Notes under the pieces: model-generated
Seen by the model: the letters and a program-made list of their open reading frames with translations, nothing else
What the model was told of the DNA's origin: nothing
Databases searched by the model: none
Part shown: in pieces, positions 1 to 37,932 of the stretch
Numbering within the stretch: the first letter of the stretch is position 1
Layout: the number at the start of each line of letters is the position of its first letter
Source: a virus
Direction: 5' to 3' (one strand)
Length of the DNA: 37,932 nt
Virus record (IMG/VR): IMGVR_UViG_3300032294_000991
Coordinates: 1 to 37,932 of that record
Position numbers and translations under genes: made by a program

Positions 1-679
1 CTGATTCTGATGAAAAAAGTTTAATGACTGTTGAAGAATAAAATTTAGTAGCCTGACCACCAGTAGGCTGCTGGCTAGTATACATAGCACTAATATTATT
101 ACGAGACTGGCTAATAAGTACCAACATAGTTGGCTTAACCTTGTTATTAGCGTAGTTAAGCATTTTCCAAGCGTTACTAAAGTCTCTTGACTCTGCGCCA
201 ATTTGCTTTGTATTTTCAAGTTGCTTAAGTTCATCTGAATCCTTTTCAAAATATATTGCTGGCAGCAATGACGTAATAGAGTCAATAACTATTATATCAA
301 CTCCAGCATTCATTAAATTGGTTCCAACATCAACCATTTCATTAATTGTGCGACACTGAGATACGATAAGCTTAGATGAGTCAACACCAAGGCTTTCTGC
401 CCACTTCTTATCATATGACATTTCTGCATCAATCCAAGCACAGATCTTTCCTTCCTTCTGTGCTAGACCTATCATCTGAAGGCACAGAGAGGACTTTGCA
501 GAGGATTTAGAGCCCCAGACAAGTACCTGACGACCATATGGCAGTCCACCGTTTAATGCACGGTTTAAACCAAAACTAGGGGTTGATGCATATTCTGTTG
601 CTGGAATCGTGTCTCCAGCCATTACCGTCTTTCTTAGTTTTGGGCTAAGTTGAGCTAAAACTTCTTCTACTGTCATCAT
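1..679 (-). CDS. recA: RecA-like recombinase, C-terminus cut by window edge
   Basis: ATP-dependent strand-exchange protein for homologous recombination and repair of phage DNA. Translating the minus strand from the ATG at 679 gives 226 residues open to the window edge. The RecA order is clear: PSFGLNRALNGGLPYGR before the P-loop, Walker A GSKSSAKSS, WIDAEMSYD (the RecA FIDAEHA region), Walker B DIIVIDSITSL, LISQSRNNI and TGGQATKFY (the RecA NQIR and GGNALKFY segments). Oddity: the Walker A glycine before the lysine is alanine. The start overlaps the stop of the MazG-like gene by one base (TAATG), so translation is probably coupled. A second ATG follows at once (676). The C-terminal domain lies outside the window. 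Family assignment is certain; whether the changed P-loop is fully active is not visible. Confidence 0.95.
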   Translation of the reverse strand, partial: MMTVEEVLAQLSPKLRKTVMAGDTIPATEYASTPSFGLNRALNGGLPYGRQVLVWGSKSSAKSSLCLQMIGLAQKEGKICAWIDAEMSYDKKWAESLGVDSSKLIVSQCRTINEMVDVGTNLMNAGVDIIVIDSITSLLPAIYFEKDSDELKQLENTKQIGAESRDFSNAWKMLNYANNKVKPTMLVLISQSRNNISAMYTSQQPTGGQATKFYSSTVIKLFSSES

Positions 680-996
680 TAAAATCGTACCCCATGCTTC
701 TCTGGTCTAGTCTTATTAAAGTTAGTCTTTTCTTCCATTGCGTAATCTAGTGATATCTTAGTATACCCTGCCTCAACCATTCCTGCATATAGATCAAGAG
801 TACGAATTAGAATGTCTGCTACTTCTTTAGCAATCTCTTCTTCACCTTTGTCTTTACGAACTGCTTCCATAACCTCAGTTACTTCAGACACGATCATCAT
901 ACACTGCTTGGCAATAAAAATATCATCAACCTCTTCAGGCCAAAAACCTTTTTCTACTGCTGTTTTGTGTAATGCAATTGCTAAATCATCAAACAT
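679..996 (-). CDS. MazG-like nucleotide pyrophosphohydrolase
   Basis: Small all-alpha NTP pyrophosphohydrolase of the MazG/dUTPase-like superfamily. Such enzymes hydrolyse (d)NTPs to monophosphates and pyrophosphate; in phages they are thought to tune nucleotide or (p)ppGpp pools. The 105 residues show the metal-binding helices: EVTEVMEA (ExxE type, about residues 38-45) and EVADILIR (ExxD, about 58-65). The C-terminal KTRPEKHGVRF matches the KTRPxKHG tail common in phage members. It overlaps the end of dnaE by 8 bases and its stop overlaps the recA start (TAATG). An extended -10 match lies in the dnaE tail just upstream (1011-1019), followed by GAGGTAGAAA before the ATG. Substrate cannot be told from sequence. 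Confidence 0.88.
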   Translation of the reverse strand: MFDDLAIALHKTAVEKGFWPEEVDDIFIAKQCMMIVSEVTEVMEAVRKDKGEEEIAKEVADILIRTLDLYAGMVEAGYTKISLDYAMEEKTNFNKTRPEKHGVRF

Positions 997-3900
997 TTTC
1001 TACCTCATTCATTATAACAGTTCCATCCTTTGTCTTTCCAAACTCAAACTTATAAACACTACCTTCTTCAATCTTCATATATGCCTTAGCAAACTGCATT
1101 GGGAATACAACTACTGAATGCATTTCTCTGCCAGCATCTGCTACAACTAGTGAAGCCATCTTCTTGCCAGCCTTTGTTACTCTTGGCTTGAAGGAAACAA
1201 CAAAGTGTTCTCCCTCTTTATATGGCAACATCTTATAGTTCAAGAACTTAATTAAAGAATCTTTTGAATCTTTAATTTCATCTGCAGGAATTGCAGATAC
1301 AATTCTGTTATCTGATGCAAGAAGCAAGTATGTTTTTCCAGCTTCAATGGTTGTATTCTCTTCATCAAAGATTCCAACACTACCAGTCTTGTCAAGTAAC
1401 TCTACTCTTGACCAACCCTTGCTTCGCTTAATTGACTTTACCATTCCCATAAGAACAAATGATCCAGTCTCTTCGTACTCTTCAACATCATTAATATATG
1501 CGTAATAGTGTTGTGGCACAGACATATTGAACTCAGGAAGGTTTAGGTATTCATATAGATTTTCTTTAACTTCCTGCGGATTTGCTGGATTATCTGGGAA
1601 TGTAAGTGCTCCTACGCATCTCATTGCTTGTAGTGCACGGCTATTTACTCCGTTACCCTTGGTAAAAGTGAACTCTTCTACTTCTTTATATGATGTGAAC
1701 GGACGGCCTGCGATATATCTTTCTGCAATCTTGTCAGAGATATATTTAATACCCGTAAGCCCAAATCTAATTCCCTTACCTTCAATCTTAAAATCAATTT
1801 CTGAATCATTAAGATGCGGAAGTTTAACAGGGATACCCATACGTTTCGCTTCAATTAAATACTCCGTTCTTCCATCTTTGTCTTTTTCGTTCTTAAGTAG
1901 TGCAAACATAAACTCTAGAGGATAGTGGTATTTTAACCATGCTGTCCAGTATGAGAGTGTTGAGTATGCTACAGCGTGAGACTTATTAAATGAGTACCCT
2001 GCGTGAGCCTCAAAGTCATGCCATAGGTCTAAGGCATCATTCGGCGAAAGGTATTGCGAAGCACCCTTAACAAATTGATCTTTGAAGATATCAAATTCTT
2101 TAGCATCCTTTTTCTTTCCAATGATCTTTCTAACTTTATCTGCTTCCGACATGGACATACCGCCAAGCTGTACGCATGCTTGCATAACTTGTTCCTGGTA
2201 AAGAATACAGCCATAAGTTTCCTCCGTAAATGATTTCATAACTTGGTGCTTGTAATCAATGTTCTCACGACCATGCTTACGAGCAATATAAGACTTACCA
2301 ATAGTATTCATAGCACCAGGACGAACTAGAGCATTTGATGCAGCAAGTTCAGCAAGGTTCTTTACACGCATTTTAACTAGAAGGTTTGTGTATGGTGCTG
2401 CTTCACACTGAAAGACACCTTTTGTGTAACCGTCTGATAGCATTGTGTATACATTTGCATCATCCATATCAATCTTTAGTAAATCAATCTTTGTGCCTTC
2501 ACGTTCTTTGATAATATCAATACAGTCTTTAAGCACACTCAAAGTCTTTAGACCAAGAGCATCAATCTTAATTAAACCAATATTTTCAGCTTCACCCATA
2601 TCAACTGCCACTACAGGAATTCTTTCATCCTGTCCAGTTACTGAACGTGTTTCCATTGGTGCATATCTAAAGATTGGGTCTTTACTTGTTACTACACCTG
2701 CTGCGTGAATTCCAGTACCACGAATTCTTCCACGAAGCTGATCTCCATAGATTTCTACTTCTGGATACTTCTCTCTAAACCATAAAGTATTGCGTGAGTT
2801 ACAGAAGTCATCCCATGTATCAACAACCTTTAGCACCTTGTTGACATCTGGAAGAGGAATATTTAAGCATCGTGCAACATCTCGTACAACACCCTTATCC
2901 TTAAACTGTAAGAATGTAGCAATAGATGCAACATGTCTGTATTGTCTAACTAGATAATCTTTTACTTCATCACGACGAGTATCTTGAATATCTGAGTCAA
3001 TATCAGGAAAGTCATTGCGATCTGGATTAATAAAGCGGAAGAACAATAGTCCATGCTTTATTGGATCAATATCAGTAATTCCAAGTGCATAGCATAACAA
3101 AGAACCTGCTGCAGAACCACGACCAGGACCAACCATAATCTCTTCACTCTTTGCCCAGTTAAGCATGTTACGAACTACCAAAAAGTATGGACCAAAGTTT
3201 TTCTGTCCAATAATCTCTAACTCTTCATCAAGTCTTTCAAGGTATTCTTTATTCTTATCTAACTTGCGTTCAGCCAAACCATCAAGAGCAAGCTTCTTAA
3301 GCTCATCCATTGGCTTTTTATACTGTACTGGAAGTAAGTCTAGGTGTTCTTTAATGTCATAGTCTTCAATCTTATTAGCAATTTCAATAGTAGATGTGAA
3401 CATATCTTCACGATCAATACCCTGCTTTGCCATGGCATCTTTCATCTGTTCATAAGAAAGCAAATGAATGTCAAACTTATTAAAACTCATCATACGGTCT
3501 GCACCATAGAGATAGTCTAGTCGCTCCATAAATGTGTCATACTTTTTTGACTTCTCATATGTAACATCCTTTTGAAGCTTTGCATGTGTATTCAAAAGAA
3601 GCATGAGTTCTTGTACTTCTTTTTGATCTACGTCAGCATGGTGACAGTCTGGTGTAACAACAATCTTAATTTTCATTGCATCTGCTAATTCAATAATCCC
3701 CTTGTTGATTTCAGCAGAGTTGTGTGGCATTACTTCAATGTAGTAATCGTCACCAAATTCATTTTTAAACCATTGCATGTGACGTTTTGCTGTTGCTAGT
3801 TCACCTAGTTCAACTGCTTTGGCAATCCAACCACTTAAGCATCCAGAAGTTACAATTAAACCTTCCTTATACTTACTCAATACTTCAAAGTCAAAACGTG

Positions 3901-4264
3901 GCTTACTAAAAAATCCATCTGTCCAAGCAATCTCATTAATCTTATTAAGATTTTCAAGACCAACTTGGTTCTTAGCGAGAAGGACTATATGATGATAGTT
4001 CAAGTCAAGAGGATCCTGGCGGTCTGCCTTTGCTCTCTTATCTGACATGCTTGTCGTCATATAGCCTTCTACACCAAGTATTGGCTTAATTCCATTTGCT
4101 TTTGCAATACGGTGCAGTTCCCTATGCCCAGATAAAGTACCGTGGTCAGTAATAGCCAGTGCTGGCATTCCTAACGCAACTGCACGGTTCACGTATTCTT
4201 CTGGAGTAGCAACACCATCCATTAAGGAGTAGTGTGTATGGACATGTAAGCCAACGTAGTTCAT
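989..4264 (-). CDS. dnaE: DNA polymerase III alpha subunit (DnaE family)
   Basis: Replicative C-family DNA polymerase, 1091 residues, close to the usual DnaE size of about 1160. The N-terminal PHP domain starts HVHTHYS (residues 7-13) with ITDHG at 38-42, GVEGY at 64-68 and PDCHHAD further on, so most PHP metal ligands look intact. Catalytic aspartates are in FPDIDSDI (about residue 420) and IDALGLKTL (about 570), equivalent to E. coli D401/D403/D555. GPGRGSAAGS and the helix-hairpin region follow. The C-terminus has an OB-like segment (about 940-1010). The ATG at 4264 lies 4 bases after the ssb-like stop. With helicase, primase and ssb-like genes immediately upstream it forms a phage-encoded replisome. 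No separate proofreading exonuclease is in the window. Confidence 0.97.
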   Translation of the reverse strand: MNYVGLHVHTHYSLMDGVATPEEYVNRAVALGMPALAITDHGTLSGHRELHRIAKANGIKPILGVEGYMTTSMSDKRAKADRQDPLDLNYHHIVLLAKNQVGLENLNKINEIAWTDGFFSKPRFDFEVLSKYKEGLIVTSGCLSGWIAKAVELGELATAKRHMQWFKNEFGDDYYIEVMPHNSAEINKGIIELADAMKIKIVVTPDCHHADVDQKEVQELMLLLNTHAKLQKDVTYEKSKKYDTFMERLDYLYGADRMMSFNKFDIHLLSYEQMKDAMAKQGIDREDMFTSTIEIANKIEDYDIKEHLDLLPVQYKKPMDELKKLALDGLAERKLDKNKEYLERLDEELEIIGQKNFGPYFLVVRNMLNWAKSEEIMVGPGRGSAAGSLLCYALGITDIDPIKHGLLFFRFINPDRNDFPDIDSDIQDTRRDEVKDYLVRQYRHVASIATFLQFKDKGVVRDVARCLNIPLPDVNKVLKVVDTWDDFCNSRNTLWFREKYPEVEIYGDQLRGRIRGTGIHAAGVVTSKDPIFRYAPMETRSVTGQDERIPVVAVDMGEAENIGLIKIDALGLKTLSVLKDCIDIIKEREGTKIDLLKIDMDDANVYTMLSDGYTKGVFQCEAAPYTNLLVKMRVKNLAELAASNALVRPGAMNTIGKSYIARKHGRENIDYKHQVMKSFTEETYGCILYQEQVMQACVQLGGMSMSEADKVRKIIGKKKDAKEFDIFKDQFVKGASQYLSPNDALDLWHDFEAHAGYSFNKSHAVAYSTLSYWTAWLKYHYPLEFMFALLKNEKDKDGRTEYLIEAKRMGIPVKLPHLNDSEIDFKIEGKGIRFGLTGIKYISDKIAERYIAGRPFTSYKEVEEFTFTKGNGVNSRALQAMRCVGALTFPDNPANPQEVKENLYEYLNLPEFNMSVPQHYYAYINDVEEYEETGSFVLMGMVKSIKRSKGWSRVELLDKTGSVGIFDEENTTIEAGKTYLLLASDNRIVSAIPADEIKDSKDSLIKFLNYKMLPYKEGEHFVVSFKPRVTKAGKKMASLVVADAGREMHSVVVFPMQFAKAYMKIEEGSVYKFEFGKTKDGTVIMNEVENV
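1011..1019 (-). promoter_or_regulatory. Extended -10 match inside the dnaE 3' end
   Basis: Minus strand TGTTATAAT within the last codons of dnaE, 6 bases before GGTAGAAA and 14 bases before the MazG-like ATG. Being inside a coding region it may be chance; the shared spacing with the 8780 and 31215 sites argues for function. Confidence 0.35.
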
Positions 4265-4268
4265 CTAA

Positions 4269-4922
4269 TTACCAGTCAATGTTGGCTGATGTAGATGAAG
4301 GAGTATCAAAGCCTAGATAAAAGGCTTCTTGTTCTGCGTATGGCACCTTGTTTAGAGCCTTCTCCAATGGATAAGGTTCAATTCCTGACCAATCAAATGG
4401 TGCAGTATCTGGTGCACTTGGAATAAGTGTATAGCTTGTCTCAGTACCCTGACCGTTACGCTTTACCTTCCAAGTAAGATTTGAGATGCTTCCTGTTTCA
4501 AGTGCATACTCACGAATAGTATTGAATGCAGACTGCTTGCTAACACCCATGTTCCAAATTGCAACATATGGTGCCTCAATTCCATCATCTACAAGAACGT
4601 TGCAATAGAAACGAAGACGTGCACGCCATCCAGCCTTTGGATCCTTGCGGTGCATTTCTTCTGCCCAGTCACGACCTTCTGAGTCCATAGTGTCTACAGC
4701 CTTGCGCTTGTAGTCCTTTGGATTTGTGTGTTCTGATACAACCAGAGCCAACCCACGCTCTGCATTATAGCTTGATGAATCTTCATCTAGTTCTTCAATG
4801 AAGCGAATCTTTACTGATTGTCCGTCAGCGATCTTGAACCAACGAACCTTTGTACCTGTGCCTTCAAACTTTGGCTTGTCTACTAGTGCGTTAATGTTTT
4901 TTAGTCCTTTTACAATTGCCAT
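4269..4922 (-). CDS. Probable single-stranded DNA-binding protein
   Basis: 217 residues, probably the phage single-strand DNA-binding protein that coats template between helicase, primase and polymerase. The segment KVRWFKIADGQSVKIRFIEE (residues 25-44) resembles the first OB-fold strands of phage SSBs of gp32 or T7 gp2.5 type. GWRARLRFYCNVLVDDG and EAPYVAIWNMG resemble the later strands. Only one cysteine is seen, so no gp32-type zinc site. The C-terminus is Ser/Thr-rich and ends in Asp-Trp, recalling the terminal aromatic of gp2.5, but without a strong acidic tip. A strong Shine-Dalgarno (AAGGAGAAA) precedes the ATG, as expected for a highly made protein. It sits between primase and dnaE, which supports the role. 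Assignment rests on pattern and context, not on a decisive motif. Confidence 0.65.
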   Translation of the reverse strand: MAIVKGLKNINALVDKPKFEGTGTKVRWFKIADGQSVKIRFIEELDEDSSSYNAERGLALVVSEHTNPKDYKRKAVDTMDSEGRDWAEEMHRKDPKAGWRARLRFYCNVLVDDGIEAPYVAIWNMGVSKQSAFNTIREYALETGSISNLTWKVKRNGQGTETSYTLIPSAPDTAPFDWSGIEPYPLEKALNKVPYAEQEAFYLGFDTPSSTSANIDW

Positions 4923-4952
4923 TTTTGTGTTTCTCCTTATTTATTGTTTTTT

Positions 4953-5879
4953 CTATTTTAGCATAGACATGATTGAATTGTCAAACTGGAACTCCAGCTT
5001 TTTAATTTCATCATCATCCATGTCTCCTATGTCTTTATATTTTTTATCTAAGCTAATAACAGTTACTAGGTGTCCTAGTTTCTCAACCAGTTTATCCTTC
5101 ATAATGCTACCAGCTTCATCGTTATCTGCAATAAGTACAACATTATTGAAGTACTTCTCTAATAATCTGATCTGAGATACAGATACATTAGCACCCAGCG
5201 TTGCAACTGCTGGAAAACCTACTTGGTCTAAGCGGATAGCATCAAATGATGATTCCACTACATAAACTATACTAGATGCTTTAACTCTGTGCAAGTTAAA
5301 CATAACCTTACTTTTTGGAAGTCCTGGAGTATTTTTAAACTCTTTACCTTCAATAGTTCTAGCAACAAATCCAAGACACATTCCATCAGGTGAGTGAATG
5401 GGAATAGTTACTGATCCTTGCTTTTCAGAGTATCCTAAATCAAATTTAATCACAGAATCTTTTGTTATTCTACGACCATTGAAATAGTTCATTGCTCTAG
5501 GTGCATCAAGTGCTTGTTTATTTAATCTCTTAATAAGTAGTTCATCATACTGAACAAAATCAGGTGGTGCATATAGTGCTTTGTCTACTATGGTTTGTAT
5601 ATCAGATTGTTGCTCTTTGCCTTTGATATACCTTACCGTTTCAAAATATGATCTGTTTGAAGTAAACATAATTAACTCAACTAAATTCTTTGTTATCTGA
5701 CATCCAAAGCAGAAGAACAAACCACTATCTTTTGCTACTTCTCCAGCAGGTGTTCTAGTGTTGTTGTGGTAAGGACAATAGATGATGAAGTCATTACCAA
5801 ACTCAGCCTCAATATCTAAACCTGCACCATTGAGAACACGACGAATCTGCTCTTCTGTATAAATCTCTTTACTTACCAT
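4953..5879 (-). CDS. dnaG: DnaG-type primase (zinc finger plus TOPRIM)
   Basis: Synthesises RNA primers for phage DNA replication. The chosen start gives 308 residues, about half a bacterial DnaG, with no C-terminal helicase-binding domain. A CHC2-type zinc site is seen at C35-x2-H38 and C57-x2-C60. The TOPRIM part has VVESSFDAI (catalytic Glu), TLGANVS and IADNDEAG (DxDxxG). Start choice: the frame is open to 5921, but ATG 5879 is preceded by TAAGGA at good spacing and overlaps the helicase stop by only 11 bases, whereas 5921 would overlap by 53. The protein begins MVSKEIYTEEQIR, as primases often do just before the zinc finger. It follows the DnaB-type helicase, its natural partner, and precedes the ssb-like gene. 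Confidence 0.93.
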   Translation of the reverse strand: MVSKEIYTEEQIRRVLNGAGLDIEAEFGNDFIIYCPYHNNTRTPAGEVAKDSGLFFCFGCQITKNLVELIMFTSNRSYFETVRYIKGKEQQSDIQTIVDKALYAPPDFVQYDELLIKRLNKQALDAPRAMNYFNGRRITKDSVIKFDLGYSEKQGSVTIPIHSPDGMCLGFVARTIEGKEFKNTPGLPKSKVMFNLHRVKASSIVYVVESSFDAIRLDQVGFPAVATLGANVSVSQIRLLEKYFNNVVLIADNDEAGSIMKDKLVEKLGHLVTVISLDKKYKDIGDMDDDEIKKLEFQFDNSIMSMLK

Positions 5880-7092
5880 CTTCAAAATCCTTATAGCGAT
5901 AGTAACCTTTATCAAAGTCACACTGAACTAAGAAATCTCCCATAAAACCATTACGATTCTTTCTAAAAGCACACTCAATAATATCGCTATTGCTGGCACG
6001 ACCTAGAGCCATAACCCAATCAGCATCGTAGGCAATCTGTCTTGACCATGCTGTTTGTGCAAGAGTAGGAACAGTAGACATATCCTTTACATCATCAGGC
6101 GTAGCAGATGAGATAGCGATAATAGGTACTTCTTCGCTAATAGCCATTAGCTTTAGTTCACGGGATAGATTCTTCATCTTTACCGTTTCGTTATCAGCCT
6201 TTTGGTTTGGGCTCATCAACTGAAGGTAGTCAACTACAACGAAGTCTGGCTTGTATTGATCTAGTTTTCCACGGATTACAGAAGGTGTTACTTCTCCACC
6301 AGAGTCATTAGAAATGATATGGAATGGTGGGCGACCTTCAAGTTTATTTGCATGCCACTTCTTCATCATATCAAGTTCAACTTCACCATTTGATAATTTA
6401 CGATGTGACCAAAGACCTTCACCCATAATTGTAAACACACGATTACGAACCTCTGTCTCACTCATTTCAAGTGAGATGATTAGTGGTGTCTTACCCTGTT
6501 TCCAGGCCTGTACAGCGAAGTACAGAGCCATCCATGACTTTCCTATACCTGGGTATGCTAAAAAGACTCCAAGCTGTCCTGGCATAATTCCAGAAGGCAA
6601 GTAGTTATCAAATCCTGGCAATCCTGTTTTAATTCCACGTTGTCCGAGAGCCTGTTGCTCTTTAACATTTTCAAAGTATGCAATAGCAGAATCAATATCT
6701 GTTGCATCAATATCACGAATAGAAGATGTATTTTTCTTTAGTGTAGATGTTTTAGTAATTAGATCTTCAAGTGCCTGAACACCTTGACCACCTTGAACCT
6801 CTGTTGCTGCAGATCTTAGAATATCTTTTAGACTATCATTCAAGTACTCAGTTTGTAGCTCTTCAAGATGATGCTTAGTTGCACCAACATCTTTAAGAAT
6901 CTCAAAGTCTCTAAATTTTTCTACCACTAAAGATGATGGTGGCACTGTTCCATTATTCTCAGCATAAAGACGAATGAAGTTCCATACATCATTATGTGTT
7001 CTAAGAAGTGTCTCTACATTTGCTTGTAGCAATACATGAAGTTGCTTGTCTTGTAATACCGCTGAAATTACCTTAGCTTCTGTATTATTCAC
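5869..7092 (-). CDS. dnaB: Replicative DNA helicase, DnaB family
   Basis: Hexameric 5'-3' replicative helicase that unwinds the fork and recruits primase. 407 residues: an N-terminal helical DnaB-like domain (residues 1-110), linker, then a RecA-fold ATPase. Walker A is PGIGKS (about 181-186). ISLEMSETEV (about 206-215) is the typical DnaB H1a segment. Walker B VVVDYLQLM is at about 285-293, followed by a region resembling the DnaB arginine-finger area. The start codon is GTG at 7092, supported by AAAGGAG upstream and an 8-base overlap with the preceding gene; no ATG fits as well. It overlaps the primase gene at its end, so the two are probably co-translated. Confidence 0.95.
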   Translation of the reverse strand: MNNTEAKVISAVLQDKQLHVLLQANVETLLRTHNDVWNFIRLYAENNGTVPPSSLVVEKFRDFEILKDVGATKHHLEELQTEYLNDSLKDILRSAATEVQGGQGVQALEDLITKTSTLKKNTSSIRDIDATDIDSAIAYFENVKEQQALGQRGIKTGLPGFDNYLPSGIMPGQLGVFLAYPGIGKSWMALYFAVQAWKQGKTPLIISLEMSETEVRNRVFTIMGEGLWSHRKLSNGEVELDMMKKWHANKLEGRPPFHIISNDSGGEVTPSVIRGKLDQYKPDFVVVDYLQLMSPNQKADNETVKMKNLSRELKLMAISEEVPIIAISSATPDDVKDMSTVPTLAQTAWSRQIAYDADWVMALGRASNSDIIECAFRKNRNGFMGDFLVQCDFDKGYYRYKDFEDGK

Positions 7093-7393
7093 TTAGCCAC
7101 TCCTTTGCTTTAGCCCTGCGTTGTTGTCTTTCTTTTATGTCTTGCTCTACATCTAGTTTACCATTAAGAATTTTTTCTGCATTATATGCAAAGTAATTCC
7201 AGCTTGCTTCTTGTGCAACAGAAAAATAATAGTCTAATAAATCATAGCACTGTGACATGCCATACGACTCAATAAGTCCATCTGCTGCCCATTGCTCTAC
7301 ATTTAAGTTTAAAGATGGCTTTTGCTCATACTTTGCTGTATGTAATTTTGAGTATCTACTCAGCAAAGCCATACGGTCTTTGCGTTCTGCCAT
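7085..7393 (-). CDS. Small replication-module protein, possible helicase loader
   Basis: 102 residues, not firmly recognised. The core (residues 33-75) has an aromatic-rich pattern, YGMSQCYDLLDYYF, then SWNYFAYNAEKIL. This recalls the helical domain in phage replisome organisers and DnaD-like loaders, where a YG..x..LLDYYF helix is followed by W.xF..N..KI. The C-terminus is basic and helical (KERQQRRAKAKEW). It lies directly upstream of the helicase and overlaps it by 8 bases, the usual place for a helicase loader. The start at 7393 overlaps the previous stop as TAATG. The role is inferred from position and a weak motif; it could equally be an unrelated small phage protein. Confidence 0.75.
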   Translation of the reverse strand: MAERKDRMALLSRYSKLHTAKYEQKPSLNLNVEQWAADGLIESYGMSQCYDLLDYYFSVAQEASWNYFAYNAEKILNGKLDVEQDIKERQQRRAKAKEWLSE

Positions 7394-7620
7394 TATTCTG
7401 AGATTTCAGACTTTGCTTCTTGAATCTTCTCAGTTAGCTTATCTTCTACAAACTTATACACACGCTCAAAAGCTTCGTTTGTAGTTTCTCCATCACGCTT
7501 GCTATCTACAATACCTAGATCAAGTCTTAGTGACTGAAAATTGCCTAGATTAAGTGTATAGCCTAATGTTACATTTACCTTTGTTGGTTCATTTGTTACT
7601 ACGTAATTGCTATTTTCCAT
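7393..7620 (-). CDS. Conserved-looking small protein of unknown function
   Basis: 75 residues from the ATG at 7620; an ATG at 7632 in the same frame would add four residues. The inner start has a G-rich tract (GGGTGGGG) just upstream, while the outer has no Shine-Dalgarno, so the inner is mildly preferred. The protein has a beta-rich first half (VNVTLGYTLNLGNFQSLRLDLGI) and an acidic helical second half (NEAFERVYKFVEDKLTEKI). The shape, a strand, LGNF/Y-x-S, another strand and one long helix, is one I associate with small phage proteins near replication genes, but I cannot name a function. It lies between the helix-turn-helix gene and the putative loader, 19 bases after the former. Confidence 0.75.
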   Translation of the reverse strand: MENSNYVVTNEPTKVNVTLGYTLNLGNFQSLRLDLGIVDSKRDGETTNEAFERVYKFVEDKLTEKIQEAKSEISE

Positions 7621-7639
7621 TACCCCACCCATTCATAAA

Positions 7640-8182
7640 TTAAATAGACTCACTCCACACTGGAATAAATCGTCCATCTTCTGTTCTCGTATATGTAAGT
7701 ATACCGTCTCCCATTCGCCTTGTCAACTCTTGGCTTGTAGGAGTCATGTTGTTCGTTATTAATTTGTCTTTTCTTGGTTGTCCAATATGTATACTTGCAA
7801 GTATAGCACGGATCTCCCTAACATGCGATTCAGAGTAATAAGCTCTTACCTGCCATGCTCTTTCACCATTTAGTTTTGCACCAATTGGTGGAGGAATCAC
7901 TCCTCGTTTAATTAAACTTGGTATATATTTTCTGTGCCTATTGATCAATTTTGCAGTTTCTGCTACACTGTATGCACGCTCACGATTCTTTTTAAAGTCA
8001 GAGAGCAAGCATGTTTCTAAACGATCTTTGGTTATATTATAAAACGTAACCATTCCAGTAGAACGAGAGCTATGGTAGACCTTAACAAGATCACCATTGA
8101 TAAACCATACTTTAACCTTACCCTTAATTACAGGTTCGTTATTGTATGCTTGGCTCTGGATTTTTCCTTTTGAAGTATCCAT
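7640..8182 (-). CDS. Helix-turn-helix DNA-binding protein (MerR-like)
   Basis: 180 residues with a MerR/excisionase-like helix-turn-helix at about residues 70-100: AYSVAETAKLINRHRKYIPSLIKRGVIPPP, followed by a wing-like segment (RAWQVRAYYSESHVREIRAIL, about 108-128) in which YYSESHV resembles the R-Y-Y/F-xx-x-V element of MerR proteins. The N-terminal 60 residues look like a separate beta domain (KVKVWFINGDLVKVYHS). Likely a transcriptional regulator of the replication module or a replication-site binding protein; target sites are not visible. The ATG at 8182 has a clear AAAGAGGGA upstream and lies inside the 3' end of the zinc-ribbon gene (55-base overlap). Confidence 0.8.
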   Translation of the reverse strand: MDTSKGKIQSQAYNNEPVIKGKVKVWFINGDLVKVYHSSRSTGMVTFYNITKDRLETCLLSDFKKNRERAYSVAETAKLINRHRKYIPSLIKRGVIPPPIGAKLNGERAWQVRAYYSESHVREIRAILASIHIGQPRKDKLITNNMTPTSQELTRRMGDGILTYTRTEDGRFIPVWSESI

Positions 8183-8319
8183 GTTCCCTCTTTAGTTGCT
8201 GAAGGTGGATGATAGAACACTCTATTACCACAAGAAATGCAGGCTGTCTCTATATGGTCAACAGTTGTATACTGTCTATCCACAAAAACTCGCCCACTAC
8301 ATCTATTACAACTTAACAT
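8128..8319 (-). CDS. Small zinc-ribbon protein
   Basis: 63 residues with two CxxC pairs, C4-x2-C7 and C27-x2-C30, a classic zinc ribbon as found in small phage proteins that bind nucleic acid or RNA polymerase. The C-terminal half is basic (WILQKEKSRAKH). The ATG at 8319 is preceded by AAAGGATATA and lies 8 bases after the previous stop. Its last 55 bases are shared, in another frame, with the start of the helix-turn-helix gene. Such a long overlap suggests co-expression of two regulators. A function beyond zinc binding cannot be stated. Confidence 0.82.
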   Translation of the reverse strand: MLSCNRCSGRVFVDRQYTTVDHIETACISCGNRVFYHPPSATKEGTWILQKEKSRAKHTITNL

Positions 8320-8327
8320 TATATCCT

Positions 8328-8525
8328 TTAGGTAGACTTCTTATTAGAAGTTTTTTCTTCAAGGCTTCTAGAATATTCTTCTGCTGCCTTTTCTTTTTCT
8401 TCTTTTTGCTGAGAATACTGAGTAATTTCAGCTCTTAGTACTGCTACCTGCGTTTCATAATTTGATACAAGTTCGCCAATACGTTGTTGTAAAGCCATAA
8501 TTACTAACTCTGCCTTGTTGTCCAT
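8328..8525 (-). CDS. Small coiled-coil protein
   Basis: 65 residues, almost wholly predicted helical: ALQQRIGELVSNYETQVAVLRAEI shows a heptad-like pattern, followed by a Lys/Glu-rich tail ending KTSNKKST. No membrane segment, no cysteine. AAGGGTGG precedes the ATG. It is the third of three tiny genes following the tail adhesin and is probably co-transcribed with them. It may be a minor structural or assembly protein, but the sequence alone does not decide. Confidence 0.72.
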   Translation of the reverse strand: MDNKAELVIMALQQRIGELVSNYETQVAVLRAEITQYSQQKEEKEKAAEEYSRSLEEKTSNKKST

Positions 8526-8547
8526 TTTATTCCACCCTTTTTATTTA

Positions 8548-8763
8548 TTATACTAGTTTTGCAAGTTCAGACTGCAGTGCTACTTTTTGTGCATTTAAAT
8601 CAGATATTTGATTATTTAATGAGTCAACTTTTTCTGAATCTGGCAATAAAACTGCATTTTCTTCAATTAATGACAGAGTAATATTATATAAAGAATATTC
8701 AACATTTTTGATGTGTTGATATACAATACCTGACTTTTCTTCATTTGTTAAATCTATAGACAT
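8548..8763 (-). CDS. Small coiled-coil protein, paralogue of the next upstream gene
   Basis: 71 residues, helical, ending in a heptad-rich stretch (VDSLNNQISDLNAQKVALQSEL). By eye it shares its plan with the protein encoded at 8795-9016: a T/S-x-x-E-K/R start, a helix with N-V/L-E and Y/F, a short acidic break, then L-xx-QI-xxxx-Q-xxx-L. The two are probably diverged duplicates. A very strong Shine-Dalgarno (AGGAGG) precedes the ATG, and an extended -10 motif (8780-8788) lies just upstream of that. Function unknown; the strong ribosome site suggests substantial expression. Confidence 0.75.
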   Translation of the reverse strand: MSIDLTNEEKSGIVYQHIKNVEYSLYNITLSLIEENAVLLPDSEKVDSLNNQISDLNAQKVALQSELAKLV

Positions 8764-8779
8764 ATTTTCCTCCTATTCT

Positions 8780-8788
8780 ATTATATCA
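8780..8788 (-). promoter_or_regulatory. Extended -10 motif, small coiled-coil gene
   Basis: Minus strand TGATATAAT followed, 6 bases on, by GGAGG of the 8548-8763 gene. Same spacing as the 31215 site. Confidence 0.5.
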
Positions 8789-8794
8789 TAAAGA

Positions 8795-9016
8795 CTAAGA
8801 ACTATACGTTTCTTTTAATTGATTAAGCACTTCTATTTGCTCAGAGTATGTGGCTATCTGCATTCTTAATGCATCCAGACCCTCTTCATCAAATATCCCT
8901 ATACTGTCATGCTCTGACAATAACATTTCGTTATGAAAGATATGTTTTTCAAGATTTAGTATTCTTTGATCAATCATATCTACTCTTTCTGCAGATGATA
9001 GTTGTTCGTATTCCAT
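8795..9016 (-). CDS. Small coiled-coil protein downstream of the tail adhesin
   Basis: 73 residues, helical and acidic, with a central break (SIGIFDEEG) between two helices; paralogue by eye of the 8548-8763 product. Strong Shine-Dalgarno AAAGGAGAT before the ATG at 9016, 20 bases after the adhesin stop. Position at the 3' end of the tail-fibre region is compatible with a small tail-fibre chaperone or virion decoration, but there is no diagnostic motif. Not a holin: no hydrophobic membrane-length segment is present. Confidence 0.75.
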   Translation of the reverse strand: MEYEQLSSAERVDMIDQRILNLEKHIFHNEMLLSEHDSIGIFDEEGLDALRMQIATYSEQIEVLNQLKETYSS

Positions 9017-9036
9017 TTTTATCTCCTTTAATTATC

Positions 9037-11865
9037 CTATGGATAAACCGTTGTAGTTGTTGTGTCTGATCCACGCTTGACTCTAGATGTTCTAGTTGTA
9101 CCTGCTGTTCCAGTAGCACTTGCTCCAGAATATGGTGTTACCTCAACATAATACCAGTTTGAAGTAGTTGTATTTCTTGAGCTAAAATCTGCAACAAGTG
9201 TTCCAGATGTGCTTTGAACACTTGGTGATGCAAGTGCTGTCCATGGACCCGTTGATGATACTGCTGATCTATAAAGCATTATGCTTAAAGATGCAGCATT
9301 AGTGCTTGTAATTGTAAATCTAATATATGGGGCTGATGCATTTCCTAGTCCAAGTGCAGTTATTTGAGTAACATTTGGAACAATAGCTGTCCATCTAGCA
9401 TACATTGTAATACTTGATGGAGGATTAAATGATCCTCCAGAGGCTATTGGTCCGTACAAAGAATCTCCAGATGGCGTATCTCTATATCCAGCAAATGTAA
9501 ATCCAGCTCTTGTTCCTGGTGAAGGAGCAGTGTGTGATGTTCCAGCATTGAATGGACCAGTTGTTCCTCCACCTGTACCACCGTTTGCATTCCATGTTAC
9601 AGTGTATTGTGGCACTGATGTTGTAAGGCTATATCCAGCAGATGCAGTATTTCCTGTAGAAGATGTCACTGTAACAGTTCCAGTATAGGTAGTTCCTGCT
9701 GTAAGTCCAGTTCTTGATATAGATGTTGTAGTAGTACCTGTACCGCTAAATGCTCCAGTGGAACTAAAACTTGCTTGATTTGTTGAAGTCCAGTTAATTG
9801 TTCCTGTTGTTTGTGTTACACCAGTATTTGCCCCCATTGTTATTGTTGGTATTATTGGAGTAACAGTCCATATAGCAAAAAAAGTTATATTTGCTGTTGG
9901 AGTATAGCTGCCACCTGCTGCAAGTAATATAGGGTCTCCTCCAGACAGTGGGTTTCTCCATGTTGAAAAAGTAAACCCACTTCGTGTTGGAGTAGGAGCA
10001 GTAACAGAGTTACCAGCATTTACTGTGACTGATGTTGGTGACACTGTTCCACCGTTTGCATCCCAAGTAACTGTATACTGAACTAGTGTTGCTGAACCAG
10101 TTGTTTGTGCTGAGCCATTATTGTAGCCAGTTCTAGTGGTTGTAACAGTTACCGTTGCGCTTTGGCCATTAGAAAGTCCACTTACAGTAAATGCTCTAGT
10201 GCTTCCAGAAGGGGAACTAAAAGAAACTGAACCAGCGCTAGTAGATATTCCAAAAGTATAGTTTGCATCAAAGTTTGTTACTGACCCAGTAAATCCACCA
10301 ACAGTTGATGAGTTTGCTCCAAATGTTGGAGTTAAAGCAGGCCCAAAAGGCGTTCTTTGGCTTACAGTGTTTGATGCGGTTCCACCTAGGTTAATAGCTG
10401 TGACTGTTGTACTATAACTACGATCTGGTGCTAATCCAGATGGTGATACCACAGTTGCTGTAGTTCCATTTGCTGAGAACACAGAAATACCACTAACTGA
10501 CTCAAATACGCTAACGTTATATGATGTGGCTCCAGCAGATGACCAAGACACTGTAAAGCTGTTAAATGTTACATTAGTATAAGTGATAGTGGGTGTTGCT
10601 GGAGGTGGTGGAGGAGTTGTAAAAGAAGATCCCGCTAGTGTTGCTGTATCACCACTTGATGAAGTAATTGTTAGCGTAGGAGTGTATGTAGTGCTTGATG
10701 ATAAAGATATTGATGCAGATGTTGCTGTTGTTCCAGTAAATGGTGTGCCGCTTGCACCTGGGATAGATAAAGAATATGATGATTGATTACTTGATGTCCA
10801 TGATATTGTTGCACCTGAAGAAGTTATGGAGCCTGCTGTTGGACCACTATTAATAGTTGGTATTACAAATGACCCAGTAGATACTGCTGTTCCGCTACCA
10901 CTTGCATTAACTGCTCTGACTTGAAATGTATTGGTTCCAGAAAGTCCAGTCAGGCTAACTGATGTTGAAGATCCATTGTTAGTCCAACCTAAATTATTTA
11001 ACTGATATTCGTACGATGCGACTGCTCCACCTGTATTAGGTGCTGACCATGAAAAAGTTTTTGATCCTGCATTTCCAGTTGATCTAGTTAAGTTTGTTAC
11101 TGGTCCAGGCACACCTGCTAATGTTGTTATATTGGAAGCAATTAATGCGGTACCAACAATATTCACAAAATTGTATGGATATATTACAATATCATATGTA
11201 GTATTTGGCAATAAGTTTTCTACCAATACTGGACTTATTGGTGTGTTTACTGTTGTACTTGATACAAGACCAGAAGGTCCATATGCTTCTACTATATAAT
11301 ATTTTAAAGCAAAATTAGAGGTAAATGGTACACTTATGCTTGTTGAAGTAGCAACTATTGGAGCACCAGTATGAGACATGACAGCATTAGCAACAGAAAT
11401 TTCAATTGCACTGCTTGCCTCAGTTGTTGTTTCATTAGATATAGAGTTAAAGGCTTTTACTACAAATCTAAAAAATGTTGATGATTGATTTAAAACAAAA
11501 TGATCCTCCAACAATATAAGAGTTTTTGTATTGAATGACCCAGAAGATGGGTTTGCTATAAACTCAAAAGAAGTAACATCGCTCCAAGGACCATTTACGG
11601 TACTAGACTTTTCAAACTTAGAATCAAAGATATCTCCTGAATCCCAATGATAATTTTTTCCAGTCAGTGTTGCTGGGTATTGTGAACTATTTGATGATAT
11701 TTCTAATGAAGAATCTGGTTGTGGGCCTGGTTTACCAAAAAATATTTTCCAAATTGAGCCAGTTTTAATATATCCCTTAGATATATTTTTCCAAGCACTT
11801 CCAGTCTTTAGCTTAAAAGAAGCAATATCTTTCCACTCACTACCCACCTTTAGTTTAATTGTCAT
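9037..11865 (-). CDS. Repeat-rich tail adhesin with InlB-type B repeats
   Basis: 942-residue probable receptor-binding or accessory fibre protein at the tail tip. Order: three 14-residue repeats at the N-terminus (LKVGSEWKDI, LKTGSAWKNI, IKTGSIWKIF; residues 5-42), probably the virion-anchoring part; a Gly-Pro linker; a series of fibronectin type III-like and other Ser/Thr-rich beta domains (about 50-590) with a PPPPP linker near 420; then two InlB B-repeat-like (Flg_new) domains at 597-667 and 754-826, each beginning YTVTW-[DN]-ANGG and ending near the W-T pair. Between them lies a module (TSTNQAS...) that repeats one near 340-425 (TSSNQSS). The Thr-rich C-terminus ends in VYP. Such low-complexity beta-repeat adhesins usually bind cell-surface sugars. 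No Shine-Dalgarno is obvious; the start lies 12 bases after the previous stop. Confidence 0.85.
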   Translation of the reverse strand: MTIKLKVGSEWKDIASFKLKTGSAWKNISKGYIKTGSIWKIFFGKPGPQPDSSLEISSNSSQYPATLTGKNYHWDSGDIFDSKFEKSSTVNGPWSDVTSFEFIANPSSGSFNTKTLILLEDHFVLNQSSTFFRFVVKAFNSISNETTTEASSAIEISVANAVMSHTGAPIVATSTSISVPFTSNFALKYYIVEAYGPSGLVSSTTVNTPISPVLVENLLPNTTYDIVIYPYNFVNIVGTALIASNITTLAGVPGPVTNLTRSTGNAGSKTFSWSAPNTGGAVASYEYQLNNLGWTNNGSSTSVSLTGLSGTNTFQVRAVNASGSGTAVSTGSFVIPTINSGPTAGSITSSGATISWTSSNQSSYSLSIPGASGTPFTGTTATSASISLSSSTTYTPTLTITSSSGDTATLAGSSFTTPPPPPATPTITYTNVTFNSFTVSWSSAGATSYNVSVFESVSGISVFSANGTTATVVSPSGLAPDRSYSTTVTAINLGGTASNTVSQRTPFGPALTPTFGANSSTVGGFTGSVTNFDANYTFGISTSAGSVSFSSPSGSTRAFTVSGLSNGQSATVTVTTTRTGYNNGSAQTTGSATLVQYTVTWDANGGTVSPTSVTVNAGNSVTAPTPTRSGFTFSTWRNPLSGGDPILLAAGGSYTPTANITFFAIWTVTPIIPTITMGANTGVTQTTGTINWTSTNQASFSSTGAFSGTGTTTTSISRTGLTAGTTYTGTVTVTSSTGNTASAGYSLTTSVPQYTVTWNANGGTGGGTTGPFNAGTSHTAPSPGTRAGFTFAGYRDTPSGDSLYGPIASGGSFNPPSSITMYARWTAIVPNVTQITALGLGNASAPYIRFTITSTNAASLSIMLYRSAVSSTGPWTALASPSVQSTSGTLVADFSSRNTTTSNWYYVEVTPYSGASATGTAGTTRTSRVKRGSDTTTTTVYP
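9388..9606 (-). repeat. Second InlB-type B repeat (coding)
   Basis: Encodes residues 754-826 of the adhesin: YTVTWNANGG, a glycine-rich turn, AGTSHTAPSPGTRAGFTFAGY, and closing SSITMYARWT. This is the Listeria-Bacteroides repeat pattern (Flg_new) usually seen in bacterial surface proteins. Confidence 0.8.
9865..10077 (-). repeat. First InlB-type B repeat (coding)
   Basis: Encodes residues 597-667: YTVTWDANGG, NAGNSVTAPTPTRSGFTFSTW, closing ANITFFAIWT. Clearly homologous to the repeat at 9388-9606, about 85 residues apart. Confidence 0.8.
11740..11853 (-). repeat. Three tandem 14-residue repeats (coding)
   Basis: Residues 5-14, 19-28 and 33-42 of the adhesin read [LI]K-x-GS-x-WK-x-[IF] with an exact 14-residue period. 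The invariant Gly, Ser, Trp and Lys suggest a small repeated binding or trimerisation element at the virion-proximal end. Confidence 0.8.
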
Positions 11866-11877
11866 ATTATAAACCTA

Positions 11878-14800
11878 TTATGGTGTATACACCAATAATA
11901 CCGATCCACTTGTAGCATCTGGAAAAGCATTAGGATTAGATGCAAATTGATTTACAGTAATAGTAAACATATTTCTTAGTCCACCAGAGCGGTAGTCTTG
12001 TGCAGAGCCACTATAGTCTCCAGATATTTCTGCATTTTTGGCTACTTCAACCTGTCTTCCTTCTTGTCCTAAATAAATTCTTGATATATTCGCTACCGTA
12101 TCTGTTGTCAAAATGTTTTGCTGACTAGAAGTATTTTTAATTGAAAAAGCTGAACCTTCACTTTGAATATCATAACTTCCAACTCTTATTTTGCCACCAC
12201 TAGATAGATTTATTAATGCAGTTCCAGTTGCAGTTATTGCTGCTGTATTAGTATCTCCAGTAACACTCCAACCATTAACTAATTCCTCAGTAGTTGGACT
12301 ATAGTATCCAAATCCACCAAGCTGAGCCTTTATTGTTCCTCTGATTGTTGCATTATTGGCAGTTAGCAATCCTGATCTTGTAATAGATGTGCTAGGTGTT
12401 TCTCCTGCTACCCCTGCTGAAAAAACATTGGTGCCAGTTCCAAGCTCTACCCTAAAGTTTGTAGAAACATCTATTACGCCAGTTATCTGTATATATTTGT
12501 TTGTTGAATCAAGAACAAACTGCTCTGATCTATCTCTAATTTTTGTAGAATCTACAACCCATCCACCGATTAATGCTGCTTGAGTAAAAAATGAAATTGC
12601 ATTAGGAAGTGTTCCAACAGATGGTTGGCTTCCTATTGGTATGTTTCCTGATGATATTGGAGTATTAAGCATAGCAGTAAGTGTTACATTGCTTGCACCA
12701 ATTGAGGCTAATCCCTTATCATTAATAAGAACACTTGTACTTGTTGGACTTGTACCAGTGTAGAATGTGCCAGACTCTACCTGAAAATTACCTATAATCT
12801 TTCCAGATGTTGCTTCTACGTACCCATTAATTTGTGCACCTGTTGCATACATTGTTCCTGCAGATGTTACGTGAAATCCAGAAGCCAAATTTGTTGGTGG
12901 AGCACCAATATCTATACCACCACCAGATATCTGTACGTTGCTTGCAAAGACTCTACCAGTTCTGTCTACTGCAAACTGTGTTGTATCTCCACCAGCAGAT
13001 GTACTTCCAGAATAAAATTTGTAGAGTCCAGTTGATGATAAACCAGCATATTTTCCAGATGTTGGATCTAGCTTTTCTATTTTACTTGGAGCAATAACCC
13101 AATCTGCAATATTTCCAGCATTTGCAGTTATAGCACCATTGGTTGTATCAAGAGAGACTTGATTTGTTCCTTTGCGAATCAGCAAGCCATCTCTATTAAA
13201 GATAAATCCATCGCCAGTTAAGTTTCCTGGGCTTGTTGTTACATTTCCACTGTAGATAGATGCTCCAGTTGTAGTTAAAGCAACATTGCCTGCAAACTCT
13301 CCACCTTGTGCAATTATATTGCCATCAATTGTAAAGTCTTGTCCATCCCACAGCAAATAATTGTCAGTAGACCCACCAACCTTTAATCTTGCGCTATCTG
13401 AACTATTTAAGAACCAGTAGTTGCTATCATCAAAAAATAAACCACGTTTTGTTCCAGTTATACCCGTTGAGTTTGTTGGATCAACTCCCTGACCAAATTG
13501 AAAACTACCTGCAGTTATATAATCTGTAATTGCTGGTGTTCCAGATATAGATGTATCTGTAAAAGAAATATAGTCTGTAGATGTATTATTGTATTGATCA
13601 TATGTTGCAATTCCTATTTTATATGTTGCGCCAACTGATAAACCCTGAAGTTTATATGACAGTGTTCCTGTAGGTATATTTGCTTGATCTATTGGATAAT
13701 CTACATGAGAGTACACTGGATTAGATGTATCTGTTGTGAATCTAATTCTATACCCTCGTAAACTAGTTTCTGTAACAGCAGACCAAGAAAGATTTATATA
13801 GCCATTAAATCCAAGAGTTCCGCTAGAATCAATTCCTGAAGATGTTGACATTCCAGTTTGAGAAACATTTCCTGGTCCAGTTATGTCAACAGTAACTGGA
13901 GAAAGTGGAACAACTATTTGCTCTGCAGAATAATTAGAGGGATTTTCAAAATCATCATAATATCTTATAAGCAGATATGTGTTTTGGTATATAGTAGATG
14001 AAATATTTGCTGGACTTGTTCCAGAATAGACAATTCCATAGCCTGTAATTGATCCAGACACTTGGCTTGTAAAGTTGTTGTTAACAGTTATCTGGCTTCC
14101 TGATACTGATGTTATGTATGTATTTTCTGGTATACCAGTTCCGACTACAACATATCCAACAAGTGGAGAAACAGAAGCGCCCTTATTAGATATAATGCTT
14201 GAAAGAGTTACAGTGTTAGAGCCAGAAGAACCACCTGATGCATAAACTCCAGTAAATGAATCATACGCTGTTACTCCAGACCAGCTTGTATATTTTTGAT
14301 ATACTTCTGCATATACTGCCCCAGCAGGCAGTGTGTAAGAAACACTATAACCATTAACTAGTGCAGTTGTTGTAAATGTTGGTGTGATTCCAAGAAGAGG
14401 GTTTGGTCTTTGTGCAACAGTAAAGCCTACTCCACTAGATCTGTTATCTGCTGCATCTATACTTTTTAATATACCAGTGTAGGATGAGTAATGCGATCCA
14501 AATTGTGCAAATAAATCTGCTTTTGTAATTGTATAGGTTTGATTAAGAGACAGTCCAGTTGGAAAAGCATAAAAATACCCTACAGAAGAATTGGGTGCTG
14601 TTAGTCCAACCTGAAATCTAGACCCTGCATCTGTTGCTGGCAAAGTATAGTTAATAATAAGATTATCACCAGACCAAGTTCCCGTGACAGCAGTTACTTC
14701 ATTTGGTGGAACTAAGTCTGCAGATATTGGATTAGTTGGTGTTATTTTAACTGCATTTGAGTATGGTCCGTATAAACCTGATCCACTTGTATACCGTGCT

Positions 14801-15588
14801 TTTACCCATCGTGGTGATGTTGTTGGGGTAAGAACGTTAGCTGGCTTGATATTGCTTAGATATACCTGCTGATATCCAGTAGATGGTGCGGTTCCTGCAT
14901 CTGAAACTATTTCTTCTACTGATAAAAATTCATATGGTTTAGTACATACATCCGTCAATATTACACTATATCCCATTGGAATACTTGTAACAGTAATTAT
15001 TGGTGTGCATAAGTCTACAACATAAACTGGAATATCTGTTAATATTCCTTCTGGACCAAGACCTCCATCTTTGTCAAGTGCCCTTACTCTAAATTCAGTA
15101 AATGTTGTTTGAAAAATACCAAAATATTTTGTATTGTCAGCATAGTAAAAAATAACTTCTTGAGTAGCAGAATCTGAATTTAGTTTAGTAGAGTATAGTC
15201 TTGGTGTAATTGAGGTTCCATCAGAAAGTGTATACTCAAAACTATTTACTGTAGTATTTTCTGAAAGATCTAAATCTATATCAAAAGAAAACACTAATGC
15301 TGGGCCAGAATCTAGTTCTTGCCACTCTGCTGAAAGATTAGTTATTTCACCTGGAATCTTTTCAACTATTTTTTTATTGGTATTCTTATCTTCTTTTTTT
15401 GATCCGTCTGTTACTTTTGAACCGCCAAGAACTAAAGACTTTCCATCAAGACCAATGATATCAATTTCTGAACCTTGGCGAGAAAGGGTTTGTTTTATTT
15501 TATCCCATGATACTCTTGGGTCATCAGCATCAATAGATATAGTTGGATTTTTTGCAACAGACTTGTTGCTTCTATATTTTGATGTCAA
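11878..15588 (-). CDS. Long tail fibre / minor tail protein with FN3-like domains
   Basis: 1236 residues, probably the central fibre or receptor-binding protein following the hub. The N-terminal 90 residues are polar and Lys-rich with SRQGSEIDIIGLDGKSLVLGG. Several fibronectin type III-like domains follow (for example around 590-700, LSWSAVTETSLRGYRIRF and LSVGATYKIGIATYD). The last third is typical of siphovirus fibres: NYLLWDGQDFTIDGNIIAQGG, then repeated units such as GNIADWVIAPSKI, LIGGWVVDSTKI and LVNGWSVTG, which look like stacked beta units. The start codon is TTG at 15588 with GGTGATCAA upstream; no ATG occurs near the N-terminus, so TTG is the only sensible start. It begins 12 bases after the lectin-like gene and ends 12 bases before the adhesin. 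Confidence 0.85.
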   Translation of the reverse strand: MTSKYRSNKSVAKNPTISIDADDPRVSWDKIKQTLSRQGSEIDIIGLDGKSLVLGGSKVTDGSKKEDKNTNKKIVEKIPGEITNLSAEWQELDSGPALVFSFDIDLDLSENTTVNSFEYTLSDGTSITPRLYSTKLNSDSATQEVIFYYADNTKYFGIFQTTFTEFRVRALDKDGGLGPEGILTDIPVYVVDLCTPIITVTSIPMGYSVILTDVCTKPYEFLSVEEIVSDAGTAPSTGYQQVYLSNIKPANVLTPTTSPRWVKARYTSGSGLYGPYSNAVKITPTNPISADLVPPNEVTAVTGTWSGDNLIINYTLPATDAGSRFQVGLTAPNSSVGYFYAFPTGLSLNQTYTITKADLFAQFGSHYSSYTGILKSIDAADNRSSGVGFTVAQRPNPLLGITPTFTTTALVNGYSVSYTLPAGAVYAEVYQKYTSWSGVTAYDSFTGVYASGGSSGSNTVTLSSIISNKGASVSPLVGYVVVGTGIPENTYITSVSGSQITVNNNFTSQVSGSITGYGIVYSGTSPANISSTIYQNTYLLIRYYDDFENPSNYSAEQIVVPLSPVTVDITGPGNVSQTGMSTSSGIDSSGTLGFNGYINLSWSAVTETSLRGYRIRFTTDTSNPVYSHVDYPIDQANIPTGTLSYKLQGLSVGATYKIGIATYDQYNNTSTDYISFTDTSISGTPAITDYITAGSFQFGQGVDPTNSTGITGTKRGLFFDDSNYWFLNSSDSARLKVGGSTDNYLLWDGQDFTIDGNIIAQGGEFAGNVALTTTGASIYSGNVTTSPGNLTGDGFIFNRDGLLIRKGTNQVSLDTTNGAITANAGNIADWVIAPSKIEKLDPTSGKYAGLSSTGLYKFYSGSTSAGGDTTQFAVDRTGRVFASNVQISGGGIDIGAPPTNLASGFHVTSAGTMYATGAQINGYVEATSGKIIGNFQVESGTFYTGTSPTSTSVLINDKGLASIGASNVTLTAMLNTPISSGNIPIGSQPSVGTLPNAISFFTQAALIGGWVVDSTKIRDRSEQFVLDSTNKYIQITGVIDVSTNFRVELGTGTNVFSAGVAGETPSTSITRSGLLTANNATIRGTIKAQLGGFGYYSPTTEELVNGWSVTGDTNTAAITATGTALINLSSGGKIRVGSYDIQSEGSAFSIKNTSSQQNILTTDTVANISRIYLGQEGRQVEVAKNAEISGDYSGSAQDYRSGGLRNMFTITVNQFASNPNAFPDATSGSVLLVYTP

Positions 15589-15600
15589 TTGATCACCAAA

Positions 15601-16131
15601 TTATTTTGGACCTGTTGCTGACCAATTAAGATAAAACTTAGCATCAATAGTTGATGCTCTTTTTGCAGAGTTTGTCTCATTTGGTGTAGCTATTGCTCTA
15701 TTAACTCTAAAGCTAAATCTTTCAGGAGTTACAGCAAATATATTAAATATAAAATCATAGTGCTTGTCATCAAGAGCTGTAATATCTGCATGCCCAAACT
15801 GTATTGATGCAGTTATAATTGGCCTTGCTCCAAACACTGATTGACCATTTTCTGCAAAATCAATAGTGCCATAATAAATTTGATCATAAGATATTGATGA
15901 CATTACGTCTGAATCAAGTTTCGTTCGTCCATACAGTATCTTCTGTGCTCCTGGATCAAAAGAATTAACAAAGTCATTCTCTCCATTAAAATCAATAACC
16001 TCTGGCAAAGATCCACCTAGATTATTTGTAATTGAACTAATGCTATCGCTGTGCTGATTAACCACATTAATAACCTGATGCCAAGCGGCAAGGTCAATGA
16101 CTTGTGGATCTGATATTTTTACATATGGCAT
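15601..16131 (-). CDS. Minor tail protein with H-type lectin-like C-terminus
   Basis: 176 residues. The first 45 form a helix (QVIDLAAWHQVINVVNQHSDSISSITNNL), suitable for trimerisation or virion attachment. The rest (about 80-176) resembles an H-type lectin fold: GTIDFAENGQSVFGARPIITASIQFG, then FIFNIFAVTPERFSFRV, and the closing FYLNWSATGP, which matches the W-x-A-x-G ending of H-lectin domains. If so, it would bind host glycans. The ATG has AGGAGATAATC upstream and an extended -10 motif (16152-16160) in the 45-base gap before it. It lies between tail hub and fibre, consistent with a tip protein. The lectin call is by eye and moderate in certainty. Confidence 0.75.
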   Translation of the reverse strand: MPYVKISDPQVIDLAAWHQVINVVNQHSDSISSITNNLGGSLPEVIDFNGENDFVNSFDPGAQKILYGRTKLDSDVMSSISYDQIYYGTIDFAENGQSVFGARPIITASIQFGHADITALDDKHYDFIFNIFAVTPERFSFRVNRAIATPNETNSAKRASTIDAKFYLNWSATGPK

Positions 16132-16151
16132 GATTATCTCCTATTCTATTA

Positions 16152-16160
16152 ATTATACCA
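16152..16160 (-). promoter_or_regulatory. Extended -10 motif, lectin-like gene
   Basis: Minus strand TGGTATAAT in the 45-base gap after the tail hub gene. A small inverted repeat (ACAGG/CCTGT, 16160-16174) lies directly upstream. The bases TAATAGAATAGGAG that follow are identical to those after the 8780 site. Confidence 0.55.
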
Positions 16161-16176
16161 CAGGCGATACCTGTAT

Positions 16177-19100
16177 CTAGTTAAGCCTTTTTAGTGTTAA
16201 TGTAGTGCTTAGCCCATTACTAAAGCTATGTGATACGGCTGTTACTATGTTTCTTTGATTTTCTATACCGTTTAAATCATAAGAAAGAGTAACATAGTCT
16301 CCTACCTGTATTAGTGGGTTTCCAAAAATATTTAAAGACGTAGTTGTAGAAAAACCATCTATTCCCATTTCAACTATTTTAAGCATTTTATTTGCAGCAG
16401 ATTTTGACTGTATCCACTCTGAATCAAGCTGCACTGCCTCACTCATATTTGATTGGTCAATTACTACTTCTAGTATCTCAGGGTCTGAGGGTGCTACAAT
16501 TTCGTGCGTCCAAAGATTTAAGTTTACTGTAACTCTAACAACTTCGTCAGATTCTTTTGTTAAAAGAACCATGTGTGGCGAGCTATTAGCTATAGCCATT
16601 CTTGCTCTAAACCCTGTGTTTAGAGGTGTGGAATAAGATAAAGAGTCTTCTGTTACCAACTTTTTTTGTTTGTATTGTTGCTGTTCTTTTGTATTGCCTG
16701 GAAAATAAGACATCATATATTCAATAGGAAATACGTCAACAGATACTGCTGCTGGAGTTGAATACTGTACATCATAATAGTTAATTCCAGAAATTTCTGG
16801 TGTTGTTTGCATTAGATATGTTTGAGAGTTTGAGTATAGTGGTTGCTTTTGAACAAGACCATTTAAAAATTCTCTATCTTGATAAAAGTAGCTGGTGCTT
16901 CTCTCAAATAGTGGTTTTTCTGTGGCGTGTATCTCTCTAAGGTTTGCAACTGAATAAGCAAAAACAGGCGTTGGATAAGATACGCCTGGAAGTTCTACTG
17001 GAGAAACAGAAGCATAAAAACCAAAGCTTTTTGATTCTTCATATAGATTTGGAACAGTTGGTTTTTGTCTAATTCCAGTTGTTGTATTAATATTAGTTGT
17101 ATTCCAATCAGCAAGGCTACTTGATGTATCAGGCACTTGCCATCCTATAATTTCTTTATTATTTAAATAAACATAAACCGCTGTGTTTAAATCAGATGGG
17201 GATCCATTTTCACCATCTGATCCATCGGTTGAATTTAAAACAACTCTTAAATTAAAAAATTCATCAGTAACATAGGTGTATTTTGGCTGACCTTCTACTG
17301 CATCTGGATCAAATTCTAGAATTCTTGGTAGGGTTCTTAAAACATTGTTACATTCTCCAGTAACGTCTGTGTATGCATATACCTGAGACGAATCATAGAT
17401 TGCCATCATGTATGTATATCTTGGTGGATCAAAGAAGGTCTCAGTTCCTGGATTTATTCTACTAATTTTTATTAGCTCAACAAATAGTGGATCTGAGGAT
17501 TCTGAGCTGCTTTGATTGATGTAGAGTCCTGCTGCTGCTACATATTGATCTGGTATGTCAAACTTAACCGAATAAGTTTTATACTCATTGCTTGTTTCAT
17601 ATGATGGACAAACTGCTATTTTTTCTGAACCTTCTGGTCTTAACCCTATTTTAGTTACATTAGGAAGTATGTCGCTGTTATCAGAGTTATTGGTAATAAG
17701 CGTTTTTCCATCACTTGCAGAAAAAACAAAAGAACTGCTGATACTTTTTTCTAGCAAATCCTTACTTGCTAAAGAGGTTACTCTGCTGTGGTCTGCAGGA
17801 ACTGTTCCAAACATTCCACGTTGAACATTAGTTATGTTTCCTGTTGGTTCTACCACTACATCATAGTCATAATTTTGTCCAGAGCTTCCATCACTAGTTC
17901 TAAGACCTATAGTATTTTGCTTAATAAAATTATTAATTTGTGATGCTAGCTCAAGACTATTCTTAATAGAAACAGTAACAGACTTTGTATTGCTGGTATT
18001 TGAAATAGTATATTGCTTATACTCAAAAGACATAATTTCTTTTTCTACTGCAACATATCCATTTGTGTCCATATTAAAGGTATGAAATATATCAAGAAGG
18101 TCGTTGCTATTAATGCTAAGTGTATTAGAATCTTCACTCATGTTATTATCTATATAATTAAAACCAACTGAATCAACAGTCTGTTGTTGCCACACAACAT
18201 CGTTTGATGTAGTATAAATAAAAGCAGGTGAGTTTTTAATATCAATGTTTGTTACATTTTGCAGTGCAGGAGACTGCTTAACCTTTGGTGTTTGATACCT
18301 TAAAGATATTTTTCCTGGTTTTTCTACATTAGATACTGATAAACCACCTTGATCTATGTGTTCTTCTGATATAGCAAGCCCTGTAGATGTGTTAGTTAAA
18401 ATATCATAAAGTCCTAAAAATCTCATAATGCCATACTCATCAATATAGGCACCTATTTGATAAGCTACAAACATTTGATTTAGAGCATCAATGAGAGTAG
18501 TATCTTTTGAGTTGCAATAGTAATAAGCTATATCAAGAGGCTGTGCTTTATTGTTGCATATCTTATGTAATGAGTCATAGTCATAATCTGTAAATCCTGC
18601 TAGATCTAGTATGTTTGTTATAACTTCAAATACCGTTTTTAAATTTGCAACATAGTCTGGGACTGGGCGTGACTGAAGATATCTAGATATATCGTAGCAC
18701 TGAACTGAAACATCTTGAATATCATTTTCTTGCCATGAGTCAGAATAAAATACTCCAGCAGGTATGTATGTGTTTAAACCAACCGATGGAGCAGTATCAA
18801 TTCCAGCATATTCATTAAGGTTAAAGTTAATGTAAAACTTAACGTTTTTTCTTAACATATTAGATAAAACACTTAGTGGGTTTTTACTTTGACTTGAAAA
18901 AATTGGAACTGTTGATCCACCAGATGAACCGTCAGGAACTCTGCTAGGTATTCCTGAAAATGTTATTTTTGCATCATTAGAGTTAATTGATGAGATTGGC
19001 AAAGCAGTATTGTCTGAATCTAAAGACTTGGAAACACTAACATCTTGTACAAAATCTGATAAATCAACTTCAAGCCTTGGTGAAACCTCTATTAGTTGCA

Positions 19101-20343
19101 TTCTGTTTAAATCATTTGTAACTGATGATCCTGAATATAATGCAAACTCTGTATTAATTGATCTTGATATCTGAGTTACTCTAATTTTACTAACTGTTGT
19201 TGTTTTACTAAGAGCACCTGATTCATCAAACTTTGGAGTGTCTGTCCACTTTGTTTTAGTCCAAACTGATCCAGTCCAATATAAAGTGATTAGTCCAACA
19301 TTATAACCATCTGAATTTGCTAACGGGGTTATGGCTGTGCTTCCGTCTACTGTAATTATTGAGTCATTTAGATAAAGATTAAAGGTTGGAACAGTCATAA
19401 GTGTATTAAACTTAATTACAATCTTGTTGGTGGTGATTGCTTTTTCATATATAGCAGAAATGCTTGGCTTATAGCTTGATGACATAGGGTCAGATACAAA
19501 ATATTTGTATGGATTAATATCTGTAGGCAGTGCATTTTTAAGCACTGCGACTGGTGGTGATGAAAGGAAAAAAGAGGGATTCTGAATAATTGGGCTAATT
19601 GGCATATATTTATTACCAAAAAACTTTTTGCCAGATATCGTTGATTCGGTTTCTGACTCTAAAACCTTTGAAGCAATTCTTCTATATCTTGATTCAAATA
19701 AACACTTGACATCTCCAGAAGACACGTATGACTCTCCTGGACGAAAATATGTAAAAACACTGTCTGTTGAAAAAAGTGATCCATTTTTATAATCAAAAAA
19801 TGTTGTCTCATATATTTCTGGCAAAGTAAAAAATATTGTAGGATTTTCTGTTTCTTCAGCAAATCTATTAGCAACTATATTGTAAACAAAAGAAGATATA
19901 GTATCTGAAGATTTTGATCCACCAATGTAGGTTACAATCTTTGTCCATCCCAAGGAGCTTGCCTCTACCTGCTCAGAACCAAACTGTGAGTCTGACCCTT
20001 TAGCATAGGCATTAAGCATGACTGGCATTGAGCTATCTGTTGTTACATATGTAATTATTTTATAGGCTGATCCAGACAGTCCAGATACCGTGTATGCAAC
20101 TGATCCAGTACCGTCAGCCATATCAAAGCTTTTTGTTGTAAAGTTTTCTTTTGCTCCTTCAGCAACGGTATCCACATCAGAAACTGTTATAGGCTCTGAT
20201 GTCCAAGATATATTAGTTCCTGTTCCAGCAGTGGTAAGGTATGGTTGATTAAATAAGTTATTGTTCCATTCAGCAGAAACTACTGGTACTAGTTTAATTG
20301 TATCTGAGTCAGTAAATACAGAGGAGTTTACAGTACTGAGCAT
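16177..20343 (-). CDS. Large tail hub / minor tail protein (Tal-like)
   Basis: 1388 residues, likely the baseplate or tail-tip hub. The region around 530-640 (DVSVQCYDISRYL, VFEVITNILDLAGF, TTLIDALNQMFVAYQIGAYIDEYGIMRF) follows the pattern of phage hub domains related to gp27/Tal. The extreme C-terminus, IFGNPLIQVGDYVTLSYDLNG then VSHSFSNGLSTTLTLKRLN, is the closing hub barrel (NP-x-I-x-x-GD ... HSF-x-x-G-x-x-T-x-L). Between these, around 860-1030, is a segment (YSVKFDIPDQYVAAAGLYI ... AVYVYLNNKEIIGWQVPD) that resembles a concanavalin/LamG-type beta sandwich insertion. No catalytic peptidoglycan hydrolase motif is recognised. Start ATG overlaps the upstream stop as TAATG, with GGAGA before it. 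Confidence 0.85.
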   Translation of the reverse strand: MLSTVNSSVFTDSDTIKLVPVVSAEWNNNLFNQPYLTTAGTGTNISWTSEPITVSDVDTVAEGAKENFTTKSFDMADGTGSVAYTVSGLSGSAYKIITYVTTDSSMPVMLNAYAKGSDSQFGSEQVEASSLGWTKIVTYIGGSKSSDTISSFVYNIVANRFAEETENPTIFFTLPEIYETTFFDYKNGSLFSTDSVFTYFRPGESYVSSGDVKCLFESRYRRIASKVLESETESTISGKKFFGNKYMPISPIIQNPSFFLSSPPVAVLKNALPTDINPYKYFVSDPMSSSYKPSISAIYEKAITTNKIVIKFNTLMTVPTFNLYLNDSIITVDGSTAITPLANSDGYNVGLITLYWTGSVWTKTKWTDTPKFDESGALSKTTTVSKIRVTQISRSINTEFALYSGSSVTNDLNRMQLIEVSPRLEVDLSDFVQDVSVSKSLDSDNTALPISSINSNDAKITFSGIPSRVPDGSSGGSTVPIFSSQSKNPLSVLSNMLRKNVKFYINFNLNEYAGIDTAPSVGLNTYIPAGVFYSDSWQENDIQDVSVQCYDISRYLQSRPVPDYVANLKTVFEVITNILDLAGFTDYDYDSLHKICNNKAQPLDIAYYYCNSKDTTLIDALNQMFVAYQIGAYIDEYGIMRFLGLYDILTNTSTGLAISEEHIDQGGLSVSNVEKPGKISLRYQTPKVKQSPALQNVTNIDIKNSPAFIYTTSNDVVWQQQTVDSVGFNYIDNNMSEDSNTLSINSNDLLDIFHTFNMDTNGYVAVEKEIMSFEYKQYTISNTSNTKSVTVSIKNSLELASQINNFIKQNTIGLRTSDGSSGQNYDYDVVVEPTGNITNVQRGMFGTVPADHSRVTSLASKDLLEKSISSSFVFSASDGKTLITNNSDNSDILPNVTKIGLRPEGSEKIAVCPSYETSNEYKTYSVKFDIPDQYVAAAGLYINQSSSESSDPLFVELIKISRINPGTETFFDPPRYTYMMAIYDSSQVYAYTDVTGECNNVLRTLPRILEFDPDAVEGQPKYTYVTDEFFNLRVVLNSTDGSDGENGSPSDLNTAVYVYLNNKEIIGWQVPDTSSSLADWNTTNINTTTGIRQKPTVPNLYEESKSFGFYASVSPVELPGVSYPTPVFAYSVANLREIHATEKPLFERSTSYFYQDREFLNGLVQKQPLYSNSQTYLMQTTPEISGINYYDVQYSTPAAVSVDVFPIEYMMSYFPGNTKEQQQYKQKKLVTEDSLSYSTPLNTGFRARMAIANSSPHMVLLTKESDEVVRVTVNLNLWTHEIVAPSDPEILEVVIDQSNMSEAVQLDSEWIQSKSAANKMLKIVEMGIDGFSTTTSLNIFGNPLIQVGDYVTLSYDLNGIENQRNIVTAVSHSFSNGLSTTLTLKRLN

Positions 20344-20882
20344 TATATCTCCGTAAACTCAATACTCATATCAACATAGTCTGATAGCTTTGTTCTATTA
20401 ATAATTGTTTTAGAAAAGTTGTTCATATACACACCGTTGTAAAATTTAAAACCAGCTTGTGATGTAACAAATGTTCCAGTTGGTACAGATCCAAAAAGTG
20501 GATCCTGATTAATGATTGGTGTGCCAAGAGCTGAGTCAAGACCTGAAGTAACCAGCTTTAGGTAAATTGGCAATCCAGCATTGGACTGGTAAAATGATTC
20601 AATCCAAGCAGTGCTCAAAAATCCATCTGCAGTCTCAGACTGTCTTGATGGAACGTATTTCCATGAAACAGATATGTTGTTTTTTTGAGCAACAATATAC
20701 TTTCTCATTTTACCATTTGCCATGCGTGACTGTGACTCAATTATTTCCGTAGAAATACTGATTGGCTCTCTGTTGTGATCAGTTAGCTTATACCAAACCA
20801 TTAGTGCTGGATCTGTAGTTTTTTCACCAAGAGCAGTTTGTCCTAAAGATACTTGTATACCTGCATCAATTAAATATGCCAT
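20343..20882 (-). CDS. Distal tail / minor tail protein
   Basis: 179 residues, immediately after the tape measure and coupled on both sides by TAATG overlaps, the usual position of a distal tail (Dit-like) protein linking the tube to the hub. Beta-rich with VWYKLTDHNREPISISTEIIES, RMANGKMRKYIVAQKNNISVSW near the start and DYVDMSIEFTEI at the end. These segments resemble tube-like beta sandwich proteins with a tail-fold rim. AGGA at suitable spacing precedes the ATG. Exact Dit homology cannot be shown by eye, so the role rests on order and size. Confidence 0.8.
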   Translation of the reverse strand: MAYLIDAGIQVSLGQTALGEKTTDPALMVWYKLTDHNREPISISTEIIESQSRMANGKMRKYIVAQKNNISVSWKYVPSRQSETADGFLSTAWIESFYQSNAGLPIYLKLVTSGLDSALGTPIINQDPLFGSVPTGTFVTSQAGFKFYNGVYMNNFSKTIINRTKLSDYVDMSIEFTEI

Positions 20883-23800
20883 TAGAAGTTAATCCTATTA
20901 CTCTTATTATTTTTATCAAGCTCAACCTTAAGTTGTTTAATAACATAGTCGCCAACTACCTTTGGATCTGATGCATTAGATGTAATAGGCATATTTATAT
21001 TATACACTGTACCGCCAGAGTTTGTGTCAATACTTGCAGTTCCATTATTAACTGCATTCATTGCGCTTATACCATATTGATCAACTGATGCAGCCTTAAC
21101 AATATATTCTCCGTTGGATACATAAAGCTGTGGAAGTCCACCAGACTCAAATCTGCCAGCAAACCTAGCAGAAATAGAATCAGATCGTTTTGTTCCAGGA
21201 CCCTTTATAAGCCCTCCGTTGGCCTTCTTAACTACTTTCTTAGATATCTTTGGAAGTTGTGCCTTCTCTGACTTAGTTAGCTTAGCACCATCCTGAATCT
21301 CTTTTTTACGTGCCGTTAATTTATCAATTGGCTCTTCCATAAGATTTAACTGGGTTTGTCTATCAAACTCTTGTTGAGCCTGAACAGACTGTCTTGTAAG
21401 CATTGCTGCTTGAATAAAGTTACCAGTCAGCTTTGCAGTTGTTGCTTGGGAAGCAAGGTCTTCTAGCTTGTTGATTAAATCTAGTTCTCTTTGAATTTCA
21501 TCATTAGCCTTTTTCTGAGCTTCTTGCTTTGCCTTCAAAGCATCAATTTGCTTGTCTAATATCTTTAGATATCTTTCTTCATCTGTAAGCTTTTTTCCAC
21601 CAGATCCATCATCACTTAAACTCTTGAATGGATTTGTACTTGTTCCTCCAACTGAGCCTTTGAGCAAATCATCTTGAAACTTTTTAGCTCTTGCATTAAC
21701 TTCAGCTAAGGCTTTGTTCCAAGAATTTTGTGCTTCATTGATTACTCTTGCGCCTTCTGGTCCCCAAACTTGAGGGCTGTTAAGTGTTTTAAATGCACTT
21801 GCTAATGTTAGTGCAGCACCTGCTAAACCTAATGACTGTGCCTGAAGAATCTTCATTCTTGCTCCAGTATCAGTTATGCCATCTGCTGCTTTTTGTAAAT
21901 CCTTTGGCAAAGTTTTAAATATTTCATTTAATAGAATAACTTGCTCTGGCTTTGGCATTGTTGCAATTGATGAATTTAGTCTTGCAAAACCTTGAGCAAA
22001 CTGATCTGCAGATATAACTCCAGCTTCTAGCTGTCCTCTTAAACCATTTATAAAGCCAGTTGCAGCATCAGTAGCCAGCTTAAGATTAACCTTTGCTTCT
22101 TCAGATGTTTTGGTTACTACTCCGCCAACCCACTTATTCAGCTTATTGTCACGATACATCATGCTATCATATACTTGAGTAATTCCAGAGTCTAACTCTT
22201 TTAGAATAACTCCAAAATTCTTATCAAAATTCAATACACCTTCATCTGTTGAAAGATCCACATTAGCAAAGTTAAACTTAAAGTCAGTTTTTCCAGATTC
22301 TTCTTGCAATGCCTTGATTATTAAGTCAATTTGCTCCTTAGCAAAGCCTGAGCCACGAAGCTGCATTGCAATAGAATCAAAAACTAGCTTAGCTTGAGCA
22401 TCTGTTCCCTTCCTTAAAGAAGCAATATCATTTTTAAAGTCTTTTTGGAAATTCTTATCTTTTTGCAATGTATCAATTGCATCCTGCTCTTGTGCGGTTG
22501 CTCCAGTTGTAGATACAGCATTATCTCTAGATAAGAAGTCAAGCTTTTTAGGAACTATACCAAAGAAGTCTCCAAGAGTCTTTAACTTCTTTTCAGATAC
22601 TAATGCAGCATCTCCAAGACCTTCAATAGCAACACGTTCACGCTCTTTTGCTGCATTAAGAAGTTTAATTATTCCAACTGTTGCTCCAAATCCTAAAGCT
22701 ACTAGCTTCAGTGGTCCTGGTAGCAGACCTAATACCATTTTTAGTGCTTGAAATCCAAATACCGCTGGCATAATCTTTTGTGCAAGCTCTCCCATTTTGC
22801 CAGGTAAGAATGCGGCTGCTATCATTGCAGAGTTTCCTGCCATACCAACTGCTGCTCCACGTCCTGCAAACTTTGACCCAACCTTGCCTACTGCACCCTT
22901 TGCTTTTGACATTCTAGACTGTTTTTCAGGAGTTGTCATTGGAAGGAATACTGTTCCAGCTGGTGCATTTGGACCAATACCAGCAGGTCCTTGTTTTCTA
23001 GACGCTTTTCCAGACTTTGTTCCAGAAACAACAGCGTCTCCAAGTACTTGTCCTGCTTTATTAGCATCTTTCTTTTTAGACTTTACACCATCTGCTAAAC
23101 TTTTTCCTGCATTAGCTCCTGCGTCGCTCATCTCTTTGGATGGAGATGAAATACGAAGAGCTGATCTTGCACCACTAATAAGTGCGGATGTAGCTGCTTC
23201 AACCAAACTTTTTCCTTTAAGTGCAAAGTCCTTTGCTATTAAGGCTGATATCTGAACAGCACCACGGCCACCGTAAGCTGCTTGTCTTTCTCCTGCTTTT
23301 TGATTTAAGAAGCTAACCCTGTTTGAGCTTCTTGGTCTTCCAGTAGCAGTATCTCTAGCAACTCCTCCGCCAGTTCCTGAAGGTGCAACAACAAACTCAC
23401 CAGTTCCAGATTTTATCATAGCTGCCAAATATTTACGCTTTGCTTCTAAGATTTGTTTTTCTGTTGTTACTCCAGACTTTTTAAGAGTTTCTAATTCAGC
23501 ATCTACCTTTGCAATTCTTTGATCAGCAATAATGCCTGCTTGCTCTACAGTAATTCTCTTGCCATCAATTTTAATTCTGGCATCTGCTAACAAGCCTTCA
23601 GTAATTGCTTGTTTAGCGTTTGTCCTCATATAATCAATTCTTGATTTGGTTGCATTATTTGAATCTTGTAACAAGGCTCTTGCAGTAGCACCTTCTCTAG
23701 ATAACTGTTCAAGCTCCACTGTGTGTTTTTGTGTTGAAGCCTTGTTTTCTTTTAAAGCTACAGCTGCTTGATCTCCTGCTTCAGCCAAAGCATCTAGTGT

Positions 23801-26275
23801 AAAAGGCTCTCCCTTAACACCAATTGCATTAAACATTGTATTTCTTGAACCTGTGCCAAGAGTTGTTGTACCACCAAAAGATCTTCCACCAGCTAGTACA
23901 GCATTATCATCTTTAACTGAACCAATTAACTCTTCTTGACTCTTTACTAAATCATATCCTTCACCATCTACTTTATTCGTAAGCTTAAGTACTGTTGTTG
24001 AAAATCCTTTTAGCTCATCTCCAACTAATCTAATTGTTCTTGCAAGTTCGCTTGGTGCTGTAACATCAAAGTGAGATGCTACTGCAGATGTAGAAGTGTT
24101 TGTAACAAATCTAGAGCCTAAACCTTCTGCATATCCAGGTATATTATCAGCAATCATTCCATTAATAAGACCAGCGTACTTCTTGCTCATCTTGGTTGGA
24201 ATTACTGTTTCTCCAGGCATTAGTAATGCTAGCTCTGAGTCTTGATTTCCTGTACCGCCAACTACAGCAGGCTTACCCTTTGCTCTCTTCTTAATTGGAC
24301 CACGGCTTATAGGCATAGCTGTTGGCATAAAGTTTCTTTGTGCTGCAATTGCTCTAGTGTATGCATTGGTTAATTTATCTACTGATGTTGCTTCTGCAGT
24401 AAATGTTTGTGCAAGTGTTCTATGAACCTGATCAAGTGAGGCTGCAACTGCTGCTGCATTTCTCTGCTCAAGTGTCATGTACTCAACTTGAGTTCCAAGG
24501 GTTGCAGATGACTGTCCAGTTTTATTAAACAAGCTCTTCATTACTGTAAAGCCCTTAATTATGTTAGCAATACCATTAGCCAGCAAACCAAATGTCATCA
24601 ACAAAATTGGTCCTAGTCCAGCAATTGCTGTTGTTGCAATAACTATTGCTCTTTTTGTTCCGTCTCCAAGATTATTAAATCTATCTAATATATTTGAAAC
24701 AAACTCAGCAATTGGTGTTACTGCCTTTAAGAACTCTTCACCTACTGGAACTAATGAAAGTTTTAGATTTTCAACAGCACCTTTAAATTTGTTCATGGCA
24801 GACTCTGAGGTCATACCTAATTCTTTTTCAGATAGTGATGCTAGTTCTTGAACAGAGGCACCAGCTAGGTCAAGGACACGTGCTGCCTGTGTACCATCTT
24901 TAGTAACGTTTGCAAAAAGTGTAGATAAACGAGCAAACTGGAATTTTCCAAACATTTGCTCAATAACCTGAGCTCTATTAAGAGGATCAAGCTGATTTAA
25001 AGCTGTCGCAAACTCAACAACAGTTGCTTTAAGATTTCCTCTATTATCTTCTACAATCTTTTTTGCATTGATTCCAAAACTTAAAAGCATGTCGTTTGCT
25101 TTTCCAGTTGGATTAATCAAAGATCCAAGACCAGACTTTAGTGCGTTAGCTCCTTCTGATGCGTTGATTCCACCTTCTTTCATTGCAGTCATAAGGAATG
25201 CTAAATCTTTTAGGTCTCCACCAAGCTGTTGAACAACTGGAGCTGCTTTTGGAATTGCAGTTGACATGTCATCAAGAGACAGCACAGTCTGGTTTTCTAC
25301 TGCGTTAAGGAAATCAATTGATTCTGCAAGCTTTTCAGAAGACATTGAGAAAGCATTTTGTAGGGAAATTGTTGTTTCAAGAGCCTTTTGACTATCTACT
25401 TGTCCTAGAATAGAAAGCTTGGTTGCTGCAGTTGTTTGTCTCTGAAGATCTAGACCTTGAAAACCTGCTGCTGCTGCTTCTGCTGCAAGTCCAACTGTTT
25501 GAGAAACAGCAACACCATACTTAGTAAACTGCTTTCCAAGCTCTGTAATTCCATCTAGTGCTGCTTGTGTTTCTGATGCTGGTGTGAATAAATCTCCGTA
25601 TACCTTTTTAAAACGAATAGCTTGTGTTTCCATATCCATAAAAGTTTTTGATGCTGCTGCACCAACACTAATTAGTGGAAGTGTAAAACCAACCATAAGC
25701 TGACGACCAGCCCATTGTGTATTTTTACCAAAGTTAAGTAGGTTTGTAGAACCTTGCTTTAAAAGTTGATTAAGTAATGCTTGCTTTTCAGAAGCAATCA
25801 TTGTCTTTGTTGCAAGATCATTCATATCCAAAGATAGTGGTCTTACAGCAATTGCCTTCATTGCACCGTTTGCATCACGGCCCATCTTGATATATTGCGT
25901 TTGAAGGTCTTTTACATTTTCTCTAGCAACTTTATTTATTGTATCAAATTCAGACTTAAATAATCTACCAAAAGTTTTTGACGCTCCACCAGCATATCTA
26001 AAGTATTCTCCAAGTGAGAACTTATTCTTCTCTAGAGAGTTTGTAAAAGATTCAGTGGTTGTTCTTATTGTTTTCATCTGGGCAGAGAATTTGCCCGTAG
26101 CATTAATTGAGTTAATTAAGCCTTGCTGTAATTGGCCAGTAACTGCGTTAGCTGCAGCACCGCCCTTTGCCATTGATGTGTGAAAGGCTGATATCTGTCT
26201 CTGTAAGTTTTTGATATTAGCCAGTGCTTCAGCAGTATCAATACTTACCTTAATATTGGACTGAGCATCAGCCAT
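20882..26275 (-). CDS. Tape measure protein
   Basis: 1797 residues; sets tail length and passes through the tail tube, probably reaching the host membrane at infection. The N-terminal 200 residues are helical. About residues 215-400 match the TP901-type tape measure core (AAAGFQGLDLQRQTTAATKL, LDDMSTAIPKAAPVVQQLGG, AMKEGGINASEGANALKSG). Hydrophobic segments lie at about 545-575 and 1140-1205. A coiled-coil stretch is near 1600-1680 (KILDKQIDALKAKQEAQKK). The C-terminus has the common ending GGLPQLYVSNGEYIVKAASV. No lysozyme or peptidase motif is recognised. AAAGAGGTG precedes the ATG. Predicted tail length is about 270 nm at 0.15 nm per residue. Confidence 0.97.
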   Translation of the reverse strand: MADAQSNIKVSIDTAEALANIKNLQRQISAFHTSMAKGGAAANAVTGQLQQGLINSINATGKFSAQMKTIRTTTESFTNSLEKNKFSLGEYFRYAGGASKTFGRLFKSEFDTINKVARENVKDLQTQYIKMGRDANGAMKAIAVRPLSLDMNDLATKTMIASEKQALLNQLLKQGSTNLLNFGKNTQWAGRQLMVGFTLPLISVGAAASKTFMDMETQAIRFKKVYGDLFTPASETQAALDGITELGKQFTKYGVAVSQTVGLAAEAAAAGFQGLDLQRQTTAATKLSILGQVDSQKALETTISLQNAFSMSSEKLAESIDFLNAVENQTVLSLDDMSTAIPKAAPVVQQLGGDLKDLAFLMTAMKEGGINASEGANALKSGLGSLINPTGKANDMLLSFGINAKKIVEDNRGNLKATVVEFATALNQLDPLNRAQVIEQMFGKFQFARLSTLFANVTKDGTQAARVLDLAGASVQELASLSEKELGMTSESAMNKFKGAVENLKLSLVPVGEEFLKAVTPIAEFVSNILDRFNNLGDGTKRAIVIATTAIAGLGPILLMTFGLLANGIANIIKGFTVMKSLFNKTGQSSATLGTQVEYMTLEQRNAAAVAASLDQVHRTLAQTFTAEATSVDKLTNAYTRAIAAQRNFMPTAMPISRGPIKKRAKGKPAVVGGTGNQDSELALLMPGETVIPTKMSKKYAGLINGMIADNIPGYAEGLGSRFVTNTSTSAVASHFDVTAPSELARTIRLVGDELKGFSTTVLKLTNKVDGEGYDLVKSQEELIGSVKDDNAVLAGGRSFGGTTTLGTGSRNTMFNAIGVKGEPFTLDALAEAGDQAAVALKENKASTQKHTVELEQLSREGATARALLQDSNNATKSRIDYMRTNAKQAITEGLLADARIKIDGKRITVEQAGIIADQRIAKVDAELETLKKSGVTTEKQILEAKRKYLAAMIKSGTGEFVVAPSGTGGGVARDTATGRPRSSNRVSFLNQKAGERQAAYGGRGAVQISALIAKDFALKGKSLVEAATSALISGARSALRISSPSKEMSDAGANAGKSLADGVKSKKKDANKAGQVLGDAVVSGTKSGKASRKQGPAGIGPNAPAGTVFLPMTTPEKQSRMSKAKGAVGKVGSKFAGRGAAVGMAGNSAMIAAAFLPGKMGELAQKIMPAVFGFQALKMVLGLLPGPLKLVALGFGATVGIIKLLNAAKERERVAIEGLGDAALVSEKKLKTLGDFFGIVPKKLDFLSRDNAVSTTGATAQEQDAIDTLQKDKNFQKDFKNDIASLRKGTDAQAKLVFDSIAMQLRGSGFAKEQIDLIIKALQEESGKTDFKFNFANVDLSTDEGVLNFDKNFGVILKELDSGITQVYDSMMYRDNKLNKWVGGVVTKTSEEAKVNLKLATDAATGFINGLRGQLEAGVISADQFAQGFARLNSSIATMPKPEQVILLNEIFKTLPKDLQKAADGITDTGARMKILQAQSLGLAGAALTLASAFKTLNSPQVWGPEGARVINEAQNSWNKALAEVNARAKKFQDDLLKGSVGGTSTNPFKSLSDDGSGGKKLTDEERYLKILDKQIDALKAKQEAQKKANDEIQRELDLINKLEDLASQATTAKLTGNFIQAAMLTRQSVQAQQEFDRQTQLNLMEEPIDKLTARKKEIQDGAKLTKSEKAQLPKISKKVVKKANGGLIKGPGTKRSDSISARFAGRFESGGLPQLYVSNGEYIVKAASVDQYGISAMNAVNNGTASIDTNSGGTVYNINMPITSNASDPKVVGDYVIKQLKVELDKNNKSNRINF

Positions 26276-26299
26276 TCACTACACCTCTTTATTTAATTA

Positions 26300-26629
26300 T
26301 TACTCATCTGCATTGCTGCTAAAAAGTGTTGCTGCTTCAGAAAGTGGAACTCCTGATGCTACTTCAACAATCTTATACACAGTTGGCAAATCAATATTTT
26401 CTTCCAGAGCAGTAATATCTGCTGCTAGCTCTGGCTTGTATTGTTCCATTGCGATTAGTACACATTCCATAAGTAGATTAATTGACTTCTCATTGTCATC
26501 TACTACCTCTGCAATACCCTCAAACTTTTTCATAAACTTTCGTAAAAGTGAAATCTTAAGCGGTCTTAGAGTAATTTCTGTACCATCAATTAGCTTAATC
26601 TGTTGTGATTCATAAACAGTTGTTGCCAT
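26300..26629 (-). CDS. Short tail assembly chaperone
   Basis: 109 residues, the G-like chaperone that coats the tape measure during tail assembly. Its N-terminal 95 residues are plainly homologous to the first 95 of the long gene upstream (shared elements DGTEI, PLKI, LR-x-FM, LL-x-EC, IAM-x-QY, NIDLPTV); about half of the positions look identical. It ends after a short unique tail (LSEAATLFSSNADE). It has a strong Shine-Dalgarno (GGGAGGG, 26636-26642) and an extended -10 motif upstream (26656-26664), so it may be made in larger amounts than the long form. It sits directly before the tape measure gene, the standard place for these chaperones. Confidence 0.88.
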   Translation of the reverse strand: MATTVYESQQIKLIDGTEITLRPLKISLLRKFMKKFEGIAEVVDDNEKSINLLMECVLIAMEQYKPELAADITALEENIDLPTVYKIVEVASGVPLSEAATLFSSNADE

Positions 26630-26655
26630 GTTGATCCCTCCCTAGGTTTGTATCA

Positions 26656-26664
26656 ATTATACCA
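26656..26664 (-). promoter_or_regulatory. Extended -10 motif, short chaperone gene
   Basis: Minus strand TGGTATAAT. It contains the TAA stop of the long chaperone and lies 26 bases before the short chaperone ATG. It could raise short over long chaperone and drive the tape measure gene. Confidence 0.5.
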
Positions 26665-27373
26665 TGAGAGAGGGGTCTCTTGCGTCTTCATAATCAAGAC
26701 CCATACCAATTCCAAATCCAGCCTTCTTAGCATTTTGTCCCTGTAATGCAAGTACATCATTACTATCTTTTGTTGCTCCACCACTAAATACTCTTGCTTT
26801 AAGATTTTCCCATTCTTTTTGACCACGTTCTTCGTTGCCAGAGTCTTCAAGGTCAACACCTTGTATTGCTGCAAAAAACTTTTTTTCTTGATAATCTAGT
26901 TCTCTTTTGCTAGACACTATTGCTATTATTTCTGATAAAGATAATGACTCTTCTAGCTCAGAGTAGTCTTTCCATATACCCAACAAAAATACCTCAGACT
27001 CAAGCTTGGCTAAGTCAAAATCTTCCCATGATGGTCCTGGATCTCCTTTTTGAGCCTGAGTCTTCACATCTTCCTCTGAGTTTTCACCAACTTTAATGTT
27101 TCCAGCTATTTCTAAAATCTCATGAACTGTTGGCAAATCAATATTATCTTCTAGATCTTCTATGCTTTTAGATATTGATGGATAGTATTGTTTCATGGCT
27201 ATCCTTGTGCATTCCAGCAATACCATCATGGCTTCATCATCATTTTTTGTATATTTAATCTTATCAAAAGCATCCATGAACTCTCTAAGATATTTAATCT
27301 TAAGGGGCATTGTTTGTATCTCTGTACCGTCAAATAAATAAATATTTTTGGTCTTATATATTGATGTAGCCAT
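26657..27373 (-). CDS. Long tail assembly chaperone (G plus T-like domains in one frame)
   Basis: 238 residues. Residues 1-95 are the same domain as the short chaperone. The rest (about 110-238, from PSWEDFDLAKLESEVFLLGIW to the C-terminus) is the extension that other long-tailed phages add by a programmed -1 frameshift. Here both parts are fused in a single frame. No clear Shine-Dalgarno precedes the ATG at 27373, and a hairpin terminator (27388-27428) stands between it and the tail-tube gene, so expression should be low and depend on read-through. The stop codon TAA is embedded in the extended -10 motif of the short gene. Confidence 0.87.
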   Translation of the reverse strand: MATSIYKTKNIYLFDGTEIQTMPLKIKYLREFMDAFDKIKYTKNDDEAMMVLLECTRIAMKQYYPSISKSIEDLEDNIDLPTVHEILEIAGNIKVGENSEEDVKTQAQKGDPGPSWEDFDLAKLESEVFLLGIWKDYSELEESLSLSEIIAIVSSKRELDYQEKKFFAAIQGVDLEDSGNEERGQKEWENLKARVFSGGATKDSNDVLALQGQNAKKAGFGIGMGLDYEDARDPSLMV

Positions 27374-27387
27374 AGTCTATTAAGTTT

Positions 27388-27428
27388 ACCACAAAAACAA
27401 CAAAGCCCACCTCGTTATGAGATGGGCT
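27388..27428 (-). terminator. Rho-independent terminator after the tail-tube gene
   Basis: On the minus strand a 10-bp stem (AGCCCATCTC / GAGGTGGGCT, one G-U pair, 27404-27428, loop of 5) is followed by the U-rich tract TTGTTGTTTTTG. It lies 22 bases after the tail-tube stop and just before the chaperone start, so it should lower chaperone and tape measure transcription relative to the tube protein. Confidence 0.85.
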
Positions 27429-27450
27429 AAGTCGTATTATTAAGTTGTTA

Positions 27451-28098
27451 TTATGATAGATCTCCATGTGTGCGATCTACGATCTTACCGTATGATCCAC
27501 CATCTTCTGGAAGAAGACGGAATGAAACCTCAAACATTGAAGCTTCGTCACGCTTAGCAGATACTGTTACATTCTCAATTGAAAGTGCACGGTATCCAAC
27601 ATAAACACGCTCTACATATGCAGAGTCTACGCAGTCACCAGTTCCTGGTCCAATTGCAACGATTCCTCGCTCAACTGGGCACTCGCCAATATCGCCTGCT
27701 GATAAGTCTAGTGTCTTATCTCCATAGCTTCCACTTGCAAGGCTTGTTGTAAGCTTTGACTCTCCATATGCTAGAGCCAATAGAAGGTTCTCTAGTGTAG
27801 CCTCAGCAAAAGCTGTTGCAAGGTTAACCTGCATTCCTTGCTTGTAAAGCTTAGCAACGTCAAGAATTTGGTCAACCTGTACTTCACCGAAGTCAGGCTG
27901 GAACTGCAATTCAAGACCGTTCATAGTGTAACCTACGTTTGTGAAGTCTGAGTCAGCAGAGAGTGTTTCTCTGTATGAGTCAGCGTTAACAAATGCTGGA
28001 AGAGCGTTGGGCCCTGTAGGTGCCAATGTAGTGTCTGCAATAAATAATGCTGCTGCACCAACGATAATGTTGGTAGACGTTCCACGACTATATGCCAT
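27451..28098 (-). CDS. Major tail (tube) protein
   Basis: 215 residues, the tail-tube subunit, present in hundreds of copies per virion. Beta-rich sequence with GAAALFIADTTLAPTG near the start, VGYTMNGLELQFQPDFGEVQVDQ (the tube-fold strand-turn segment) at about 55-77, a helix TAFAEATLENLLLALAYG (about 93-110), and a closing MFEVSFRLLPEDGG. Located between the tail terminator and the chaperones, the canonical position. Its own promoter motif (28161-28169) precedes it, with AAAGAGGTG as ribosome site, and a terminator follows. This isolated transcription unit suits a high-copy protein. Confidence 0.92.
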   Translation of the reverse strand: MAYSRGTSTNIIVGAAALFIADTTLAPTGPNALPAFVNADSYRETLSADSDFTNVGYTMNGLELQFQPDFGEVQVDQILDVAKLYKQGMQVNLATAFAEATLENLLLALAYGESKLTTSLASGSYGDKTLDLSAGDIGECPVERGIVAIGPGTGDCVDSAYVERVYVGYRALSIENVTVSAKRDEASMFEVSFRLLPEDGGSYGKIVDRTHGDLS

Positions 28099-28160
28099 TT
28101 ATTCACCTCTTTCTGTAAAAATAGATATTAAGTTGTACGGCGTTGTGTTTCCTCAAGTCA

Positions 28161-28169
28161 ATTATAACA
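28161..28169 (-). promoter_or_regulatory. Extended -10 motif, tail-tube gene
   Basis: Minus strand TGTTATAAT, 6 bases after the tail terminator gene and about 63 bases before the tube ATG. A second weaker possibility just downstream is TTGACT with TACAAC 18 bases on. Confidence 0.55.
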
Positions 28170-28174
28170 GTGTT

Positions 28175-28777
28175 TTATAAGACTATTTTGGTGGCTAGCT
28201 TAGGCTCTGGAGTCCATGTGCTGGCCGTTAGGTCTGGCATCTGATGGTAGTCAAAATCAATGATTATCTTATTACCGCCATAGGTACGAGCCGTGCCAAA
28301 ATCTATTATATCTCTGGTCTCTTCAAGCTGGTATACCTTGAAATTGTGAAAGTAAAACATATTGTCTACAATAGTTCCATCGTCTAGCTCTATCTGACGA
28401 TTGCTGCACCAGTTATTAATCTCTTCAGCTGACTCATCTCCACGATCTAGAAGCCTTAGAACATGTTCTTGAACCTGGATCATTGTTGTAATTGACCCTT
28501 CACCTAGACCATAAAAATAATAAAGAATTTGCTCACATTTTATATGTGGAAAACCCTTGCGATTCATCTTGATGAGTCTATCCCAAGTGCAGGCAACGGC
28601 ATCTGTGGCTGGAAGAGTGGTATTATTTACCACCATCCATTTTTCAGTTAAATCATCAATGCTAAATGGAGATGGAGGAAAAAATGGAATAGCATACTCA
28701 AGCTTTTCACCAAGCTTAGCTTGTAGGTATTTATTTATCCATATAAGTGGAGTGTTTAACAAATCATCGTTTGCCAT
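28175..28777 (-). CDS. Tail terminator / tail completion protein
   Basis: 200 residues. Probably the ring protein that ends tail-tube growth and joins the head connector. The sequence begins LLNTPLIWINKYLQAKLG, with a beta core (PPSPFSIDDLTEKWMVVNN, YFYGLGEGSITTMIQVQEHVLRLLDRG, FKVYQLEETRDIIDFGTAR) and ends in strands (KIIIDFDYH). The helix after a YYFYG strand fits the gpU/gp17 type tail terminators. Placement directly between the gp10-like neck protein and the tail-tube gene is the strongest support. Starts with TAATG overlap with the upstream stop, with GGGGATT before it. Confidence 0.78.
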   Translation of the reverse strand: MANDDLLNTPLIWINKYLQAKLGEKLEYAIPFFPPSPFSIDDLTEKWMVVNNTTLPATDAVACTWDRLIKMNRKGFPHIKCEQILYYFYGLGEGSITTMIQVQEHVLRLLDRGDESAEEINNWCSNRQIELDDGTIVDNMFYFHNFKVYQLEETRDIIDFGTARTYGGNKIIIDFDYHQMPDLTASTWTPEPKLATKIVL

Positions 28778-29448
28778 TATCTAATCCCCGCATTCGCTAT
28801 CCATCTATAGCCTACTTGGTATCCCTTGATCTTGCCAGAGGACTTACCTGCTGATAGATTTTTTCTGTATACATCTGGATTATTAAAGTATTGGTAAATA
28901 CCGCTTGACTTTAAAAATGCCTGAGTAAAATATCTAGTAAAAAATGTATCTACTACCTTTTGAAAAGAACCTGTTGTTGCTCTTCCACCAGGTGACTGTA
29001 CTACAACCTCGCCTTTAGTAAAGACTGTTTCTCCACCATCTTCAAAAACCAAGACGTTTGACTTCTTTGGTCTTATGGTTACTGGAGTGCCTTCTTCCAT
29101 TATTTTTGCCTTGTTATAAAAAGGTACTGATGAGCCATCTTTAATTGATGTTGATTGCTTAAATGTTGACACAAACGAAAGGCCAAGGTTGCTTATTGTA
29201 TAGTTTATATCGTATAGACGTGCATCAGGACTTCCCACTTTAGACCATTCATATATATGGTGTAGTGCTTCTGGATTTACCCTGGCATTTGAGTCTATAT
29301 ATTGTTCTAGTAGTTCTTTTGTCATTACTCCAACATTATTTAAAAACTTTATTTTTCCTGCTTGTACTCCCTCTAAAAATCCAATAGAGTAGTTCATGAT
29401 ATTCTTCATGTCTTTTTTAAATGCAGCGTCATTCATTAAAACCTTCAT
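28777..29448 (-). CDS. HK97 gp10-like neck protein
   Basis: 223 residues, head-tail joining component. Helical N-terminus (MNYSIGFLEGVQAGKIKFLNNVG) with LLEQYIDSNARVNPEALHHIYEWSKVGSPDARLYDI, a segment characteristic of gp10-type neck proteins, followed by a beta part (RPKKSNVLVFEDGGETVFTKGEVVVQSPGG) and a C-terminal helix (TFFTRYFTQAFLKSSG). It lies between the stopper-like gene and the tail terminator, which is the conserved gene order. Both ends are coupled through TAATG. Assignment is from pattern and order. Confidence 0.82.
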   Translation of the reverse strand: MKVLMNDAAFKKDMKNIMNYSIGFLEGVQAGKIKFLNNVGVMTKELLEQYIDSNARVNPEALHHIYEWSKVGSPDARLYDINYTISNLGLSFVSTFKQSTSIKDGSSVPFYNKAKIMEEGTPVTIRPKKSNVLVFEDGGETVFTKGEVVVQSPGGRATTGSFQKVVDTFFTRYFTQAFLKSSGIYQYFNNPDVYRKNLSAGKSSGKIKGYQVGYRWIANAGIR

Positions 29449-29894
29449 TATAGATCACTTGCCTGATTCTCTGATCGTCTTAAGACTACCTTATAATATT
29501 CAACATTTCCAAATGGTCCAACTATAGCTTCACTTGTTGCGATCTCATATAATGTTGATCTTCCATCTCTTGGTCCAGATGTTTCAATATAAATGGCTTC
29601 TTGCTGTGCTGTTCTTATGTTGGTAACTATTACGTTGGTTATGGAATTTCTGGCATTGGCAGATGATACTCTTAGATCAGTTTTTGTTCTTCCTAATAAA
29701 ATATTTTCTTTGGTTATATTAACATTTGGCTTTACTTCTTCTCCTGCTGCTGATCCAGTTGGGGCAAAGTTGCAGGCTACAGACCTATCTAAAATCCATT
29801 GTTTTTTTACGTTGCCGTAAGCTCCTTGCTCAACTATTGGGTAATAGATGTCTGCAAGCATTGGATGTATAAAGTCTGTTGTTTCGCATTGCAT
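29448..29894 (-). CDS. Head closure (stopper) protein
   Basis: 148 residues. A small beta-barrel protein in the position of SPP1 gp16-like stoppers, which close the connector after DNA packaging. Features: DIYYPIVEQGAYGNVKKQWILDRSVACNF (a strand pair with the typical turn), a Ser/Gly-rich loop, and VIVTNIRTAQQEAIYIETSGPRDGRSTLYEI near the C-terminus. AGGAATTC precedes the ATG; its start and stop both make TAATG overlaps with neighbours, so stoichiometry with them is probably fixed. Identification rests on size, beta-rich character and gene order. Confidence 0.75.
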   Translation of the reverse strand: MQCETTDFIHPMLADIYYPIVEQGAYGNVKKQWILDRSVACNFAPTGSAAGEEVKPNVNITKENILLGRTKTDLRVSSANARNSITNVIVTNIRTAQQEAIYIETSGPRDGRSTLYEIATSEAIVGPFGNVEYYKVVLRRSENQASDL

Positions 29895-30856
29895 TAAAGA
29901 ATTCCTATTCTTGTAATACTCTTCTTATATTTATCAAGAATCTTATCAACTAGCATATTTCCAGTGCCGTCTAAAATTGTCTTATCAAACTGAATCTTAA
30001 ACTGGTCTGTGTTATAAGCAGTTACGTATCTCTTATAGTAATCTATTTTTCCACACTTAATGTCATCAATAAGCATCATTGTTGCTTCATAAATATCATG
30101 AGGAACAACCTTGTACCCTGTTTCAAGCAAGAACAGGTAGTCCCATCCTTCTGGGAAAGCTGCTCCAGTTGAGAACGTATATGCATTTTCACTATAATCT
30201 GTATCATAAACATTAAATGAGTCTGATGAGGCCGTGTTAATACTTAAGCTCTTTTGCTCAGATCTATTTCCAATAAGTCCTGGTGTTTCTGTATTTTTAA
30301 TAATAGCAGTCTTATCTTTTGTTAACTCATATGCCCATTCACCAAGAACAGGAGATTCTAAAGTTGCATCGTAAACTAACAGAGAGTTTTCATATGCTTT
30401 TACAATCTTATAAGCTCTTTCCCAAATAGGAAGATAATCTGTTCCCTGACCAGTTTGATCAAACCAATCAACCTTATAATAAAAACCACCTACTACTGAA
30501 TCAATGATAGCTCTTGCAATTCTTTCATATTGAGCATACTCTGCAATTTCAGATGCTACTGTTGCTAGTTTAGCAGGGTTTACATATGGTCTTTTTATTT
30601 CTAGATTATCTTCAACTACTATTGAGTCTTGGTCTACAGAACCCTGATAAACAACTAGGTAATAGCTATCGTCATACTTAGTAAAATCACCAGCAAGTTC
30701 TATTGAAATCTTTGCATCTGAAGAAGACTCTACTTCATACTCTGCAAGAACATCATTTCTATCCTTGTCTTTAATTTCTACGATATGGTCCGTGTTTGGT
30801 TGTGCAACGGTATATGTAACAAGAATAGGATATGGTGGTAGTCTTAAGGCTTCCAT
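29894..30856 (-). CDS. Head-tail adaptor with extra N-terminal beta domain
   Basis: 320 residues. The helical parts (about 91-128, NPAKLATVASEIAEYAQYERIARAII, and 255-320, HDIYEATMMLIDDIKCGKIDYYKRY ... MLVDKILDKYKKS) look like the connector adaptor fold (HK97 gp6/SPP1 gp15), which forms a ring under the portal. Residues 1-90 form an additional beta domain (VTYTVAQPNTDHIVEIKDKD, YYLVVYQGS) that ordinary 100-150-residue adaptors lack; the middle (130-250) is also an insertion. It could therefore decorate the neck as well. The start at 30856 lies 3 bases after the previous stop. Confidence 0.75.
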   Translation of the reverse strand: MEALRLPPYPILVTYTVAQPNTDHIVEIKDKDRNDVLAEYEVESSSDAKISIELAGDFTKYDDSYYLVVYQGSVDQDSIVVEDNLEIKRPYVNPAKLATVASEIAEYAQYERIARAIIDSVVGGFYYKVDWFDQTGQGTDYLPIWERAYKIVKAYENSLLVYDATLESPVLGEWAYELTKDKTAIIKNTETPGLIGNRSEQKSLSINTASSDSFNVYDTDYSENAYTFSTGAAFPEGWDYLFLLETGYKVVPHDIYEATMMLIDDIKCGKIDYYKRYVTAYNTDQFKIQFDKTILDGTGNMLVDKILDKYKKSITRIGIL

Positions 30857-30859
30857 GGT

Positions 30860-31198
30860 TTACTTACCGTATGCTCTCTTCACTTCTTCTGGAGAAGCTG
30901 TGCGTACAGACTTGTTTGTTATCCATTTATCAGCATCCTCCTTAGTGACTATGTTATACCCCCTGGTTAGCTCACCAACACCATTCCAGCTAAGGTTGCG
31001 AACTGAATAAATTGCTACCTTTTCTTTTGGCTCTGGCTTTTTAACCACTAGCTCTGATGACTCTTTAGGCACAAAGCTAAAAATTACTTCTAAAATATCA
31101 TTTTTTGTACTTACCCCAAATAGGTCAATGTTGTTTTTCTTTGCATATGATTTTAATTCAAATACAGTTTTACTTTTTAATTCATCTATTAATGACAT
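30860..31198 (-). CDS. Small head protein with Rho-N/HeH-like domain
   Basis: 112 residues. Residues 2-42 (LIDELKSKTVFELKSYAKKNNIDLFGVSTKNDILEVI) match the helix-extended-helix pattern of Rho N-terminal or SAP-like domains, where K-x-ELK and TK-x-DI are typical. The C-terminal part (VAIYSVRNLSWNGVGELTRGYNIVTKEDADKWI) looks like a small beta-alpha domain. Start choice: the frame is open to a GTG at 31210, but that GTG is part of the Shine-Dalgarno GTGGAGG, so the ATG at 31198 is clearly right. Proteins of this type between capsid and connector genes are common in siphoviruses; the role is unknown. Confidence 0.8.
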   Translation of the reverse strand: MSLIDELKSKTVFELKSYAKKNNIDLFGVSTKNDILEVIFSFVPKESSELVVKKPEPKEKVAIYSVRNLSWNGVGELTRGYNIVTKEDADKWITNKSVRTASPEEVKRAYGK

Positions 31199-31214
31199 TG
31201 TATCCTCCACTGCT

Positions 31215-31223
31215 ATTATATCA
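31215..31223 (-). promoter_or_regulatory. Extended -10 motif before the connector genes
   Basis: Minus strand TGATATAAT, just after the capsid terminator. Six bases separate it from GGAGG, so transcription would start at the ribosome site of the Rho-N-like gene and restart the operon after the terminator. Confidence 0.55.
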
Positions 31224-31234
31224 GAATATGACTA

Positions 31235-31262
31235 AGGGAGACAGTTTTTACGCTGTCTCCCT
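31235..31262 (-). terminator. Hairpin terminator after the major capsid gene
   Basis: A perfect 10-bp stem AGGGAGACAG / CTGTCTCCCT with an 8-base loop lies 18 bases after the capsid stop. Read on the minus strand it is followed by a weak U-rich tract (TTAGTCATATTCT). Probably an attenuating terminator limiting read-through from capsid into connector genes. Confidence 0.75.
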
Positions 31263-31280
31263 CGTCAAGTTAATCAGAGA

Positions 31281-32408
31281 TTATGACTCTACTGCAGCAT
31301 CTGCGTATGCAACTGCATCAAGCTCTTCCCACTGAAGACCGAAGCGGACGAATACTGTGTACTCAATTGTGTCCTTCTTTGGTTGGTAGAAACGGTTTAC
31401 AGTGATATCACGCTGGAATCCCCATACACGGTTTGAAGGGAATGTAAGATCTACATAGCCTGCTGGGTAGTAAGGAACTTCCTGAACGTCAACACCAAGA
31501 ACACGTGTTGTACGTGCTCCACCGAATGTCTGAGCTCCACCATCTAGGTAAGCCTGACGGTTAGCCTGAGTTGATCCTGGAGTCATTCCTGCGAATGCTT
31601 CAGCAACTGCGTCAGCTAGTGTACCGTTGTGCTTAACAATTCCCTGGAATGCATCAGTACCAGCATAGAACTTTAGGTTGTTCTTGATTGCACGGTACTT
31701 GCGTGGCATTGCTAGGATAATGTCCTGCATAACTGTTGGTGTCCATGCATTGTCTGCAACTGTAACAATTGCTTCGTGTGCATCTCCATCAGTCTTAACC
31801 TTGTTTACGAAACCTTCCATGATTGAAAGGAAATCGCCTGTTGAACCATCGCCATTAATAGCAAGGTCTTCAATGTCGTTAGCGAATGCATTTGTCATCA
31901 AGCGAACTAGATGATCTTCCAATGCTGCGCCTTCAATATTGTCTTCTAGTGCTTCTGTTGAAACTTCCCAGTCAAGACGAATCTTCTTGGTTGTAAGTTC
32001 TACCTTAGAGAATGTTGCACCTGCATTTTCAAATGTAGGTTGTGCCTGTGCTGCTGCACGGATTACACGCTCTCCAACGTTAACCTTCTCAAGTTCCATT
32101 GTGTTAGCACGCATTGTAACTCTACGTCCATCCTTAGCGAGGACAGTTGCATCCCATACATAATCAATGAAGCGACGAGCCTGCTCTGGTGCTAGAATAC
32201 CACCTGGTGTACCAGTTGGATTTACTGCGTTTGGTCCAGTTAAATCTCCATAGTTTGCTGTGGCAATGTTACCAAGCGAAGCAGCTGGAGAAAGATTTCC
32301 ATTAGGTCCTTGTGCTACTGCACCACCAATTCCACCTGATACGGCAACGCCATCACCTGTGGGATGATTAAAAGACTTTTGAAGATCTGTGTTTGTTGTT
32401 TCTGACAT
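31281..32408 (-). CDS. Major capsid protein (HK97 fold)
   Basis: 375 residues. Forms the icosahedral shell. After a Gly/Ala-rich N-terminal arm, PEQARRFIDYVWDATVLAKDGRRV begins the mature fold; RLDWEVSTEALEDNIEGAALEDHLVRLMTNAFANDIEDLAINGDG (about 150-195) is the spine helix and following loop typical of HK97-type capsids; the P-domain and A-domain strands follow. Start choice: the frame reaches a GTG at 32417, but the ATG at 32408 sits 6 bases after a perfect AGGAGGTG, so GTG is part of the ribosome site. It follows the protease-scaffold gene and is ended by a strong hairpin, as expected for the most abundant virion protein. Confidence 0.94.
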   Translation of the reverse strand: MSETTNTDLQKSFNHPTGDGVAVSGGIGGAVAQGPNGNLSPAASLGNIATANYGDLTGPNAVNPTGTPGGILAPEQARRFIDYVWDATVLAKDGRRVTMRANTMELEKVNVGERVIRAAAQAQPTFENAGATFSKVELTTKKIRLDWEVSTEALEDNIEGAALEDHLVRLMTNAFANDIEDLAINGDGSTGDFLSIMEGFVNKVKTDGDAHEAIVTVADNAWTPTVMQDIILAMPRKYRAIKNNLKFYAGTDAFQGIVKHNGTLADAVAEAFAGMTPGSTQANRQAYLDGGAQTFGGARTTRVLGVDVQEVPYYPAGYVDLTFPSNRVWGFQRDITVNRFYQPKKDTIEYTVFVRFGLQWEELDAVAYADAAVES

Positions 32409-32414
32409 ATTGTT

Positions 32415-32422
32415 CACCTCCT
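32415..32422 (-). promoter_or_regulatory. Perfect Shine-Dalgarno of the capsid gene
   Basis: AGGAGGTG, 6 bases before the ATG at 32408. It decides the start against the in-frame GTG at 32417, which lies within the ribosome site itself. Confidence 0.9.
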
Positions 32423-32434
32423 AGTGATTTTGTT

Positions 32435-32965
32435 TTAGTTAAATAGGTCGGAATTTGTGAGGAAACGTCCGCCCCATAGGGATTTCTGAATCACTTTAGG
32501 TGATTCCTGTACAATCTCGCCGAGATCGCCAGACTTGCGGAAAGCGGTATCTGCAACTACGGCATCAACGGTCTTTCCAAATTCATTAAAGCTTCCCTTA
32601 ACTTCCTTAACTTCCTCTGTTACGGATTCAAGAGACTTTGTGATTGCATCAACATTTGCTTGCATAGCCTTTACTGTTGCTGCTAGATCGCTCAAGGCAT
32701 TAGTTACAGAGTTCTGAATTTCAGAAACTGCCTTAGCAACTTCTGCTGTTGCTGATGCAACCTCAACGATTGCTTCGTCAGCCTTCTCTGTTACTTCTTC
32801 AATAGAAGGAGCACTACCCTCTTCAACTGCTGGTGCATCTTCAGTTGCAACTTCTGCTACAACTTCTGGTGCATCTACTACAGCCTCTGCTGGAGCCTCT
32901 GGAGCAACCTCAACTTCATTAACTTCTGGAGTTGCTTCTGCAACTACGTCTGTATTTTCTGTCAT
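32435..32965 (-). CDS. Nested scaffolding protein (internal in-frame start)
   Basis: Predicted 176-residue free scaffold from codon 254 of the protease gene. The internal ATG at 32965 (MTENTDVV) is preceded 8 bases upstream by AAAGGAGG, a better ribosome site than that of the full-length gene. The cut falls exactly between the protease part and the acidic, coiled-coil scaffold part. This is the arrangement of lambda C/Nu3, where the scaffold is made from an in-frame internal start so that many scaffold copies accompany a few protease copies. Seen: the ATG, the Shine-Dalgarno and the domain boundary. Inferred: that both products are made. Confidence 0.75.
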   Translation of the reverse strand: MTENTDVVAEATPEVNEVEVAPEAPAEAVVDAPEVVAEVATEDAPAVEEGSAPSIEEVTEKADEAIVEVASATAEVAKAVSEIQNSVTNALSDLAATVKAMQANVDAITKSLESVTEEVKEVKGSFNEFGKTVDAVVADTAFRKSGDLGEIVQESPKVIQKSLWGGRFLTNSDLFN

Positions 32966-33724
32966 AGGATTATCCTCCTTTGCTATCTTAATTGTTCTAA
33001 TGCCTTTTGCACTATCAACTAAGAACTTTATCATTGTGGTTTTTTCTGAATCATTCTTTTCAACAAATCCAATGTTTTTCATTTCTTCGCCAGAAACTGG
33101 GCTAAGCTCTGTTTCATTTTCAGATATTGTAACGATTCCAGACTCTGCATCCCAGAATACGTTCTCAACAATTGTGTCTGCTGATGAACCTGTTAGTGTA
33201 TCTACACCATCAACTTTTTCAACTGATACGATATTTGCAAACTGATTAGCTGGGGAATCTACAAGACTCAACTCAACTAAATCGTATTCTTTGATAATTC
33301 TAATTTGCTTATCTGACTTCTCATCATAAGCATCATCCCACTTATTCATTCGTCCCCCAATAGAAAAACCTGTGTATGTTCCGTCTAGAACTTTCTCCCA
33401 GGCATCCTGTGCACCCTTTGAAATGTAAGCTGAAACAAATACGCCCTTATAGAACTTTTTTGTCTCTGGATCAAAATACTTTTCTTCTTTAAATGAAACC
33501 ATCTTGCCAATAGCTGAAGGCTGATGCATTTCTCTGATGTTACCACGGAACTTTGCAAAAGCTGCCATAGAAGCTTCTGTTGTTACAATGTCGTCTTGCT
33601 TATCTAGATTATCTAGAGATGCAAAACCTGAAACAATACGGCGCTCTTGATCTACCTTTGTTAAAGGCATTGATAGACGAACGGTGTCGCCATCGGTTGT
33701 CCAATGTGCTTTATTTATATTCAT
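32435..33724 (-). CDS. Prohead protease (XkdF-like) fused to scaffold domain
   Basis: 429 residues with two parts. Residues 1-170 are a capsid maturation protease of XkdF/prohead type: VSGFASLDNLDKQDDIVTTEAS, REMHQPS with probable catalytic His67, VFVSAYISKGAQDAWEKVLDG, GFSIGG with probable catalytic Ser121, and LVELSLVDSPANQ. Residues 254-429 are an acidic Ala/Glu/Val-rich stretch, then a coiled coil (about 310-400) and a basic-aromatic end (KSLWGGRFL), as in scaffolding proteins that bind the capsid subunit. No Shine-Dalgarno is seen before the ATG at 33724; an extended -10 motif lies only 9 bases upstream, so the mRNA may be nearly leaderless. An internal start at 32965 probably makes free scaffold. 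Confidence 0.9.
   Translation of the reverse strand: MNINKAHWTTDGDTVRLSMPLTKVDQERRIVSGFASLDNLDKQDDIVTTEASMAAFAKFRGNIREMHQPSAIGKMVSFKEEKYFDPETKKFYKGVFVSAYISKGAQDAWEKVLDGTYTGFSIGGRMNKWDDAYDEKSDKQIRIIKEYDLVELSLVDSPANQFANIVSVEKVDGVDTLTGSSADTIVENVFWDAESGIVTISENETELSPVSGEEMKNIGFVEKNDSEKTTMIKFLVDSAKGIRTIKIAKEDNPMTENTDVVAEATPEVNEVEVAPEAPAEAVVDAPEVVAEVATEDAPAVEEGSAPSIEEVTEKADEAIVEVASATAEVAKAVSEIQNSVTNALSDLAATVKAMQANVDAITKSLESVTEEVKEVKGSFNEFGKTVDAVVADTAFRKSGDLGEIVQESPKVIQKSLWGGRFLTNSDLFN
32974..32980 (-). promoter_or_regulatory. Internal Shine-Dalgarno for nested scaffold
   Basis: AAGGAGG inside the protease gene, 8 bases before the in-frame ATG at 32965. The codons covering it are Ala-Lys-Glu-Asp. 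It is among the strongest ribosome sites in the window. Confidence 0.8.
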
Positions 33725-33733
33725 GACGATTCT

Positions 33734-33742
33734 ATTATACCA
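33734..33742 (-). promoter_or_regulatory. Extended -10 motif, protease-scaffold gene
   Basis: Minus strand TGGTATAAT in the 40-base gap after the portal gene, ending 9 bases before the ATG. Predicted transcript would have about 3 untranslated bases. No Shine-Dalgarno. Confidence 0.55.
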
Positions 33743-33764
33743 AACCTTTTAAACATTTTCTCAA

Positions 33765-35369
33765 CTATTGAGACGCTCTGCCTTCACCCTGTGGATTGCG
33801 ACCTGTTACAGTTGCAGGACCATCAGATTGACTATTGTTTCGTTCAGTATCTCTTGCTCTGTTACCAGCAGCATTTGCTCTAGCATCTGTTGCTTGTCTT
33901 GGAGACATTTCAAATGGAGTGTCTCCATCTGGATGTTGAGGAAGGCCAATTGCTTCACGAGCTTCATTTGGCATCATTACCTGAGTCTTAACATATCTTT
34001 CCAGAATCTGTGACTGAGTAATTTCATCTGTGAGTGTAAGTTCATTAAACTTGAGTTCAAGGATATCTGTTTTTTCCTTGATGATTTTGTTAATTACCTT
34101 ATTTAAGTGCCCTTGGGCAGGACGTGAAACTTGTTCCTTAAAGGTTCTATCTTGTGCAATTGATGCTGCTATTGCTGCTGAGTCAGTACCGCCAAGTTTT
34201 GAAATTGGGACCTGATGAGCAACAAGAATATCGTCACGATTTTGCTTGCGGTATTCCTTAAATGAACCATCTTGAATACCGTTCTCAATTGGCTCCATCT
34301 TAAACTCAACCTTGTTCTGGTCAGTATCTCCAGGAAGAGGTATGTAAAGGGTTCTGTGAGACTGTGCCTTAAGACCTGTCTGCAAGAAGCGGAACATTTT
34401 ATCTTCTGCTTCTCCAGAAAGCTTTGCGCCTTTTAGGGTTACGACATATCTTGGAACAGCCTTATTCTCAAAGTAGTCAATGTTATATTGTGATGCGAGT
34501 TGATCACCAATAAGTGAAGGAAGTGCTGCAATAATATCAGGAATTCCATAGAAAGTGTTTAGTGGAGAATATTCCTTGATGTGAATAATCTCATTTGGTC
34601 GTGGATCTTCTGTGACTGGATTAGGATTGGTTGCACCAAAGTTTCTAAAGTAAACAATCTTTTGTGAGATGATCTGCATATAGCCATCACGCAAACGGCG
34701 AACACGAATTGTTGTTGATGGAATATGACCAACATATCCAATGTCTCCATTTACTGTACGACCTATTTCAAGGTATCCGTTTCCAGTAGACTCAACATCT
34801 GTGTAAACCTTTTCCATTGTCTTTGTAAAAGAATCATCATCATTAAGGTTTTCTAGCCAGTCACGCATTTCTAGCTTCATTCTTTCAATACGCTTGCGTG
34901 CTTTATCTGTAGCACTTTGCTCTTTACCCTCAAAAGAAAGCATTGTACGGTCTGTTACTTCAAAGGAATATCCAAGACCAACAATATTTGCAACCTTTGC
35001 ATCAATAGCAGCATGGTTAGCAAATGAGGTATCGTAGAAATTTGCAAGTTCATATAAATTGTATGGAGGTGTGATTACATCAAATAGTCCGTAACCGTTT
35101 CTGTATACCGTTCCAGGGTTGATCTGTTTTGATCCAGCATCCACACCTGTTGGTGTAACATTTGCAGAATCTAAGTATGCTGCATTATTTACATCTGCAA
35201 ACTTATTAAGATTTCGTACTGTTCTACGACGGAAGTTTTGTTCTAGTCCAGAAAAATCTTTAAGGGTATCCCAAGATTTATTGAATGGGTCTTGCTCTTT
35301 AAAAGCATTTTCTTTTTCATCTTGAGTATTCAAGCTTGCAGATATGTACTGATATTCGTCATTAGCCAT
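33765..35369 (-). CDS. Portal protein
   Basis: 534 residues, the dodecameric ring at the packaging vertex through which DNA enters and leaves. PBSX/HK97-type portal pattern: YDTSFANHAAIDAKVANIVGLGY (wing helix), YGHIPSTTIRV-like YVGHIPSTTIRVRR, EIIHIKEYSPLNTFYGIPDIIAALPSL, YFENKAVPRYVV, and RDDILVAHQVPISKLG before the crown. The C-terminal 50 residues are polar and disordered. Start choice: the frame continues to 35426, but ATG 35369 (MANDEYQY) overlaps the previous stop by only 8 bases and has GGAAGAGAAG upstream; the longer form adds an unlikely basic leader. It opens the head gene block. Confidence 0.94.
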   Translation of the reverse strand: MANDEYQYISASLNTQDEKENAFKEQDPFNKSWDTLKDFSGLEQNFRRRTVRNLNKFADVNNAAYLDSANVTPTGVDAGSKQINPGTVYRNGYGLFDVITPPYNLYELANFYDTSFANHAAIDAKVANIVGLGYSFEVTDRTMLSFEGKEQSATDKARKRIERMKLEMRDWLENLNDDDSFTKTMEKVYTDVESTGNGYLEIGRTVNGDIGYVGHIPSTTIRVRRLRDGYMQIISQKIVYFRNFGATNPNPVTEDPRPNEIIHIKEYSPLNTFYGIPDIIAALPSLIGDQLASQYNIDYFENKAVPRYVVTLKGAKLSGEAEDKMFRFLQTGLKAQSHRTLYIPLPGDTDQNKVEFKMEPIENGIQDGSFKEYRKQNRDDILVAHQVPISKLGGTDSAAIAASIAQDRTFKEQVSRPAQGHLNKVINKIIKEKTDILELKFNELTLTDEITQSQILERYVKTQVMMPNEAREAIGLPQHPDGDTPFEMSPRQATDARANAAGNRARDTERNNSQSDGPATVTGRNPQGEGRASQ

Positions 35370-35772
35370 TTTCGTACGCTTCTCTTCCATGTGTATTAAG
35401 TGTATCTTTTGCAGCTTTCCAAGCACCTAAATCATTTTTAGAAGGGATCAAACCATTGACCATACGATCAAGCTGCTCTGAATGCTCTTCTTCTGAGATA
35501 CGTGTAAGTCCAGGAACGAAGATTGCTTCTCCATCTCCTTCGTCTCCATAGTACTTTGCTGCATTCTTTAGCTCAGTCATCTTAGAAATATCATTACGCA
35601 TAGACTCAATATTAAGTACGTTTCCGTTACCGTCAGTGAACCAGCGACCATTTGCTTTTTTATAGACATAAAGGCCCCAGTCGTAGTTTTTTTCAATTAC
35701 CTTTTTGCGTACATTTCCAATGATTGGCAAACCAGTCCTTGGATTGATTAATGGATTATTTGTATTACTCAT
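35362..35772 (-). CDS. Unknown protein preceding the portal
   Basis: 136 residues from ATG 35772 (an ATG at 35778 adds two residues). Not recognised. The first half is beta-prone and basic (NPRTGLPIIGNVRKKVIEKNYDWGLYVYKKANGRWFTDGNGNVLNI), the second helical and acidic, ending LGAWKAAKDTLNTHG. No Shine-Dalgarno precedes either ATG. Instead an extended -10 motif (35780-35788) ends 7 bases before ATG 35772, which would make the transcript start at the ATG itself (leaderless). It lies between the reductase and portal, a place often held by small packaging or head proteins, but no function can be given. Confidence 0.78.
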   Translation of the reverse strand: MSNTNNPLINPRTGLPIIGNVRKKVIEKNYDWGLYVYKKANGRWFTDGNGNVLNIESMRNDISKMTELKNAAKYYGDEGDGEAIFVPGLTRISEEEHSEQLDRMVNGLIPSKNDLGAWKAAKDTLNTHGREAYENG

Positions 35773-35779
35773 AACCATA

Positions 35780-35788
35780 AGTATACCA
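35780..35788 (-). promoter_or_regulatory. Extended -10 motif, possible leaderless start
   Basis: Minus strand TGGTATACT, 7 bases before ATG 35772. No ribosome site lies between, so the transcript would begin at the start codon, as in many actinobacterial genes. Confidence 0.5.
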
Positions 35789-35819
35789 TAATCATGTCAA
35801 AGTGAACCAACTGTAACCA

Positions 35820-37853
35820 TTAGTACAGTTTGATCTCACATGCGTCTGTTGAGCAATATGCTTCGCCTTCAGCCTCAAGATTTTCTACACCATCATAAAT
35901 AGCAGACCAATCAATCTTGCCAATTGTTCCTACATATGAGTTGTATTCTTCTCTTGTGATTTCTGTATATGGCTGCTGAGGATATGTCTTATTACCCATT
36001 GGAAGGAATGAAACTGCCTTAAGCTGACCCTCATACATATTAAGTGCTGGAGCCACGAACTGCTTTTCTGTTTCCTTATCAAATGAGAGCGTTACAGAAA
36101 CACCATTGTCTGACCAGTACTTCTGAGCAGTTGCTGCCAAACCAATCTTCTCAAATAAGCTTACCTGCTTCTCAGCACGCTTGTGTCCTGATGCAACTGG
36201 GAAGTATACTACTGAGGTATTTGCTGATACTAGATCTGCTTCAATTTTATACCCTGCAGCTTTGAAAAGATGTAGCATTGGATCTTGATTACCAAAGCGA
36301 ATAGCACGAAGATAGAACTCTCCACCAGGTCCCCAGTGCACTCCAGGAGTAGCACCAGAAAGAAGTGAGACTGATCCTGATGGCTTAACTGTTGTTACAC
36401 GAACTGACTCACGAACACATAGCCATTCTGAATACTGATGGTCATACTTGCGAATTGTTGTATACCCTTCGTCCATCCACTCACGGGTAGTTGGCAAACC
36501 ATGTTCGTCAGCAAATGCAGCAATACCTGTCAATGATGTACCAATACGACGGTTTCTTTGCATGATACCGTTTGTTATTGGCCAATGTGTTGGCATAAGG
36601 GTTACAGTCTTTCCATAAAGATATGCAAACTTCAATGTCTTGAGGAAGTCCTCCTTAGACTCATGACGATTCAGGTGCACTTCTACAAGTGTACAAAGTT
36701 CGTATGATTCTAATGGCTGCTCCGCACAAGGATTGAATCCCATAATACGGGAATCCTTGTAGTCTGGTGCATCTGCAAGACGACCATAATCTCTTGCAAC
36801 TCCAAGCCAAATAAATCCTGGCTCTCCGTTATCTGCAATTAAATCAACATAGTCCTCATACTTTGTTCCAACCTCAGCAGCAATTGAGTTGTTTGACATC
36901 CAGGCCCAACCTGGTTTTTCTGGATCATATGAGTTGCGTTCTGGAAATACTTCTGGATTCTTTAGATTAATGAACCCATCATCTTCTGGTGTCCCAAGTG
37001 CAAGGGTAGCAGAACGACGAACATTACCAGAAACAACACAAGTACCAATAAGGTTTACGATATCTACAATAGCACGGCTATCTAAGGCTTCTCCTGCTCT
37101 AGAGCCAATTACATTACGAATACGTGTATGGAGATCAATAAGTGGTGCTGGACCGCTTGCAACGCCTCCAAAGCCCTTAATAGGGGCACCTAGAGGACGG
37201 ATAAGGTCATAGTTGAAAAGCTGAATTGATTGATTCTGGCGTAGGAAAGAGTTAATCAAAAGACGAACTGATTCAACCCAACCTTCACGAGTATCAGGAA
37301 TTTCATAGGTAGATGCTGGCTCAGTAGGTGCATAGATTGACATTTGTTTGTCTTGTCCAAGGGTATCAAATCCAACTCCAATACCCAGCATTAATGCATC
37401 CATTACCCAAGCAAACAATGCACCAGGATCATTACGATCAAGGTCTCTTGTAGATACCATTGCACAATTTTGAAGGGATGCAGAGTTACGCTTCTCCATA
37501 GTCATAGGGGTTCCAAATGCCCAAAGACCACGACCTGGAGGTGTCCACTTTAATTCAAACATTCTTTGGAAAGCTTCTTGTGCAGACTTCTGTGCTTTGT
37601 TATCATTCCATGGTAGACGGTTATCTTTAGCATGATTCTTTTGTACTGAATACATACCCTCAATTACACGGCGACATACTTCATGCCAGCGTTCTTTCGT
37701 GCCGTCTTCCTTAACACGAGAATATGTGCGAATAAAAGTAATCTCTCCAAGAGAGTTAGACCCTGCATCTGAGAATCCAAAGGGTGCTGGAGTGAACTGA
37801 TACTTGCTCACAAATTCTTCTGATAGACGAAACGAAAATACGCTTTCTGACAT
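35820..37853 (-). CDS. nrdJ: Class II ribonucleoside-triphosphate reductase (B12-dependent)
   Basis: 677 residues; reduces ribonucleotides to deoxyribonucleotides using adenosylcobalamin, supplying dNTPs for phage replication. It is the monomeric Lactobacillus leichmannii type (739 residues there). The five essential cysteines are all found: C130 (SLQNCAMVS), radical-bearing C376 in NPCAE with the catalytic Glu two residues on, C387 exactly 11 residues later, and the C-terminal re-reduction pair C667/C672 (CSTDACEIKLY). The segment KPSGSVSLLSGATPG and HWGPGGEFYLRAIRFG are family signatures. No intein. GAAAGG precedes the ATG. Its leader carries an extended -10 motif and a stem-loop. The enzyme works with oxygen or without, but needs host B12 supply. 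Confidence 0.96.
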   Translation of the reverse strand: MSESVFSFRLSEEFVSKYQFTPAPFGFSDAGSNSLGEITFIRTYSRVKEDGTKERWHEVCRRVIEGMYSVQKNHAKDNRLPWNDNKAQKSAQEAFQRMFELKWTPPGRGLWAFGTPMTMEKRNSASLQNCAMVSTRDLDRNDPGALFAWVMDALMLGIGVGFDTLGQDKQMSIYAPTEPASTYEIPDTREGWVESVRLLINSFLRQNQSIQLFNYDLIRPLGAPIKGFGGVASGPAPLIDLHTRIRNVIGSRAGEALDSRAIVDIVNLIGTCVVSGNVRRSATLALGTPEDDGFINLKNPEVFPERNSYDPEKPGWAWMSNNSIAAEVGTKYEDYVDLIADNGEPGFIWLGVARDYGRLADAPDYKDSRIMGFNPCAEQPLESYELCTLVEVHLNRHESKEDFLKTLKFAYLYGKTVTLMPTHWPITNGIMQRNRRIGTSLTGIAAFADEHGLPTTREWMDEGYTTIRKYDHQYSEWLCVRESVRVTTVKPSGSVSLLSGATPGVHWGPGGEFYLRAIRFGNQDPMLHLFKAAGYKIEADLVSANTSVVYFPVASGHKRAEKQVSLFEKIGLAATAQKYWSDNGVSVTLSFDKETEKQFVAPALNMYEGQLKAVSFLPMGNKTYPQQPYTEITREEYNSYVGTIGKIDWSAIYDGVENLEAEGEAYCSTDACEIKLY

Positions 37854-37885
37854 TATATATACCTTTCAAAGTAAAATTAGATGAG

Positions 37886-37906
37886 TACTTCATGTTTTCT
37901 GAAGTA
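37886..37906 (-). other. Stem-loop in the leader of the reductase mRNA
   Basis: TACTTCA and TGAAGTA form a perfect 7-bp stem with a 7-base loop. With the -10 motif at 37914-37922, transcription would start near 37907, so this hairpin would be at the very 5' end of the mRNA, about 32 bases before the start codon. It may protect the mRNA or be an operator palindrome. Confidence 0.5.
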
Positions 37907-37913
37907 GTACCTA

Positions 37914-37922
37914 AGTATAACA
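37914..37922 (-). promoter_or_regulatory. Extended -10 promoter motif, reductase gene
   Basis: Minus strand TGTTATACT. A -35 region, if any, would fall at or beyond the window edge. Predicted start near 37907, giving a leader of about 54 bases. Confidence 0.55.
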
Positions 37923-37932
37923 CAGTTCTTTA

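Follow-up and report, generated by a model that had tools for sequence, protein, structure and literature searches.

We found that a putative tail adhesin of 942 residues, encoded in virus record G000 (37,932 bases, the whole of which was analyzed and is hereafter called the window), combines two InlB-type B-repeats with FN3-like modules, that its segments have different nearest relatives, and that the number of B-repeats varies among related phages. We consider it probable that the protein is a modular tail adhesin, namely a fibre-like receptor-binding protein in which the B-repeats serve as exchangeable stalk modules. It would then be part of the virion, where the B-repeats would act as a stalk or spacer, and module swaps might alter binding to a presumably actinobacterial host.

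PHROGs assignments on the minus strand gave ribonucleotide reductase, portal, head protease, tape measure, and minor tail genes, then genes for large tail proteins, and after these a helicase, a primase, a single-strand binding protein, a DnaE-type DNA polymerase, and a UvsX-like recombinase, whose gene is truncated at the contig end. The adhesin gene is the last large gene of the tail run, after those for the tape measure, the minor tail protein, and a 1236-residue protein, and the large reading frames stand in the same order in relatives, in agreement with the phage tail setting assumed in the preliminary description. For the adhesin, PHROGs gave no family at E ≤ 0.01, and its tail membership therefore rests on gene order; proteins of the tail-fibre type are too variable for such an absence to decide. 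The window is a metagenome contig, in which a false join at a repeat is possible. The minor tail protein had matches in 131 phage records, comprising 127 Streptomyces and 4 Rhodococcus phages, and the best 30 of 1,368 records matching DnaE were all Streptomyces phages (identity up to 55%), suggesting that this tailed phage probably infects an actinobacterium. We take the phage clade to come from fresh water. No match to the 180-residue protein encoded downstream of the adhesin was found among the 296 genomes searched from the order to which a lake MAG (G059) belongs, a search in which an empty answer is uninformative. The features to which the text refers are as follows.

9037 to 11865, minus strand: tail adhesin gene, 942 aa, ATG start (ORF calls; tail-gene order by PHROGs)
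11878 to 15588, minus strand: gene of the large tail protein upstream, 1236 aa, TTG start; fn3 score slightly short of the cut-off
7640 to 8182, minus strand: conserved neighbour, 180 aa, phrog_9440, function unknown; positional anchor
11731 to 11865, minus strand: N-terminal module of three K-x-G-S-x-W-K-like repeats, aa 1–45, nearest L021 and L011 (alignment, segment map)
10891 to 11103, minus strand: best fn3 stretch, aa 255–325 (Pfam PF00041; Foldseek of the model of residues 1–420)
10612 to 10851, minus strand: Ser/Thr-rich module M1, aa 339–418, S+T 53%; 38/66 identical to the inter-repeat module
10351 to 10611, minus strand: module M2, aa 419–505, replaced by another module in the close relative L037; 32/76 identical to the inter-repeat module
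10078 to 10350, minus strand: module M3, aa 506–596, common to L037 (segment map); low model confidence here
9874 to 10077, minus strand: InlB-type B-repeat 1 (Flg_new), aa 597–664 (Pfam)
9862 to 9873, minus strand: mosaic switch at about aa 665–668, L037-like before and L184-like after in reading direction (ten-residue identities, two pairwise alignments)
9607 to 9864, minus strand: Ser/Thr-rich inter-repeat module, aa 668–753, S+T 47% (likeness to M1 and M2; segment map)
9397 to 9606, minus strand: InlB-type B-repeat 2 (Flg_new), GGG subtype, aa 754–824 (Pfam)
9058 to 9384, minus strand: predicted C-terminal FN3-like domain, aa 828–936, proposed distal end (AlphaFold model, VIA-align)

Searched as a whole with Pfam, the protein matched Flg_new at 57.9 bits and fn3 at 42.4 bits (cut-off 25) in three stretches. 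Both repeats exceeded the curated Flg_new (PF09479) cut-off of 27 bits individually, with 50.6 bits (E = 7.5e-15) for repeat 1 and 33.3 bits (E = 1.8e-9) for repeat 2, and none of 14 control genomes matched this profile; the two Flg_new-like repeats predicted from the sequence were thus recovered by profile search. A profile built from 15 phage copies matched six distinct PDB sequences at E ≤ 0.01, all of them InlB, the best being Listeria InlB 2y5p (E = 3.1e-9). The two repeats are identical at 39 of 70 residues (z = 20.1; none of 300 shuffles as high) and at 136 of 203 bases (67%).

The Ser+Thr content of the adhesin modules is 27–53%. Resemblance of the inter-repeat module to M1 (z = 9.6) and M2 (z = 7.5) was equalled by none of 300 shuffles in either comparison, so the duplication of Ser/Thr-rich beta modules proposed in the preliminary description stood, except that the other copies lie at 10351–10851, outside the region it had covered. 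The tandem repeat finder detected no array within the adhesin gene, and neither a secretion signal nor a cell-surface anchor was seen by eye in the protein.

Structure prediction was consistent with the fn3 matches. The model of residues 1–420 (mean pLDDT 81) was an FN3 array for which Foldseek returned 303 PDB matches at E ≤ 0.001, including fibronectin 3t1w (E = 3e-11). The model of residues 506–942 was only fair (mean pLDDT 65, pTM 0.46) and had no Foldseek match at E ≤ 0.001, so that the fold of the B-repeats, modeled as beta strands with pLDDT blocks mostly at 67–92, rests on sequence. The C-terminal ~105 residues were predicted to be FN3-like: this domain superposed on an FN3 domain of the lambda tail tip (8iyk_F) in VIA-align with Z = 10.2 and an rmsd of 2.7 over 92 aligned residues. 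Since the FN3 fold is common and many unrelated proteins lay within 1 Z, this match indicates no specific kinship to the lambda tail tip. The VIA-align rows were centred on model residues 323–431, which form the FN3-like domain, and no InlB B-repeat was among those listed.

We then compared the adhesin among related phages. Searching with the whole 942-residue protein gave no match at 1e-5 in 50,697 phage records, and 17 pattern matches among viral contigs, none of which was confirmed. Since the adhesin is too variable for direct search, its neighbours, and then the B-repeats themselves, were used as anchors. A same-position adhesin was defined as the large gene that closes the tail run ahead of the conserved 180-residue gene (phrog_9440); for L014 and L023, the position was based on the upstream tail gene. 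The first anchor set comprised 21 loci, from which 12 adhesins were counted, the other nine being truncated or lost where the contig ends (fragments L010 and L016 excluded). Of the 80 loci of the second set, 13 and the L048 fragment were used; L039, L040, and L046 were duplicate contigs, and by our own reading the remaining loci differed in gene order or were cut off too soon. Locus L051, also by our own reading, has no such adhesin at that place.

Flg_new was present in 9 of the 27 same-position adhesins, which carry 0–4 copies according to the phage-copy profile: 2 in the window, 3 in L004, 3 in L005, 4 in L006, 1 in L007, 1 in L009, 2 in L021, and 1 in L037, with at least two in L048, whose adhesin is cut by the contig end. 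This profile was more sensitive than Pfam, finding 3, 3, and 4 copies in L004, L005, and L006 compared with 2, 2, and 3. The other 18 adhesins lacked the repeat, four of them being cut by contig ends (L014, L035, L043, and L047). A repeat-based scan, in which 41 of 80 loci were read and which is biased towards carriers, revealed up to eight copies (L119, L125, and L128). Repeat number is thus not fixed, as the preliminary description had anticipated.

The adhesins share only 18–45% identity with that of the window in 12 relatives, compared with 74–97% for the 180-residue neighbour in 10, and a conserved N-terminal module followed by a variable remainder is their common pattern. Among the 23 same-position adhesins that include an N-terminus, 20 were matched by an HMM built from seven N-termini (no match in L003, L005, and L007), and the W-K module is likely to act in tail docking. 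Beyond this set, a tblastn search of the 50,697 phage records with the 230-residue repeat region gave hits in just two fecal contigs (E ≤ 0.01), whereas a single pattern yielded 151 confirmed stretches with the repeat in IMG/VR. Flg_new is therefore present in many uncultured phages and, by the tblastn test, rare among deposited ones.

Spacing was analyzed in 29 repeat-bearing adhesins, a set ("FW") defined by the N-terminal module and the look of the sequence rather than by habitat data; twelve duplicate records were excluded from the repeat comparison, and L132 and L133, which look like near-duplicates, were both kept. Exactly five residues separate neighbouring copies in 40 of the 55 gaps, and 98–124 residues follow the last copy in 16 of the 29 adhesins. 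Six gaps are 88–107 residues wide, about one module each (window, L184, L021, L006, L132, and L133), and according to the nearest-neighbour list each of these wide gaps is followed by a copy of the GGG subtype, to which window repeat 2 belongs. This suggests that the module, the GGG repeat, and the end may often travel together as a distal unit. L021, with a long end of 382 residues, is an exception.

These observations bear on whether the B-repeats themselves bind the receptor, their number and subtype setting specificity or avidity. Distinct subtypes do recur across different phages, and for the InlB B-repeat a possible "sticky patch" has been discussed in strand beta2, where a mutation impairs biological function (PMC8900821). 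The 18 same-position adhesins without B-repeats, however, indicate that the repeats are not essential, further residues follow the last copy in the 16 adhesins mentioned above, and fixed five-residue linkers fit a stalk. We therefore regard a receptor-binding role of the repeats as unlikely and prefer that of a stalk.

Next, we traced the segments of the window adhesin to their nearest relatives. The replication genes of L037 and L184 are about equally close to those of the window (90.1% identity over 4509 bp and 88.2% over 4640 bp, respectively). In the adhesin, approximately residues 60–417 and 506–665 follow L037, whose adhesin is 64% identical over 724 aligned columns and has a different module between 417 and 506, a single repeat, and a different C-terminus, while residues 666–937 follow L184, which is 60% identical over 597–937 and 80–88% identical in 661–780, compared with 35% at the N-terminus. 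Residues 1–60 are nearest L021 (83%, segment map). Hand-summed identities favoured L037 in aa 591–660 (52/70 against 38/67 for L184) and L184 thereafter (132/160 in aa 671–830, against 26/80 for L037 in aa 671–750), and in ten-residue steps L037 is the better match up to the end of repeat 1 and L184 beyond it.

DNA comparisons gave a similar picture. Repeat 1 is identical to the L037 copy at 150 of 205 bases (73%), and repeat 2 matches L184 copy 2 at 172 of 212 (81%) and L006 copy 4 at 78%. The inter-repeat stretch 9615–9858 has 75% identity over 244 bp to L064, whose adhesin is otherwise different, and the DNA in common with the adhesins of L006, L119, and L021 (N-terminus apart) is confined to the B-repeats, with longest blocks of 217–222 bp. 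As protein, repeat 1 is slightly closer to the L119 copies (82%) than to the L037 copy (78%) and may have moved separately; together with the L021-like residues 1–60, this suggests that more than two sources were perhaps mixed. We also considered repeat 2 as an in-place duplicate of repeat 1 and rejected this, because the two share 67% of their DNA compared with 81% between repeat 2 and L184 copy 2. Of the expansion and contraction by recombination proposed in the preliminary description, expansion does occur in L119, where a two-repeat unit is repeated in place (448/462 identical bases, 97%), but not in the window, whose repeat 2 was not expanded from repeat 1. Judged from these alignments, exchange among related phages, with the joins falling close to domain borders, is the simplest account, and the UvsX-like recombinase of the same genome could aid it.

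Vertical descent without exchange, in which the B-repeats are better conserved than their flanks and hence alone alignable, would explain why the likeness to the L006, L021, and L119 adhesins stops at the repeat borders, as slow evolution of the domain would produce. We nevertheless find it improbable, since parts of one protein have different nearest relatives (L021, L037, and L184) and the L184-type spacer in aa 661–780 is absent from L037 despite replication genes as close to those of the window.

Flg_new also occurs in cellular genomes. In the family to which the Microbacteriaceae MAG G058 belongs (genome sizes 0.9–4.4 Mb among those listed), 41 of 150 genomes had it at E ≤ 0.001, 38 over the cut-off, with as many as 33 copies; in the order that includes G059, the corresponding figures were 61 of 151 genomes, 58 over the cut-off, and as many as 28 copies. 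Flg_new reading frames in these two groups reach 3,815 aa, and several of the long proteins appear by eye to have a signal peptide start and an anchor or OmpA-like end. Phages and their streamlined actinobacterial hosts might use one set of modules (B-repeats, FN3) for tail adhesins and giant surface proteins, respectively, with direct zipper-like contacts between tail and host B-repeats whose number and subtype would co-evolve on both sides; we consider this very unlikely.

A recent capture of the repeats from a host surface protein, to which the prevalence in these two groups lends some support, appears more doubtful still. For 73 of the 79 phage repeats, the nearest neighbour was another repeat of this set, from a different phage in 60 cases and from the same protein in 13; for the other six, it came from non-actinobacterial cells (four), actinobacteria (one), or a second phage group (one); the short-domain tree (68 columns) was used for nearest neighbours only, not for deep branching. 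Among the 80 cellular domains sampled, a small set, copy 1 reached at most 62% identity (to a Clostridia MAG) and copy 2 at most 48%, and among the actinobacterial copies the best values were 55% and 48%, compared with 82–84% to other phages. Domain capture from bacterial adhesins, as the preliminary description had it, is thus possible, and plausible as an old event, but no donor emerged. Least probable of all is that the mosaic joint was created by misassembly at a repeated domain. Although repeats are known places for false assembly joins, the DNA of the window repeats is only 73–81% identical to that of the L037 and L184 repeats, so that the contig is no join of those two, and mosaic steps also lie away from the repeats (at about aa 60, 418, and 505).

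Returning to the modular tail adhesin that we favour, we propose that the triple W-K repeat at the N-terminus would dock the protein on the tail, that the FN3-like modules and the B-repeats would form an extended stalk, and that the C-terminal FN3-like domain (~110 aa) at the distal end would meet the host. B-repeats and FN3-like modules act as interchangeable cassettes, an L037-like front being joined here to an L184-like back just after B-repeat 1, and the fixed five-residue linker would keep any copy number in register.

The Listeria InlB B-repeat (PF09479) belongs to the same sequence family as the two copies in the adhesin. Unlike InlB, the protein carrying them here belongs to a phage and also contains FN3-like modules; Pfam gives no leucine-rich repeats in it, and there is no sign of a eukaryotic receptor. 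Flg_new is named as a stalk domain of bacterial fibrillar adhesins in a figure legend of PMC9210967, and the Flg_new, FN3, and PKD stalks given there are like kinds of modules in series, whereas the phage adhesin has a W-K repeat N-terminus, lacks a discernible secretion signal, and is encoded in the tail run. PKD matches at or below the cut-off occur in some phage relatives.

Mosaic phage receptor-binding proteins such as tail fibres and spikes are well described, with a conserved N-terminal module and domain exchange in the remainder, as here (PMC10684548). In the present case, however, the exchanged blocks include InlB-type B-repeats in variable number, and "Flg" does not appear in the main text of that article. 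Cultured Nanopelagicales phages are described as having a variable island with part of the tail fibre gene (PMC10202952), and Ig-like adhesins are reported in gut phages in an article whose main text contains neither InlB, Flg, nor B-repeat (PMC13370021); for freshwater phages, the two places concerned in PMC6802176 mention no such protein. Judged by title or start of abstract, none of the publications retrieved for Flg_new was on phages, the combination of InlB B-repeat, Flg_new, and phage tail retrieved only an archaeal genome paper, and the open-licence literature searched yielded no description of Flg_new as a phage tail module. Mosaic tail fibres are thus established, and the InlB-type B-repeat is an unusual building block for them.

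Together, these results indicate that a building block of bacterial surface proteins probably serves as an exchangeable and countable cassette in the tail adhesins of a group of uncultured phages, with a joint located in one gene. Since numerous small actinobacterial genomes also encode these repeats, it becomes a testable question whether phage tails and host surface proteins share or match modules.

The segment at positions 5539-6672 of L119, one of the phage loci compared with the window, is a recent tandem expansion of a unit of two B-repeats. Copies of this unit were identical at 448 of 462 bases, and a third, partial copy was 93-94% identical. Within the window, the sole tandem repeat detected (32824-32873; 24-bp unit, 2.1 copies) was located in the head protease gene. 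Two adjoining window genes, 26300-26629 and 26657-27373, probably represent a tandem duplication because both matched phrog_10504.

The adhesins of the window's clade begin with a triple W-K repeat module, which in the window is located as follows:

11731-11865, minus strand: triple W-K repeat module at the start of the adhesin

By eye, a second group of phage proteins carrying Flg_new, the InlB-type B-repeat, had a W-K-like repeat at the C-terminus rather than the N-terminus (L140, L144, L148, L180, and L195). Searching this group with an HMM of the N-terminal module gave a single weak match, to L195. The C-terminal ends of several adhesins carried PFFPPFF-type repeats (L011, L017, L021, L038, L044, L064, L125, and L129), poly-Thr or PPVT repeats with a Cys-rich tail (L004, L005, and L048), or SPAV repeats (L023).

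In L051, two smaller genes (approximately 7422-9662) occupied the expected place of the adhesin in an otherwise unchanged neighborhood. On G035, the record of L052, a Flg_new match (C1:41278-41424) fell in a 256-aa frame distant from the anchor gene, the conserved neighbor marking the adhesin locus.

Flg_new arrays were also observed in frames of about 3,460-3,815 aa in four cellular genomes (G264, G331, G336, and G213) from the order of the lake MAG G059. These genomes are 1.2-1.4 Mb in size, and such long Flg_new frames are surprising in genomes this small.
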